The notes beneath the pieces are model-generated. The model searched no databases and was not told the origin of the DNA. It was given only the letters and a program-made list of their open reading frames with translations. From contig NHDG01000061.1 in NCBI GenBank assembly GCA_002167285.1, forward strand, positions 1-45,910: a stretch of 45,910 nucleotides of DNA. The letters are read 5' to 3'. Of the stretch, positions 1-45,910 are shown one piece after another. The stretch is from Planctomycetia bacterium TMED53 (lineage in GTDB: Bacteria; Planctomycetota; UBA8108; UBA1146). Position 1 is the stretch's first letter. Each line of letters starts with the position of its first letter. Position numbers and translations under genes: made by a program.

Positions 1-666
1 ACGAGGACGGAAATCGGCAGGAAGAACAGCCTCAACACCAGGAAGATCCAAGGCTTTTTCAAGCAGCGTAAAGTGGTTGGCAGCGATCTTCTCGACGGTG
101 TTTGCAACGTCACGGTGACTGCGGCTAGTTACACCTGGAAAGCCAGTTGTAAGGAATGCTTCTTGAGTTGAGAAGAGGGAGCGGGTCGCACCAGAGCGGA
201 GCGGTCCACCGGACGAACTACCAGGCACCAAAGCAAGCTCAGTTGTTCCACCCAAGTTGAGGTAAGGAGAACCGGGCATCGCGTTGATGTCAGCCATACG
301 ATCAAACTGTGCTGTTGAAATAGCAGCGTGAGTGAGCTCGCCATCCAGGCCTAACTCAATCATTTCAGTTGCTTCAAACTCGTATGGAGCGCCATCGATT
401 GTAATCGGAATCGTGACGATCTTACCGACAGCGGAGCAAGTCCAGGCATCTAGATCAATGTCCCAGGCCGGTCCCTCAGTGTTGAAGAATCGAAGGGCGG
501 TATCGATCATGACAGTGACATACGGATTATCGACACCATTTCTATCATCCGCAGTACCCCACATTCCGTCCGGTCCAGGGTGCTTAATCTCAGCAGTTTG
601 GGCCGTTACGGGTGCAGTCATGAAAATGGCAAGCAAAAGCGCCATAAAAAGAGTAAACGAACGCAT
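1..666 (-). CDS. Secreted protein of unknown function, 3' end beyond the window
   Basis: The frame is open from an ATG at 666 to the window edge, giving 222 codons without a stop, so the C-terminus is missing. The start is supported by a GAGAGGA ribosome-binding site about nine bases upstream. Residues 1-23 form a clear signal peptide with a hydrophobic core and a likely cut after Thr-Ala-Gln. The mature protein begins with an acidic glycine-rich segment, HPGPDGMWGTADD (about residues 30-42). It resembles the GPDGxxGTxDD motifs of secreted proteins in this bacterial group and could bind calcium (inference). The rest, including the stretch PGSSSGGPLRSGATRSLF, is not a family I recognise. It is probably exported to the periplasm or cell surface. 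Confidence 0.8.
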   Translation of the reverse strand, partial: MRSFTLFMALLLAIFMTAPVTAQTAEIKHPGPDGMWGTADDRNGVDNPYVTVMIDTALRFFNTEGPAWDIDLDAWTCSAVGKIVTIPITIDGAPYEFEATEMIELGLDGELTHAAISTAQFDRMADINAMPGSPYLNLGGTTELALVPGSSSGGPLRSGATRSLFSTQEAFLTTGFPGVTSRSHRDVANTVEKIAANHFTLLEKALDLPGVEAVLPADFRPR

Positions 667-1219
667 GGGAAAAATTCCTCTCGCAATAATTCTCAGGCTA
701 AACATCACTGTTGACCTGAAGTTGAAATAGACACACAAACTTTAAACCAATTGAACAAGCCAACTGAATGAACCAGCCTCGACCTGCTCTCGCCTAGACT
801 CCCAAAGAAGAAGGGGCGAGAAGACCTCAGTCAGCTCACGAGCTAGCCTCAATACAATGTGACAGACTTGTTAGGGAGACTGTCAACAGGACCAAGAATA
901 CCGATCTGAGGGGGGTGTGCAAACTTTACTTACTGAGAATGTTATATCGTTACTATTCGACAATTTAGGATTCAAAGAAGGAAATACTTAAATGTTCGGA
1001 AAACGGGAGCTTGTGGTAATTATAATTATGCTGAAATGACCGATTGGTCAACGAATTTGACGCTCATTGAGATTCAGATTGTAGATAAGAAACCATTTGG
1101 AGACATGGCGACGAAATGAGTTACCACGGATTTAACGTGGAGTGAACATCAGGTTAGACAGGTTAGTCAATATGGACGATGGTGGACTTAACAAATATTT
1201 ATTGTGTCGATCACGGTTT
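667..1219. other. Intergenic region with no gene seen
   Basis: About 550 bases between two minus-strand genes. No reading frame here has a ribosome-binding site or protein-like composition, and there is no tRNA-like fold. Three weak inverted repeats are visible: CTCGCC/GGCGAG (788-793 with 815-820), TGACAG/CTGTCA near 860-885, and CCACG/CGTGG with a seven-base loop (1124-1140). None has a T-tract. The region should contain the terminator of the large gene ending at 1220 and the promoter of the gene starting at 666, but I cannot place them securely. Confidence 0.5.
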
Positions 1220-4200
1220 CTATTCACTAACCACTCTTCGCCAATGATCTGCGATCTTCTTTAGCTCCGTTTGATCGGTATCAGCGGTGGCTTTCTTAGC
1301 AAAGAAGTTTGCCTCCACAGACTGTATCTCAGTACGAAGCTTTTCGAGCAGATCAGGATCTGCAAAGTGGTGAGAAGTCTCTACCTTTCGCAAATACTGC
1401 AGCAAGCTGAGCCCACTCAAAGTGGTCGGAATTTGCCAAGGATCAACTTGCTCTTCTTTTTCGCGTGGAGATCTGAAAAAGAGAAGCCCAACGAAAAGCG
1501 CGGCGATTCCTGCAAAGATTTGCCACAGTTTCAATCCTTGCCTACTTCCAATCGCCAGTTCGGCGGTGGGAGCATCAAGCGTGACGATGTCAAAGTCGGT
1601 GTACCTCTTGCATACGCGCTCTGAACCAGAAGCCACTTCCGGGAATTCAAATTGAATTGGAGCTTCGACAGCACGATTGCGATCAAATCTGAGGGTCCAG
1701 GATCGTTCTGTTTTTGCAACGACGGGCGTAGAGACAGGACTCGAACTGAGGAGGTCCTCATGCATCTCGGTAATATTCAGGCCGTTGTCGAGGAATCCAT
1801 CCACATCTGCAAGTTGAAACCCTGAATCAGCAAAGGTTGTTTTCCAATCAGGGACGAGCTGATCTAACGGTGGAAGTACTCCCAGGCCATCTGCCAAAAT
1901 TTCCATCTCAAGAATCCCATTTTCAAGTTCGCGATCATCCAATGTGAGTTCAACTTTACCTGTGCCATGGGTTGGACGGGGAACGCTTTGAGATGAGGCG
2001 ACGATGGGAATGACAGGAGTTAAGACGGGGATACGAACAGAACCATTAGTGCCGTCTTCAAAATCCAGATCGATTCGAACCTCTGGGATCAGATCCACGG
2101 AGGCGTCTTTTGCTTTCATGATGACGTATGCATAAGACTTCTCCATCCAACCTGGGCGATTGAATGAGTAAGGTTTGAAATCGGGATCATTAAACTGAAT
2201 GGCAATGATTTCGAAATGCTCAGAGAAGGATTCTCGGATACGGCTCTCAAGATCGTCTTTGTAATCCATCGGTTGCTGAGCCAGGGGAGTGTAGACCTGA
2301 TTGTGCAAATAGATGTCGAACCCTTTGGATTCTCTCTCTAAAGCGTCGGTGTATCGTAGCGACAAGTGAAGCCCGAAGGGGTCAGTACCAACATCAGTGC
2401 TGCCGTCGACTTTGCAGTGGAATTCGACCTCTGCTTCTAAGTCTTCGTAAAGCATCGCCAGTCTACGTGTGCCCATGCCTGCAGGGTGATCTTGAATGAT
2501 GCGCATGGCGTGGCGGACAAATCGAGAGCGGAGATCTGCGGGGACGTTACCAATCGCCGATTCCACACCTGCTGAGAACTGTTCGAGGTGGGCAGACTTC
2601 TTTAGTTCGTCGACTCCATTGAAGATTTCCAGAATTCTCAGCACCTGGTCATTCTCAGGACGTGTGGTGACGGTCAGGAAACTTAACTCACTAGCGCCGA
2701 GTGCGGTGGTGAACCACTGAAGGTAAAGTTCGAGATTCACGGGTTGTTCCCCGGCTAGCATCTGCGTCATGTAAAGGTTGCTAGCTTCACGGTAGTTGGC
2801 GAACGCCGCTTCCCGTTGTGGGATGTACCTTTCCAAATCCGGATCCAGCTCTCGCCAGTACTCCGCCAAATCAAAATAGAGATTGGCACTGATGACTCGG
2901 GCTTGCCAGGAAGAAGGATCTTTACTGAAGGCGGATTCAAGAAGGGTTTGACCAAGGGCGTAACCACGTTCCACTTCTTGTTGAATCTCTTTCGTGGTTC
3001 TGCGGGTTCCCGTCGATTTTTGGACGTTGGGATCACGCCAGTTCCTTTGTAGCCGCTTCCACAAACTGCGAGAGATTTCGATGGAGATCTCCGGATCTAG
3101 GTTCGCCACAGGGCCAAAGATCTTTTCGATGTCTTCCACCCTGTAAACCTCTGCTCGACTGTGACTCATAGTGAATGCGCTGACGAGCCCAGGCCAATCG
3201 AGATCTTTAAGGCCTAAGTTTTTGAACTCGACGAGAACTTCCGCGAGTTGCCGTAGGCTTCTTCGCTGCTTAGAGCGAGTGAGAGGTGCGCTGGGTTGTC
3301 CGCCCCTCATTCCTGGGTAGTAAAAGACTCCCGACGAAGTCACAGTTCTTCTTTCAAAGAAGTTTTCATCGGGGCGGTTGGGGTCGAGATTTTGGGACCA
3401 GGATTTAATCAATGCTGCCGACAAGGTATCGGCATCCATCGATTCGTCAGTGCAGCTGAAGGTGACGAAAGCTAATGCATTTTTGGGGTTATCCTGAGTG
3501 GACAGCACTCGGATCGATTTTTCCGCCAGTGGTTGGCGTATCTCTGGAGAAACTTCAGTGAGCCAACTGGCAGTGGGGCAGATTCTTGAAAGATCAGCGA
3601 TGTTAATCCAGGCGTTTCTGCGACCGCTTTTGTTGAGGGTACGACCAAATTCCGTGACAAACACTCGCGAGATGTCGTCCACCAGTTCTTCACGAGTGCC
3701 TGTACCGTTTTCAGCAGCCATCAATGCAGTGGTCAGTTCATGAAGAGAAGTGAGTACCTTCTTCAAGTCAGCGGGAGAAACGTTTCTTTGTTTTGCCAGT
3801 TGGGCATGCTTGTGAAGCAATTCTAAAACCAGCAAACGGCCTGGATTTTGATCACCATTAAATGCACTGGTAAGCCAGAGTTGCTTCCATTCTTCCGGCA
3901 TCATGGGGAGGAGTTCGGCAAAGCCGGTCAGTGCCCGGCTTCGTTGTTTAGATTCGACCTCTGAATCTGGAAACAGGCCTAGCATCAACTCGGCGGCAAG
4001 AATCAAAGAGTTGCGTCGATTCAGCTCTGAGGTTTCAGGATCTTTCGCCACAGCGACGTGGTAGACCGCATGACGAATTTTCAGCTCCGCTGGGGCATCG
4101 CCAGTTTCGGGAAGTGGGTCCATGAAGCCAAGAGTTTCCTTGTGTAATCCCGCTTCGATCAGCATGTCGCAAGCAAGACCTCTTGCGATGGGGTCATCGC

Positions 4201-4900
4201 CACCGACAAAAGGCATACCTTCAGAGAGCCTTCGGACTAAATGGGAGGTGTTGCCTCGGGTCTGCGACTTTCTCAACAGCTGTCCCAGACTGGATAGAGT
4301 CTCTCTGTCCGGAGTTTGAGATCTCAGGGATAGCAACATCAATATATCGCTGGGGGTTACCGACTCATCGATTCTTGCAAGCTTTTGGATCACTTGATCG
4401 AAGCAGGATTCACAGTCTTCTTCTTTGGCGATCAACTCGGCTGCGCCTTGCCAATCTGATGCGGTGATGAGCTTCGTGAGGTAAGTGATTTTTTCAGCAA
4501 CATCGGCGTCTTCAGATGGCGAGGCTTGGGGGTCAAGGATCAAATTTTGTTTGGCTTGAATTACCTGGTCGACCGTTTTTCGGGGAAGATTCAATTGAGC
4601 GATGGCGTCTTTCAAAGAGCTCGCTTCATCTGAATTGGCTTCTTCTGTTGTTGGCGCGATGACCACACCATCTGTTCCTTCAGGAATCATCATCACTGGA
4701 TCCCCATCTTCGCCAATGATGAGATTAGGTGGAACAACGACGCCTGACCCGACGGTAATAGGGCCGATCACACCACGCACGGGTTGAGCCGGTTGCAGAC
4801 GGATTGCTCCACCACATTGGGCAAGGAGATCTGCGGAGATAAGGATCAAAAGGAGAGTCAATGTCGCGGTACAGATGGAAGAACGCAGGTTTGCCAACAT
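1220..4900 (-). CDS. Very large membrane-anchored periplasmic protein (BatD-like position)
   Basis: 1226 residues from the ATG at 4900. A TTG at 4942 is possible, but it would put 14 hydrophilic residues before the signal sequence. Residues 1-28 are a signal peptide ending in LLAQC, which might also be lipidated. A long, mostly helical region follows, with TPR-like or HEAT-like composition and a CESC (CxxC) pair near residues 163-166. The C-terminal part looks beta-rich. One transmembrane helix (about residues 1123-1142, LWQIFAGIAALFVGLLFF) leads to an acidic/basic cytoplasmic tail of about 84 residues. Large secreted proteins with one C-terminal helix often follow vWA genes in Bat operons (BatD), and this gene lies just downstream of one, but a strong terminator separates them. 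I find no recognisable BatD domain, so the function is unknown. It may be an interaction scaffold for the vWA proteins. Confidence 0.8.
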   Translation of the reverse strand: MLANLRSSICTATLTLLLILISADLLAQCGGAIRLQPAQPVRGVIGPITVGSGVVVPPNLIIGEDGDPVMMIPEGTDGVVIAPTTEEANSDEASSLKDAIAQLNLPRKTVDQVIQAKQNLILDPQASPSEDADVAEKITYLTKLITASDWQGAAELIAKEEDCESCFDQVIQKLARIDESVTPSDILMLLSLRSQTPDRETLSSLGQLLRKSQTRGNTSHLVRRLSEGMPFVGGDDPIARGLACDMLIEAGLHKETLGFMDPLPETGDAPAELKIRHAVYHVAVAKDPETSELNRRNSLILAAELMLGLFPDSEVESKQRSRALTGFAELLPMMPEEWKQLWLTSAFNGDQNPGRLLVLELLHKHAQLAKQRNVSPADLKKVLTSLHELTTALMAAENGTGTREELVDDISRVFVTEFGRTLNKSGRRNAWINIADLSRICPTASWLTEVSPEIRQPLAEKSIRVLSTQDNPKNALAFVTFSCTDESMDADTLSAALIKSWSQNLDPNRPDENFFERRTVTSSGVFYYPGMRGGQPSAPLTRSKQRRSLRQLAEVLVEFKNLGLKDLDWPGLVSAFTMSHSRAEVYRVEDIEKIFGPVANLDPEISIEISRSLWKRLQRNWRDPNVQKSTGTRRTTKEIQQEVERGYALGQTLLESAFSKDPSSWQARVISANLYFDLAEYWRELDPDLERYIPQREAAFANYREASNLYMTQMLAGEQPVNLELYLQWFTTALGASELSFLTVTTRPENDQVLRILEIFNGVDELKKSAHLEQFSAGVESAIGNVPADLRSRFVRHAMRIIQDHPAGMGTRRLAMLYEDLEAEVEFHCKVDGSTDVGTDPFGLHLSLRYTDALERESKGFDIYLHNQVYTPLAQQPMDYKDDLESRIRESFSEHFEIIAIQFNDPDFKPYSFNRPGWMEKSYAYVIMKAKDASVDLIPEVRIDLDFEDGTNGSVRIPVLTPVIPIVASSQSVPRPTHGTGKVELTLDDRELENGILEMEILADGLGVLPPLDQLVPDWKTTFADSGFQLADVDGFLDNGLNITEMHEDLLSSSPVSTPVVAKTERSWTLRFDRNRAVEAPIQFEFPEVASGSERVCKRYTDFDIVTLDAPTAELAIGSRQGLKLWQIFAGIAALFVGLLFFRSPREKEEQVDPWQIPTTLSGLSLLQYLRKVETSHHFADPDLLEKLRTEIQSVEANFFAKKATADTDQTELKKIADHWRRVVSE

Positions 4901-5006
4901 GGGAGTTCTTTCTGCAGGGTGTTGTGGGCTCTTTACCTTCAACAGAAGTTACGATTCTATGATCGCGAAGAGATTCTACAGCATCGCCGACGATCGTTAG
5001 GGATGC

Positions 5007-5043
5007 AACAAAAGACCCCTTCAACCACAAGGTTGAAGGGGTC
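5007..5043 (-). terminator. Rho-independent terminator of the MoxR/Bat operon
   Basis: A perfect 13-bp inverted repeat (5014-5026 with 5031-5043) has a four-base loop. Read on the minus strand it is followed by TTTTGTT. It lies 30 bases beyond the second stop (5074) of the candidate selenoprotein gene, but 150 bases beyond that gene's first TGA, so the spacing fits the longer reading better. It should end most transcripts of the operon before the large gene at 4900. Confidence 0.9.
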
Positions 5044-5073
5044 TGTCTTGATTCAAAATATTGCGCTCAATGA

Positions 5074-5784
5074 TCAGGAACCACCACCGGTGGCACGTGC
5101 TCTGGAAGCACCGACGTTGTTGGCTTTGCTACGACTGTCGCTGATATTGGGTTTACCGTTTTTGCCCTTCGAACCGAGGAGCCCTGAACCCTGTCAGCAA
5201 CCCCCTGGCAGAGGCAATGCTTTCAATTCTGCCAGATCCATACGCTCGAGCCAGATGACTGATTCGACATTCTTTTTGAGGTCAGCGGCATTGGCGAGGT
5301 TCTTCTTTTCCGCTTCTTCAGCGAGGAGTCGGAAGTGCTGGCGCGCCTTTTCTGCTTCTGGCTTCCAGATCTCCGGCTTGGCTCCTTCGAGGCGAAGCTT
5401 CCAAGTTGCAAAGTACTGGGCAGCCGCGATTTTAGCGCGGGCATCGTCGGCGAGATTCGGTTGATCCTTCGCCGCTTCATTCATGACTTCTTCCATCGCC
5501 GTGATGCCAGCCCAAGTATTGCCACTCATAAAGTCGGCGTGACTGGTTTGTAGACGCAACCAAAGAATCGCTTCCTGATCGTCATCGGGAACATCGGCGA
5601 GTGCTTGTTGGTAGAGCTCGACTGCTTTCTTCCACTCCTCTGCTTCAGCGCAGATTCGCGCTTCTTCAACGGTGGAAGAGAGACGGGTGCGGGCTTGTAG
5701 ATCCTGCCCAGGTCCGAACCACCAGATCGCGACGAGCACTGGAATCACGGCCCACAGTGTCCAAAGAGTTTTTCTTCGATTCAT
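5074..5784 (-). CDS. Candidate selenoprotein: membrane-anchored TPR protein (BatC-like) with in-frame TGA
   Basis: The ATG at 5784 follows a GGAAGGA ribosome-binding site. Residues 1-25 hold one membrane helix (LWTLWAVIPVLVAIWWFGPG) and the rest is helical and TPR-like (EEWKKAVELYQQAL). Its place after two vWA genes is that of the TPR protein BatC. A TGA at 5194-5196 follows ALPLPGGC. The frame then stays open for 39 codons (QGSGLLGSKGKNGKP... to ...RATGGGS) and ends at a second TGA, 5074-5076, just before the terminator. If TGA is read as Sec the protein has 236 residues with Gly-Cys-Sec at 195-197, similar to the C-terminal redox motif of mammalian thioredoxin reductase. A SECIS-like hairpin follows at the right distance. 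Without recoding the product is 196 residues, ending in Cys. The gene is certain; Sec decoding is inferred from the hairpin, the open frame and the SelW gene in the same window. Confidence 0.75.
5164..5182 (-). promoter_or_regulatory. Putative bacterial SECIS element for the TGA at 5194
   Basis: On the minus strand, GCTCCTCG-GTT-CGAAGGGC folds into four pairs (one G-U), a C-A mismatch, three pairs and a GTT loop. The loop starts 20 bases after the TGA. Known bacterial SECIS elements have a small apical loop with G in the first two positions, about 16-37 bases after the UGA, and this one meets both rules. It matches the SelW hairpin of this window in every stem and loop length. Confidence 0.65.
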
Positions 5785-5863
5785 AACGTGTCCTTCCGAA
5801 GGTCCACGGCTTCATGATTCATGATAGCAGTGATCGCCTCGGGAATCGACGTTTCTTAGCGGT

Positions 5864-6859
5864 CTAACGTGTGAGGGCTGGTGATTCTCTGCGTTGGCTC
5901 CTGTGGCCGAATTGAGCGAGTAATAGAGGAAGCAGGGCAAGAATACTGGTACCGATTCCCGCTCCGGTAACACAGAGATCTCTCAATAACGTCTGATCTT
6001 CGACACTGGGAACCGCCATCGCCAAGTTGCGGACAACTTCAGTTGGAAGATGTTTGGTGTTGGCATCGTGGTAGAGGCCTCCGAGTCGAACTGCCAATCG
6101 CTGTAAGGCTTGAATGTTTTGACGAGAAGTACGACCTGCAACGGTGGATCCTTTATGGGGATCTCCGACACCGAGAACGAGTACATCCGAAATAGACAGG
6201 GGGAGCCTCGCTGGTAATGATCCACCGACGGTGTCTCCATCGGAAACGACGATTAGAGTCGTACTACCCTTTGGCCAAGCCTTGGCAAAATCCAGGGCCT
6301 TTTCTACCCCTTGTTGGAGCTGGGTACTTCCCGCTTCAAAAGCAAACTCCATCGGCAGTCCATTGAGAACATTGTTGACGACATTGATGTCAAAAGACTC
6401 GAGGACCACAGGGAATGCATCGGTGTAGAAAGCGACCACGGATACCCGCGTACGAGACATGTCGAGGCGCTGGAATACCGCTTCGAGAACTTCCGAGGCA
6501 CGGGTACCACGACGAATGTTTCTCTCCGGCCCCGAATCTTCCAGATACATGCTGGGTGAGACGTCGAGGGCGATCAGCAGATGTTGGGAAGGTTCCTGCG
6601 TCGGATCGATTTCGGGTGGTTTCGATTCGAGGTGAGCCAGCACCCAGAGTGAGAATCCCAGCATCAAAGCCGCAATAGTTCGCAGAAAGGGGACTAAAGC
6701 GGTCCAGCTCCGGGGGCCCTCGGGCCCAAAGGTGAGGCTTTGCGTTTCGCGGATGCGCCGCCGATGAAGCCACTCGCCAAGGCCTGCCACCAACGCGCAC
6801 AACAGGCCAACGATGACAGCCTGATGGATCAGCGCTTCAATCGGATCGACTTCTACCAT
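5864..6859 (-). CDS. BatB-like membrane protein with von Willebrand factor A domain
   Basis: 331 residues from the ATG at 6859, which follows GGAGG with eight-base spacing and overlaps the stop of the previous gene. Two N-terminal membrane helices (about residues 10-30 and 57-76) are followed by a vWA domain. Its metal-binding DxSxS motif is intact (DVSPS, residues 99-103), as is the later VVSDGDT segment. A third hydrophobic segment lies near the C-terminus (SILALLPLLLAQF). The vWA domain should face the periplasm. BatB-type proteins act with MoxR ATPases and BatA; in Bacteroides and Leptospira they were linked to stress or oxygen tolerance, but the molecular role is unknown. Confidence 0.9.
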   Translation of the reverse strand: MVEVDPIEALIHQAVIVGLLCALVAGLGEWLHRRRIRETQSLTFGPEGPRSWTALVPFLRTIAALMLGFSLWVLAHLESKPPEIDPTQEPSQHLLIALDVSPSMYLEDSGPERNIRRGTRASEVLEAVFQRLDMSRTRVSVVAFYTDAFPVVLESFDINVVNNVLNGLPMEFAFEAGSTQLQQGVEKALDFAKAWPKGSTTLIVVSDGDTVGGSLPARLPLSISDVLVLGVGDPHKGSTVAGRTSRQNIQALQRLAVRLGGLYHDANTKHLPTEVVRNLAMAVPSVEDQTLLRDLCVTGAGIGTSILALLPLLLAQFGHRSQRRESPALTR

Positions 6860-7770
6860 GGCGTGATCCTCCAACGCAGGAAGAGAACCAGGTGGAGCCC
6901 AAGTAGTCCGAGACCACTCCAGGCAAAGGGAGAGAAGTCCTCGATGGGTCGTGCGCCGGCAGGTTTCAGTTTTGCGGGCTTCATTTCATCGATGTGGGCA
7001 AAGACTCTCTCCAGTCCTGCAGTATCAGAAACGGCAAAGACTTCACCCTGCGTTTGCGACACCACTTCATAGAGTTGACTGGGTGCTGCCCCATCACCAA
7101 TGAAGATCGCATACAGAGCCACGTTGTATTCAGAGAGCTCTTGCCCGATTTGTCGTGCAGCTCCACCGCCTAGATCAGAAGAGAATCCATCGGAAACGAG
7201 AACGATGAGTCGGTCTCCTTCTTCTACCTGCGAGAGCGTGGCAAGGCACGATTCGAGAGCCAAGCCGATTCGAGTAGATCCCATGTGGGGGGGAAGTCTG
7301 CGTGGGTCGATAAATGGGGCAGCTAAAGAGATTGCCGAGAGATCGCGGGTGAGGGGAGTCCAGCGAATAGTTTCTCCACCAAAGATCGTCAAGCCGCACG
7401 CATCTCCTTCGCGCATTTTGCAGAAGTACTGAATACTTTCTACCGCAGCATCGCTGCGCAGTTTTCCGTCGGACATATCGACGCCCATTGAGCCAGACAC
7501 ATCGAGGCAGATTTCGATGTTGGAGATTTCGCGCTTCTTTTCTGGCTCGCCCATGAACTGGGGGCCAGCCATCACCGCGATGCCAATAAAGAGCAATAGG
7601 TGCGGTAAGGCTGAACTGAACCACAGAAACTTGCCGAGAAAGAAGCGTTTCGAATGCTCCCGATGATCGACAGGAACAGCGATTCGCGGACCTTCGCGGA
7701 AGGCTTCCCAGAGCAGCAAGAATACAGGTACTAGCCAGAAGACCAGCACCCATGGGTGCATGAAACTCAC
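6853..7770 (-). CDS. BatA-like membrane protein with von Willebrand factor A domain
   Basis: 305 residues. The GTG start at 7770 overlaps the TGA of the gene before it and has AGGTGG about seven bases upstream. An ATG three codons later is the alternative. Two N-terminal helices (about residues 5-21 and 50-69) precede a vWA domain with the MIDAS motif DVSGS (residues 90-94), GSTRIG and VSDGFSSD, so metal binding looks intact. A C-terminal helix (LGLLGLHLVLFLRW) gives the usual BatA layout. It is translationally coupled to both neighbours, so it is expected in fixed ratio with the DUF4381-like and BatB-like proteins. Confidence 0.92.
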   Translation of the reverse strand: MSFMHPWVLVFWLVPVFLLLWEAFREGPRIAVPVDHREHSKRFFLGKFLWFSSALPHLLLFIGIAVMAGPQFMGEPEKKREISNIEICLDVSGSMGVDMSDGKLRSDAAVESIQYFCKMREGDACGLTIFGGETIRWTPLTRDLSAISLAAPFIDPRRLPPHMGSTRIGLALESCLATLSQVEEGDRLIVLVSDGFSSDLGGGAARQIGQELSEYNVALYAIFIGDGAAPSQLYEVVSQTQGEVFAVSDTAGLERVFAHIDEMKPAKLKPAGARPIEDFSPFAWSGLGLLGLHLVLFLRWRITPW

Positions 7771-8621
7771 TCTGGCACCACCTTTTCAGCCGCCATGCTC
7801 TTGTAAGGTTGCAGCAGTTTTTCAACCTGTTCAGTATTGGCATCGGTTTCTTTGCCAGAGTGGAGCCAGCGTTCGATGGTGACGATCAACTCGCCAGCGA
7901 CTTCATGCTTGCGCATCGCTTGCAAAGCTTCCGCGTGACGAAAGGAACCCAGGTTTAGATCGTCGCGCCAAAAAGCGAGGAGTAATCTTTCCAGAGCTGC
8001 TTTGCCTTCAGAATCGAGTTCTCCCGCCAAAGCCTGATCAACAAATGGTCTTAATTTATCAGCGATGGTGAGCACGACTTCGACCACTGGTTCAGGAGGT
8101 GGTGGCCGCATCCAGCGAAGAACTCCAAGAATGATCAATGGCAGAACTAACCAAAATCCAACGACAGCCCAAAGAACCCATGCTGGAAAATCGATCACGG
8201 GAGAGAGGGTTCCCGGTAGATTCGCGAGATTCCCTTCGTGATCCGAGCCGAGTAATGAATCGGCATGGACGATCATCGGCGGCAGTTCCGCAGGACGATT
8301 TTCTCCATAGCGAAAAAAGATGGAGAGATCGTGATCACCGGGAAGCAGCGCTAGCCAGCGAATGTCATAGTTGGCCTGATTACTATCCAAAGTTTCCATA
8401 GTGACGTTGGCGATGCGCACGAGAACAGGAGAGTCTTCCGGAATCGGCGCGACTTCCAAGGCTTCACCTTGCCATTTGAAATGAAAGTGTCCTTCAATGC
8501 CGACACTGCTATTCGACAAAGCCTCATTCGAAATAGTTTCCTGTGCCGGCAGCTGTGTCGCCAAGTAGAGCGGCAAGAAACCAATGACAAGAGAGAGAGT
8601 CCTCAAAAGATTCAAGATCAT
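7767..8621 (-). CDS. Signal-peptide, single-helix membrane protein with DUF4381-like layout
   Basis: 284 residues. It has a signal peptide (about 1-26, cut near LPAQ), an extracytoplasmic domain of about 115 residues, a transmembrane helix (145-169) followed by a proline-rich MRPPPPEP linker, and a helical cytoplasmic domain. That C-terminal part resembles DUF4381 proteins, which lie between DUF58 and BatA genes in many such operons. I assign it by position and layout rather than by a diagnostic motif. The ATG at 8621 overlaps the stop of the DUF58 gene. It may link cytoplasmic MoxR/DUF58 to the periplasmic vWA domains (inference). Confidence 0.75.
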   Translation of the reverse strand: MILNLLRTLSLVIGFLPLYLATQLPAQETISNEALSNSSVGIEGHFHFKWQGEALEVAPIPEDSPVLVRIANVTMETLDSNQANYDIRWLALLPGDHDLSIFFRYGENRPAELPPMIVHADSLLGSDHEGNLANLPGTLSPVIDFPAWVLWAVVGFWLVLPLIILGVLRWMRPPPPEPVVEVVLTIADKLRPFVDQALAGELDSEGKAALERLLLAFWRDDLNLGSFRHAEALQAMRKHEVAGELIVTIERWLHSGKETDANTEQVEKLLQPYKSMAAEKVVPE

Positions 8622-9475
8622 CCTTGTCCCCTGTCACTGAGAAAACGCCGCACCGGTGAGATGAAATCCTGATCTGTTTTCAGCAGTAGATGATCGATGC
8701 CGCCCTCAGCCAACTCTCCCCTGCGGCCCTTTTCTGGATCGATACCCCATTGGGTTCGAGAGCTGCCAAGGAATGATTGCCCAGTCTCCGCCTCGGTCCC
8801 ACGGTAGTAACCGCCGCGAGGCAAACCACCTTCAGCAGGATCTTGAAACTCGATGACTGCGACATCGTGACCCTGTGAAAGGCGGCGGCAGGCATCGATC
8901 GCATCTGGATCGTGGAGGTCGGAGAGGATAAACACGACAGAGCGTTGCAAGGTGGTAGCCCTGACCCAATCGAGGGCCTCTCCGAGGCAGGTTTTCTCAT
9001 CGATGTTTGGCTGCCGAAGAGCTTCGATCGCTTGTTGCAGTGCTCCACGGGAGAGGCTCGTTTGCGATGGTAACTGTCTTGTGCCTCCGCCGATGAGGCG
9101 GGTCGGGCTCATCCTTCTCTGAGCGACCAATCCGATAGCCGCCGCAATCCAGGTCGCTTGGGAGTATTTCGAGAGAGGGCCGGAGGTCGTCACCATCGAT
9201 CCTGAAGTATCGACGACGATCTGAACCGGAACCCTCTTTAAGGTGTCGTATTCCTTGACGAAGGGAGTGCCGGTACGAGCGCTGATCTTCCAATCCATCG
9301 AGGCGATCGGATCCCCAGGTTCATACGGGCGCGACTGGGCGTATTCCAAACCACTACCGACAAAGATGCTTTCGTCGGCACCGTGGGCCAGATCGTTGGC
9401 GAGTTTGCGAACGACCATCTCGAATTCGTGGTGGCCCAACGCCTCCGGGGGAGGCAGGGAGACTCCGGTTCCCAT
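8618..9475 (-). CDS. DUF58 / vWA-like protein of the MoxR operon
   Basis: 285 residues from the ATG at 9475, which has GGGGAAG upstream and lies 13 bases after the MoxR stop. The DUF58 signature is clear: YEPGDPIASMDWKISAR at about residues 51-67, then FVKEY. It continues into a vWA-like fold with VDTSGSM (MIDAS DTSGS, residues 89-93) and FILSDLHDPDA. It has no membrane helix, so it is cytoplasmic. DUF58 proteins are the standard partner of MoxR ATPases and may be their direct substrate or adaptor. Confidence 0.93.
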   Translation of the reverse strand: MGTGVSLPPPEALGHHEFEMVVRKLANDLAHGADESIFVGSGLEYAQSRPYEPGDPIASMDWKISARTGTPFVKEYDTLKRVPVQIVVDTSGSMVTTSGPLSKYSQATWIAAAIGLVAQRRMSPTRLIGGGTRQLPSQTSLSRGALQQAIEALRQPNIDEKTCLGEALDWVRATTLQRSVVFILSDLHDPDAIDACRRLSQGHDVAVIEFQDPAEGGLPRGGYYRGTEAETGQSFLGSSRTQWGIDPEKGRRGELAEGGIDHLLLKTDQDFISPVRRFLSDRGQG

Positions 9476-9488
9476 TCCGAGCTTCCCC

Positions 9489-10493
9489 TCAGGCCAGTTG
9501 GTCCAGGATTTCAGCGAGGACGTCTTCGTCGCGACGCCCGCGGGCGACCGCTTCATAAGATAGACGAATACGGTGCAGCAAAATGTCTTCTGCCAAGGCA
9601 AAGATGTCTTCAGGAACGACGTAATCCCGACCGTGGAGGAAAGCACGTGCTCTCGAAGCAGTGACCAACGAGATTCCTGCACGGGGTGATCCGCCCAATT
9701 CGATGTCAGGGTGGTTTCTTGTTTTATTGACCAGATCGACACAGTGACGCACGAAGACGTCACTGACATGAACCTCAAGAACCTTTTCCATTGCGGTGGT
9801 CAGGTCGGCCACTCCCATCGGTGCGCTCTTGTCGATGGCATCGAAAGCAGACATCGGCATCGCTCCGCCATCTTCAGATCGACGCAGTTTCAAGTTTAGG
9901 GCTCGCTTCAGTACTTCTGATTCGTCATCTGCCTCCAAGTATGTTAGGCGGTGGCGCATCAGAAAGCGGTCCAGCTGTGCTTCAGGAAGTTCAAAGGTAC
10001 CCGCCTGTTCGACTGGGTTCTGGGTGGCGATCACTAAGAAAGGGCTCGGTAGTGAATACGTGGTTTCACCGATGGTGACCTTTCGTTCCTGCATCGCTTC
10101 GAGGAGTGCGGATTGTACCTTAGGGGAAGCACGGTTGATCTCATCGGCGAGAAGTAAATTGGTGAAGATGGGCCCCTTATGTGTACGGAATTCACCACTG
10201 TCTTTGTCGAGGATTTCAGAGCCGACGATGTCAGAGGGAAGCAGATCGATGGTGAACTGGACTCTGCCGAATTGAAGTTCAATAGAATGAGCTAGTGACT
10301 GTACCAGCAAAGTTTTCGCTGTTCCGGGAACCCCTTCCAGTAGTAAGTGCCCGCCAGTCAGTAGTGAAATCAGTCCGCGTTCGAGGACGATGTCTTGCCC
10401 AACTACAGTTTTGCGCACGTGATCGCGAACTTTCTCCGCGAATGGTGAAGGAGCAGTTTGGGTGTTTTCGGATGCTGACAAGATGATGTCCAT
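9489..10493 (-). CDS. moxR: MoxR family AAA+ ATPase
   Basis: 334 residues, near the family's usual length. Walker A is GVPGTAKT (residues 54-61), Walker B LLLADEIN (113-120), sensor 1 ATQNP (156-160), and the conserved AQLDRF segment follows. A C-terminal lid domain ends the protein. MoxR proteins are cytoplasmic AAA+ machines that remodel or activate partner proteins, often those with vWA domains; here five genes for likely partners follow. It is the first gene of the minus-strand operon ending at the terminator near 5040. The promoter should lie upstream of 10493, although only 33 bases separate it from the RarD-like gene, which is read in the same direction. Confidence 0.95.
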   Translation of the reverse strand: MDIILSASENTQTAPSPFAEKVRDHVRKTVVGQDIVLERGLISLLTGGHLLLEGVPGTAKTLLVQSLAHSIELQFGRVQFTIDLLPSDIVGSEILDKDSGEFRTHKGPIFTNLLLADEINRASPKVQSALLEAMQERKVTIGETTYSLPSPFLVIATQNPVEQAGTFELPEAQLDRFLMRHRLTYLEADDESEVLKRALNLKLRRSEDGGAMPMSAFDAIDKSAPMGVADLTTAMEKVLEVHVSDVFVRHCVDLVNKTRNHPDIELGGSPRAGISLVTASRARAFLHGRDYVVPEDIFALAEDILLHRIRLSYEAVARGRRDEDVLAEILDQLA

Positions 10494-10526
10494 TTCCTGT
10501 GGGGCCGATGGCTCGGACTCGGTCTC

Positions 10527-11462
10527 TTAGGGATTCCCATTCGAGCTATTGCGATGGAAGCGAATGGAATCACCACTGTAAATTGCCAAGGCCACCAGAA
10601 TCAAGGCTAGAGGGATCCACTTTGTTCCAGGATCTTCTCCAATGTAGAAGATGGCGACCATCAATTGGGTGGTAGGTGCGAGGTATTGCATCAGGCCAAT
10701 CGTTGTTAACTGCAATTTCTTTGCTGCACGAGCGAAGAGCCATAGAGGGACAACGGTGACAAAGCCACCGATGAATAAACCAAATGTCATCTCCGTTGAT
10801 TTCAAAAAGACGGTAGTTCCTTGCTGGGTTAAATAAATCTGTAACGCCAGCATTGGAATAAAGAGGAGTACCATTTCGACGGCTAGGCCCACTTCGGCAG
10901 ATGCTTGTACTTGTTTGCGAATCAAACCGTACAGGGCAAATGAAAATGCTAGAACCAAACTGATCCACGGAAGTGATCCCTCTAGCGCGGTAAAAATGGC
11001 AACCCCTCCTGCGGCTACAAGAACCGCAAGCCACTGTAATGGTCGTAACTTTTCTTTGAGGAAGAGAGCCCCCAATGCCACCGATACGAGTGGGTTGATG
11101 TAATAACCGAGGCTCGCTTCAGAAACTCTGGCCTCGACCACAGAGAAGATAAAGGTCAGCCAATTACCCATGATCAATAATGCTGAGCATAGCAACAGCC
11201 CAATGGCTCGAGGCGATTTAAAAATTGCACGCAGTTTTGTCAGCTCAGAACGCAAAGATAAAATCAGCAAGATTACTGGGAGACCTGCGAGAACCCGCCA
11301 AGCTAACAATTCGAGGGGAGTGGATTCACGAACCCAGCGGAAATAAAAGGTCGTGACCATGCCCCACCAAAGATAAGCCCCGAGTCCTTCCAGGACTCCG
11401 GAAAGCCGTTCTTTCTCGTTGGTTGGTGGCGATTTATCATCCATGACGAGATAGCATCGCAT
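10527..11462 (-). CDS. rarD: EamA-family permease, RarD-like
   Basis: 311 residues with about ten hydrophobic helices in the two-repeat drug/metabolite transporter pattern. The N-terminal segment GVLEGLGAYLWWGMVTTFYF and the motif LELLAWRVLAG match RarD proteins. Two ATG starts are possible: 11462, and 11444 (MDDKSPP), which better fits the family's N-terminus; neither has a good ribosome-binding site. RarD was named for a chloramphenicol-sensitivity phenotype and its substrate is not known. It is divergent from the next gene by only 32 bases. Confidence 0.88.
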   Translation of the reverse strand: MRCYLVMDDKSPPTNEKERLSGVLEGLGAYLWWGMVTTFYFRWVRESTPLELLAWRVLAGLPVILLILSLRSELTKLRAIFKSPRAIGLLLCSALLIMGNWLTFIFSVVEARVSEASLGYYINPLVSVALGALFLKEKLRPLQWLAVLVAAGGVAIFTALEGSLPWISLVLAFSFALYGLIRKQVQASAEVGLAVEMVLLFIPMLALQIYLTQQGTTVFLKSTEMTFGLFIGGFVTVVPLWLFARAAKKLQLTTIGLMQYLAPTTQLMVAIFYIGEDPGTKWIPLALILVALAIYSGDSIRFHRNSSNGNP

Positions 11463-11494
11463 CGTTCGCGAGTCTTGTCACTGAAAGTAGGAAG

Positions 11495-11878
11495 ATGGCC
11501 CCTGAGCATTTTTGTTTGATTGTGGCAGGATGGGAAATAGCGATAGGCATTCCTTTGTTATTTCGTAGGCAGCGGTTTTTGCAATGGCTGGAGAGGGTCA
11601 GCCATGACACTTCCAAAATGAGGGTCTTCCTTGGGGGCTGGGTGGCGATCGGTGTCGCAGCGGTGATGGGGAACCCTTATCCAGCGTGGGATCTAGTCGG
11701 AATCCTCAGCCTTCTTGCATGGGTGACGAGTGTCAAGTGCGCGATCGGGGTCATATGGACTGACAAATTGATTCGAATCTCTCTAAGCATGATGAAGAAG
11801 GGCTCTCCTGGCCTCGGCGGCTTCGTTGTCGGTGTTGGCCTTGCGCTCATCTATGCTTTTGTCAGCTTAAAGTCTTGA
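11495..11878 (+). CDS. Small four-helix membrane protein, unknown function
   Basis: 127 residues with four hydrophobic segments: about 6-23, 43-60, 65-90 and 105-125. AGGAAG lies very close before the ATG. I do not recognise the family. It is followed after 38 bases by three lipoprotein genes in the same direction and may share their transcript. Its basic loops (LLFRRQRFLQWLERV, MMKKGS) suggest an inner-membrane protein. Confidence 0.7.
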   Translation: MAPEHFCLIVAGWEIAIGIPLLFRRQRFLQWLERVSHDTSKMRVFLGGWVAIGVAAVMGNPYPAWDLVGILSLLAWVTSVKCAIGVIWTDKLIRISLSMMKKGSPGLGGFVVGVGLALIYAFVSLKS

Positions 11879-11916
11879 TTCAGTACCCTTGTTTTCAAAT
11901 CGTCCGCGGAGGTGCC

Positions 11917-12888
11917 ATGAAGCATTTTCAGATTTTCATGCCGAAATGGGCTCAGCTCTGCTCAATCTTAATTGCACTTGTTGGGTGTGCTCCGCAGCAA
12001 CAGTCGGCTTCGTTATATGTTGCCGCTGAAGTAGAGAGTTTTGTCGAAGGCGGCCAAAAAATCAGTACCGAGGCCATCGGAACGGTATATCTGGGCCCAC
12101 CCCTTTTGCATGCAGAATATGTAGGCCAAGAGAGAATCTACATCAGCGATGTGACATTTGTAGAAGATGAGAACAAGCCGTTTTTACTGTTGAGCCCCCA
12201 GATGTTTTTGCAGTTTGCAATGAGGTCTGAAGAATCGAAGGGGATGTCGGTAGAAGCGTATCTGAAGCAGCTCGAAAGTGATGAACTGCAACCGGGGAAA
12301 TCAGTTTATTTGGTTGCTGAAACAGAAGATGCGAAAATCGTGCACAAGTTGAAAATCGGATACAGCAACGATTCTAAGGGTGTTTTTCTTTTATACCCCT
12401 TTCAGGGTTATCCGACTCAAAGCATGCGCAACAGCAATCAGTTTGAGATCAGGGAATTACTCGATCAGGCCGACGAGGATGCAACAGAAGTTCAAAGTTG
12501 GAACAAAAGCCCGAATGAATTACTCCATGTAGGCGATCCTCTGTTTCCAATAGGGCGTGTGCAAGTCGCCATCGAAAATTCACTTCGCCTGATGGAGCGA
12601 AGTGACTTGAGGGTCCAAAGAGAGAAGGATGGTGTTCAAGCCCATCCAATTTATTCGGATATATGGAGCTGCAAACCAGTGATAGCAACTTGGGTTGAAG
12701 ACGGCAATCTGGTTGGGGAGAAAGCATATCTATGGCCCTCGTCACCAGGCTTGCACATTGAGATTGAATCTATTGAAGAACTTCATCAGATCAGGAATGA
12801 CTTTAAGCGGCTTAAGTACAGTGGGTTTTATAAATCTACTGAGGGGTTTTTTAAGGGAAACCAACCTGGAAGTCAGGGGTCACTCTAA
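11917..12888 (+). CDS. Lipoprotein, first of three tandem paralogues
   Basis: 323 residues. The ATG at 11917 follows GGAGG. The signal peptide ends in the lipobox LVGC (Cys24). The mature part shares with the next two genes an N-terminal segment (VEGGQKISTEAIGTVYLGPPLLHAE in pattern), a middle segment of the type MSVEAYLKQLxSxxLxxGKxVYLVxE, a C-terminal segment (AYLWPSSPGLHIEIE) and the last residues QGSL. I know no such family. It should be anchored to a membrane through Cys24. The family looks like a planctomycete-type lineage-specific lipoprotein set. Confidence 0.8.
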   Translation: MKHFQIFMPKWAQLCSILIALVGCAPQQQSASLYVAAEVESFVEGGQKISTEAIGTVYLGPPLLHAEYVGQERIYISDVTFVEDENKPFLLLSPQMFLQFAMRSEESKGMSVEAYLKQLESDELQPGKSVYLVAETEDAKIVHKLKIGYSNDSKGVFLLYPFQGYPTQSMRNSNQFEIRELLDQADEDATEVQSWNKSPNELLHVGDPLFPIGRVQVAIENSLRLMERSDLRVQREKDGVQAHPIYSDIWSCKPVIATWVEDGNLVGEKAYLWPSSPGLHIEIESIEELHQIRNDFKRLKYSGFYKSTEGFFKGNQPGSQGSL

Positions 12889-12991
12889 GGGAGCTCTTGT
12901 CCTTTAGATTGCTTCTAATCTCGAGGTAGTCTTCTGATACAATCTCTCTCCCGCCATGATTGAGCCTCTTTCAAATGACTTTGGAGTGCCG

Positions 12992-13957
12992 ATGAGGATG
13001 AGTCGTAGTTCGTCAGCTCTTCTGATTACAGCGATGGCAAGTGTGCTTTTGATGAGTGGATGCAAAGTAGAAGCTCCATCGATGAAGATATTTGTCACTT
13101 ATGAATCGCCAGAGCCAGTTGATGGCGGCTCGACGATATCTACTGCAAAACTTGGGACTGTTCACTTAGGTCCTCCATTATTAAAAGCTAATTTTGTGGG
13201 TAGCGAGGAGGTCGATTTTAAGGAGATCTCGCTCCCGCATTTTGAAGAGCATTTTTTGTGTCTGGGGCCGCAAATTTTTCTTCAATCAGAAATGAAAACG
13301 AATCGGTCAACGGGTATGTCCATGGAAGAATACCTGAACGGTATGAGTAGCGAGTTCTTGCAATCAGGGAAAAGGATCTATTTGGTGATAGAGTGCGATG
13401 GCCGAAGAGTTGCACACCAATTGAAGATTTCACAAAGGGACGACCCCACCGGCTTGTTTATTCAATACTCAACTCCCTATGGGTCGCAGGGTAGGCGTAC
13501 TCAGGTTGAGTTTTTGGAGCCGCTAGAAGCTCCTGACGATTTCTCAAAGAAAATCCGGATTTGGAATTCAGATTCGAATCAAACGCTCAATGGAGGAGCT
13601 TTGGTGTTTCGAGTAAGAGGAACTTCTTCGGTAGGGTTTTACAAAAGAGCCAAAGATGTCGGCATTGATACCTCGAAGAAGGACAAAGACAGCATTTCTA
13701 CAGATCATATGTATTCAGATACATGGTTTTGCAAAGAAACGATCGCGACCTGGAAAGACTCATCAGGGAATTGGGTAGGCGAGAGAGCATACCTTTGGCC
13801 TTCTGTTCCAGGCTTGCATATTGATATGGATGACCCCGAAGTGATCAATGATCTTAGGGCCGATCTGCGGAGCTTTGAGCGCTTTCGTTTTAATATCAAT
13901 TGGGGCCGTATCGGTTTTACCAAGAACGGGGCTTCTTCAAAAGGAGGGGCATTATGA
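12992..13957 (+). CDS. Lipoprotein, second of three tandem paralogues
   Basis: 321 residues. The ATG at 12992 has GGAG five bases upstream; an in-frame ATG at 12956 lacks one. The lipobox is LMSGC (Cys24). Shared segments are VDGGSTISTAKLGTVHLGPPLL near residues 40-61, MSMEEYLNGMSSEFLQSGK, AYLWPSVPGLHIDM near the C-terminus, and a final GGAL. Of the three it is most like the first gene. Its TGA overlaps the ATG of the third gene, so the two are translationally coupled. Function unknown. Confidence 0.8.
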   Translation: MRMSRSSSALLITAMASVLLMSGCKVEAPSMKIFVTYESPEPVDGGSTISTAKLGTVHLGPPLLKANFVGSEEVDFKEISLPHFEEHFLCLGPQIFLQSEMKTNRSTGMSMEEYLNGMSSEFLQSGKRIYLVIECDGRRVAHQLKISQRDDPTGLFIQYSTPYGSQGRRTQVEFLEPLEAPDDFSKKIRIWNSDSNQTLNGGALVFRVRGTSSVGFYKRAKDVGIDTSKKDKDSISTDHMYSDTWFCKETIATWKDSSGNWVGERAYLWPSVPGLHIDMDDPEVINDLRADLRSFERFRFNINWGRIGFTKNGASSKGGAL

Positions 13958-15066
13958 AACGCTGGATAGTGCTCATGACTTTCTCTGTCCTCGCATTAGT
14001 GCTCTCGAGTTGCATGCGCAGTCAACATACTCCTGTGGGTAGTTCATACAAGATTTTAATAGCGGCGAAAGTAGATCAACCCGTTGAAGGTGGAATCTCT
14101 GCAAAGACAGGATCCTTAGGTTTAGTGCATTTGGGAAAGCCTCTCCTTGCTGCTGAGTTTCAGCATGACATTCACCAGAGTAATTTTATGCACGGTCAAA
14201 GATTCCATTTCATAGATTTTTCGATAGAGAGTCTTGAACCCCAAAGAGTTCTGAATTTGCCGCCAACTTTGTTTTTGAATCGTGAAGGCGTCAAGGGTAT
14301 GGAAGCGGATGTCATCCTTGAGCGGCTCAAGAGTGAGGAGCTTGCCACCGGCAAGCAGGTTTATCTGATTGTGGAAACAGAAGCCAATCGAGTAATTTTT
14401 GCACTAAGGACAACGCGGTTAGATCACCCCGACTACGTTTTCATTCAGAAAAATTTTGATTATTTAAAGTGGGATTACAATTCCCGAAGAGGTGAATATG
14501 AAGTGCGGCAAAGGAAGAGCGAGCAAGATAAAGATTCAACAGGCTTTCCTAGATCACCTCAGTCGCAAACAGGTGATGGATCTGGCGAAGGAGCCGCTGA
14601 TGAATTTTTGTATGCCGGGGAAAAACTATTCAAGGTCACTAGTTATGGCTGGTCTTCAGGTATGCCTTCCCGGGTAAAAATCAAAAATGACGGAAAATCT
14701 ACAGGTTTCTCAATAGAAGAGCTGCAATCACTTCATGGGGAGAGAGTGGTTTTGACCTGGCAAACCAATGACCCCCAAAGGCTGGTGGGGATTCCGAGAG
14801 CGTTAGGGCGACCATCGAATCGTCAGCAGGGAAGTTCAAGTCGACAATCCTCTGATTCTGAGGAGGCATATGGAGATGGGATTCCCAGGGTTGCAGCAAG
14901 CGCGATTTTCTGGTCATCGATACCGGGGCTCCACTTTGAGATGGATCAACCTTGGAGATTAGACGAAATCAGGCGAGATATCCGTAACCTCGGCATTGAT
15001 GGTCTTCAGTGGATGACGATCGATTACAGTCCAGGTGGAGTGTCTACGAGTGGCGGTTCCCTCTAG
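13954..15066 (+). CDS. Lipoprotein, third and longest tandem paralogue
   Basis: 370 residues. The ATG at 13954 follows AGGAGG and overlaps the previous stop. The lipobox is VLSSC (Cys20). It keeps the family segments VEGG...GLVHLGKPLLAAEF, LKSEELATGKQVYLIVE, SSIPGLHFEMDQPW and a final GGSL. It differs from the others in having two hydrophilic serine/glutamine-rich insertions (about residues 195-220 and 290-320), the second reading SNRQQGSSSRQSSDSEE. These are probably surface loops or disordered linkers. Function unknown. Confidence 0.8.
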   Translation: MKRWIVLMTFSVLALVLSSCMRSQHTPVGSSYKILIAAKVDQPVEGGISAKTGSLGLVHLGKPLLAAEFQHDIHQSNFMHGQRFHFIDFSIESLEPQRVLNLPPTLFLNREGVKGMEADVILERLKSEELATGKQVYLIVETEANRVIFALRTTRLDHPDYVFIQKNFDYLKWDYNSRRGEYEVRQRKSEQDKDSTGFPRSPQSQTGDGSGEGAADEFLYAGEKLFKVTSYGWSSGMPSRVKIKNDGKSTGFSIEELQSLHGERVVLTWQTNDPQRLVGIPRALGRPSNRQQGSSSRQSSDSEEAYGDGIPRVAASAIFWSSIPGLHFEMDQPWRLDEIRRDIRNLGIDGLQWMTIDYSPGGVSTSGGSL

Positions 15067-15166
15067 CTTCCATGGATGAAGAAAACTGATTTTGAGATAT
15101 AATCTTTTTTTCTGAGTAAAGATGTGTCCGCCGATTGTACTTAGCGGGTAGTAGCGAGAGGCAACC

Positions 15167-15799
15167 TTGAAGCCGATTCGAAGGATTCGCGATGAAGAAG
15201 GCATTCCGGTCAGTCCGGCAAGGGTCCTTCGTGCCTATGGTGAGCGCTGTTTTCCGATGGCGGATCACCGGGACGGGAGAATTTTTTGGATTCGACCCTA
15301 CGAGCGTGCCGTCATCCACTTGGATGAGTTTCACATTCCTACGTCACTCAAAAAGTTGCGCAAGAAGAAGCCCTTTCGTTTGACGACAGATGTGGCTTTT
15401 CGTGCGGTGATTGAAGGCTGTGCTGAACGGCGCGAAACTTGGATTTGCCGCGATATCGAAGAGTTATTTGTGCAGTTACACGCTTTGGGGTTTGCCCACT
15501 CCATCGAAGCCTGGGATGACCGTGGTCGTTTAGTAGGCGGAGCTTACGGTTTATCGGTGGGTGGGGTATTCGCTGGTGAGAGTATGTTTCACATAGAATC
15601 AGGGGCGAGCAAGCTATGTATCGTTGCACTCGTCGAGCATTTGAAAAACCTGGGCTATCGAGTTCTCGATTGCCAGCAGCAAACGCCTCATATGCAACGA
15701 TTTGGTGCAGAGTTGATCAGTGATGATAACTACGCCAGTTTGTTATCGAGGCAATCACCACCGCTAGAGTGGCGTAGTCACTTATTTCCGCAGTACTAA
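15167..15799 (+). CDS. aat: Leucyl/phenylalanyl-tRNA-protein transferase
   Basis: 210 residues from a TTG start with GAGAGG six to ten bases upstream; no suitable ATG lies nearby. The family core is clear: GGAYGLSVGGVFAGESMFH, then the ASK segment, a helix, and VLDCQQQTPHMQRFGA, matching the usual GxLYGxxxGxxFxGESMF and LxDxQxxTxHLxxxGA pattern. Aat moves Leu or Phe from aminoacyl-tRNA onto proteins with N-terminal Arg or Lys, marking them for ClpS/ClpAP (N-end rule). It is cytoplasmic. It is the last gene of the plus-strand run and converges with the outer-membrane gene. Confidence 0.92.
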   Translation: MKPIRRIRDEEGIPVSPARVLRAYGERCFPMADHRDGRIFWIRPYERAVIHLDEFHIPTSLKKLRKKKPFRLTTDVAFRAVIEGCAERRETWICRDIEELFVQLHALGFAHSIEAWDDRGRLVGGAYGLSVGGVFAGESMFHIESGASKLCIVALVEHLKNLGYRVLDCQQQTPHMQRFGAELISDDNYASLLSRQSPPLEWRSHLFPQY

Positions 15800-15840
15800 T
15801 TTTTCAGTACTAATTTTTCAGCACTGATTTCTTCAGTACT
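15791..15840. repeat. Short degenerate tandem repeat between convergent genes
   Basis: A 14-base unit, CAGTACTAATTTTT, occurs twice exactly (15791-15804 and 15805-15818), once in degenerate form (15819-15833), then as a partial CAGTACT. The first copy includes the aat stop codon. It may be replication slippage. The T-runs could help end transcription, but there is no clear hairpin. Confidence 0.75.
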
Positions 15841-15853
15841 CAGCTCGGTTCGA

Positions 15854-17158
15854 TCAGAAGGGCAGCCCGTAGCGGATGCTCATATTGACTTCTCCTTCAT
15901 CTGATCTTCCTAAATCTGCCCTGAAGAGTGCTTGGCGTTCAAAGGTAAAGCGTAAGCCGATGCCGTAGCTGTAGTGCACCTCTTCGTTGAAGAGTTGATC
16001 GAAGCTGTTCGAGACAGAGCCCGCGTCGAAGAAAATAGCGACCCCTGCGCGCTCGAGGCGAATCTGTTTATAGATGGGGAACTCTTTCGTAAAGATCCAT
16101 GGACGCCATTCGACTCCAGCAGTCCAGGCGTTTCGGTCGCGCCAACGGCCGGCGATGCTGCCTCTCAGAGTTTGACTGCCGCCCAAGGCAGGATAGGCCC
16201 AGAAAGGAACCTCCCCACGGGTACCAGAGATGCTCAAGAAGGTCGCGACCGAATCGATAAGTGGGTTTTCTTTGGCGAGATCACTACCAGAGTGAAACAA
16301 GGGGGGCACAGGGGTGACCCATGTTCCAGTCAAGTTAGTGATGATGCCCCCGTTCAGCTCACCGGCTGGGCTATCTTGGTCGATGACAGGGCAGCCGAGA
16401 AGTGATAAGCCCACCGAGTGTCCTTCGTAGGGAAGATGCTGGGCATCGCGGGTGTCGTGTCGAATGCTGGCCATAATCCAAAGAGCACCGAAATCGTCCG
16501 CTTCCGATGTCAGTTCGGGATAAACCACGGTGGTATCGAAAGCCTCACCGACAGCTCCAGATGAGATGTCATCCATTTGCAGAGAGAAATTGGCTGACCA
16601 GATCCAATTCCCACCGGTTTTGGGTAATGACTTTTGCAAGCCGAGTGAAATCGATTGAGTTTCTCGAGTGTAAGAAGATTCGTCATCCAATAAAGAGTCT
16701 GCGCCGAGACCAAAAAAGCGGCTAGTCAGTGTCCGCGTACTATCGACAGAGACTCCAAAGTAATCACGATCACCTTGCAGGCTTCCCCTGCCGGGAAAAT
16801 CGCGATGTGCTAACCACTTCCGCCATGAAAAAGAAAATCTTCGCTGACCTTCAGTGGTGTATGTGATCCAGGTATTTGCAAATTGACTGCGCCTTTTATT
16901 AAGAAAATCGATGTCGGTGATCCCAAAACCACCTCCGGCTCCAACATCACTGTCGAAGAAGAAGATGGGAGAAACGAAAGAAGTCACGAGGAGTCTTTTG
17001 ACAAGATTCCCCTCAGGCATCCGGGAATCGGGAATCCAGCGCCAGCGATCGGGATGATCGAGACCTTCAAGAAGATCCGCAGGGCGAATCTCCGCAGAAG
17101 AATCATCTGCAGGGGCAGCTCCCCCGAGGAGGGCGATCAAGAAGACTAATGAAGTCAA
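15854..17158 (-). CDS. Outer-membrane beta-barrel protein, Omp85/BamA-like barrel
   Basis: 434 residues from a TTG start preceded by GGGA; no in-frame ATG fits better. A short signal peptide (about 1-16) precedes a region rich in alternating beta-strand patterns. The features typical of surface-antigen (bacterial Omp85-type) barrels are present: GGGFGITDI near the start, SIRHDTRDAQHLPYEGH, FPIYKQIRLERAGVAIFFDAG and the final aromatic residue (YGLPF). There is no room for several POTRA domains, so it resembles short Omp85-like or patatin-linked barrels rather than BamA. It lies 25 bases after an M42 peptidase gene and is probably co-transcribed with it. Confidence 0.82.
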   Translation of the reverse strand: MTSLVFLIALLGGAAPADDSSAEIRPADLLEGLDHPDRWRWIPDSRMPEGNLVKRLLVTSFVSPIFFFDSDVGAGGGFGITDIDFLNKRRSQFANTWITYTTEGQRRFSFSWRKWLAHRDFPGRGSLQGDRDYFGVSVDSTRTLTSRFFGLGADSLLDDESSYTRETQSISLGLQKSLPKTGGNWIWSANFSLQMDDISSGAVGEAFDTTVVYPELTSEADDFGALWIMASIRHDTRDAQHLPYEGHSVGLSLLGCPVIDQDSPAGELNGGIITNLTGTWVTPVPPLFHSGSDLAKENPLIDSVATFLSISGTRGEVPFWAYPALGGSQTLRGSIAGRWRDRNAWTAGVEWRPWIFTKEFPIYKQIRLERAGVAIFFDAGSVSNSFDQLFNEEVHYSYGIGLRFTFERQALFRADLGRSDEGEVNMSIRYGLPF

Positions 17159-17183
17159 CGGCGATCCCGTCTTTCGCTGAGAT

Positions 17184-18410
17184 TTATTCCCCGTGTGAAA
17201 CCTGGGTCACTTGGTCCAGTCTCGGGTGAGAGTTTCTGAAGTGATCAGCGGACATCTTTTGTGAATCCATTTGCCTTAAGGTCGCCTCAAGGGCATGAAT
17301 CGCCGCCAAAACGTCTCCAGTGTGGGCACTCTCCGAGATGGTGTGCATGTTTCGAATCGGGAAGCCGATGCTGGTTGCCGCTGCATCGACGGAAGCCAAG
17401 ACACCCGCCATCGCATCGGTACCCGTGTCCCTGCCGCAAACATCGACTTGGAAAGGGATTCCTTGAGCATTACAGGATTCTTGGATTACAGCGTTCAGGC
17501 TGGCTGTCGCAATGGCTCCCACCGACAAAGTCATTCCCGAAGACATCTTCAGTGGGGTGTATCTACGATCACCGATTCCGGGTGCGGCATCGTAATCGTG
17601 ATTGACGTCGACTCCGATGATGACGTCTGGCTTCATCTCACCAGCGAGTACCCGGCTACCAAAGCGGCCGATCTCTTCGTAAGCCGCATAGGCTGCGAGG
17701 TAGCGAACATTTTGCAACGGATCACCCGCAGCGATGAGGCGCGCGGCTTCTTCGACGACAAAGCAACCGAGTCCGTTATCGAGGTAAGCACCGACGAAAC
17801 TATCAGGCCCAAAGCCTTTGCGGATGGGGCGATCGAGAAGAATCGGATCACCGGAGCGAATCCCTAGGGATTCGACCTGCTTCTTGCGATCGTCACCACT
17901 CAATTGCAACTCAAGATAAAGTTGATTGGCTTTGATGCCTTTCGACCCGTCACGCATTGCGGGCTCTGCAAAGTGGATGGCTCCCAATGCTTCGACGGTT
18001 CCTCCAGAGAGGCTGCGAAAGCTACCGGGGTTTTTTGGGTCTTCACTGAAGAGGGTGACTTCATGACCGATCAGGGTCATCGGCAGGAAGGAATCACTAT
18101 TGATCCAAATTTTGCCATCGTCACCGATGCTTCGAACCTGCATACGAATCTTGTCGGCGTGACCGATAGCCATCACCGTCAAAGTACCTTCAGGAGCATC
18201 GGGCCAAGTATCGAGGACGACCCCGGCATTTCCTCTGAAGCGGTGGAGCTTCCAACCTTCCGGCATGAAAGATTCACACATCGGTGCGAGAATACCCTCC
18301 GTCATCGCTGCTTCTAGGCCGACGGGACTGGGAGCGGCGAGAATGTCGCGCATGCGGGTAAATTGATCTTCAGGCATCGATTGTTGCCAGGGTTTAGAAT
18401 TCTCGGACAT
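17184..18410 (-). CDS. M42 family metal-dependent aminopeptidase
   Basis: 408 residues. Family landmarks are visible in order: LAAPSPVGLE near the N-terminus, MAIGHAD (metal-binding His), FVGAYLDNGLG (bridging Asp), YEEIG (catalytic Glu pair), GVDVNHD (metal-binding Asp), and RNMHTISESAH (C-terminal metal-binding His). M42 enzymes are cytoplasmic di-metal aminopeptidases or glutamyl/cellulase-associated peptidases, often large self-compartmentalised assemblies. Substrate specificity cannot be read from the sequence. It is transcribed towards the outer-membrane barrel gene. Confidence 0.9.
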   Translation of the reverse strand: MSENSKPWQQSMPEDQFTRMRDILAAPSPVGLEAAMTEGILAPMCESFMPEGWKLHRFRGNAGVVLDTWPDAPEGTLTVMAIGHADKIRMQVRSIGDDGKIWINSDSFLPMTLIGHEVTLFSEDPKNPGSFRSLSGGTVEALGAIHFAEPAMRDGSKGIKANQLYLELQLSGDDRKKQVESLGIRSGDPILLDRPIRKGFGPDSFVGAYLDNGLGCFVVEEAARLIAAGDPLQNVRYLAAYAAYEEIGRFGSRVLAGEMKPDVIIGVDVNHDYDAAPGIGDRRYTPLKMSSGMTLSVGAIATASLNAVIQESCNAQGIPFQVDVCGRDTGTDAMAGVLASVDAAATSIGFPIRNMHTISESAHTGDVLAAIHALEATLRQMDSQKMSADHFRNSHPRLDQVTQVSHGE

Positions 18411-18610
18411 CAGTGGCCTCCAGAGGGGAAATCCCTGCGGTGTGAAATTGTCTGTGGGACCATGAGAAATCTTGAACCCATGATCTGCTATCGATCAGAT
18501 CGTAACGGGTTCAGAGTGTCTGCAGCAACCCTTCCGCAGTTCTTGAGTGGCGATACATTCCATTGAAGAGTGTTGAGATTGTTTTTGTACCGAGAGGTGA
18601 TATCAGAGAG

Positions 18611-19108
18611 ATGATGGCTTCTTCCCTTCCTATTGTTGCCTGGCGTCAAACCTGGTTGAGAATCGTTAGCCCCTCTGGCGACGCGTGGGCGGTTCACCCT
18701 GCAGAATTGGGAAAATGTGAGGGAATTTATCCGCAGGATTCTCCGGTTCATGTGATCAGCGCATGGAATCCCGGCTCAAAAAAATTGTCAGCAGACGAAA
18801 ATTGGCATCTGCATGCCCAATTGCTGGAGGAGCTCACCGCCAGCAAAGCCGAAATTTGGGAGGGAACAGGGTCCTCTCATACTGAAGATTGGACAGAAGT
18901 GGGGATTGCACGGGTTGGCTGCAGCCTCGATTCGTCCCTCTCCATTGCCCGAAGGTGGGGGCAGGACGCGATTTGGGAATGGCATCGAGAAGGTTTGGCT
19001 GTGGTGGAGTGCAACAGTGGGCAAAGGCACGAGTGGGGCTGGATCTTGGCAGCGCTGCCTTCAAGAAAGCCATTTGATGACCTCGAAGGGTTGATCGCTG
19101 CTTCCTGA
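18611..19108 (+). CDS. DUF3293 domain protein
   Basis: 165 residues from the ATG at 18611 after AGAGAG; a TTG at 18563 would add 16 residues. The pattern VISAWNPGSKKLSADEN, then EGTGSS, WTEVGIARVGCSLDSSLSIARRWGQDAIWEW, matches DUF3293 proteins, which keep an N-P-x-S segment and a GQ-x-A-I/V segment. These are small cytoplasmic proteins without known function. It stands alone, divergent from the M42 gene. Confidence 0.75.
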   Translation: MMASSLPIVAWRQTWLRIVSPSGDAWAVHPAELGKCEGIYPQDSPVHVISAWNPGSKKLSADENWHLHAQLLEELTASKAEIWEGTGSSHTEDWTEVGIARVGCSLDSSLSIARRWGQDAIWEWHREGLAVVECNSGQRHEWGWILAALPSRKPFDDLEGLIAAS

Positions 19109-19188
19109 AATCATGGTGGACCTTTTGTGCTCTTGATCAACTCGCCATCCTCGGATATCCCGGAGGCCTCTATTGAGCGGCGTGCATT

Positions 19189-19238
19189 TTTGGCTGCATG
19201 ACTTTGGCTGCATGACTTTGGCTGCATGACTTTGGCTG
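19189..19238. repeat. 14-base tandem repeat upstream of recQ
   Basis: TTTGGCTGCATGAC occurs three times exactly (19189-19202, 19203-19216, 19217-19230), followed by TTTGGCTG. The array ends 15 bases before the recQ GTG, just ahead of its ribosome-binding site, so it lies in the leader or promoter region. Each unit contains GCATGAC. It is a likely variable-number repeat by slippage. Confidence 0.9.
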
Positions 19239-19253
19239 TAGGGGGGAGCAAGA

Positions 19254-21125
19254 GTGTCCGAGTCCATTTTGGACATCCCAACCGGTGGGAGTGCTGAGGA
19301 AGAACCTCCTTCGCAAGCGATCCGCGATGCAGCCGGAATTCTCCTTCAGGAAGTCTTCGGATACGAATCTTTTCGAGGTCCTCAAGAGAAGGTCATCGAA
19401 CGGGTCGTCAGTGGTGGCGACGCCCTCGTATTGATGCCTACCGGTGGGGGCAAATCGATCTGCTACCAGATTCCTGGATTGATTCGCCAGGGGCTCACCG
19501 TGGTGGTCACGCCGACGATCTCCCTGATGCAAGATCAAGTTGCAGCTTTGGTTCAAGCAGGCGTATCCGCAGCAGCGTTGAATTCTTCAATGGAGGCAGA
19601 TGATCGTCGAAGAGTCTGGGCGAAGCTGCACGACGGCGAAATCAAGATCCTGTACCTCGCTCCGGAAAGGCTTCTCCTCGAAGGATTCCTCGATCAGCTG
19701 GGCGACTTCAACCCTGGGCTCTTTGCTATCGATGAAGCCCATTGCATTAGTCAGTGGGGGCATGATTTTCGTGCTGAATATCAACAGCTGGGGTCGCTAA
19801 GACAAAGATATCCGCAAGTTCCAGTGATCGGTTTGACAGCGACTGCAGACCCTCAAACGTTGAAGGACGTCTTAGGTGTTTTGCAGATGTCAAAAGAAGA
19901 TGTTTTTTCAACATCGATGAATCGTCCGAATTTGCGATATCTGGTGGAACCGAAAGATCAACCTCGCAGGCAGCTATTACGCTTTATCAAAGATCGTCAC
20001 GCCGGAGAAGCGGGAATCATCTACTGTGGTTCACGCAAAAAAGTCGAAGACACGGCAGAGTGGCTGCGCAAGGAAGGAATCCGTGCAGTCCCTTATCACG
20101 CCGGTATGGAAAACCAGCAGCGGTCGCTGAATCAGCAGTTGTTTCAAAGGGAAGAGGGGATCGTCGTTGTCGCGACCGTGGCATTTGGTATGGGGATCGA
20201 TAAGCCCAATGTGCGCTTTGTTGCTCATCTCGACATGCCTGAAAGCCCACAGCACTACAGTCAGGAGTCTGGCAGAGCGGGGCGTGATGGGCTTCCAGCC
20301 GAATGTTGGCTCTGTTACGGCTGGCAAGATGTGATGATGGCTCAAAGGCGCCTTGCCGAGGCTGAGCTGGATCAGAGTCAGAAACAGATTCGGCGCCATC
20401 AGATTGATGCAATACTGGCATATTGTGAGACGGCGGAATGTCGCAGGGCCAACATGCTGCGTTTCTTTGGAGAAGAAGCAGACTCCTGCACTACCGACGA
20501 TCAAGGTTGCGATAACTGTTTAAGTACTGTTGAAGTTTCCGATGGTACGGTGCTCGCGCAAAAGTTGCTTTCTGCAATTTCTCGAACCGGGCAAGTGTTT
20601 GGCAAAGCCCATGTCATCGACGTCCTTACCGGGAATGCCACTGAGAAAGTTGCAAAGTTTGGCCATGATCGATTGAGCGTTTACGGGATTGGCACCGAAC
20701 TAGATGAAGCGGGCTGGCATTCCGTTTTTCGGCAACTCGCTTCGATGGGCTTGGTGCGAATCGATCTCGAAGGACACAACGGAATTTCTCTTGATCCCAG
20801 TTGTCGAAAAATACTTCGGGGTGAAGAGAAGTTTTCGTTTCGGAAAGACCGATTGCCAAAAAAGGCGAAGCGAAAACGAAAGAAGAAAAAAGAACTGGGC
20901 CTCGATGCGATGCAGGCGAGTCTCTTCGAGCGATTACGGCAGCACCGGTTGGAGCTATCCCGCGAACTGGAAGTCCCGCCCTACACGATTTTTCACGATT
21001 CTACCCTCGTCGAAATGTCTCAATTGAAGCCCCAAACTCTCAGTCAAATGTCGATGATTTCCGGAGTGGGCCAAAAGAAACTGGAAAAATGGGGGCAGGG
21101 GTTCCTCGAAATCATCACCGCATAA
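19254..21125 (+). CDS. recQ: RecQ family ATP-dependent DNA helicase
   Basis: 623 residues from a GTG start with GGGGGGAG seven bases upstream. Domains in order: RecA-like domain 1 with Walker A MPTGGGKS and DEAH box [15 protein letters not shown]; RecA-like domain 2 with [10 protein letters not shown] and ESGRAGRDG; an RQC zinc site with cysteines in [12 protein letters not shown]...DSC...GCDNC; a winged helix; a basic linker ([12 protein letters not shown]); and a C-terminal HRDC domain ending in [13 protein letters not shown]. It unwinds DNA 3' to 5' in recombination repair and replication-fork rescue. It is a single gene. Confidence 0.96.
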
Positions 21126-21238
21126 ACCCCCTCTTCGCATTCCTCAATAGTTCAAAATAAAAGGCCAATTGCACTTTGTGATTGGAGATACTTTCCGACC
21201 TGAGTTCGTTTATATTTGTGCCATGAACTGGGGGAAGA

Positions 21239-22351
21239 ATGAACTTTGGTGATGGTGCTCAACGAAAGCGTTTGTTCAGTGATCTAAATGACACTCTGAT
21301 TCATTTCGGTCTCGTCATTCTTCTGGTGCTGGTTTGTCTGAAAATCTTTTCTCCATTTCTGGGTGTAATGCTCTGGGGAGTGATATTGGCAGTCGTCCTG
21401 TATCCCCTGCAGCAGTTGATGGCAAAGAAGATGAAAAACCACCAGGGATACTCTTCCACCCTGCTGGTGTTGTTCGGGTTGATCATCATTGGCGTTCCAA
21501 CATTCATGTTGGGGGCTTCATTTTCAGAATATGCATTTGATAAATACGAAACATGGAGTTCAGATTCTTTTTCTATCGAGCCTCCACCGGCATCGGTTTC
21601 TGAGTGGCCTGTCGTCGGTTCGATGGTGTCAAACCTGTGGTTGCAGGCATCAGAAGACCTCCCCCAGTTCTTGGAAAAAATTAATCCGCAATTAACAGAG
21701 ATTTCCAAGGGAATGCTCGCCTCTATTGCGAATACGGTGAGCTCTCTTCTTAAGTTTCTGGGAGCATTGATCATCGCCGGAATCATGATGGCGTATGGGC
21801 AATCGGGGAGTGACTCCATTCGAAAAATACTGTGCAGACTGACTTCACCTGAGAAGGGCCCGGAATTGCATCAGCTATCAACTTTGACGATCAGGTCGGT
21901 AGCCTTGGGTGTGGTGGGCGTTGCATTTGTTCAATCACTTTTTCTCGGTCTTGGATTCGTATGGGCGGGCATACCTGCAGCGGGAATATTAGCGGTGTTG
22001 TCGTTACTGTTCGGAATCGCACAGCTTCCCGCTTTGGTCATCACCCTTCCGGTGATCATTTATGTCTGGGCGACGGGGGATACCTCAACAACTCACAATG
22101 TGCTGGTCACGGTTTACCTGGTGGCTGCTGGACTCTCCGATGGTTTCCTGAAGCCTTTGCTTTTGGGTAGAGGAGTAGAAGTCCCGATGCCGATCATTTT
22201 GTTGGGCGCGTTGGGTGGGATGTTTACCTACGGATTGATTGGTTTGTTTTTAGGCGCAGTGGTGCTGGCATTGGGCTACCAGCTCTTCATGGAATGGGTC
22301 GGTAATCCAACGACTGAGGTTGCTGAAGCCAAACAGGCCTCTGGTGAATGA
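21239..22351 (+). CDS. AI-2E family transporter
   Basis: 370 residues; the ATG follows GGGGGAAG. The layout matches the family (PF01594): paired N-terminal helices, a long soluble segment (about 100-150), then five or six helices with AGIPAAGILAVLSLLFGIAQLPA and a final IGLFLGAVVLALGYQLF. Members include the TqsA exporter and Na+/H+ antiporters, so the substrate is open. It lies five bases before the outer-membrane factor gene and is probably in the same operon as the efflux genes. Confidence 0.9.
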   Translation: MNFGDGAQRKRLFSDLNDTLIHFGLVILLVLVCLKIFSPFLGVMLWGVILAVVLYPLQQLMAKKMKNHQGYSSTLLVLFGLIIIGVPTFMLGASFSEYAFDKYETWSSDSFSIEPPPASVSEWPVVGSMVSNLWLQASEDLPQFLEKINPQLTEISKGMLASIANTVSSLLKFLGALIIAGIMMAYGQSGSDSIRKILCRLTSPEKGPELHQLSTLTIRSVALGVVGVAFVQSLFLGLGFVWAGIPAAGILAVLSLLFGIAQLPALVITLPVIIYVWATGDTSTTHNVLVTVYLVAAGLSDGFLKPLLLGRGVEVPMPIILLGALGGMFTYGLIGLFLGAVVLALGYQLFMEWVGNPTTEVAEAKQASGE

Positions 22352-22355
22352 GATC

Positions 22356-23906
22356 ATGATCAGACCTAACTATTTCAGTAAATGGCGACTGATTTTGACT
22401 CTGCCTCTAATGCTATTGATCTGTTCGTGCCAAACATTAGGCCCTGAATATGAAGAACCAGATGTCCAATGGTTGAATGATTGGCAGTCGAGTTCCCAGT
22501 CAGATTCAGGGGATACCATCGAAGATCTTCAAGGAGTTCATTCTTGGTGGCTCCAATTTGATGATCCTGTGCTGGTTTCGCTCATCGAAAGTGCACGCGT
22601 TGATAATCTGACTCTTCGCATTGCAGCGCTCAGGATTTTAGAGAGCAGGGCTGTACAGGGAATAGCTGGGAGCACCCTCTATCCGCAAGTTCAAGAGATC
22701 ACAGCTGCTACAGATTCGGTAACAACTCAACAAGACGGGTCTGGCAGTCTGGATCAAGTGGTCACACAGGCTCAGGGGCTCGTCGGCTGGGAGATAGATT
22801 TTTGGGGTCGCTTCCAAAGGGCGATCGAGACGGCAGATGCCGCATTTTTCGCATCTGTGTCACGGCAGCGAGATCTGCAGGTGTTGATCACAGCACAGAT
22901 CGCAAATCTTTACTTCTCATATCGAGTGACAGAATCGCGATTGGTGATCACCAGGAACAACGCGGCAATTCAAAAGCGCAGCTTTGATATCACCGAAGAG
23001 CGGTTTATTGAAGGTGAAGAATCTGAGCTCGATTTTCAGCAAGCAAGAACTCAATATTTGGCCACGCTTTCAGTGATTCCCCAATTAGAGCTTTCATTAA
23101 GGACCACTAGAAATGCCCTCTGTGTCCTTATGGGGCTGCCACCGGGGCCGATTCCAGAGTTGGCAGAAAACTCATTTGAGTTACCTTCAGTCGAGCCGAC
23201 AACGCTCATGAGCTTTCCTGCGCAGATTTTGGTCAACAGGCCTGACGTTCGTGTTGCGGCTTGGCAAGTGGCAGCACAATCGGCTCAGATTGGCATTGCG
23301 GAAGCCGAATATTATCCCGCGATTTCATTGTTAGGTTCATTGGGTTGGTCCAGAAGTAGCCTGGATAGTGTTCCTGAGTCGAGTGCTTTATCTGTGGGCC
23401 CTGCATTGCGTTGGCGAGTATTTGATCATGGAGCAATTTTGAACAACATTCGTGTTCAGAATGCCAAGCTGCAACAGGCGATAGAGTCATTTCAGGCGAC
23501 AGTTCTTGAAGCGGCAAATGAAGTCGATAACGCAACTTTCAACGTGCTTAAATCGAACCAGCAGCAGTCAATATTGGATGAATCAGTCGAGGCAGCATGG
23601 AGAGCTCTTGAGATCGCGAATACACGCTACCGCGAAGGGTACTCTGATTTTCAAAGGGTCCTTACTGCACAGAGAGCATATTTTACCCAGGTAGAAAGAC
23701 AAATACTCAACAAGGGGCTTCACCTTGGGGCTGTTATTAATTTTTATAAAAGTATAGGGGGAGGCTGGAAGAGTATGACTCTTGAGGAGCTCATCCCTGA
23801 AGATACCCGAGAAAAAATGAGTGAGAATCTGGATTGGGGAGACATGTTTAGTGCTCCCTTGATAGACAGTCCAATTACGAACAACAAGGATCTTGAAAAT
23901 GAGTAA
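22356..23906 (+). CDS. Outer-membrane efflux lipoprotein, NodT/OprM family
   Basis: 516 residues from the ATG at 22356. A signal peptide ends in a lipobox-like ICSC (probable lipid-bearing Cys25), followed by the family's LGPEYEEP. Two repeats of the TolC-type fold follow, with NRPDVRVAAWQVAAQSAQIG marking the second and RYREGYSDFQRVLTAQRAYF near the C-terminus. It should form the trimeric outer-membrane duct of a tripartite pump. Its end overlaps the start of the HlyD-type gene by eight bases. Confidence 0.93.
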   Translation: MIRPNYFSKWRLILTLPLMLLICSCQTLGPEYEEPDVQWLNDWQSSSQSDSGDTIEDLQGVHSWWLQFDDPVLVSLIESARVDNLTLRIAALRILESRAVQGIAGSTLYPQVQEITAATDSVTTQQDGSGSLDQVVTQAQGLVGWEIDFWGRFQRAIETADAAFFASVSRQRDLQVLITAQIANLYFSYRVTESRLVITRNNAAIQKRSFDITEERFIEGEESELDFQQARTQYLATLSVIPQLELSLRTTRNALCVLMGLPPGPIPELAENSFELPSVEPTTLMSFPAQILVNRPDVRVAAWQVAAQSAQIGIAEAEYYPAISLLGSLGWSRSSLDSVPESSALSVGPALRWRVFDHGAILNNIRVQNAKLQQAIESFQATVLEAANEVDNATFNVLKSNQQQSILDESVEAAWRALEIANTRYREGYSDFQRVLTAQRAYFTQVERQILNKGLHLGAVINFYKSIGGGWKSMTLEELIPEDTREKMSENLDWGDMFSAPLIDSPITNNKDLENE

Positions 23907-25134
23907 TCAGAAAAAGAGCGCTAAAAAAGAGAGCCCTCCTTTGGATGAGAATGATCCTTCAGAGATGACTGAATCAAAACCCAAGCCTGAAGATGAAATT
24001 GTCGTCGTGACTGAGGAAGCGCCTTCTAGTGAGAAAACTTCCGAGGAAGCGGAGGCGAGTAAAAAGGGGCTCTCAAGAGGAGTAAAGTGGATTCTCGCCA
24101 TCATCCTTGTGAGTTTGATTTGGAACGTACTCGCTGATCGATACACGCCTTACACCAATCAGGCCAGAGTTCAGGGCTTCGTGGTGGGAGTCGCGCCCAA
24201 AGTCTCAGGAGTTGTGACCGCGGTATACGTCAAAAACAATATGGAGGTCGAGAAGGGGCAACCACTCTTTCAAATCGACAAAGTGAATTATGAAATCGCT
24301 TTAAACAAAGCCAAGTCCGATTTGCAAAGGGCAGAGGGCCAGATGGGTGCGGGGAGTGCAGGAATAGAATCTGCAAGAGCGAATCTCCGCGTCGCAAAGG
24401 CGAATGAGTTAAAAGCTGAGCAAGATGCGAATCGTCAAGAACGTCTGTACGAGCAAGATTCGGGCAGCATATCGGTTCGTCGTTTGGAGCTTGCCAGGGC
24501 GACTTTGGAGCAGGCAAGAGCGATGGTTAGCGGCGCAGAGGCTGAGGTCGAAAGAGCAATCGGTCAAAGGGGAGGTGAAGAGACCAATAATGCGCAAGTG
24601 AAAGCAGCCATCAGCGCAGTTGAAAAAGCAGAAGAAGATCTCAATAACACAATTGTTCGAGCGTCCTCCAGAGGTGTGATCACAGATCTGAAAGCCGACG
24701 TGGGTCAGTTTGCCGGAGCTGGTAATCCAACGATGACGCTCATCGCAATGCATGACGTATGGATTAGTGCAGAGTTCACAGAAAACAATCTTGGGCATTT
24801 GGCAGTAGGGAGCCCGGTTGAGATCGTCTTGGATTCGCTTCCAGGCATGGTTGTTCAGGGAAAGGTTCGAAGTATCGGCTTGGGTGTGAGTTCAACAAAA
24901 TCTGCTCCTGCCGGAAACCTTCCTACGATTCAAAACAACCGCGATTGGCTGCGTCAAACCCAGAGGTTTCCTGTCGTCATTAGTTTTGATAAAGATCAGA
25001 TCGGTTTGGTTTATCAACAGTTGCGAATCGGCGGACAGGCAGATGTGATCGCGTACGCAGATGATAATCCGCTGTTGAAATTTTTGGGTGAGGCCTATAT
25101 CCGCTTTTTGAGCTGGCTCAGTTATGCCTATTAA
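23899..25134 (+). CDS. HlyD/EmrA-type periplasmic adaptor protein
   Basis: 411 residues from the ATG at 23899 with AAGGA upstream. A charged, unusually long cytoplasmic N-terminus (about 1-58, rich in Glu, Lys and Ser) precedes one helix (about 60-78). Then come half of a lipoyl domain (VSGVVTAVYVKNNMEVEKGQPLFQID), a long coiled coil (about 130-250), the second lipoyl half (IVRASSRGVITDLKADVGQF) and a beta-barrel. It bridges an inner-membrane pump to the outer-membrane duct. Confidence 0.93.
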   Translation: MSNQKKSAKKESPPLDENDPSEMTESKPKPEDEIVVVTEEAPSSEKTSEEAEASKKGLSRGVKWILAIILVSLIWNVLADRYTPYTNQARVQGFVVGVAPKVSGVVTAVYVKNNMEVEKGQPLFQIDKVNYEIALNKAKSDLQRAEGQMGAGSAGIESARANLRVAKANELKAEQDANRQERLYEQDSGSISVRRLELARATLEQARAMVSGAEAEVERAIGQRGGEETNNAQVKAAISAVEKAEEDLNNTIVRASSRGVITDLKADVGQFAGAGNPTMTLIAMHDVWISAEFTENNLGHLAVGSPVEIVLDSLPGMVVQGKVRSIGLGVSSTKSAPAGNLPTIQNNRDWLRQTQRFPVVISFDKDQIGLVYQQLRIGGQADVIAYADDNPLLKFLGEAYIRFLSWLSYAY

Positions 25135-25164
25135 TCACGTGCTCATTTTGGAGACGAAAATCAA

Positions 25165-26205
25165 ATGGGATTAGCTGCTCGGCGTACTTTTAGGCTGAGC
25201 TTAACAGCTGCATTGTCATTGGCATGCGGATACGCATTTCAACTTCAAGTTCCATACATCGTGCCCATGTTTGCGATTTTATTGACGGTGAAGCCTGCAC
25301 CTCCGCCGTCATTGAAAAGTTTGCTTGTCATTATGGTGGGCGTATCAGCGATATTGGGCAGCGGTATGTTGTTGATTCCTTGGTTGGAGTATTACCCATT
25401 CGCGGCAATTATGGTCATCGGGTTAGGCATTTATGCGAGTTTTCGTATCTCACTGATTCAGGGTAATGAAATCCTGGGCCATTTTCTGGCGACCGGTTTA
25501 GTCCTTGTCACGGCAGCAGGATCGGTGAGCTCTATCATCGCTCTCGTTGTGATCGAGAGTATGGTCATCGGAATCGGATTGGCTGTTCTGTGCCAATGGT
25601 TGGTGTATCCGTTTTTTAAAGAAGAGGCCGACTCCGTCGATTCAAAGCAAGAGAAGGAGCCTTCCGAGGCTAAAGCTATGTGGCCAGCGATTCGAGCCAC
25701 TCTCATCGTTTTGCCCACTTATTTGATGGTTCTCACAAACCCGGGAGTCTATTTACCGCTGGTTTTGAAGTCGATTGCCTTGGGTCAGCAAAGTTCTTTG
25801 ATGGGAATGAGGAACGCTGGTCGAGAATTATTGGGAGCAACAATTGTCGGAGGAGTGTTAGCGGTACTTTTTTGGTGGTTATTGGGATTGTCCGTCAGTC
25901 TTTGGATGTTCTTTCTTTGGGCACTTCTCTTTTTCACGTTTTTTGCCGCAAAAATTTATGGAGTTTTGGAAAGTAGATTTCCAGCGTCATTTTGGCAGAG
26001 TGTTGCGACCACTTTGGTGATCCTTTTGGGATCCGCAGTGATGGATAGTGAAAATGGAAAAGATGTGTATCAAGCATTTGCCACACGTATCAGTTTGTTT
26101 GTAGCGGTGACCGCTTATGCATGGCTAGCTGTAGTTTTTCTTGAAAAAAAGTTTTCTAAAAATGAGTCATTGCCCGCTGAAGAAATGGGATCTGCGCCAT
26201 GCTAG
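25165..26205 (+). CDS. DUF2955/FUSC-type inner-membrane protein, probable efflux component
   Basis: 346 residues with two blocks of five to six helices (about 8-140 and 170-330) separated by a charged linker (EEADSVDSKQEKEPSEAK). This is the layout of aromatic-acid exporter-type (FUSC) and DUF2955 proteins. The N-terminal RRTFRLSLTAALSLACGYAFQ and VPYIVPMFAILLTVKPAPP fit DUF2955, a family typically encoded beside an HlyD adaptor as here. It would be the inner-membrane pump unit for a small, perhaps aromatic or acidic, compound. Substrate unknown. Confidence 0.85.
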   Translation: MGLAARRTFRLSLTAALSLACGYAFQLQVPYIVPMFAILLTVKPAPPPSLKSLLVIMVGVSAILGSGMLLIPWLEYYPFAAIMVIGLGIYASFRISLIQGNEILGHFLATGLVLVTAAGSVSSIIALVVIESMVIGIGLAVLCQWLVYPFFKEEADSVDSKQEKEPSEAKAMWPAIRATLIVLPTYLMVLTNPGVYLPLVLKSIALGQQSSLMGMRNAGRELLGATIVGGVLAVLFWWLLGLSVSLWMFFLWALLFFTFFAAKIYGVLESRFPASFWQSVATTLVILLGSAVMDSENGKDVYQAFATRISLFVAVTAYAWLAVVFLEKKFSKNESLPAEEMGSAPC

Positions 26206-26639
26206 GTAATTTGGTTATTGGGCTGGTTACGATCATGATTTGCTTGTTTCTTCAGGTGGCAGTCTTGATATGGATATTGCGGTATTACCGAAGTCACTCC
26301 AGCACCCTCAACAATCCATCTTTTTGGTCTGGTTTAAGAGTGATTCAAGGAGTCATGTTTCTCCTCTTGGTGGGAAACATGATTCAAATCGGAGTGTGGG
26401 CTGAAATATACGTGATATTGGGGGAGTTCTCTGGTTTTGAGGAGTCCTTTTATCACTCTGCGGTCAACTTTGCCACGTTGGGATATGGCGACGTTGTGAT
26501 GTCTGAAAAGCACAAACTCCTCGGCCCCCTGCAGGCGGTGAATGGCGCTCTCATGATCGGTGTATCCACAGGTGCTTTGATGACCGCATTTCAGGATGTT
26601 TTAAAGCGAACGATACAGTCAAAGAATCCTTCCGAGTGA
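26199..26639 (+). CDS. Small two-helix potassium-channel-like pore protein
   Basis: 146 residues. An ATG inside the end of the previous gene (overlap ATGCTAG) shows translational coupling. Two N-terminal helices (about 4-28 and 47-70) are followed by a pore helix and selectivity-filter signature, NFATLGYGDVVM (TxGYGD, near residues 90-102), and a last helix (about 113-132). This is the Ion_trans_2 fold. There is no ligand-binding or RCK domain, so gating is unclear. Its coupling to a pump gene is unusual. Confidence 0.88.
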   Translation: MLGNLVIGLVTIMICLFLQVAVLIWILRYYRSHSSTLNNPSFWSGLRVIQGVMFLLLVGNMIQIGVWAEIYVILGEFSGFEESFYHSAVNFATLGYGDVVMSEKHKLLGPLQAVNGALMIGVSTGALMTAFQDVLKRTIQSKNPSE

Positions 26640-26747
26640 TTCTCCAATTGGTAGGGCGAGGTCTTTGATCTCTCTGTGGCTTGACCGCTGAGATCGAGAT
26701 ATCCTGTGTAATCCTTAAAACCTGAGATGAGCTTGGAAGAGCAGAAT

Positions 26748-28088
26748 ATGGAACAGTATTGGCCATTCGCAGTATTTCTCGGTGTGGTAGCGGGCTTTGT
26801 GATCGGCCTCATATTTTCGCGTCGGAACCTCAACAGTCTTCGCAGTGAGCTTGATCAGCAAAAAGCAGAGCTGAATCGGCAAGTCAACGATTCGATGGAA
26901 ACGAGAGAGCTTCAAGCGAGAACTGAGGCTGAAAGAGATGCCTTGAAGGAGCAGCTTCGGCAGATTCAGGATGATCGTGAATCGTTGAAAGAGACTTTTC
27001 AGGCGCTATCTGCGGAGCAATTTGAAAAAAATCGTAAGCAATTTCTCGATCATGCGGAGCAGCGACTGAGTGTGTCAGAAGCAAAGCACGTCACCGAGCT
27101 CGATAAACGCCATGAATCTATCGAAAAGCAATTTATCTCAGTCAAAGAACAGATGGATCGTTTCCAAGAACAGCATCAAAAGATCGAGAAAACCAGGACA
27201 GAATCCTTCAGTTCGTTAAGTGAACAGGTCAAGCAGCTGGCCGAGCAGACGGTGCAAGTGGGGGCTGAAGCCCGCTCCCTTTCTACCGCTCTCAAAGGGT
27301 CCAGTCAGACTCGGGGTCGTTGGGGTGAGATGGCATTAGAGAACATCTGCGAAATGGCAGGTATGACGGAGCATTGCGACTTTGTCCGGCAGGATCAGGA
27401 TGGAAATGACAAACGCCCAGACCTGGTCGTGAACATGCCCGGAAAAGGAAAGATTCCACTCGACGCCAAAGTTCCGTTTGCGGATTACGATCGGGCTATG
27501 GAGGCGACTGACCCCGACGAACGCCAAAGCCACTTCGAGGCGCATGGAAAAACGGTTCGTCGAACGATGCTTGATTTAGCCAAGCGCGATTATCCAGCAG
27601 TCGTTGGCGGCAAAGTAGATTTCACGGTGATGTTCATTCCGATCGAGTCTGTCGCAGCGGCAGCCTTTGCAGCCCAACCAGATCTTCAAGAAGAAGCGAT
27701 GAAGAACAAAATTCTCATTGCGACTCCGGTGACTTTGATCGCACTTCTCAAAACCGTAGCTCTTTACTGGCAACAGGAACAATTGGCGGAGAATGCCCAT
27801 AAAATTTGGGAGGAATCTTCCCAGTTACACGATCGCCTTAAAACTTTCACCGAGCATCTCGGTAAGGTGGGAACAAACTTGAACAAAGCACTGAATGCAT
27901 ACAATTCAGCCGTAGGCTCTTATCAGGGTAGAGTTTTACCCAAAGCTCGCAGCATCGAGTCGCTGACTTCCAAAACTGGGAGTAAAGATACGTTACAAGA
28001 TTTATCGGTGATCGATGGCGCAGTGCGTGGGCTCGATATCGAGAGTCACGCATTCGATCGCGTTCCAGCAGATGATGATCAGGAGTGA
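26748..28088 (+). CDS. rmuC: RmuC family DNA recombination protein
   Basis: 446 residues from the ATG at 26748, which follows GGAAGAG; an ATG at 26727 lacks a ribosome-binding site. An N-terminal helix (about 5-23) precedes a long coiled coil (about 28-190) and the RmuC nuclease-like domain: GRWGEMALENICEMAGM, RPDLVVNMPGKGKIPLDAKVPF, VMFIPIESVAAAAF, ILIATPVTLIALLKTVA. RmuC limits recombination between inverted repeats in E. coli, and the domain is predicted to be related to restriction-endonuclease folds. The next gene follows after four bases. Confidence 0.94.
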   Translation: MEQYWPFAVFLGVVAGFVIGLIFSRRNLNSLRSELDQQKAELNRQVNDSMETRELQARTEAERDALKEQLRQIQDDRESLKETFQALSAEQFEKNRKQFLDHAEQRLSVSEAKHVTELDKRHESIEKQFISVKEQMDRFQEQHQKIEKTRTESFSSLSEQVKQLAEQTVQVGAEARSLSTALKGSSQTRGRWGEMALENICEMAGMTEHCDFVRQDQDGNDKRPDLVVNMPGKGKIPLDAKVPFADYDRAMEATDPDERQSHFEAHGKTVRRTMLDLAKRDYPAVVGGKVDFTVMFIPIESVAAAAFAAQPDLQEEAMKNKILIATPVTLIALLKTVALYWQQEQLAENAHKIWEESSQLHDRLKTFTEHLGKVGTNLNKALNAYNSAVGSYQGRVLPKARSIESLTSKTGSKDTLQDLSVIDGAVRGLDIESHAFDRVPADDDQE

Positions 28089-28092
28089 AGCG

Positions 28093-28989
28093 ATGACCTT
28101 TCGCCTGTTGTGCGCGTTTAGTGTTTTTTGCGTGGCGGGCTGCGCCCAACTAAAGATGGGCCCTTCGAAGGTAGATCTGGAAGTCACTCCGGTTCCGCCA
28201 GCGGTTCGAGAAGAGTTCACCATGGCCGAATTTTATCAGCAGTATTGCGATGCGGGTGGAGTCCCGGTGGTGGCGAGTAAAGAGGTGTATCCTGAAGCGC
28301 TTCTGGAGGCGCACTTTTTAATTATGAAGATGATCGGACACAGGCCTGAAGTTCTTGCAGCGATGGGGGCTTCAAAAACGCGCTTCACAGTCATGGCTCA
28401 CGACGAGTGGACCACCGATGTTCCGGAGCATTCAGATTTGCGACCGCCAGAGTATTGGGATCGACGGGCTCGAGGATTGGGGGCTACAAAATGGCGCCCA
28501 TGTGTTTCTTGTGGCGAAGAAAACTTGCTCGGGTTTGACGGCGATCCATACACCACTGAAAACATTTTGATTCATGAGTTTGCACATGCGATTCACGAAA
28601 TGGGTTTGGTCGCAGTGGATCCGACTTTTGATACACGCCTCAATCAAGCGTATCGGGATGCGATGGATCGGGGTCTTTGGGCAGGCGTTTATGCAGCGAC
28701 TAATCGCATGGAGTATTGGGCTGAGGCAGTGCAAAGCTGGTTTGATACGAACAGGGAAAATGACCCCCAGCACAATCATGTGAATACCCGTTCTGAGCTT
28801 CTTGAATATGATCCGGCAGTTGCCGCTCTATGCGAAGAGGTCTTTGGGAATGGGCAATGGCGTTATCTTCATCCTCGCGATCGGAAACATCAGGCTCACC
28901 TTTCGTCCCTGAACGGTAAGTCATTGCCGACCTTTGAATGGGCTCCCGGGATGCAGGAAGCCTACGAGGCGAACCCCAATCCTCAGTGA
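28093..28989 (+). CDS. Zincin-like metallopeptidase lipoprotein
   Basis: 298 residues from the ATG at 28093 with AGGAG seven bases upstream. The signal peptide ends in the lipobox VAGC (Cys17). The centre carries HEFAHAIHEMG, an HExxH zinc motif with a further downstream acidic candidate, EYWAEAVQSW, giving the third ligand (Glu) as in gluzincins. CVSCGEENLLGF supplies a nearby cysteine pair. It resembles the anthrax-lethal-factor-like/secreted zincin set common in planctomycetes. Substrate unknown. Probably co-transcribed with rmuC. Confidence 0.82.
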   Translation: MTFRLLCAFSVFCVAGCAQLKMGPSKVDLEVTPVPPAVREEFTMAEFYQQYCDAGGVPVVASKEVYPEALLEAHFLIMKMIGHRPEVLAAMGASKTRFTVMAHDEWTTDVPEHSDLRPPEYWDRRARGLGATKWRPCVSCGEENLLGFDGDPYTTENILIHEFAHAIHEMGLVAVDPTFDTRLNQAYRDAMDRGLWAGVYAATNRMEYWAEAVQSWFDTNRENDPQHNHVNTRSELLEYDPAVAALCEEVFGNGQWRYLHPRDRKHQAHLSSLNGKSLPTFEWAPGMQEAYEANPNPQ

Positions 28990-28998
28990 TCTCGCAAT

Positions 28999-29745
28999 TT
29001 AATTGCAGTTGAGATAGCTCTCGCAATCGAGAGCGTCACTGGTGTCATCGGGGCCACAGTCTACTGGGCCTGGTGCGATTGGAGGTGGCCCACCAGAAAA
29101 CAAGGCTGCCAGGGAATAGATGGCATCACCCAAGTTTTCACTGCCGTCATCATTCGTATCACAGGCATCGCGGCAGGGCCCTGCAGGTCCTGCGGTAAAG
29201 AGAAATGCCAATTGGTAGATGGTGTCCGCCAAATTAAAGACCAAGTCACCATTGCAATCTCCACGCCTGAAAATTGAACCGCTATCCCAGCACGGCCCAA
29301 CATTTGTCACGATGGAGTTCGCATTGGGATCGGCAAACACTGGGTTCTCCAGGCAGATCGTTCCGTTGTAGGGCAATCCGTTCGTCGTAGAGATGGTTAC
29401 TTCGACTAAGGTTTGAGCAGCTGGAACTGGCGGAATGGGAGTGAGGGTGATGGAGAAGCCGAGGACAGTGGTACTGCCGGTTCCGATGTCATATCCCAGT
29501 GAGCCTGCAACGCCACAGCATGCATCGGAGAGAATCCCTGTCGGTGTATCAAAAACCACATCGAATTGAAAACCAGCGATCAATTCGTTACTGGTGAAGA
29601 GGACCGGAAACACACCGGTACCGGTTGCTGGATCCCAAGTGAGTGATCCCATTTCGATAGAGACACCCGGTTGAGCAGCAAGGCGATCGGTTGAGACCGC
29701 TGCAAATATCAGCATTAGAAAAAAAAGAGTAATATTCCTTCGCAT
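28999..29745 (-). CDS. Secreted protein with cohesin-like and dockerin-like domains
   Basis: 248 residues. Signal peptide about 1-24 (cut near RLAAQ). Residues 28-150 are beta-rich and look like a cohesin-type fold (GFQFDVVFDTPTGILSD). From about 160 there are two EF-hand-like repeats: RRGDCNGDLVFNLADTIYQL and CDTNDDGSENLGDAIYSL, each followed by an LF..GGP-type turn, then CGPDDTSDALDC. This two-repeat tail is typical of marine planctomycetes and resembles dockerins, which bind calcium and partner proteins. Six or more cysteines suggest disulfides. It converges with the zincin gene, nine bases apart. Confidence 0.88.
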   Translation of the reverse strand: MRRNITLFFLMLIFAAVSTDRLAAQPGVSIEMGSLTWDPATGTGVFPVLFTSNELIAGFQFDVVFDTPTGILSDACCGVAGSLGYDIGTGSTTVLGFSITLTPIPPVPAAQTLVEVTISTTNGLPYNGTICLENPVFADPNANSIVTNVGPCWDSGSIFRRGDCNGDLVFNLADTIYQLAFLFTAGPAGPCRDACDTNDDGSENLGDAIYSLAALFSGGPPPIAPGPVDCGPDDTSDALDCESYLNCN

Positions 29746-29830
29746 TCACTGATTATATCAGGCAACAGTGGATTTTCCGATGAGCTATAGAGCGACCATC
29801 GTCGAAGACAAGATATCAGCCATAAAATCA

Positions 29831-31300
29831 CTAATTTGGTCGATACAGCCTCAACTGCTCCTTCGGCGGGTTCAGAATCATCAGCGCGATAACACAGGCG
29901 ATGCGATTTTTTCCGAGATAGCTGTCGCCGCCGTTGTTCTTTTTGCCACCTATGTAAACGATCTTGCCTTGGTGGTTTTGCATCAACGCCAGATACCAGC
30001 GCCATTCATCTAGGAAACGTTGGTAAGCCTTACGGTCATGCTGCCAAAGGGCGGCGGGTGCCAGCAACATACCCAGAGATCCGACCGCATGGGCCTCACG
30101 CGTCCTTGATCGGTACTGGTCGAGGTAAGTACAGAAGCGGGTTTTTAGCTTCTCTTCACCCGGCTTCAGAAGAAGCGCGAGCGCCATCGATGATGTTCTC
30201 AATGAAGCATCTGCAGTACCGGTGTTTTTCATCGTCCAGTAACGGATGCCGCCATTCGGATCGATGGACTTGCGAATCTGTTGAAGGCTGAGTTCCCACG
30301 ACTTCTCCGATATCTTTGCGCCTGCGATTTCAGAAATCGACCACGCCAAATGGGAAAGGGTATTGATGACATTGAAACCCTTACCCTTGTAACCGGTAGA
30401 GACGTCATGCCCAAAAAGGCCCTCTTCATTCATTCTTGCTACCAGTGCATCACAGATGGTTTGAATGACGGCAGCTCTCTCGTCATTTGGTTTTCGAATC
30501 TGTGCTTCAGAGAGGGCTACTACGGTCGCTGTCAGTGCCCAATTGCTGAGATTGTCGGGACCTTTTTGTAGTGGGTCTGTGGGAATCCATGCGCGGTTTT
30601 CTGGCCCTTGTAGCCACTTCAAAATACTTTCGATCTGTTTCTCTTCTTCTGCGGTTCCTGGCGACATCAATGAGAGACACGCCCATGCTGTCAGCACCCG
30701 GTCCCCAGTCAGGCCTACCGGTGAATCCCAATAGCCCGCCGATTTCAAAGATTTGAGCAGCTGATTGCGAGCTTGTTTCGACAGTTGGTTCATGCCCGCT
30801 TCTTCGCGAATCGAAGGACGATAGGGAAGACTGCATTTCAACTTCAGATTCTCTTCGCCCTCTTCTTCAGAGGTTTTTCTGCGGATTTGCAGTGTGAGGT
30901 GTCTCTTTTCCTCCTTTTGATGCGCTGCCGTTGTATCGAGAGCTTCTCCAAGACTTCTTTGAGGCCCTGTTCCTCCCGAATCGACCTTTGCGCTGTGTTT
31001 TTGGAAGTTTGATTTTCCGATTCCCAGAATTTTATCCCCAGAAAGGAGCCCCGCCTTCATCGCGGGGGAGTCTTTAGCGACCGTTTCCACCAGAATCCAG
31101 TTGGAACCAGCGGAAACGCTCCCCTGTGCCCCCAGAATCCCCAGGGGGAATGATTCCGAGGCGAGGGTATGTGTCGATACCAAAATGGTAATCATGGTTA
31201 GCAGAGCGAGGAATTGAGCCGTTTGAGGCCTCATCTTCCTGCTGCCACGTGAAGCAGTGTCGGATGATCTGTTGAACGCTGACCGCAAGTTGGAGATCAT
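29831..31300 (-). CDS. Secreted PDZ-domain protein, DUF6288-like
   Basis: 489 residues from the ATG at 31300, which follows AAGGTGA; ATG 31234 is an alternative. A long basic N-terminus leads to a signal helix (about 29-45), then a PDZ-like domain (about 52-130; ILVETVAKDSPAMKAGLLSGDKILGI). A C-terminal helical domain (about 175-480) has repeated features like terpenoid-cyclase or prenyltransferase-type alpha barrels (GYWDSP..LTAWACLSL, GLFGHDVSTG, GGIRYWTM, RTSSMALAL). PDZ followed by this region fits DUF6288 proteins of planctomycetes. Function unknown; probably periplasmic or surface. Confidence 0.8.
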   Translation of the reverse strand: MISNLRSAFNRSSDTASRGSRKMRPQTAQFLALLTMITILVSTHTLASESFPLGILGAQGSVSAGSNWILVETVAKDSPAMKAGLLSGDKILGIGKSNFQKHSAKVDSGGTGPQRSLGEALDTTAAHQKEEKRHLTLQIRRKTSEEEGEENLKLKCSLPYRPSIREEAGMNQLSKQARNQLLKSLKSAGYWDSPVGLTGDRVLTAWACLSLMSPGTAEEEKQIESILKWLQGPENRAWIPTDPLQKGPDNLSNWALTATVVALSEAQIRKPNDERAAVIQTICDALVARMNEEGLFGHDVSTGYKGKGFNVINTLSHLAWSISEIAGAKISEKSWELSLQQIRKSIDPNGGIRYWTMKNTGTADASLRTSSMALALLLKPGEEKLKTRFCTYLDQYRSRTREAHAVGSLGMLLAPAALWQHDRKAYQRFLDEWRWYLALMQNHQGKIVYIGGKKNNGGDSYLGKNRIACVIALMILNPPKEQLRLYRPN

Positions 31301-31379
31301 TGGGATTCACCTTCATGCCTATGGGGCGGGAGTGCCCCTGGCCCAGTTTAGCTGCTGATGTCGATGAAAAGGAATCGGG

Positions 31380-32507
31380 ATGTCGAGAGTTGAAATCTTG
31401 CTCGCGAGTTTGTTGGGTCTGCTCCTGCAAAGGCCAATTTTCCTTCATTCACGATGTTCGTGGCTCATGCTCGCCCTATTCGTCCTTTTGATTCACCCAG
31501 CGCTGTGGACTCTCGCTGCCCAGGACCCGGCTGAGAAAGCGGTCCCGGTGATCACCATCGTGGGCAGTGAAGTCGATTATGGAGAACTTTTGCAGGGTGA
31601 AGTTGTCGAGCGCGAGTTCGAAGTCAGAAATGACGGTACGGCCCCCCTCAACATATGGAGAGCCATCGCAAGTTGCAGTTGCACGAAGATTCTCGATTTT
31701 CCAAGGACGTTGGCTCCTGGAGCCAGCGGTAAAGTGAAATTTGAAATCGATAGCAAAAAGATTAAGCCGGGCGACACACGCAAAGGGATCACCCTTGAGA
31801 ATGATGATTTAGAGCAATCGAAGATCCGTTTTATCTTCAAAGCCAAAATCACCAGCCTCTTTAGAACAGACCCCAATCCGATTCTCGTGACGGGGCTCTA
31901 CCGAAACGAAAAGAAAGCCCAAGTCAGACTCCTCGCTGCAACAGATCTTGGCTTCAATATCCTTGGCGCAAGATCTCGAAATGGTGAGTTTGAGATCACC
32001 GATTTTGAAGAGGTCACGAAAGATGGCGAGTATCGAATTGAAGTGACAGTACCCCCATCGGACAAGCCACGAATCGTCAAAGATCCTCTCGATCTGATGA
32101 TCGAAGTCAAAGATGGTCGTTCTGTCGTTGTCGGCCGATACGTAGAAGTTCATCATCTGGAGTCTATTCAGGTTCGTCCGGAAAGAGTCCTTCAGTTTGG
32201 CAATAAGGATACGGATCGTCTGTTGGAAGAGGGTTCTCCAGGGACGGTGACGAAGATGGTCCAGTTGATCAACATCGACCCTGATTTGGATCTAAAGATT
32301 CAGAAGGCGACGCTCGAGGGGATGCCTGAGGGGGTCATCTTGACCACGGTCACAGAAGTTGTTCCGGGTAAAAACTACAGAGTTTTACTGACGCTAACGG
32401 AGTACCGATCAGAGCCGATCTTGCGTGGGAAGTTGGTCATCGAAACCAATGATCCTGCGAACAAATCACGGGTGATCCAAGTAGCCGCTCGTTTTGGCCG
32501 TCGATAA
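31380..32507 (+). CDS. Secreted DUF1573 protein
   Basis: 375 residues from the ATG at 31380 with AAAAGGAA upstream. The hydrophobic export segment lies at about 28-46. The first immunoglobulin-like domain (about 55-155) carries the DUF1573 pattern: YGELLQGEVVEREFEVRNDG, ASCSCTKI (Cys99 and Cys101) and LAPGASGKVKFEIDSK. A second, more diverged copy (about 255-375) ends in LVIETNDPANKSRVIQVAARF. DUF1573 domains are extracytoplasmic ASH-like folds without catalysis. It is divergent from the PDZ gene by 79 bases. Confidence 0.9.
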   Translation: MSRVEILLASLLGLLLQRPIFLHSRCSWLMLALFVLLIHPALWTLAAQDPAEKAVPVITIVGSEVDYGELLQGEVVEREFEVRNDGTAPLNIWRAIASCSCTKILDFPRTLAPGASGKVKFEIDSKKIKPGDTRKGITLENDDLEQSKIRFIFKAKITSLFRTDPNPILVTGLYRNEKKAQVRLLAATDLGFNILGARSRNGEFEITDFEEVTKDGEYRIEVTVPPSDKPRIVKDPLDLMIEVKDGRSVVVGRYVEVHHLESIQVRPERVLQFGNKDTDRLLEEGSPGTVTKMVQLINIDPDLDLKIQKATLEGMPEGVILTTVTEVVPGKNYRVLLTLTEYRSEPILRGKLVIETNDPANKSRVIQVAARFGRR

Positions 32508-32534
32508 TTGAATCGATCTGTGGGGATTCGGAAA

Positions 32535-33776
32535 TCACTCTCCTGAAGACGGGGCCGAAGATCCGCCCCCTGAGTTTCCGCTTCCAGAACTTTGGTCGCC
32601 CGCTTTCCCGCCTGCTTTCCCACCTGGACGGCGACGTCTTCGGCGACGGCGTTTCTTTTTTGCCGGTGCATCTGAAGAAGTAGAATCAGCTCTGCCTGCC
32701 TGGCTGGCTGCTGATTCACCACGAGGCGCTCCACGAGCTTCCCCTCGAGCCTCTCCTCGGGCCTCTCCAGTTCGCGATTCACCACTTCTTCGACGTCTTC
32801 TTCTCGGCCTACCAGCTTCCCGGCTACGGGGACTTTCGCCCTGCTGGGCTGCCGAGTTCTCTGCGTTCGCTGATTCACCGGTAGCTTTGGAAGGCCGACG
32901 TCTACGGCGGCGCTTCTTGCGAGTGACCAAGCCATCATTCTTGGAATCTGCTCCGGCGACTTCCTCTCCTTTTGTTTCTTTGGAGGGTTTGCGCCTTCTT
33001 CTGGAGCGCTTGCGTGTCGTCTTTGTTTCCGATTGATTGGAAGAACTGCCGTCGCGGCGACGAAGCGTTCTTCGCTTTTTACGCGTTTTTGTTTTTCCGG
33101 CTGTTTCTTCTTCGAGAATTTCGATGGGTGATTTGCGCGAGCGTTTCTTTTCGGTTCTACCCCGAAAAGCGGTTTCCACAGCTTGCGGGATATTCTCATC
33201 GTCACCGAGCTCTTTACCGCGAATCAGCGTTTTCAGAGCACCTAGAAAGAGATCAAAAGTGTTCTCGGGAATTCCTGCATTCGAGTCGGCAAGCATGATC
33301 GTGCTGGCCGAGGTTTCAGCTTCGGCAGCCGGTTGCCGATCCCGACGTGATCTACCGCCACGTCTTCTGCGATTCCTTGATGACCGTGCTTTTGCAGTTC
33401 TGCCTGGTACCGCATTGGATCCGGAAGAATCGATGTAACGCCCATCCTTCAGCAGAATTTCAACACCCCAAGACAAGATGTCGTCGCTCAACTCAGCAAG
33501 CTCTTCGATGGAAGCATCTTCAGGAAGATCTTCTCCCGCTCGCTGGGCTTGGGAGTAGTAGGCTTCGTCCCAACTCCAAATTCGGCTTTCATCGAGGACA
33601 TTCCAGAAGGCGACCCACTCTTCGTCAGCGGGCTGGATCTCTTCGCTGGCGACCTCTTGCCATTCAGCCGTAAACTTGCGCCAAAACAGCTTGCCGCCCT
33701 CCCAGCTGACCTGCCAGGAAGTGCGACTGAAGCCACCTAAGTGGAATTTGAAGTTATCAGGATGGACCTTTTCCAA
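32535..33776 (-). CDS. Protein with globular N-terminus and very basic low-complexity tail
   Basis: 413 residues from a TTG start after AAGGTGAGG. Residues 1-120 are acidic, tryptophan-rich and globular (SWEGGKLFWRKFTAEW, WVAFWNVLDESRIWSWDEAYY). From about 125 on the protein is rich in Arg and Lys, with runs such as RNRRRRGG, KKRRRRRR and KKKRRRRRRRR. A short repeat, GEARGEARGEARG, lies near residue 335, and the end is Gly/Ser-rich. The tail should bind nucleic acid without sequence preference or act as a phase-separating linker (inference). A more ordered segment sits at about 160-205 (IPENTFDLFLGALKTLIRG). I do not recognise the family. Confidence 0.75.
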   Translation of the reverse strand: MEKVHPDNFKFHLGGFSRTSWQVSWEGGKLFWRKFTAEWQEVASEEIQPADEEWVAFWNVLDESRIWSWDEAYYSQAQRAGEDLPEDASIEELAELSDDILSWGVEILLKDGRYIDSSGSNAVPGRTAKARSSRNRRRRGGRSRRDRQPAAEAETSASTIMLADSNAGIPENTFDLFLGALKTLIRGKELGDDENIPQAVETAFRGRTEKKRSRKSPIEILEEETAGKTKTRKKRRTLRRRDGSSSNQSETKTTRKRSRRRRKPSKETKGEEVAGADSKNDGLVTRKKRRRRRRPSKATGESANAENSAAQQGESPRSREAGRPRRRRRRSGESRTGEARGEARGEARGAPRGESAASQAGRADSTSSDAPAKKKRRRRRRRRPGGKAGGKAGDQSSGSGNSGGGSSAPSSGE

Positions 33777-33830
33777 GGATCCTCACCTTTCTGGGACAAG
33801 TCGCAGGATAACACGGAGAAAGGGGTGCCG

Positions 33831-34511
33831 TTAGCGATCGATGGAGGCAAGTTCATTTTGGAGTTGTGCCAAGATCAGCGGATCTGGCTCAACACCGCCA
33901 TGGCGAGCGGAAAGGTGAATCCACGGCACAGAGGTTTCGCTGATTAATTCCGCGGCATGTCCTGGGCGCACACCTCCGCCGGCGATGATTTCCAGCTTCG
34001 AGTCCGCTTGCTTTACCAATTGCGCGAGTGCTTTTCTGCCCAGCCATGCCGTCGATGCACCCCCTGAGGTCAAAAGGCGTTGGCAACCCGCTTCGCTGAT
34101 TCTTTCCAGATCCTCCTGCATGTTTGCACTGCGATCGAAGGCACGGTGGAAAGTGACAGGAAGCCCGGAACAAGATTCGACTAATTCTCGTAATTCAGAA
34201 ACAGGGACCCGCTGGGATCGATCCAGGAGCCCCAGGACAATTCCGTGAGCACCCGCAGTCACCAAATCTGAAGTCGATTGCTTCATCGATTCAAATTCAT
34301 CTTTGGAGTAGCAAAAATCTCCGGGTCTTGGTCGTACCATTGCCACTACTTCAAATCCGAGGAGGCGAATCTCCTCAACCGCTTCGGGCAAAGGGGTGAG
34401 CCCATCCGCTTTGAGGTTTGAGCACATCTCCACTCGCTGGCATGTCTCTGCCGATAGAAAGCGGATGTGGTCTGGCTGATCGATGCAGACTTCTACGGGG
34501 GTCAACGGCAT
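33831..34511 (-). CDS. cutC: CutC family protein
   Basis: 226 residues, near the family length. The ATG at 34511 has GGAAG about eight bases upstream. Family features: VEVCIDQP at the N-terminus, EMCSNLKADGLTPL, VVAMVRPRPGDFCYS, GAHGIVLGLLD, VTFHRAFDR, GCQRLLTSGG and IIAGGGVRP. These trace a TIM barrel. CutC was linked to copper homeostasis in E. coli, but later work questioned a direct role, and the biochemical activity is unsettled. It stands 54 bases after the basic-tail gene, read in the same direction. Confidence 0.93.
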   Translation of the reverse strand: MPLTPVEVCIDQPDHIRFLSAETCQRVEMCSNLKADGLTPLPEAVEEIRLLGFEVVAMVRPRPGDFCYSKDEFESMKQSTSDLVTAGAHGIVLGLLDRSQRVPVSELRELVESCSGLPVTFHRAFDRSANMQEDLERISEAGCQRLLTSGGASTAWLGRKALAQLVKQADSKLEIIAGGGVRPGHAAELISETSVPWIHLSARHGGVEPDPLILAQLQNELASIDR

Positions 34512-34612
34512 TCAGAGAGCTTCCTGGTTTCATGTGCTGAAAGGATCCCCAGAGGGGAAGTTCCTGATACCATACCAAGAATTACAGTCTGGAGATTCCC
34601 GAAAGGTGACGC

Positions 34613-35932
34613 ATGTTTCGATTGTCACAACTCCATCAAATTCTGCTTCTTTTAGTTTCGGTTTCATTCCTAGCGGGCTGCATAGGACTTCCTGGCCGAT
34701 CTCAAACCCTTTCCAGTGAGCAAAAGGTTCTGTTCATCGAATCTTTTGATGAGATGACTCGGATGATCGAAGAGTCCTTTTGGGATCCAGATTATCTGCA
34801 AGAGTGCTGGGGAGAGCTGAAAGATGAGTGTCGGGACCAGGTCGAAGAAGCAAGAAGCGCCGGTGAGGCGCGTGCGGCGATGCGAAGACTTCTCGCGAGT
34901 CTGAAGATGTCTCACTTCGGTTTGATTCCCGATTCCGCCAGCCAAGAGTTGACGGGCAGCCCCAGTGATGGAGAAGCGGGAATGATCCTCAGGGTGTCCG
35001 ACGGGCGTGCCATCGTCGTCAGGCTTGAAGAGGGTGGCGCCGCCGAGTCAGCGGGAATCCAATCCGGAGATGAAATTCTCAAAGTGGGGGAGCGCGATCT
35101 CGCTCCGCGGCTCCAGGAGTGGAGTGAGTCGGGGAGTCGCTATCTACCAATCCAGGCGCTCAAGTCCGCCTGTTCCGGTGAACCGGGTACCGAGAGAGAT
35201 TATTTGGTGAGGGGTTCGACGGAAGACCGTATCGTCACTTTGACCTTCCAGCCCCCATCCGATGAGCATCCCAGAGTGGGCTTTGGAAACATATCTCCAG
35301 TACCACTCATGATGGAAAAACGCATTCTTGAAGGAGACATTCTCTATTTGCGACTAAACATGTTCTTAGGCCCGATGCACGTAATGCCGTGGTTTGAGAA
35401 AGCGATTCAGGAGCACAAGGATGCCAAGGGTCTCATCTTTGATCTTCGAGGTAATCCCGGTGGGCTAGGGCTGATGGCCTGTGGTTTGGCAGGGTGGTTG
35501 ATCGAGGACCAAGGATTCGAACTAGGGACGATGAAGACCAAAGCGAATGAGATGAACTTCGTGGTAAATCCTCGTCTCGATGGTTGGGTTAAGCCGGTTG
35601 CATTACTGATCGATGAGGGCAGTGCATCGACTTCTGAAATCATGGCTCAGGGTTTGAGAGATATCGGGCGTGTTCGACTCTTTGGGCGCACGACAGCAGG
35701 TGCTGCATTACCTTCTGTCCTCGTGAAGTTGCCCAATGGTGATATTCTTCAATACGCCATGGCGGACTATGTCTCCGTATCTGGGAAGCGTATGGAAGGG
35801 GTCGGGGTGGAGCCGGATGAGGTCATCGAGGTTGACCCTGAACAGATTCGAGAGTTTGGAGACCCCGCATTGACCCGGGCCGCTTACTGGATCCTCGGGA
35901 AAGCGGGTGGACCCAAGTCGGAAATCCGGTGA
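34613..35932 (+). CDS. S41-family protease-like lipoprotein with PDZ domain
   Basis: 439 residues. The signal peptide ends in the lipobox FLAGC (Cys23). Residues 41-115 look helical and include LKMSHFGLIP (His101). A PDZ-like domain follows at about 122-215 (EEGGAAESAGIQSGDEILKVG). The S41 core has LIFDLRGNPGGLG (274-286) and DEGSASTSEIMAQ (334-346) with the Ser nucleophile region at 339-341, then LFGRTTAGAALPS. The Lys of classic CtpA/Tsp enzymes (TFGKG) is absent, and the His101 segment recalls the tricorn-type His general base. So it may be an S41 protease of the His/Ser type. Anchored in a membrane. Confidence 0.87.
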   Translation: MFRLSQLHQILLLLVSVSFLAGCIGLPGRSQTLSSEQKVLFIESFDEMTRMIEESFWDPDYLQECWGELKDECRDQVEEARSAGEARAAMRRLLASLKMSHFGLIPDSASQELTGSPSDGEAGMILRVSDGRAIVVRLEEGGAAESAGIQSGDEILKVGERDLAPRLQEWSESGSRYLPIQALKSACSGEPGTERDYLVRGSTEDRIVTLTFQPPSDEHPRVGFGNISPVPLMMEKRILEGDILYLRLNMFLGPMHVMPWFEKAIQEHKDAKGLIFDLRGNPGGLGLMACGLAGWLIEDQGFELGTMKTKANEMNFVVNPRLDGWVKPVALLIDEGSASTSEIMAQGLRDIGRVRLFGRTTAGAALPSVLVKLPNGDILQYAMADYVSVSGKRMEGVGVEPDEVIEVDPEQIREFGDPALTRAAYWILGKAGGPKSEIR

Positions 35933-36001
35933 TGATCTTTAGCTGTATTCAGCGGTTGAAAGACCGACTATCGCCAAATTCAGGCGAATGGAAAAGGAAA
36001 C

Positions 36002-36892
36002 ATGATGAAATCAGAGAACCGTTGGCTGTGGATCTTTGCCCTCCTTCTTTTGTGTGGGGTTTGCACCCCATCGATCGCCCAGGAAGCTGAAGAAGCAGCC
36101 AAAGAGGGCGCCGTTGCCGAAGAAGCTAAATCGGATGAGGCTGGCAAAGCACTGCTTGCTGAACTGCAGGAAAAATCGATCAAAGCCGTTGGTGGCAAAG
36201 AAGCTTTGGAGAAGTTCTCCAGCCGCAAGATGTCTTCTAAGGTGAAGATTGCCGATGCTGGTCTTGAAGCAGAGCTGACACTTTTCGTTGATAGCCAGGG
36301 GAACTACCGAGAATCGATGGTGATTACTGGGTATGGAAATTTTCAACAAGGCATCAATGGTGAGGTTGCGTGGTCGTTGGATCCCATCAATGGACCAAGG
36401 CTGGTGACAGGTAAGGAGAAGGAGCAGCTGATTCGCTCTGCACGGTTTCAGCCGAACCTGTGGCTTACCAGAGATCATCAGAGCGCGACGTTGGCAGGGG
36501 AAGAAACCCTCGGTGATATTGCGTGCACCATTTACGATTTGAAAACCAATGACGGTGCAGTCCACAAATACTGGGTTGCCAACGACGATGGATTAGTTCG
36601 AAAAGTATCGATGACCGTAGAGTCACCGATGGGGCAGATTCCGATTCAGGTGAGGATGTCCGAATATAAAGCTGTCGATGGTATTCAATACCCCCACAAG
36701 ATGAGCATGAAGCAGGGTGTTCAGAATATGGAAGTCATTCTTAATACTCTTGAGCATGATGCAGAGATCGATGCGGAGATGCTGACGCTTCCCGAGCAGG
36801 TCAAAAGGCTCGTCGAACGCAGCAAGCCCAAAGAAGAAGAAACGGCCGAAGAGCCTCAGGGCGATTCGGCTGAAGAATCATCGGATCGATAG
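36002..36892 (+). CDS. Secreted LolA-like fold protein
   Basis: 296 residues; ATG at 36002 or 36005, with AAGGAA upstream. Signal peptide about 1-26 (cut near SIAQ), then an Ala/Glu-rich segment. The core (about 50-265) has AVGGKEALEKFSSRKMSSKVKI and successive strand-turn patterns, as in LolA/DUF4292-type lipoprotein-sorting folds and the related outer-membrane-associated domains. The C-terminus is acidic (KPKEEETAEEPQGDS). Such folds bind hydrophobic ligands in the periplasm. Not LolA itself, by motif. A terminator follows. Confidence 0.72.
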   Translation: MMKSENRWLWIFALLLLCGVCTPSIAQEAEEAAKEGAVAEEAKSDEAGKALLAELQEKSIKAVGGKEALEKFSSRKMSSKVKIADAGLEAELTLFVDSQGNYRESMVITGYGNFQQGINGEVAWSLDPINGPRLVTGKEKEQLIRSARFQPNLWLTRDHQSATLAGEETLGDIACTIYDLKTNDGAVHKYWVANDDGLVRKVSMTVESPMGQIPIQVRMSEYKAVDGIQYPHKMSMKQGVQNMEVILNTLEHDAEIDAEMLTLPEQVKRLVERSKPKEEETAEEPQGDSAEESSDR

Positions 36893-36924
36893 GGTTCTCT
36901 GAATTCAGAGTTTTAAAGCTGCAT

Positions 36925-36958
36925 AGTATTGATCAGAGCAGTATTGATCAGAGCAGTA
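36925..36958. repeat. Direct duplication of 15 bases
   Basis: AGTATTGATCAGAGC occurs twice in a row (36925-36939, 36940-36954), followed by AGTA. It lies between the LolA-like gene and its terminator and is probably a slippage duplication. Confidence 0.85.
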
Positions 36959-36997
36959 AAAAAGAGCGCTGGGGGGGTTCTCCAGCGCTCTTTTTTT
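36958..36997. terminator. Bidirectional Rho-independent terminator
   Basis: The nine-base stem GAGCGCTGG/CCAGCGCTC (36964-36972 with 36982-36990) has a nine-base loop. It is flanked by an A-run on the left (36958-36963) and a T-run on the right (36991-36997), so it works for both the plus-strand LolA-like gene and the minus-strand gene ending at 37026. Confidence 0.92.
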
Positions 36998-37025
36998 GAT
37001 GACCGTCTTCAGCTTCGAGTCATGA

Positions 37026-37361
37026 TTATTTGGGATGCTCGCTCAGGTTCCAGTCGACAACCGATTTCACTTCTTCGTGGAGTGAGCGCAAAGCCTCGAC
37101 CTTCGTCACCAGTGATTTCATTCCTTCAAGGCTTCTATCCTTGAAGTGGCGGTCATGCCAGTCTCGATTATCTTTGTCGTAGTACTGGAGAGCGTAGCGC
37201 ATCAGATCAGGGTTTACCGCTTCAAGCCCGGCAACGAAGGGGCCCAGGAAAGTCTTTGTTCCAGATCCGGGTTTGCCGGTTCCGTAACGGGGACCTGGAA
37301 AAATAAAATGACAACTGAGAACGCCAATAGATTCATAACTTTCCCCATGAATCTCAATCAA
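37026..37361 (-). CDS. Small protein, unknown; possible frameshift near its N-terminus
   Basis: 111 residues from a TTG at 37361. Residues 35-111 look like a real protein (FLGPFVAGLEAVNPDLMRYALQYYD in pattern, then a helical charged end). The first 30 residues do not look like a signal peptide. In another frame, ATG 37336 (after GGGGAAA) starts MNLLAFSVVILFFQVPVTE, a convincing export signal, running to a stop after about 40 codons. A one-base change between about 37250 and 37330 would join the two. So either the true N-terminus is frameshifted (sequencing error or decay), or the gene begins at the TTG. It lies 13 bases after ppiC, in the same direction, and ends at the shared terminator. Confidence 0.5.
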   Translation of the reverse strand: MIEIHGESYESIGVLSCHFIFPGPRYGTGKPGSGTKTFLGPFVAGLEAVNPDLMRYALQYYDKDNRDWHDRHFKDRSLEGMKSLVTKVEALRSLHEEVKSVVDWNLSEHPK

Positions 37362-37374
37362 ACGACGATAGAAA

Positions 37375-38403
37375 TCAGATTGTTCCTGAGATTTTTACAC
37401 CAGGGAGGAAAACCTCGATCTTCGCTTTCTTCCATAAATCGCGTTCAAACTTTTTGCGTTTCTTTTCGATCAGTTTTTCGCGCAAGATCAGGCGAATTTG
37501 GCCTTGCGCCTCACTGAAATTCAGCGGTCCACCGGGGATTTTCTCCTCGAGTAATATTTTGTGGGAATATCCCCTGCAAACAAACCAGTCGGAGATTTGG
37601 CCCACGCTCAGCCCTCTGACGACTTCGGGCACAGGAGGGAAGCGATCATCGAGTTGGCTATCTTTCATCTCGTAAAGACCGCCATCTGCCGCCCTGGGGC
37701 CGTTGGAGTACTTCGTGATCAAATCGGTCAGCGATTCACCGGAAGCGATTCCCTCGTCAACCTGTTTGATGATCTTCGGAGAATCCTGATCGTTGATGGG
37801 AACGAGAAGCTGCCTGAATGAAACGGAACCATCCTGAGTAAATTCATCGACATTATCGCGGTAATAAGTTCTCAGTTCTCTGGGAGAGATACTGGTTGAG
37901 ATTTTTAACTTTCGATCTCTCAGTTCCGTAATGAGGATTTCTTCACCGATTTTTTTGCGCAGTTGGTCTTCGCTTTCTCCAAATTGTTGGCGCCAAAGAA
38001 AGAGGTAATCGTCGATGGAGAAACGTGTTCCCTCAACTCTACTGAGACGATCAACGGTTCTTTTCAGATGGTCGTCTACCGCGTCTTCAGGCAGAACGAT
38101 TCCCTCTCTTCCCGCTTGTTGAACCATCAACCTTCTCTCGATGAGTTCTTTCAATGCCACGGGTTTCATTTTTTCCCGTTCCAACTCGATGATGGAATCG
38201 GGGACTCGGCCAATATTAGGCTCCAGTTGTCGATCGATGAGTTGGGTCAATTCTGCGAGTGTAATCACTTCGCCATTGACCTTTGCGGCAAAGCCGTTTT
38301 GCAGGGGGAGCTCCTGTGCGCCGCTTGGGGCACTCAAAAAAGTGAGCAGTAGAAAAACGACGATGAAACGACAGAAATCAGCTGGGAGGATTTTTAGTGA
38401 CAT
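37375..38403 (-). CDS. SurA/PpiC-type periplasmic peptidyl-prolyl isomerase
   Basis: 342 residues from the ATG at 38403, with GGAGG about ten bases upstream. Signal peptide about 1-30. A SurA-like N-terminal helical domain (KVNGEVITLAELTQLIDRQL, LIERRLMVQQAGREGI) precedes a parvulin domain (about 185-290; SFRQLLVPINDQD, DLITKYSNGPRAADGGLYEM, GQISDWFVCRGYSHKILLEEK). A helical C-terminus follows. Proteins of this layout help outer-membrane and secreted proteins to fold. The usual GG-x-LG-x segment is altered to DGGLYEM. Confidence 0.9.
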   Translation of the reverse strand: MSLKILPADFCRFIVVFLLLTFLSAPSGAQELPLQNGFAAKVNGEVITLAELTQLIDRQLEPNIGRVPDSIIELEREKMKPVALKELIERRLMVQQAGREGIVLPEDAVDDHLKRTVDRLSRVEGTRFSIDDYLFLWRQQFGESEDQLRKKIGEEILITELRDRKLKISTSISPRELRTYYRDNVDEFTQDGSVSFRQLLVPINDQDSPKIIKQVDEGIASGESLTDLITKYSNGPRAADGGLYEMKDSQLDDRFPPVPEVVRGLSVGQISDWFVCRGYSHKILLEEKIPGGPLNFSEAQGQIRLILREKLIEKKRKKFERDLWKKAKIEVFLPGVKISGTI

Positions 38404-38646
38404 CAAAATCGGCCTCCAGACCGTTCAACGGGTCAAACCAAAGTAGAGAAAGCGATTCGAAGGGGCGATTTCGGGTTCCCCTGGTGCACCCTGAATCGGA
38501 ATCTGCTCCCGGAATGAGGATAAACTTCCCACGTTGGAGATCCAGAGACCCACGGAATCATGGAGATTTTTTGGGATTTCCCTATCATCGGGGCTTCTGG
38601 ACGCGCTGCGGTCATCGCAGCCATCCATGAAGATCCGGAGGATTGA
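38404..38646. other. Divergent intergenic region between the PpiC gene and trkA
   Basis: About 240 bases that should hold the promoters of both the minus-strand PpiC-type gene and the plus-strand trkA gene. I see no convincing -35/-10 pair, hairpin or repeat in it. Confidence 0.4.
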
Positions 38647-40026
38647 ATGCGCATCGTCGTCATCGGAGCCGGGGTGGTCGGTTTTCACCTCGCAGAAAGA
38701 CTCTCTGCAGAGAGCCACAAGATGACCATCATCGACTCCAATAGTGAGTTGATTCAGCGCATCGATGATCGGTTGAATGTTCAGGCGATCCTCGGAAACG
38801 CTGCCAGTCCTCGAATTTTGCGTCAGGCCAAGGTCGATAGCGCAGATTTGGTCATCGCGGTCACTGATCGAGATGAAACCAACATCACTGTTAGCCTTTT
38901 GGCAAAGCATCTCGGTGCAGCCAAGTGTGTCGTTCGTCTGCGCAATAGCGAGCTCTCAGAGAACCAACAATTGATGGAGAAGTATGGTGCCGATGCGACG
39001 GTGAACCCGATCACGGTTACCGCAGAAAAGATCCAGCGCCTGGTTCAGCATCCTGGAGCTTTCGACGTCTCCACATTTGCCGAAGAAAAGCTATACCTTT
39101 GGGGTTACGTCATTTCCGAGGGATCAGCACTGGATGGCATCTTTCTCAAGGACTTGCGCAAACATCACGACCCTAAAAAGCTCGGGTTGATCGTCGCGAT
39201 CTTCCGTGATGATGACCTGATGATTCCCAGGGGAGACGACCGACTGATTGCAGGGGACCACATTTACGTCTTGATGCCTGAAAGTCAGTTCGAGCATTTC
39301 CGCGAGTTAGTTCATCCTGAAACGGAAAATGTCGACAAGGTGGTGATCTCTGGCGCAACGAGGTTGGGCTTGGAGGTGGCCCGAAGAATCGAGGAGATTC
39401 GTTCGATTCGAACTCTAGTACTGGTTGAGAAAGATCGTAATGCCGCTGAAAAAGCAGCGGATCAACTATCCAGGACACTCGTTCTTCATGGCAACATCAC
39501 TGATCGCGACTTCTTGGCAGAGAATGAGATCGGCGAAGCAGACTACTTTCTCGCTCTTGGAACCGACGACACCGAAAATTTGACCAATGCAATGTTGATC
39601 AGAAAATCGGGTGTGCGAAGAGTTCTCGTTCGCAGTGAAAATGATCAATTCTTGCCTGTTTTCCACCAGACTAATTTTGGGGAAGTCATCAATCCGCGAA
39701 GAGTTACAGTGAGTGATATTCTTCGGGTGATCCGGCGAGGAAACGTGGTCAGAGTTTCACAGGTAGGAGCATCGGGAGCGGAAGTCCGTGAATATGAAGT
39801 CACGGAGAACCAGCTGGTGGTTGGTAAAAAAATCCGCGATCTAAACCTGCCTAAAGCGAGCATCATTGGAGCAATCCAACGTAAGAGTGAGCAGGGGGAA
39901 GAGATCAGGACTGCCGGGGGAGATACTGAAATCTTGGCAGGCGATCACGTCATCATCTTCGCATTGCCCGATGCAGTCGAAGCGATTGAAAAACTGTTTA
40001 CTCGCAGGAGAGGGTTCCTCCGTTGA
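38647..40026 (+). CDS. trkA: Trk potassium uptake regulatory protein TrkA
   Basis: 459 residues; GGAGG lies upstream of the ATG. Two tandem RCK units: the first NAD-binding Rossmann fold starts VVIGAGVVGFHLAERL (residues 4-19) and is followed by a TrkA-C domain (about 140-220). The second, VVISGATRLGLEVARRI (about 231-247), is followed by another TrkA-C ending DHVIIFALPDA. This duplicated form is the usual TrkA. It binds nucleotide on the cytoplasmic face and gates TrkH. The last codons overlap the start of trkH. Confidence 0.96.
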   Translation: MRIVVIGAGVVGFHLAERLSAESHKMTIIDSNSELIQRIDDRLNVQAILGNAASPRILRQAKVDSADLVIAVTDRDETNITVSLLAKHLGAAKCVVRLRNSELSENQQLMEKYGADATVNPITVTAEKIQRLVQHPGAFDVSTFAEEKLYLWGYVISEGSALDGIFLKDLRKHHDPKKLGLIVAIFRDDDLMIPRGDDRLIAGDHIYVLMPESQFEHFRELVHPETENVDKVVISGATRLGLEVARRIEEIRSIRTLVLVEKDRNAAEKAADQLSRTLVLHGNITDRDFLAENEIGEADYFLALGTDDTENLTNAMLIRKSGVRRVLVRSENDQFLPVFHQTNFGEVINPRRVTVSDILRVIRRGNVVRVSQVGASGAEVREYEVTENQLVVGKKIRDLNLPKASIIGAIQRKSEQGEEIRTAGGDTEILAGDHVIIFALPDAVEAIEKLFTRRRGFLR

Positions 40027-41579
40027 GGCTACGCCCCATCTTCGCCATCCTCGGCTTGCTTCTGCTCGTTACTTCCGGGCTAATGCTTATCCCCTTGGGA
40101 ATCGCTTGGTTGTTAGATTCAACGGAAGAGTATCCGGCATTTACCCTTTCCAGCGTGATTACCTTCCTTGTTGGCGGAGCGCTATGGCTTTTGAATTCTG
40201 GCAAGATTGGCGAACTTAGGGCACGGGAAGCTTTTGGTGTCGTTGGACTGAGTTGGTTGTCGGTCAGTTTTTTTGGCGCACTGCCTTTTTGGTTTGCTCC
40301 ATCGGGAATCCCTTCCTTATTGGATGCCTGTTTTGAAACGATGAGTGGTTTCACGACCACCGGTGCGACGATTTTGACGGACATCGAAGCATTAACTCCT
40401 GGTTTATTGTTTTGGCGCAATTTGACTCAGTGGTTTGGTGGAATGGGATTCGTGTTATTGACCCTCGCCGTGATGCCTTTGCTGGGGTCGGGAAGCGTTC
40501 ACATGTTCCGGGCAGAGGTCCCTGGGCCGACCAAGGAGAAGTTGACTCCGCGGATCACCCAAACCGCTCTATATCTTTGGGGCATTTACACACTCTTCAC
40601 GGTCGTTGAAATACTGCTCCTTTTGCCGGAACTTCATTGGTTCGATGCGACGACCGTGGCGTTGAGCACTCTCTCAACCGGCGGGTTCTCGACGTACAAC
40701 ATGAGCATTGCGCATTTCAATAGCTCTTATGTGGATGCGATCGTCACCAGCTTTATGCTGATCGCTTCTGTGAACTTTGTTCTGCACTTCCGATTTTTCT
40801 TTCAGGGGCAACTGCGAGCATTCAGTGATGGGGAGTGCAAGTTCTTCTTCGGTGTCGCCATCTTTGCCATGCTCTTTGTGGCGACGATGCTCTACAACAC
40901 TCAAGTTTTTCCCGCGAAGATCGATAACCCTGAAGCATACTCGACATTTAGCGGTTGTTTCCGATTGGCCAGCTTTCAAGTGGCGACTCTTTTTTCCGGT
41001 TGTGGGTTTGTGACCGCAGACTTCGACCATTGGCCGAACGCTTGCAGAGTGCTACTGGCGGTTCTAATGCTCATCGGCGGATGCGCCGGCTCCACGACGG
41101 GTGGGGTCAAGGTGGTTCGTTTCCTGATGCTGATCAAGTTCAGCATCCGTGAGATTGCTTTGTTGGTGAGACCGCAAGCAGTCATCTCCCTCAAGCTCAA
41201 TAACAATAATGTAGAGCGGGAAGTCGTTGCCAGGGTGCTGGGGTTCTTGGCACTTTGGATGCTGCTCTTTCTCTTCTCCGTTTTCATCCTCGCATTTATC
41301 CTCGATCCCGGCTGGTCCGGATCCGCTGGAAGTGTGGAACCAGAATCGGCAAGGGTCGTCAGTGGTGCATTGGAAGATGATCTGTTGCTGACCGCGTTCG
41401 GTGCTACCTTGTCCACCCTGGGAAATATTGGCCCGGGATTTGGCGGAGTCGGTCCCCTTGAAAACTACGCCGATATACCCGACGCGGGAAAACTGCTTTT
41501 GATGTTGCTGATGCTCCTGGGCCGACTTGAGATTTATGCGATTTTGATTCTCTTCTTGCCCTTTACCTGGCGTCGTTAA
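40023..41579 (+). CDS. trkH: Trk potassium uptake channel protein TrkH
   Basis: 518 residues from a TTG that overlaps the trkA stop (TTGA); AGGAG and GAGAGGG lie inside the end of trkA. The four pore-loop motifs of the TrkH/KtrB family are visible: MSGFTTTGAT (about 109-118), LSTGGFST, LFSGCGFVTADF and STLGNIGPGFG. About ten helices. SMSGFTTTGATIL-like filters select K+. Translational coupling to trkA should keep the two in fixed ratio. Confidence 0.95.
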   Translation: MRLRPIFAILGLLLLVTSGLMLIPLGIAWLLDSTEEYPAFTLSSVITFLVGGALWLLNSGKIGELRAREAFGVVGLSWLSVSFFGALPFWFAPSGIPSLLDACFETMSGFTTTGATILTDIEALTPGLLFWRNLTQWFGGMGFVLLTLAVMPLLGSGSVHMFRAEVPGPTKEKLTPRITQTALYLWGIYTLFTVVEILLLLPELHWFDATTVALSTLSTGGFSTYNMSIAHFNSSYVDAIVTSFMLIASVNFVLHFRFFFQGQLRAFSDGECKFFFGVAIFAMLFVATMLYNTQVFPAKIDNPEAYSTFSGCFRLASFQVATLFSGCGFVTADFDHWPNACRVLLAVLMLIGGCAGSTTGGVKVVRFLMLIKFSIREIALLVRPQAVISLKLNNNNVEREVVARVLGFLALWMLLFLFSVFILAFILDPGWSGSAGSVEPESARVVSGALEDDLLLTAFGATLSTLGNIGPGFGGVGPLENYADIPDAGKLLLMLLMLLGRLEIYAILILFLPFTWRR

Positions 41580-41592
41580 AGAGCCCTTTTGA

Positions 41593-42285
41593 TCAAGGAA
41601 GATCGAAGAGAAGCAAATCGGCTTTTGTTAGAGCGGTAATGGAAAATTCCTGTGCACCTTCCAATGCGATGCCGTCACTGCTTTGCAAGATGTCGTTATT
41701 GATTTTGATATCCCCAGAAATCACCTGAATCCAATGGCCCCTTGTGGATTCCAAAGAGACCTCGATGGACTCATTTGGTTCCATCTCACGTCGATAAATT
41801 TTTGCGTCCTGGCAAATTTGCAGCGAGTTCTCTTCTCCGGTTCCTGAGACGAGAAGTTGCCATTTCCCATTTCGATCTTTAGCGGGAAAGTGGCTTTGGT
41901 CATAGCGGGGTGCGATCCCTTTTTCCTTTGGGGTCAGCCAAATCTGATAAAGGTGAGCAGATTCCGCAGCACTGTTCTTTTCACTATGAACGATGCCACT
42001 GCCGGCACTCATCACCTGCACCTCTCCTTGGCGAATGACGCCCTTGCTGCCGGTGGAATCTTCATGGGAGAGGGCACCATCCAATATGATGGTGATGATT
42101 TCCATTTCTCGGTGGGGATGAGAGGGGAAGCCCGTATTACCTGCGATGCGATCTTCATTCATCACGCGAAGGCATCTCCAGCCCATCCAATCAGCATCGA
42201 GGTATTCACCAAAGCTGAAGGTGTATCGCGCTTCGAGCCAGCCATAGTTTGCTGAACCTCTTTCGCCAGCGAGACGCAGTCTCAT
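41593..42285 (-). CDS. Pirin family protein
   Basis: 230 residues. The ATG at 42285 overlaps the TGA of the upstream peptidase gene. The pirin pattern is clear: ERGSANYGWLEARYTFSF, CLRVMNEDRIAGNTGFPSHPHREMEIIT and SAGSGIVHSEKN. The metal ligands His56, His58, His100 and Glu102 are in place, so it is a bicupin with a likely Fe-binding N-terminal site, as in quercetinase-active YhhW. The C-terminal cupin is shorter. It converges with trkH, 13 bases apart. Confidence 0.94.
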   Translation of the reverse strand: MRLRLAGERGSANYGWLEARYTFSFGEYLDADWMGWRCLRVMNEDRIAGNTGFPSHPHREMEIITIILDGALSHEDSTGSKGVIRQGEVQVMSAGSGIVHSEKNSAAESAHLYQIWLTPKEKGIAPRYDQSHFPAKDRNGKWQLLVSGTGEENSLQICQDAKIYRREMEPNESIEVSLESTRGHWIQVISGDIKINNDILQSSDGIALEGAQEFSITALTKADLLLFDLP

Positions 42286-43646
42286 ACCGTTGAAAGCTCT
42301 TCCAGAAGCCATGCCATCGTCTCGATACCTTTTTGGTAGTCGGGGAGATGAAACTTTTCATTGGGGGAATGGGCGTTGTCATCAGGAAGCCCGAGGCCGA
42401 GGAGGATCGTATCCATTCCAAGGGTGGCTTTGAGATCGCTGACCACGGGGATAGAGCCCCCTTCTCGAATCATCACCGGTGCTTTGCCAAAACCTTTTTC
42501 GACGGCTCGAGATGTCGCATCGAGCCACGGGCTGTTTTGTTCAACGAGGACAGGCTTGGCTCCATGATGGCAATGCACATCGATGGTGCAGGTGTCGGGG
42601 CAAATCGACTTCAGGTGATTCAGGACGAGATCAGCGATTTCATCGGGATCTTGATCTGGAACCAGGCGCATCGACATCTTGGCACTGGCATGGGCAGGGA
42701 GAACGGTTTTAGCACCTTCCCCAGTCCAGCCACTGAGCAGCCCATTGATATCGAGAGTTGGACGAGCCCATTTTCTCTCCAAGGTTGAGAAGCCCGCTTC
42801 TCCGTGAACTCGGGGAACTTCCAGATCTGATCGGAAACCTTCTTCATCGAAGGGTAATTTTTGAATGGAGGCGCGCTCGTCATCGGTCAAATCACGAACA
42901 CGATCGTAGAATCCAGGAATCGTGATGCGCCCTTCTTCATCCCGCAAACTTCCGAGCATTCTCGTCAGTGCGTTGGCGGGATTTTCGACGGCGCCACCAA
43001 AGGATCCGGAGTGCAGATCTCGATTGGGCCCTTGGACAAAAATTTCCAAATAGACCAACCCCTTTAGGCCTACTGTGATCGCCGGCATTCCTGGCCCGAA
43101 CTGGGAGCAATCGGCGATCAAAGCGACGTCGGCGGCGAGTTCATCTTTGTGAGCTTCCAAGTAGGAGGCGAGATTTGGCGAACCGATCTCTTCTTCTCCT
43201 TCGATGACAAATTTGACGTTGATCGGCAGGCTTCCCCGGGAGCGCAGGACACCGCAGACTCCCCTGACCAATGCGAGGGCTTGGCCCTTGTCATCGGTGG
43301 CGCCGCGGGCGATGAGATCTTCCCCTTCAAGGGTGGGCTCAAAAGCGCCATGTCGCCACAGATCCAGCGGCTCTGGTGGTTGAACATCGTAGTGGCCGTA
43401 GATCAGCAGAGTGGGTGCACCCTCGGATCCGGTCCACTGGGCGACACAGATGGGGTGACCTTCAGTGTCATCGAGGCGGGTGTCGAAGCCTGCGGATGCG
43501 AGCTCTTCCTCGATCCATTGCCCTGCCCGGCGAACTTCTCCTTTGAGCGTGGAGTCGGTCGAAACACTGGGAATTTTCAGCCATTCGATCAGTTTTTCGA
43601 CATGCTGCGACTGCTCAGAGGCCAATTGATTGACGACATCCTGCAT
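42282..43646 (-). CDS. M20 family dipeptidase
   Basis: 454 residues. Active-site motifs: YGHYDVQPP (His85, Asp87), ARGATDDKG (bridging Asp near 117), and FVIEGEEEIGS (catalytic and metal-binding Glu near 150-152). A dimerisation domain lies at about 190-330 (LHSGSFGGAVENPANAL) and the last metal-binding His is in NAHSPNEKFHLPDY. This fits the M20A/carnosine-dipeptidase-like subgroup of cytosolic di-zinc dipeptidases. It is coupled to the pirin gene by stop-start overlap. Confidence 0.94.
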   Translation of the reverse strand: MQDVVNQLASEQSQHVEKLIEWLKIPSVSTDSTLKGEVRRAGQWIEEELASAGFDTRLDDTEGHPICVAQWTGSEGAPTLLIYGHYDVQPPEPLDLWRHGAFEPTLEGEDLIARGATDDKGQALALVRGVCGVLRSRGSLPINVKFVIEGEEEIGSPNLASYLEAHKDELAADVALIADCSQFGPGMPAITVGLKGLVYLEIFVQGPNRDLHSGSFGGAVENPANALTRMLGSLRDEEGRITIPGFYDRVRDLTDDERASIQKLPFDEEGFRSDLEVPRVHGEAGFSTLERKWARPTLDINGLLSGWTGEGAKTVLPAHASAKMSMRLVPDQDPDEIADLVLNHLKSICPDTCTIDVHCHHGAKPVLVEQNSPWLDATSRAVEKGFGKAPVMIREGGSIPVVSDLKATLGMDTILLGLGLPDDNAHSPNEKFHLPDYQKGIETMAWLLEELSTV

Positions 43647-43816
43647 ATTCTTGCTCTCGCTTTCCCGGTCTGCTGGAACACCTGTCCACTGTTCCGTAAC
43701 ATAAACTCCAATGCTCCGGGTTGGGAGTCGCTGTTGTCGGAATCCCTGATAACGGCGCAGGTTTTTTGAGTCTCTCCTGATTTTTTATGAGTCAGGGCGA
43801 AAGGAAAAATAAGCCG

Positions 43817-44044
43817 ATGGATATCAGCATCGAATACTGCGTAAAGTGAAACTACACCCCCCAGGCCACCAGTTTGGCGGCCGACTTGAATGAAAAGTAT
43901 GGTGTAGACGTTCGCCTCATCGAAAGTGGCGGTGGAGTTTTTGAAGTGGTGATCGATGGAGAATTGGTTTTCAGCAAAAAAGAGCTGAGCCGTTTCCCAG
44001 AGCACTCTGAGATTTATTCGGCGGTGGATTCCCGCCAGGCATAG
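43817..44044 (+). CDS. SelW-like selenoprotein (Rdx family), TGA-encoded selenocysteine
   Basis: 75 residues including Sec. The ATG at 43817 has AAGGAA about ten bases upstream. The N-terminus MDISIEYCVK is followed by TGA (43847-43849) and then NYTPQATSLAADLNEKYGV, so the thioredoxin-like CxxC position reads Cys8-Val-Lys-Sec11. The rest matches the Rdx/SelW fold: GVDVRLIESGGGVFEV, VIDGELVFSKKELSRFPE. The frame ends at TAG. A standard gene caller would miss this gene because of the TGA. SelW-like proteins are small cytosolic redox proteins. A SECIS-like hairpin lies just after the TGA. It is followed by ettA after 32 bases. Confidence 0.93.
43864..43882 (+). promoter_or_regulatory. Putative bacterial SECIS element of the SelW-like gene
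   Basis: GGCCACCA-GTT-TGGCGGCC forms four pairs, an A-C mismatch, three pairs and a GTT loop. The loop starts 23 bases after the TGA, inside the usual 16-37 range, with G in the first loop position as bacterial SECIS elements need. SelB should bind it to deliver Sec-tRNA. Confidence 0.85.
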
Positions 44045-44076
44045 CCGCGCATTTGCCGAAGGAAACGAGTGACAAG

Positions 44077-45759
<1,683 letters not shown>

Positions 45760-45790
45760 TTGGCGAATTCTGACCTCCCAAGAGTCAAAA

Positions 45791-45828
45791 ACCGGGTTGA
45801 CGGTTGTCCTGCCACCGTATCGCCCGGT
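45791..45828. other. Stem-loop after ettA
   Basis: The outer arms ACCGGG/CCCGGT (45791-45796, 45823-45828) enclose the inner arms ACGGT/ACCGT (45800-45804, 45814-45818). It starts 31 bases after the ettA stop. There is no T-tract, so it may be a weak terminator or an RNA-stability hairpin. I see no gene in 45760-45910. Confidence 0.45.
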
Positions 45829-45910
45829 AATCTACCTCCTGTCCAAAGAGTGATCCCGGTGAACGGTTTTCTGATCAGGGAGTCGTGTTCTCGGGCAAGG
45901 GGGAATGACG

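Follow-up and report, generated by a model that had tools for sequence, protein, structure and literature searches.

The window, that is, the whole 45,910-nt stretch of DNA analysed here, carries a run of genes on its minus strand in the order MoxR, DUF58, a 284-aa gene, BatA, BatB, a predicted selenoprotein and a 1240-aa protein. In a conventional reading, the predicted selenoprotein gene is a 196-codon open reading frame, 5784..5194 (-), that ends in Leu-Pro-Leu-Pro-Gly-Gly-Cys before a TGA. When this TGA is read as a residue, 39 further codons with the sequence QGSGLLGSKGKNGKPNISDSRSKANNVGASRARATGGGS follow before a second TGA. Selenoprotein genes of bacteria often enter annotations as truncated open reading frames, and the standard table 11 reading of the genes described here removes the likely active site. 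The features of the locus are as follows.

9489..10493 (-), MoxR AAA+ ATPase (Pfam AAA_3 and AAA_lid_2)
8618..9778 (-), DUF58 protein (Pfam DUF58); its true start probably lies downstream of the listed one
6853..7770 (-), BatA-like vWA membrane protein (Pfam VWA_2 and VWA; NCBIfam BatA E 2e-14, below cut-off)
5864..6874 (-), BatB-like vWA membrane protein directly upstream of the predicted selenoprotein gene (Pfam VWA_2; weak NCBIfam BatB match, below cut-off)
5074..5784 (-), predicted selenoprotein gene; ATG start at 5784, 236 residues, Sec at position 197, open with TGA as a residue
5716..5778 (-), predicted membrane helix, residues 3-23 (AlphaFold2 helix; hydrophobic stretch after Arg-Arg-Lys; topology inferred)
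5194..5196 (-), in-frame TGA, predicted Sec197; TGA in 11/11 aligned genomes of TMED53's taxonomic family
5164..5182 (-), SECIS-type hairpin with the apical-loop GGUU at 5175-5172 (frozen codons in 11 genomes, family-wide GGU-loop hairpins, covariation)
5077..5193 (-), C-terminal tail of 39 codons, rich in Gly/Ser/Lys/Arg/Asn, with low pN/pS and predicted to be disordered
5074..5076 (-), true stop codon TGA; the stop of relatives is TGA, TAA or TAG, and they diverge past it
5015..5042 (-), inverted repeat resembling an intrinsic terminator, with a T run after it, read directly from the sequence
1220..4942 (-), 1240-aa membrane protein, with a relative directly downstream in 71/72 loci

The initial annotation had pointed to a TGA right after Gly-Gly-Cys, 39 open codons and a second TGA near a terminator, and all of these are confirmed, with the terminator-like repeat beginning 31 nt past the second TGA. 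The context of the recoded codon is Gly-Gly-Cys-Sec-Gln-Gly, which places Cys and Sec side by side. On comparative sequence evidence, the TGA at 5196-5194 (-) is very probably decoded as selenocysteine. A genome-wide reassignment of TGA is ruled out; many genes of the stretch end in plain TGA, and the genetic code is therefore not reassigned. Decoding of the second TGA (5074-5076) as another Sec is ruled out by TAA or TAG in relatives and by the divergence beyond it.

The tie to the Bat operon that was first proposed is common, as the Bat/MoxR group lies upstream in 54 of the 61 loci with enough flank, but it is not obligatory. A relative of the 1240-aa protein is the closer partner, since it immediately follows the selenoprotein gene, also at loci without the Bat operon. 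The gene stands outside the Bat operon, with the partner kept, in sister genera of TMED53's taxonomic family and in some Verrucomicrobiota; the loci with examined flank that show this arrangement are L058, L053, L054, L069, L072, L075, L080 and L103. The Bat tie is thus real but looser than that to the 1240-aa membrane protein. Neither Pfam nor NCBIfam matches the latter. In its core, a helical solenoid precedes a beta-rich region, and a fold search with this core returned no significant match. A conserved Cys that could make this neighbour a redox partner was sought and none was found.

Conservation of the internal codon and the tail

A search of 59 related genomes recovered full-length relatives from TMED53's genus and family as well as from two families of the phylum that are more distant. 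All of the close relatives have a TGA at or adjoining the Sec site, and the frame beyond it is open and similar. Their tails end at a stop after Gly-Ser or Gly-Asn, from which point the sequences diverge. Consistent with the expectation that homologues would conserve the tail, its pN/pS within the genus is 0.04-0.11, comparable to that of the gene body, which indicates purifying selection upstream and downstream of the internal TGA alike. In contrast, the 16 codons past the second TGA have a pN/pS of ∼1.3 within the genus; this difference shows that the tail is translated and under selection as protein. No copy of the gene was recovered from G007, G010 or G012, all members of TMED53's taxonomic family. 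A selA match is absent from G007 and G012 and present in G010.

Alignment-based scans reveal a wider family with many more loci in Planctomycetota and Verrucomicrobiota, in genomes that are mostly assemblies from metagenomes. Among deduplicated loci, which share ancestry and hence are not independent events, the internal codon is TGA in 72, TGC or TGT (Cys) in 15, and TAA or TAG in none. The initial annotation had predicted that Sec would be kept as TGA or replaced by Cys in one column and had named TAA or TAG at the internal site of homologues as the case against it. The exchange was found and no such stop occurs among the 72 Sec-type loci; the column itself differs, lying one residue on in TMED53's clade. 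The true terminus of the 72 Sec-type genes is divided into 36 TGA, 18 TAA and 18 TAG. The typical Sec form reads PLPSQ-U-QGCGSGRGRG...DARGASSGPPPDGSGS, a Sec-x-x-Cys arrangement, and an example of the Cys form reads PSQ-C-KGCCSGECQC. Some relatives have two internal TGA codons, in the form U-QGT-U or U-SGNGT-U (L070, L074, L089, L090, L161, L162 and L163). Two loci, L057 and L106, are labelled Bacillota and Rhodobiaceae, with sequences that are closely planctomycete- or verrucomicrobial-like; these taxonomic labels are probably wrong. The Sec form also occurs in a cultured relative, Roseibacillus persicicus KCTC 12988 (locus L077).

Downstream hairpin and selenocysteine machinery

A SECIS-like hairpin had been placed 20 bases past the TGA. 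The hairpin is borne out; the distance is slightly off, as the stem begins 11 nt past the TGA and 21 nt separate the apical loop from the T of that codon. The energy of the TMED53 hairpin is unremarkable (122 of 500 shuffles are equally stable), and its weight comes from the comparison across the family and not from its own stability. A scan of the whole stretch against Rfam gave no match. Defined as a stem of 4 or more bp that carries a GGUC or GGUU loop, a hairpin 3' of the TGA is present in 67/72 Sec forms, compared with 0/15 Cys forms, with loop positions mostly at +21, +24 or +30. The same rule is satisfied by 0.5% of mononucleotide shuffles; synonymous recoding, which keeps the peptide and draws codons from the same tails, yields 7.3 of 72 on average and never more than 16. 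The five misses of the strict rule are TMED53's own genus, in which the stem is bulged. Double-Sec forms contain a single GGU-loop hairpin, separated by 24 nt from the second TGA; its distance to the first is 36 or 42 nt.

The conservation of the hairpin anticipated by the initial annotation extends to covariation in all five pairs. Among 39 distinct hairpins, changes occur on both sides in each of the five inner pairs, and 97.4% of cells pair. The covariation score for these hairpins, which were picked by pairing so that structure is somewhat favoured, is 0.72; shuffles score 0.18, and slid versions do not exceed 0.16. Within TMED53's taxonomic family, 11 genomes have the same codons CTC CTC GGT TCG (+5 to +8) and GGC (+10), while many later tail codons vary synonymously, as expected of an RNA element within a reading frame. 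The main-clade GRGRG peptide is the translation of the hairpin sequence GGC CGC GGT CGC GGC, and GRGRG is absent from the Cys forms examined.

The genes that the selenoprotein reading calls for are all present in the TMED53 genome, namely selA, selB, selD and a tRNA-Sec (selC) with a UCA anticodon. The TMED53 selD has an in-frame TGA of its own, 3' of which a hairpin with a GGUCG loop occurs; this gene is an independent indication that the genome uses Sec. In TMED53, tRNA-Sec, selD and selA lie close together (contig C8, 19228-21927), and selB is on contig C96. A tally combined by hand, with duplicates removed and a Fisher test applied, finds selA above the curated cut-off in 56/59 Sec-form genomes versus 8/25 non-Sec-form genomes. 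Two of the three Sec-form genomes that fall short of the cut-off show selA fragments.

These observations bear on two other ways of reading the first TGA. Were it an ordinary stop, the following frame would be untranslated or a remnant and the hairpin a 3' regulatory element, which would agree with the plain TGA stops of many genes in the stretch and with a TMED53 hairpin that is not unusually stable. Such a stop is hardly credible given the purifying selection on the tail, the complete lack of TAA or TAG in 72 loci, the Cys codons that others have at the family position and the Cys forms that have no hairpin. Read-through with another residue, by a suppressor tRNA or a programmed event that yields a minor extended form, would conserve the tail as well. 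Other stop codons would then be expected at the site, whereas the covarying SECIS-type hairpin, the exchange of Sec and Cys and the tracking with selA are specific to Sec, and this reading is very improbable. Selenocysteine insertion, as first proposed, is supported by the conservation of the TGA and the tail, the Cys forms, the hairpin covariation and the sel genes.

Protein architecture, Sec positions and candidate redox role

The initial annotation described a membrane-anchored TPR protein. The AlphaFold2 model, built on 73 sequences, upholds the membrane helix and a helical body, a solenoid predicted with high confidence to about residue 190; the similarity to TPR sequences is weak in the TMED53 protein and below Pfam cut-offs. 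Pfam matches in the wider family are mainly of the TPR type. From residue 198 on, the tail has a pLDDT < 50 and is predicted to be disordered. The Arg-Arg-Lys ahead of the helix suggests an N-in, C-out topology, which would place Sec197 outside the cytoplasm. A fold search with the TMED53 protein gave no significant match and mostly returned generic TPR or helical-repeat proteins, including YfgM (E 0.09, not significant). YfgM is a periplasmic TPR protein that is membrane-anchored and extracytoplasmic; we know of no Sec/Cys tail in it.

By comparison among genomes, translation through the TGA, conservation of the hairpin, exchange of Sec and Cys, and presence of the Sec machinery are established; we infer the topology, redox chemistry, partners and physiological role. 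In the proposed mechanism, SelB and tRNA-Sec(UCA) would insert selenocysteine at the TGA at 5196-5194 under the guidance of the mRNA hairpin just downstream, and translation would stop 39 codons later at the second TGA. One N-terminal helix would hold the product in the inner membrane, with the alpha-helical TPR-like domain outside the cytoplasm. The flexible Gly/Ser/Lys/Arg tail would carry at its base a selenol beside a thiol, as Cys-Sec here and as Sec-x-x-Cys in most relatives. On a flexible arm, a selenol that adjoins a thiol or is three residues away from it suggests that the pair most likely cycles between a reduced state and a selenenylsulfide. The pair could act as a reductase arm or a redox switch on partners, which would be the 1240-aa membrane protein and usually also the Bat/MoxR group. 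We give the role of the Sec tail as a redox arm about an even chance.

An alternative role for a genuine selenoprotein is that the Sec/Cys tail binds metals, such as copper, zinc or mercury, instead of catalyzing redox reactions. The clustered Cys in several Cys forms (CKCKGCCNGVC and CKGCCSGECQC) resemble metal sites, but one Sec and usually one Cys are few for such a site in the Sec forms, and metal binding is rather doubtful. A separate question is how many times Sec was acquired. In TMED53's clade Cys occupies Pro+3 and Sec occupies Pro+4; in the main clade, Pro+3 is itself the Sec position. Alignment and tree thus rule out an identical TGA column in all relatives. In a tree that was built from the part before the motif only and that is unrooted with some long branches, TMED53's clade groups with the Cys forms L097, L164, L168 and L169 (support 99/84), all of which have Cys at Pro+3. 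The hairpin loops also differ, with GGUUC in TMED53's clade and GGUC in the main clade. The simplest reading of the grouping with Cys forms, the shift of Sec and the different loops is that Sec was probably gained in TMED53's clade by an event separate from that in the main clade. A single Sec-containing ancestor of both clades, with Sec merely shifted by one residue, would account for the shared family, tail and use of a downstream hairpin and is compatible with an unrooted tree of the body alone; set against the same three differences, it is somewhat improbable.

With independent gain as the preferred reading, the Sec, Cys and double-Sec forms, together with what appears to be a second origin of Sec at the adjoining residue, constitute a natural experiment on the gain of Sec and on the way in which an RNA hairpin shapes the peptide that overlaps it. 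The full proposal is that a widespread, undescribed selenoprotein family of two phyla acquired Sec on two or more occasions, at adjacent sites in a disordered tail outside the cytoplasm, that GRGRG exists because it encodes the SECIS, and that the protein is a selenium redox arm of the Bat/MoxR AAA+ system. Taken as a whole, it is speculative, and we regard it as possible rather than probable.

Comparison with known systems

A 2026 review lists 119 prokaryotic selenoprotein families and subfamilies, and no membrane-anchored helical-repeat protein of Bat operons is among these entries (PMC13188914 Table 1); the present family is missing from that inventory despite spanning two phyla. No NCBIfam model (June 2026) matches the TMED53 protein, and the models of known selenoproteins match none of 73 members, which show weak matches to unrelated models only. 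No description was found in the literature on selenoproteins in connection with Planctomycetes, Verrucomicrobia, TPR or Bat, where an earlier mention is possible, for example in supplements. These proteins apparently represent an undescribed family of membrane-anchored selenoproteins, widespread in two bacterial phyla. The family brings selenium into the Bat/MoxR system and points to a redox site that can be tested.

Like BatC and other TPR proteins of Bat operons in Bacteroides and Leptospira, the protein is membrane-linked and TPR-like and is encoded beside MoxR, DUF58, BatA and BatB. Unlike the BatC-type proteins, it has a Sec and a conserved tail and often occurs without a Bat operon; the likeness to BatC derives from predicted fold and gene context. 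The link between Bat systems and oxidative stress that was mentioned in the initial annotation is not established and is contested by Leptospira biflexa, in which deletion of all bat genes produced no oxidative phenotype (PMC3557215).

Eukaryotic selenoprotein S (SelS, VIMP) and selenoprotein K are likewise single-pass membrane proteins with Sec in a flexible C-terminal tail. A selenenylsulfide between Cys and Sec has been proposed for SelS, which is named for its interaction with the AAA+ ATPase VCP (PMC3628699). There is no evidence of homology, and the likeness is one of style only; the SECIS of SelS and selenoprotein K lies in the 3' UTR, and the SelS tail is cytosolic, whereas that of the TMED53 protein is probably extracytoplasmic. 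The TMED53 protein shares an arm with vicinal Cys and Sec with mammalian thioredoxin reductase, in which a C-terminal Gly-Cys-Sec-Gly places the pair on a flexible arm. In contrast to thioredoxin reductase, it has neither a flavoprotein domain nor homology to that enzyme, and its Sec is 40 residues from the end.

Most characterised prokaryotic selenoproteins have a thioredoxin-like fold (PMC13188914), and the family differs from them in that its Sec is in a disordered tail. In common with known prokaryotic selenoproteins, it combines an in-frame UGA and a downstream hairpin with Cys-containing relatives, CU or UxxC motifs, and dependence on SelA, SelB, tRNA-Sec and SelD.

Follow-up and report, generated by a model that had tools for sequence, protein, structure and literature searches.

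Positions 43817-44044 of the window, that is, of the whole 45,910-nt stretch of DNA analysed here, almost certainly encode a functional SelW-like (Rdx) selenoprotein, in which selenocysteine (Sec) would be inserted at the UGA of codon 11 by way of SelB and a SECIS element. The gene shows that this planctomycete lineage, which would be marine to judge from the isolate names of relatives, decodes UGA as Sec, and TGA-ended ORFs in its MAGs therefore need re-reading.

The SelW-like gene and its product

The features discussed are collected in Table 1. The frame opens with the ATG at 43817 and counts ten codons before the TGA and 64 after it, ahead of the TAG at 44042-44044, so that the coordinates given in the original prediction are exact. 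When the TGA is read through, the product is MDISIEYCVKUNYTPQATSLAADLNEKYGVDVRLIESGGGVFEVVIDGELVFSKKELSRFPEHSEIYSAVDSRQA. Under translation table 11 the frame ends after 10 codons and a plain ORF call misses the gene, as had been anticipated for standard annotation. The miss is only partial, though, since the protein exceeds the cut-off of an NCBIfam '(seleno)protein' model (NF041051, see below). An antisense ORF (43589-44005) was considered as an alternative reading and found to be without support, the sense frame being under purifying selection 3′ of the TGA; the claim that the region cannot be read as one gene in any other way therefore stands. A/G-rich stretches also precede the start of the gene in relatives.

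Table 1. Features of the window, with coordinates and the evidence for each
Feature	Position	Strand	Description and evidence
SelW-like selenoprotein gene	43817..44044	+	75 codons + TAG stop, one in-frame TGA; translation, Pfam Rdx, NF041051, dN/dS, AlphaFold, Foldseek
CxxU redox motif TGC GTA AAG TGA	43838..43849	+	Cys codon 43838-43840, Sec codon 43847-43849; TGA aligned in relatives
Shine-Dalgarno-like AAGGA	43801..43805	+	11 nt 5′ of ATG; sequence
Putative bacterial SECIS hairpin	43864..43882	+	14 nt from UGA to stem, apical loop GUU 43872-43874; fold, covariation, synonymous randomisation, codon constraint
M20 peptidase, divergent neighbour	42282..43646	-	Pfam; position kept in family and order (tblastn of relatives' loci)
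ABC-F-type ATPase, downstream	44053..45759	+	Pfam: two ABC_tran + ABC_tran_Xtn; position kept in family and order (tblastn)
Candidate selenoprotein gene	5077..5784	-	TGA 5194-5196 (LPLPGGC-U-QGSG); last gene of MoxR/DUF58/VWA operon; conserved TGA, Cys counterparts, downstream hairpin

With the TGA read through, the protein matched Pfam Rdx with an E-value of 8.1e-20 (71.3 bits, cut-off 22.6), NCBIfam NF041051 (SelT/SelW/SelH family (seleno)protein) with 97.3 bits (cut-off 88) and TIGR02174 with 60.4 bits (cut-off 34.2). The near-perfect Rdx/SelW match around CxxU that had been recognized from the sequence is thus far beyond chance. Cys8 and Sec/Cys11 are invariant across 37 aligned SelW-like sequences, and the solved relatives of the product include Atu0228, SAV_2001, MIEN1 and, weakly, mouse SelW. 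An AlphaFold model computed from 37 window and locus sequences had a mean pLDDT of 87.7, and the best PDB matches returned for it by Foldseek were SelW-related chains (TM 0.81-0.91; E 4e-7 to 2fa8). According to this model the protein is of SelW type, with a thioredoxin-like Rdx fold. The gene order M20 peptidase - SelW - ABC-F, followed by tblastn, is kept throughout the family and likewise in G016, the single relative from the same order that was examined; the two neighbours gave no pointer to a physiological partner of the SelW-like protein.

Sec decoding machinery in the genome

The source genome is a MAG of 2.98 Mb, 83% complete, in which the Sec machinery was sought by family searches. 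One contig (C8) carries selA (20605-21699, E 3e-127), selD (19509-20435, E 1e-104) and a tRNA-Sec gene (19228-19321, 67.5 bits; identified by ARAGORN as tRNA-SeC with anticodon TCA), selD lying between the other two, and selB (E 9e-108) is found on another contig (C96:107251-109128). The selD gene in turn encodes a selenoprotein, its single in-frame TGA falling at the Sec site (YASCAGUAAKL). A second tRNA-Sec match above the cut-off (C8:2025-2114) proved to be a tRNA-Ser. The genome therefore holds the complete Sec decoding machinery, selA, selB, selC and selD, whose presence the original prediction had proposed as a check. Planctomycetes with full Sec machinery have already been described (PMC4807772).

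These genes bear on the alternative that the TGA specifies another amino acid, through a change of code (e.g. to Trp) or near-cognate read-through without Sec. The frame would open equally whatever the TGA encodes, but such genes are few and have one TGA apiece, at the position of a redox Cys, and the other genes of the window are normal-length open frames under table 11. Together with the presence of selA, selB, selD and a tRNA-Sec with anticodon TCA, and of a SECIS-like hairpin 3′ of the TGA, this makes such a recoding extremely improbable.

Conservation of the TGA and selection downstream of it

An Rdx/SelW match was found in 76 of 148 relatives, and in 75 of these 76 (Planctomycetota) a copy has exactly one in-frame TGA, so that SelW-like Sec genes are common in Planctomycetota (75 of the 148 genomes sampled). 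In all 46 TGA loci that were aligned, the TGA falls at the U of CxxU. Named genomes, scanned with a single protein as query, yielded 26 loci from several phyla, all with the TGA at the same position (26/26); they come from Planctomycetota, Krumholzibacteriia, Geobacteraceae, Thermoanaerobaculia, Tissierellia, Actinomycetota, Anaerolineaceae, other Chloroflexi and Fonticella. One locus, QNYK01000019.1, is titled 'Bacillota bacterium MAG 7', yet its SelW sequence is identical to that of a planctomycete relative (G013); this title is probably a misclassification.

SelA was present in 68 of the 75 genomes with a TGA-containing SelW gene, compared with 41 of the 72 genomes without SelW (Fisher p 3e-6). 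Among the seven exceptions, six carry SelB above the cut-off, which indicates that the missing SelA is most likely due to MAG incompleteness. The remaining genome (G087) has no convincing SelA or SelB, and this gap may also reflect genome incompleteness.

Within the genus, the codons following the TGA show a dN of ~0.07 against a dS of 1.2-1.5 (dN/dS ~0.05). That is, strong purifying selection acts on the part of the frame that would be lost if a nonsense mutation at codon 11 had cut short a gene that once encoded Cys there. Such a pseudogene would agree with the early stop of the table-11 frame, but not with the retention of the same TGA across the phylum and beyond, nor with the presence of the Sec machinery. 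Based on the post-TGA dN/dS and on the TGA kept across relatives, the gene is judged not to be a pseudogene, and we give that explanation next to no weight. In the original prediction, the absence of all Sec genes together with loss of the C-terminal part in relatives would have marked the gene as a pseudogene. Since selA, selD, tRNA-Sec and selB are all present, this does not apply, and in relatives the C-terminal part is retained whole and evolves under purifying selection.

In the comparison with Cys homologues in relatives, which had also been proposed, no true Cys orthologues of the gene were seen in the phylum; the Rdx proteins with Cys that did turn up there are paralogues of a more distant kind. 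In two class-level relatives (G028 and G021), SelW paralogues (L065 and L066, respectively) have Gly, encoded by GGA or GGC, in place of Sec (CxxG); both genomes also contain a normal TGA copy, and the hairpin described below is absent from the Gly paralogue. A second, stop-free Rdx copy was observed in three class relatives (G022, G023 and G027).

A putative SECIS hairpin downstream of the UGA

A possible fold 3′ of the UGA is GGCC-A-CCA-GUU-UGG-C-GGCC. Taken as a single sequence, this hairpin is unremarkable when compared with dinucleotide shuffles (z -1.4; equally good folds in 19 of 200 shuffles). RNAalifold returned no consensus pairs for the 43-sequence family alignment, and the window had no match in Rfam. 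The weak single-sequence folding and the RNAalifold result would be compatible with a gene that encodes a true selenoprotein, but whose hairpin is conserved through coding constraint only, with SelB recognizing something else downstream. In line with this, one of three Cys paralogues (L022) likewise folds better than its synonymous versions.

Family-wide comparison points the other way, and we consider an origin of the hairpin in coding constraint alone to be very unlikely. The helix, as named by hand, is paired in 83% of cells in the family, compared with 77% in shuffled and at most 53% in slid controls, and its covariation score is 0.28 against 0.165 when shuffled, with none of 500 shuffles scoring as high. 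When synonymous codons were randomised while keeping the protein fixed, the hairpin of the SelW-like gene was equalled or surpassed in 0.7% of the randomised versions (p 0.007); the mean z was -1.6 for 43 sequences but -0.5 for the non-TGA controls, five paralogues with Cys or Gly. Codon choice is restricted as well. The Ser at U+8 is encoded by AGY in all 32 distinct cases, as opposed to ~32% in the window's genes, and the Leu at U+9 by TTG or CTG in 41 of 41, as opposed to ~48%; the apical loop and the 3′ arm consist of these two codons. A hairpin with a G-U apical loop is thus supported by comparison, while being weak on the single sequence, and the bacterial-type SECIS hairpin of the original prediction is upheld by covariation and synonymous randomisation.

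In the family, the apical loop reads A-GUU-U, A-GUC-U or GGUCU, the last of which we take to resemble the loop of E. coli fdhF, and members of the window's own genus have an A.C mismatch in the helix, at the fifth pair from the base. The comparative SECIS of the Planctomycetota SelW-like genes can be written GCCRYC-AGU-YUGGCGGC. The synonymous-codon pattern makes it a clean comparative SECIS, which could be used to train bacterial SECIS predictors.

In the mechanism that we propose, SelB with GTP and Sec-tRNA(Sec) would recognize the hairpin through the G-U in its apical loop, and the complex would place selenocysteine at the UGA of codon 11. The product would be a 75-residue thioredoxin-like protein with the active site Cys8-x-x-Sec11, most likely a small redox sensor or thiol oxidoreductase whose Cys/Sec pair switches from selenol-thiol to selenenylsulfide and back. 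For the actual insertion of Sec and the redox cycling, we infer this course from the known bacterial Sec pathway.

Relation to known SelW-like proteins

SelW-like Sec genes were reported in the Sargasso Sea selenoproteome (PMC1088965) and in the GOS data, with 427 genes (PMC2398784), and SelW has been noted to have few homologues with Cys in organisms that use Sec (PMC1794560). Because bacterial SelW-like genes that code for Sec have been on record since 2005, the gene at 43817-44044 belongs to a known type, to which it adds a Planctomycetota member. Like the bacterial SelW-like selenoproteins (PF10262; NF041051, TIGR02174), it has a CxxU motif, ~75 aa, a predicted SECIS just after the UGA and an Rdx fold. 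There is no essential difference from them, although in the window's own genus a Lys precedes the Sec (CVKU). Eukaryotic SelW (mouse, PDB 2npb) and MIEN1/C17orf37 (PDB 2ljk) share the thioredoxin-like fold and the CxxU/CxxC site, but in eukaryotic selenoprotein W the SECIS lies in the 3′ UTR, whereas in the planctomycete gene it would lie within the coding region, directly after the UGA. The Atu0228-type Cys Rdx proteins (PDB 2fa8, 2obk, 2oka) have the same fold (TM ~0.8-0.9), but they are of CxxC form and make up a more distant subfamily, occurring as separate paralogues beside the Sec form in two relatives (G018 and G024).

A second gene with an in-frame TGA

The SelW-like gene had been put forward as support for Sec use at a second TGA, at 5194, for which there is now independent support in the form of a TGA kept in relatives, Cys in Sec-less genomes and a downstream hairpin. 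MoxR, DUF58 and two VWA genes (Pfam) precede this gene, which itself has no Pfam or NCBIfam match. Reading through the TGA adds 40 further residues (counting Sec), which hardly vary within the taxonomic family. When 294 Planctomycetota genomes were searched with a profile, homologues were recovered, and the majority of the strong ones carry a single TGA at the corresponding position; two (in G161 and G201) have two in-frame TGAs. The Sec context is GGC-U-QGSG in the taxonomic family and LPLPSQ-U-xGC-GSGRGRG in distant Planctomycetota. A conserved GC-rich hairpin with a GGUC or GGUU loop follows the UGA in this candidate selenoprotein family (loci L082, L084 and L089-L097 besides the window gene); in the distant homologues the loop is GGUC.

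In three genomes (G111, G199 and G251) Cys is found at the Sec position, the hairpin-encoding SGRGRG stretch is missing and no selB passes the cut-off. G111, the one of the three that the SelA search covered, is also without convincing selA. Three others (G071, G084 and G104) have a stop-free, Cys-containing form yet possess selA, and the Sec/Cys split is therefore not explained by the machinery alone. No description of this family was found in the papers searched, the libraries searched being incomplete. Taken together, the comparisons are strong evidence for a selenoprotein family, and we consider it likely that the genome's Sec system serves this further family, one absent from the papers searched. 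With the machinery confirmed, the gene at 5194 becomes a directly testable candidate for a new selenoprotein family. Its product could be a redox-active subunit of a chaperone-like MoxR/DUF58/VWA ('Bat'-like) complex.

Elsewhere in the window, three tandem related lipoprotein-like genes were observed at 11875-15066 (+ strand), with similar N-terminal architecture and each with a conserved stretch of the type 'GxVHLGxPLL'.

Follow-up and report, generated by a model that had tools for sequence, protein, structure and literature searches.

Two candidate SECIS hairpins on a Planctomycetota contig, in a SelW-like gene and in a gene for a TPR protein with a Sec/Cys tail

In the stretch of DNA that we analysed as a whole (45,910 nt, hereafter the window), two short hairpins of the same outline follow TGA codons: hairpin A at 43864-43882 on the plus strand and hairpin B at 5164-5182 on the minus strand. 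This raises the question of whether the two TGAs are stops or selenocysteine (Sec) codons, and of whether the common outline is, as an earlier note on this DNA had supposed, a SelB-binding form selected in this lineage. On comparative sequence evidence, we consider both hairpins to be bacterial SECIS (bSECIS) elements of genuine selenoprotein genes, with a probability of roughly 0.92.

The host genome is a Planctomycetota MAG that encodes the machinery for Sec insertion: a SelB scoring above its NCBIfam cut-off, a tRNA-Sec with the anticodon UCA, and a Sec-type SelD with an in-frame TGA, located on the same contig as the tRNA-Sec. No Rfam family matched the window at gathering thresholds. Further apparent selenoproteins were observed in the genome (G000; contigs C8, C22, C50, C81 and C87; loci L187, L232, L210 and L216), namely SelD, FdhA, a peroxiredoxin (PGU) and a Trx-like UGIC protein, and contig C87 carries an AhpC/TSA-family match with an in-frame TGA. 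Elsewhere in the window, three consecutive lipoprotein-like genes with a common layout (11875-15066, plus strand) form a tandem paralogue family sharing the motif GTVYLGPPLL / GTVHLGPPLL / GLVHLGKPLL, and the minus strand encodes, at 28999-29745, a secreted protein whose C-terminal repeat is dockerin-like (GDCNGDLVFNLADTIYQLAFLFTAGP...).

Shape, folding and chance expectation of the hairpins

Hairpin A reads GGCC-A-CCA-GTT-TGG-C-GGCC and hairpin B GCTC-C-TCG-GTT-CGA-A-GGGC. The earlier note had described both as 4 bp, one mismatch, 3 bp and a GTT loop, and had proposed thermodynamic folding as a check; sequence and ViennaRNA agree with it, since each hairpin folds to exactly 4 bp, one 1x1 mismatch, 3 bp and a GUU loop, both alone and in a 50 nt context. 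Its distance of 20 or 23 bases after TGA holds for the start of the apical loop (the 20th nt after UGA in hairpin B, the 23rd in hairpin A), not for the stems, which begin at nt 12 and nt 15 after TGA, respectively. The UGA-to-loop spacing is thus 22 nt for hairpin A and 19 nt for hairpin B; counting the U of UGA as nt 1, hairpin B spans nt 15-33, with the loop at G23, U24 and U25. The bSECIS consensus is a stem of 4-16 bp with a loop of 3-9 nt, containing G followed by G or U, 16-37 nt after UGA (PMC13188914), and both hairpins, with 7 bp plus the mismatch, lie within its stem and loop-distance ranges.

Stability and shape were of limited use as evidence. Hairpin A alone has an MFE of -9.9 kcal/mol (z -2.59), and hairpin B one of -5.2 kcal/mol alone (z -0.61) and of -10.6 in the 50 nt context, compared with a bSECIS threshold of -7.5 kcal/mol. 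Given its z value, hairpin B is by itself of no unusual stability, and stability alone was dropped as an argument. The earlier note had also asked how many equal hairpins follow ordinary TGAs, and we counted the exact shape with its loop 16-37 nt after any TGA, in the window and in shuffled windows. It follows 3 of the 1907 TGAs of the window, against 0.38 cases per shuffled window, and two or more cases occurred in 3 of 40 shuffled windows. By itself the exact shape exceeds chance weakly, which is too little for the count to serve as proof, and it is the comparative evidence that decides. The third hairpin of this shape, at 20792, lies inside recQ and out of frame, and was rejected.

A SelW-like gene and the conserved stem of hairpin A

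Gene A (43817-44044, plus strand) encodes, when read through its TGA, a protein of 75 aa beginning MDISIEYCVKUNYTPQ, with the CxxU motif CVKU. It matches the Pfam Rdx family PF10262 (8e-20, 71.3 bits against a cut-off of 22.6) and NCBIfam NF041051 (SelTWH; 97.3 bits against a cut-off of 88). The putative Sec codon, at 43847-43849 on the plus strand, aligns with a TGA that is present in most of the SelW homologues of relatives. Gene A is a selenoprotein of a known kind.

The stem of hairpin A was evaluated on 25 aligned sequences, which are related and hence do not count as independent events: the seven pairs are formed in 94% of cells, against 84.7% in shuffles, and the stem attains a covariation score of 0.329, where shuffles give 0.163 and 0 of 500 come up to the observed score. 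Both sides have changed in 4 of the 7 pairs, and the signal is lost when the partner is slid by 1-3 columns. The clearest covarying pair, 21-33, is C-G in most sequences and G-C in six, and its changes fall on the wobble bases of Ala codons; paired wobble-wobble changes are part of the strong covariation of this stem. The Ser codon of the loop is AGT in 21 of the 21 homologues that have Ser there, with AGT making up 17.5% of the Ser codons in window ORFs, and the closest non-Sec SelW homologues with Ser at this site use AGC or TCT. The alignment indicates that the stem of hairpin A is kept by selection.

Gene B, its Sec/Cys site and its gene cluster

Gene B (5074-5784, minus strand) would encode a membrane-anchored TPR selenoprotein of 236 aa, judging from its translation, homologues, conserved tail and AlphaFold2 model. 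Its putative Sec UGA is at 5194-5196 on the minus strand, and the frame runs 39 codons beyond it. The protein has an N-terminal hydrophobic (TM) helix, weak TPR matches and the C-terminus LPLPGGC-U-QGSGLLG...GGGS. AlphaFold2 (mean pLDDT 82.9) predicts the N-terminal helix and a confident helical domain at residues 26-189, and the tail 198-236, which contains Sec, has a pLDDT under 50 and is predicted to be disordered. Fold comparison (Foldseek/VIA) returned generic TPR proteins alone (Z up to 15.8) and no specific functional relative, so that the model is consistent with a TPR-like fold and nothing more specific. Codon changes in the tail relative to members of the genus were 7 synonymous and 0 non-synonymous in one case and 17 synonymous and 4 non-synonymous in the other, a pattern which indicates that the tail past the UGA evolves as coding sequence under purifying selection.

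The same TGA and tail are found in 12 genomes of the window's family, including its own, and a profile search found gene B in 49 of 392 genomes of the phylum. Scanning public genome contigs gave 94 encoding stretches, with 80 loci kept, mostly from Planctomycetota and Verrucomicrobiota, and the family is widespread in both. Among the 105 loci with a readable site, where some genomes enter twice under two locus ids, the same column is TGA in 88 and a Cys codon in 17. The common motif is LPLPSQ-U-xGC, with the UxGC pair in most members; the window's own family has GGC-U-QGS at this site, which means that the partner Cys has shifted there from position +3 to -1.

A hairpin of at least 4 bp follows the UGA in all 66 distinct Sec forms, with a GGUC loop in 56 and a GUU loop in 10, and no GGUC or GUU hairpin was found among the 16 distinct Cys forms. 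In the GGUC hairpins, the inner pairs 2-5 covary and are seen as different standard pairs. Of the 36 Sec-form genomes searched, about 33 gave a selB match, versus 8 of 22 genomes with a no-stop copy of gene B, a contrast for which the Fisher p of ~1e-5 is indicative only, because a few genomes are counted more than once and the forms cluster by phylogeny. Roseibacillus persicicus (L092, G412) is one host that has both a Sec form and selB. The search for selB gave no match in three Sec-form genomes (L078, L102 and L112), whose assemblies may be incomplete. On a quick tree of 50 gene-B proteins, parsimony counts 7 Sec/Cys changes, and since most inner branches are weak, it is uncertain how many of the switches were independent. 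Taken together, conservation past the UGA, exchange with Cys, the SECIS hairpin and the host machinery show, on comparative grounds, that the gene-B UGA is decoded through.

In four homologues (L085, L089, L104 and L105) a second in-frame TGA follows the first (LPLPxQ-U-QGT-U-SGK...); their tails align with the C-xG-C-C-SG of the Cys form, and one GGUC hairpin lies 33 nt past the first TGA and 21 nt past the second; from these distances, a single SECIS may serve both Sec codons (UQGTU). In the Sec forms of the GGUC type (L064-L143), the hairpin sequence seems to impose the residues that follow Sec (R-G-R, G-G-R-P), and at this place the Cys forms have Cys-rich tails.

Gene B belongs to a cluster encoded on the minus strand. 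It is adjoined, in relatives too, by a VWA-domain membrane protein in a BatB-like position (5864-6874; Pfam VWA_2), followed by a second one in a BatA-like position (6853-7770; Pfam VWA, synteny), and by a cluster membrane protein placed by synteny (7767-8621; no Pfam match, with "DUF4381?" as a working label only). A DUF58 protein (8618-9778; Pfam DUF58 2.6e-31, synteny), whose true start is probably near 9490, after MoxR, and a MoxR AAA+ ATPase (9489-10493; Pfam AAA_3 1.2e-63, synteny) complete this side. After gene B comes a large exported or membrane protein in what would be a BatD-like position (1220-4942; no Pfam match), a relative of which adjoins gene B in 72 of the 80 loci. Most loci have the order MoxR, DUF58, membrane protein, two VWA proteins, gene B and the large protein with no Pfam match. 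VWA and MoxR genes were not found beside gene B in genera g3 and g4 of the window's family and in some Verrucomicrobiota loci. L068-L073, relatives within the window's family, have gene B and the large protein after it, and VWA/MoxR genes were not found beside these two; the cluster may be split there, or the contigs may end too soon.

As for novelty, gene B had no NCBIfam match at an E-value of 0.1 or better, two of its Sec-form relatives gave nothing above an NCBIfam cut-off, and Pfam gave sub-threshold TPR matches only, with no model of its own. A 2026 compilation of 119 prokaryotic selenoprotein families names none as a TPR protein and has no entry in which gene B is recognisable, and no TPR or Bat selenoprotein was found in the freely readable literature searched. 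Within these sources, absence from which is no proof of novelty, gene B represents a previously unlisted family of selenoproteins. Since neither the profile libraries nor the literature searched hold an entry for it, reading the TGA as a stop codon would cut about 40 residues from its members. The hairpins themselves are textbook; the interest lies in an unlisted TPR selenoprotein family of two large phyla.

Competing readings and known systems

If the UGAs were ordinary stops and the hairpins chance or transcription-related structures, one would point to the exact shape, expected about 0.4 times by chance in a window of this size, and to the weak stability of hairpin B alone. This reading is extremely improbable, being contradicted by the exchange of Sec and Cys at one column together with a hairpin that every distinct Sec form has and no Cys form has; protein conservation under purifying selection past the UGA, covarying stems and the Sec machinery of the genome stand against it as well. 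The proposal that 4 bp, mismatch, 3 bp and GTT form a distinct SelB-binding class selected in the lineage, with the mismatch standing in for the bulged U17 of E. coli, is also very unlikely, if somewhat less so. In its favour, the two window hairpins have this shape in common. In E. coli fdhF the bulge sits 3 bp below the loop, as the unpaired position does here. Moreover, hairpin B has U, G and U at nt 17, 23 and 24, the key positions of the E. coli SECIS (PMC8659212), with U17 lying unbulged in a U.G pair. However, the mismatch is not conserved: among 26 distinct SelW hairpins the site is A.C in 11 and a standard pair in 13 (12 G-C, 1 G-U), and in the window's family the 8 distinct gene-B hairpins have C.A there in 5 cases and C-G in 3. 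Most gene-B homologues have a GGUC tetraloop, and the other Sec genes of the host lack the shape: SelD has a GGUCG loop, the peroxiredoxin a CGUGA loop and the Trx-like gene A-GUC-U on a 7-bp stem, and these and FdhA differ from hairpins A and B in stem and loop lengths (L185, L186, L190, L204, L211 and L215 were left out of this comparison for wrong frames). With these geometries and a mismatch that is not kept, the shared design comes down to the published bSECIS consensus (PMC13188914), in which G and U of the loop are the bases that count. Of the lineage-selected SelB form supposed in the earlier note, the covariation upholds a selected SECIS, and the lineage-specific 4-1-3-GTT form falls away. 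The covariance-model scan that the note had suggested for finding more selenoproteins was run, with a model trained on the hairpins of SelW, gene-B and Trx-like genes and combined with family searches. It recovers the training genes and, in 3 of the 3 sister genomes searched, formate dehydrogenase, at individually low scores (E 0.08 to 2.2); the FdhA match (...NCSRG-U-HSPTVAG..., G000:C22:3851) has an in-frame TGA at a conserved position. Other candidates of the model were rejected as unconvincing, since none showed a long frame that stays open before and after a TGA and has a counterpart in the sister genomes.

Under the preferred reading, that of genuine SECIS elements, SelB with Sec-tRNA(Sec) would bind the GU-containing apical loop and deliver Sec at the UGA upstream of the hairpin. 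The product of gene A would then act as a SelW-like CxxU redox protein, and that of gene B would be anchored in the membrane by its N-terminus and would carry a TPR domain and, at the C-terminus, a flexible tail, whose Sec/Cys residues could form a tethered thiol/selenol redox arm of a membrane complex. That gene B is such an arm of a Bat-type MoxR/VWA complex is a tentative proposal, to which we give slightly less than even odds, and we are equally guarded about this proposal joined with one SECIS for two Secs in the two-TGA homologues. A metal-binding or protein-docking tail, rather than a redox arm, appears unlikely: the Cys-rich tails of several Cys forms (CCSGECQC, CKCKGCC) would suit metal binding too, and the tail is predicted to be disordered, but the most frequent motif, UxGC, has the UxxC pattern that redox selenoproteins typically show (PMC13188914), and Sec forms retain a Cys or a second Sec near the first. 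If the redox arm is real, the "aerotolerance" operon would gain a concrete redox chemistry in Planctomycetota and Verrucomicrobiota; as the family sits in a Bat-type cluster of unproven oxidative-stress role, the Sec/Cys pair offers a testable handle.

Compared with known systems, gene A belongs to the SelW-like/Rdx selenoproteins (NF041051, PF10262) by its CxxU motif, length and scores, and nothing notable differs. As in E. coli fdhF and in the bSECISearch consensus (PMC13188914, PMC1088965), hairpins A and B lie close after the UGA and within the coding region, and their small loops, with G then U/G, fall 16-37 nt from it. Hairpin B begins 11 nt after the UGA with U17, G23 and U24, likewise as in the E. 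coli SECIS (PMC8659212); the difference is that hairpins A and B have a GUU triloop and a 1x1 mismatch where E. coli has a bulge. In Bat operons, the VWA proteins come together with a TPR protein, either BatC or a BatB-BatC fusion; no specific function has been shown for Bat proteins, and their deletion in Leptospira biflexa left oxidative-stress tolerance unchanged (PMC3557215). The window's cluster resembles this system in uniting MoxR, DUF58, two VWA membrane proteins and a TPR protein, and gene B, by domains, synteny and predicted fold a TPR protein accompanied by MoxR, DUF58 and VWA genes, would by analogy occupy the place of BatC. The cluster differs from the Bat system (PMC3557215) in that no Pfam family matches the large protein after gene B, and in that its TPR protein bears a Sec/Cys tail.
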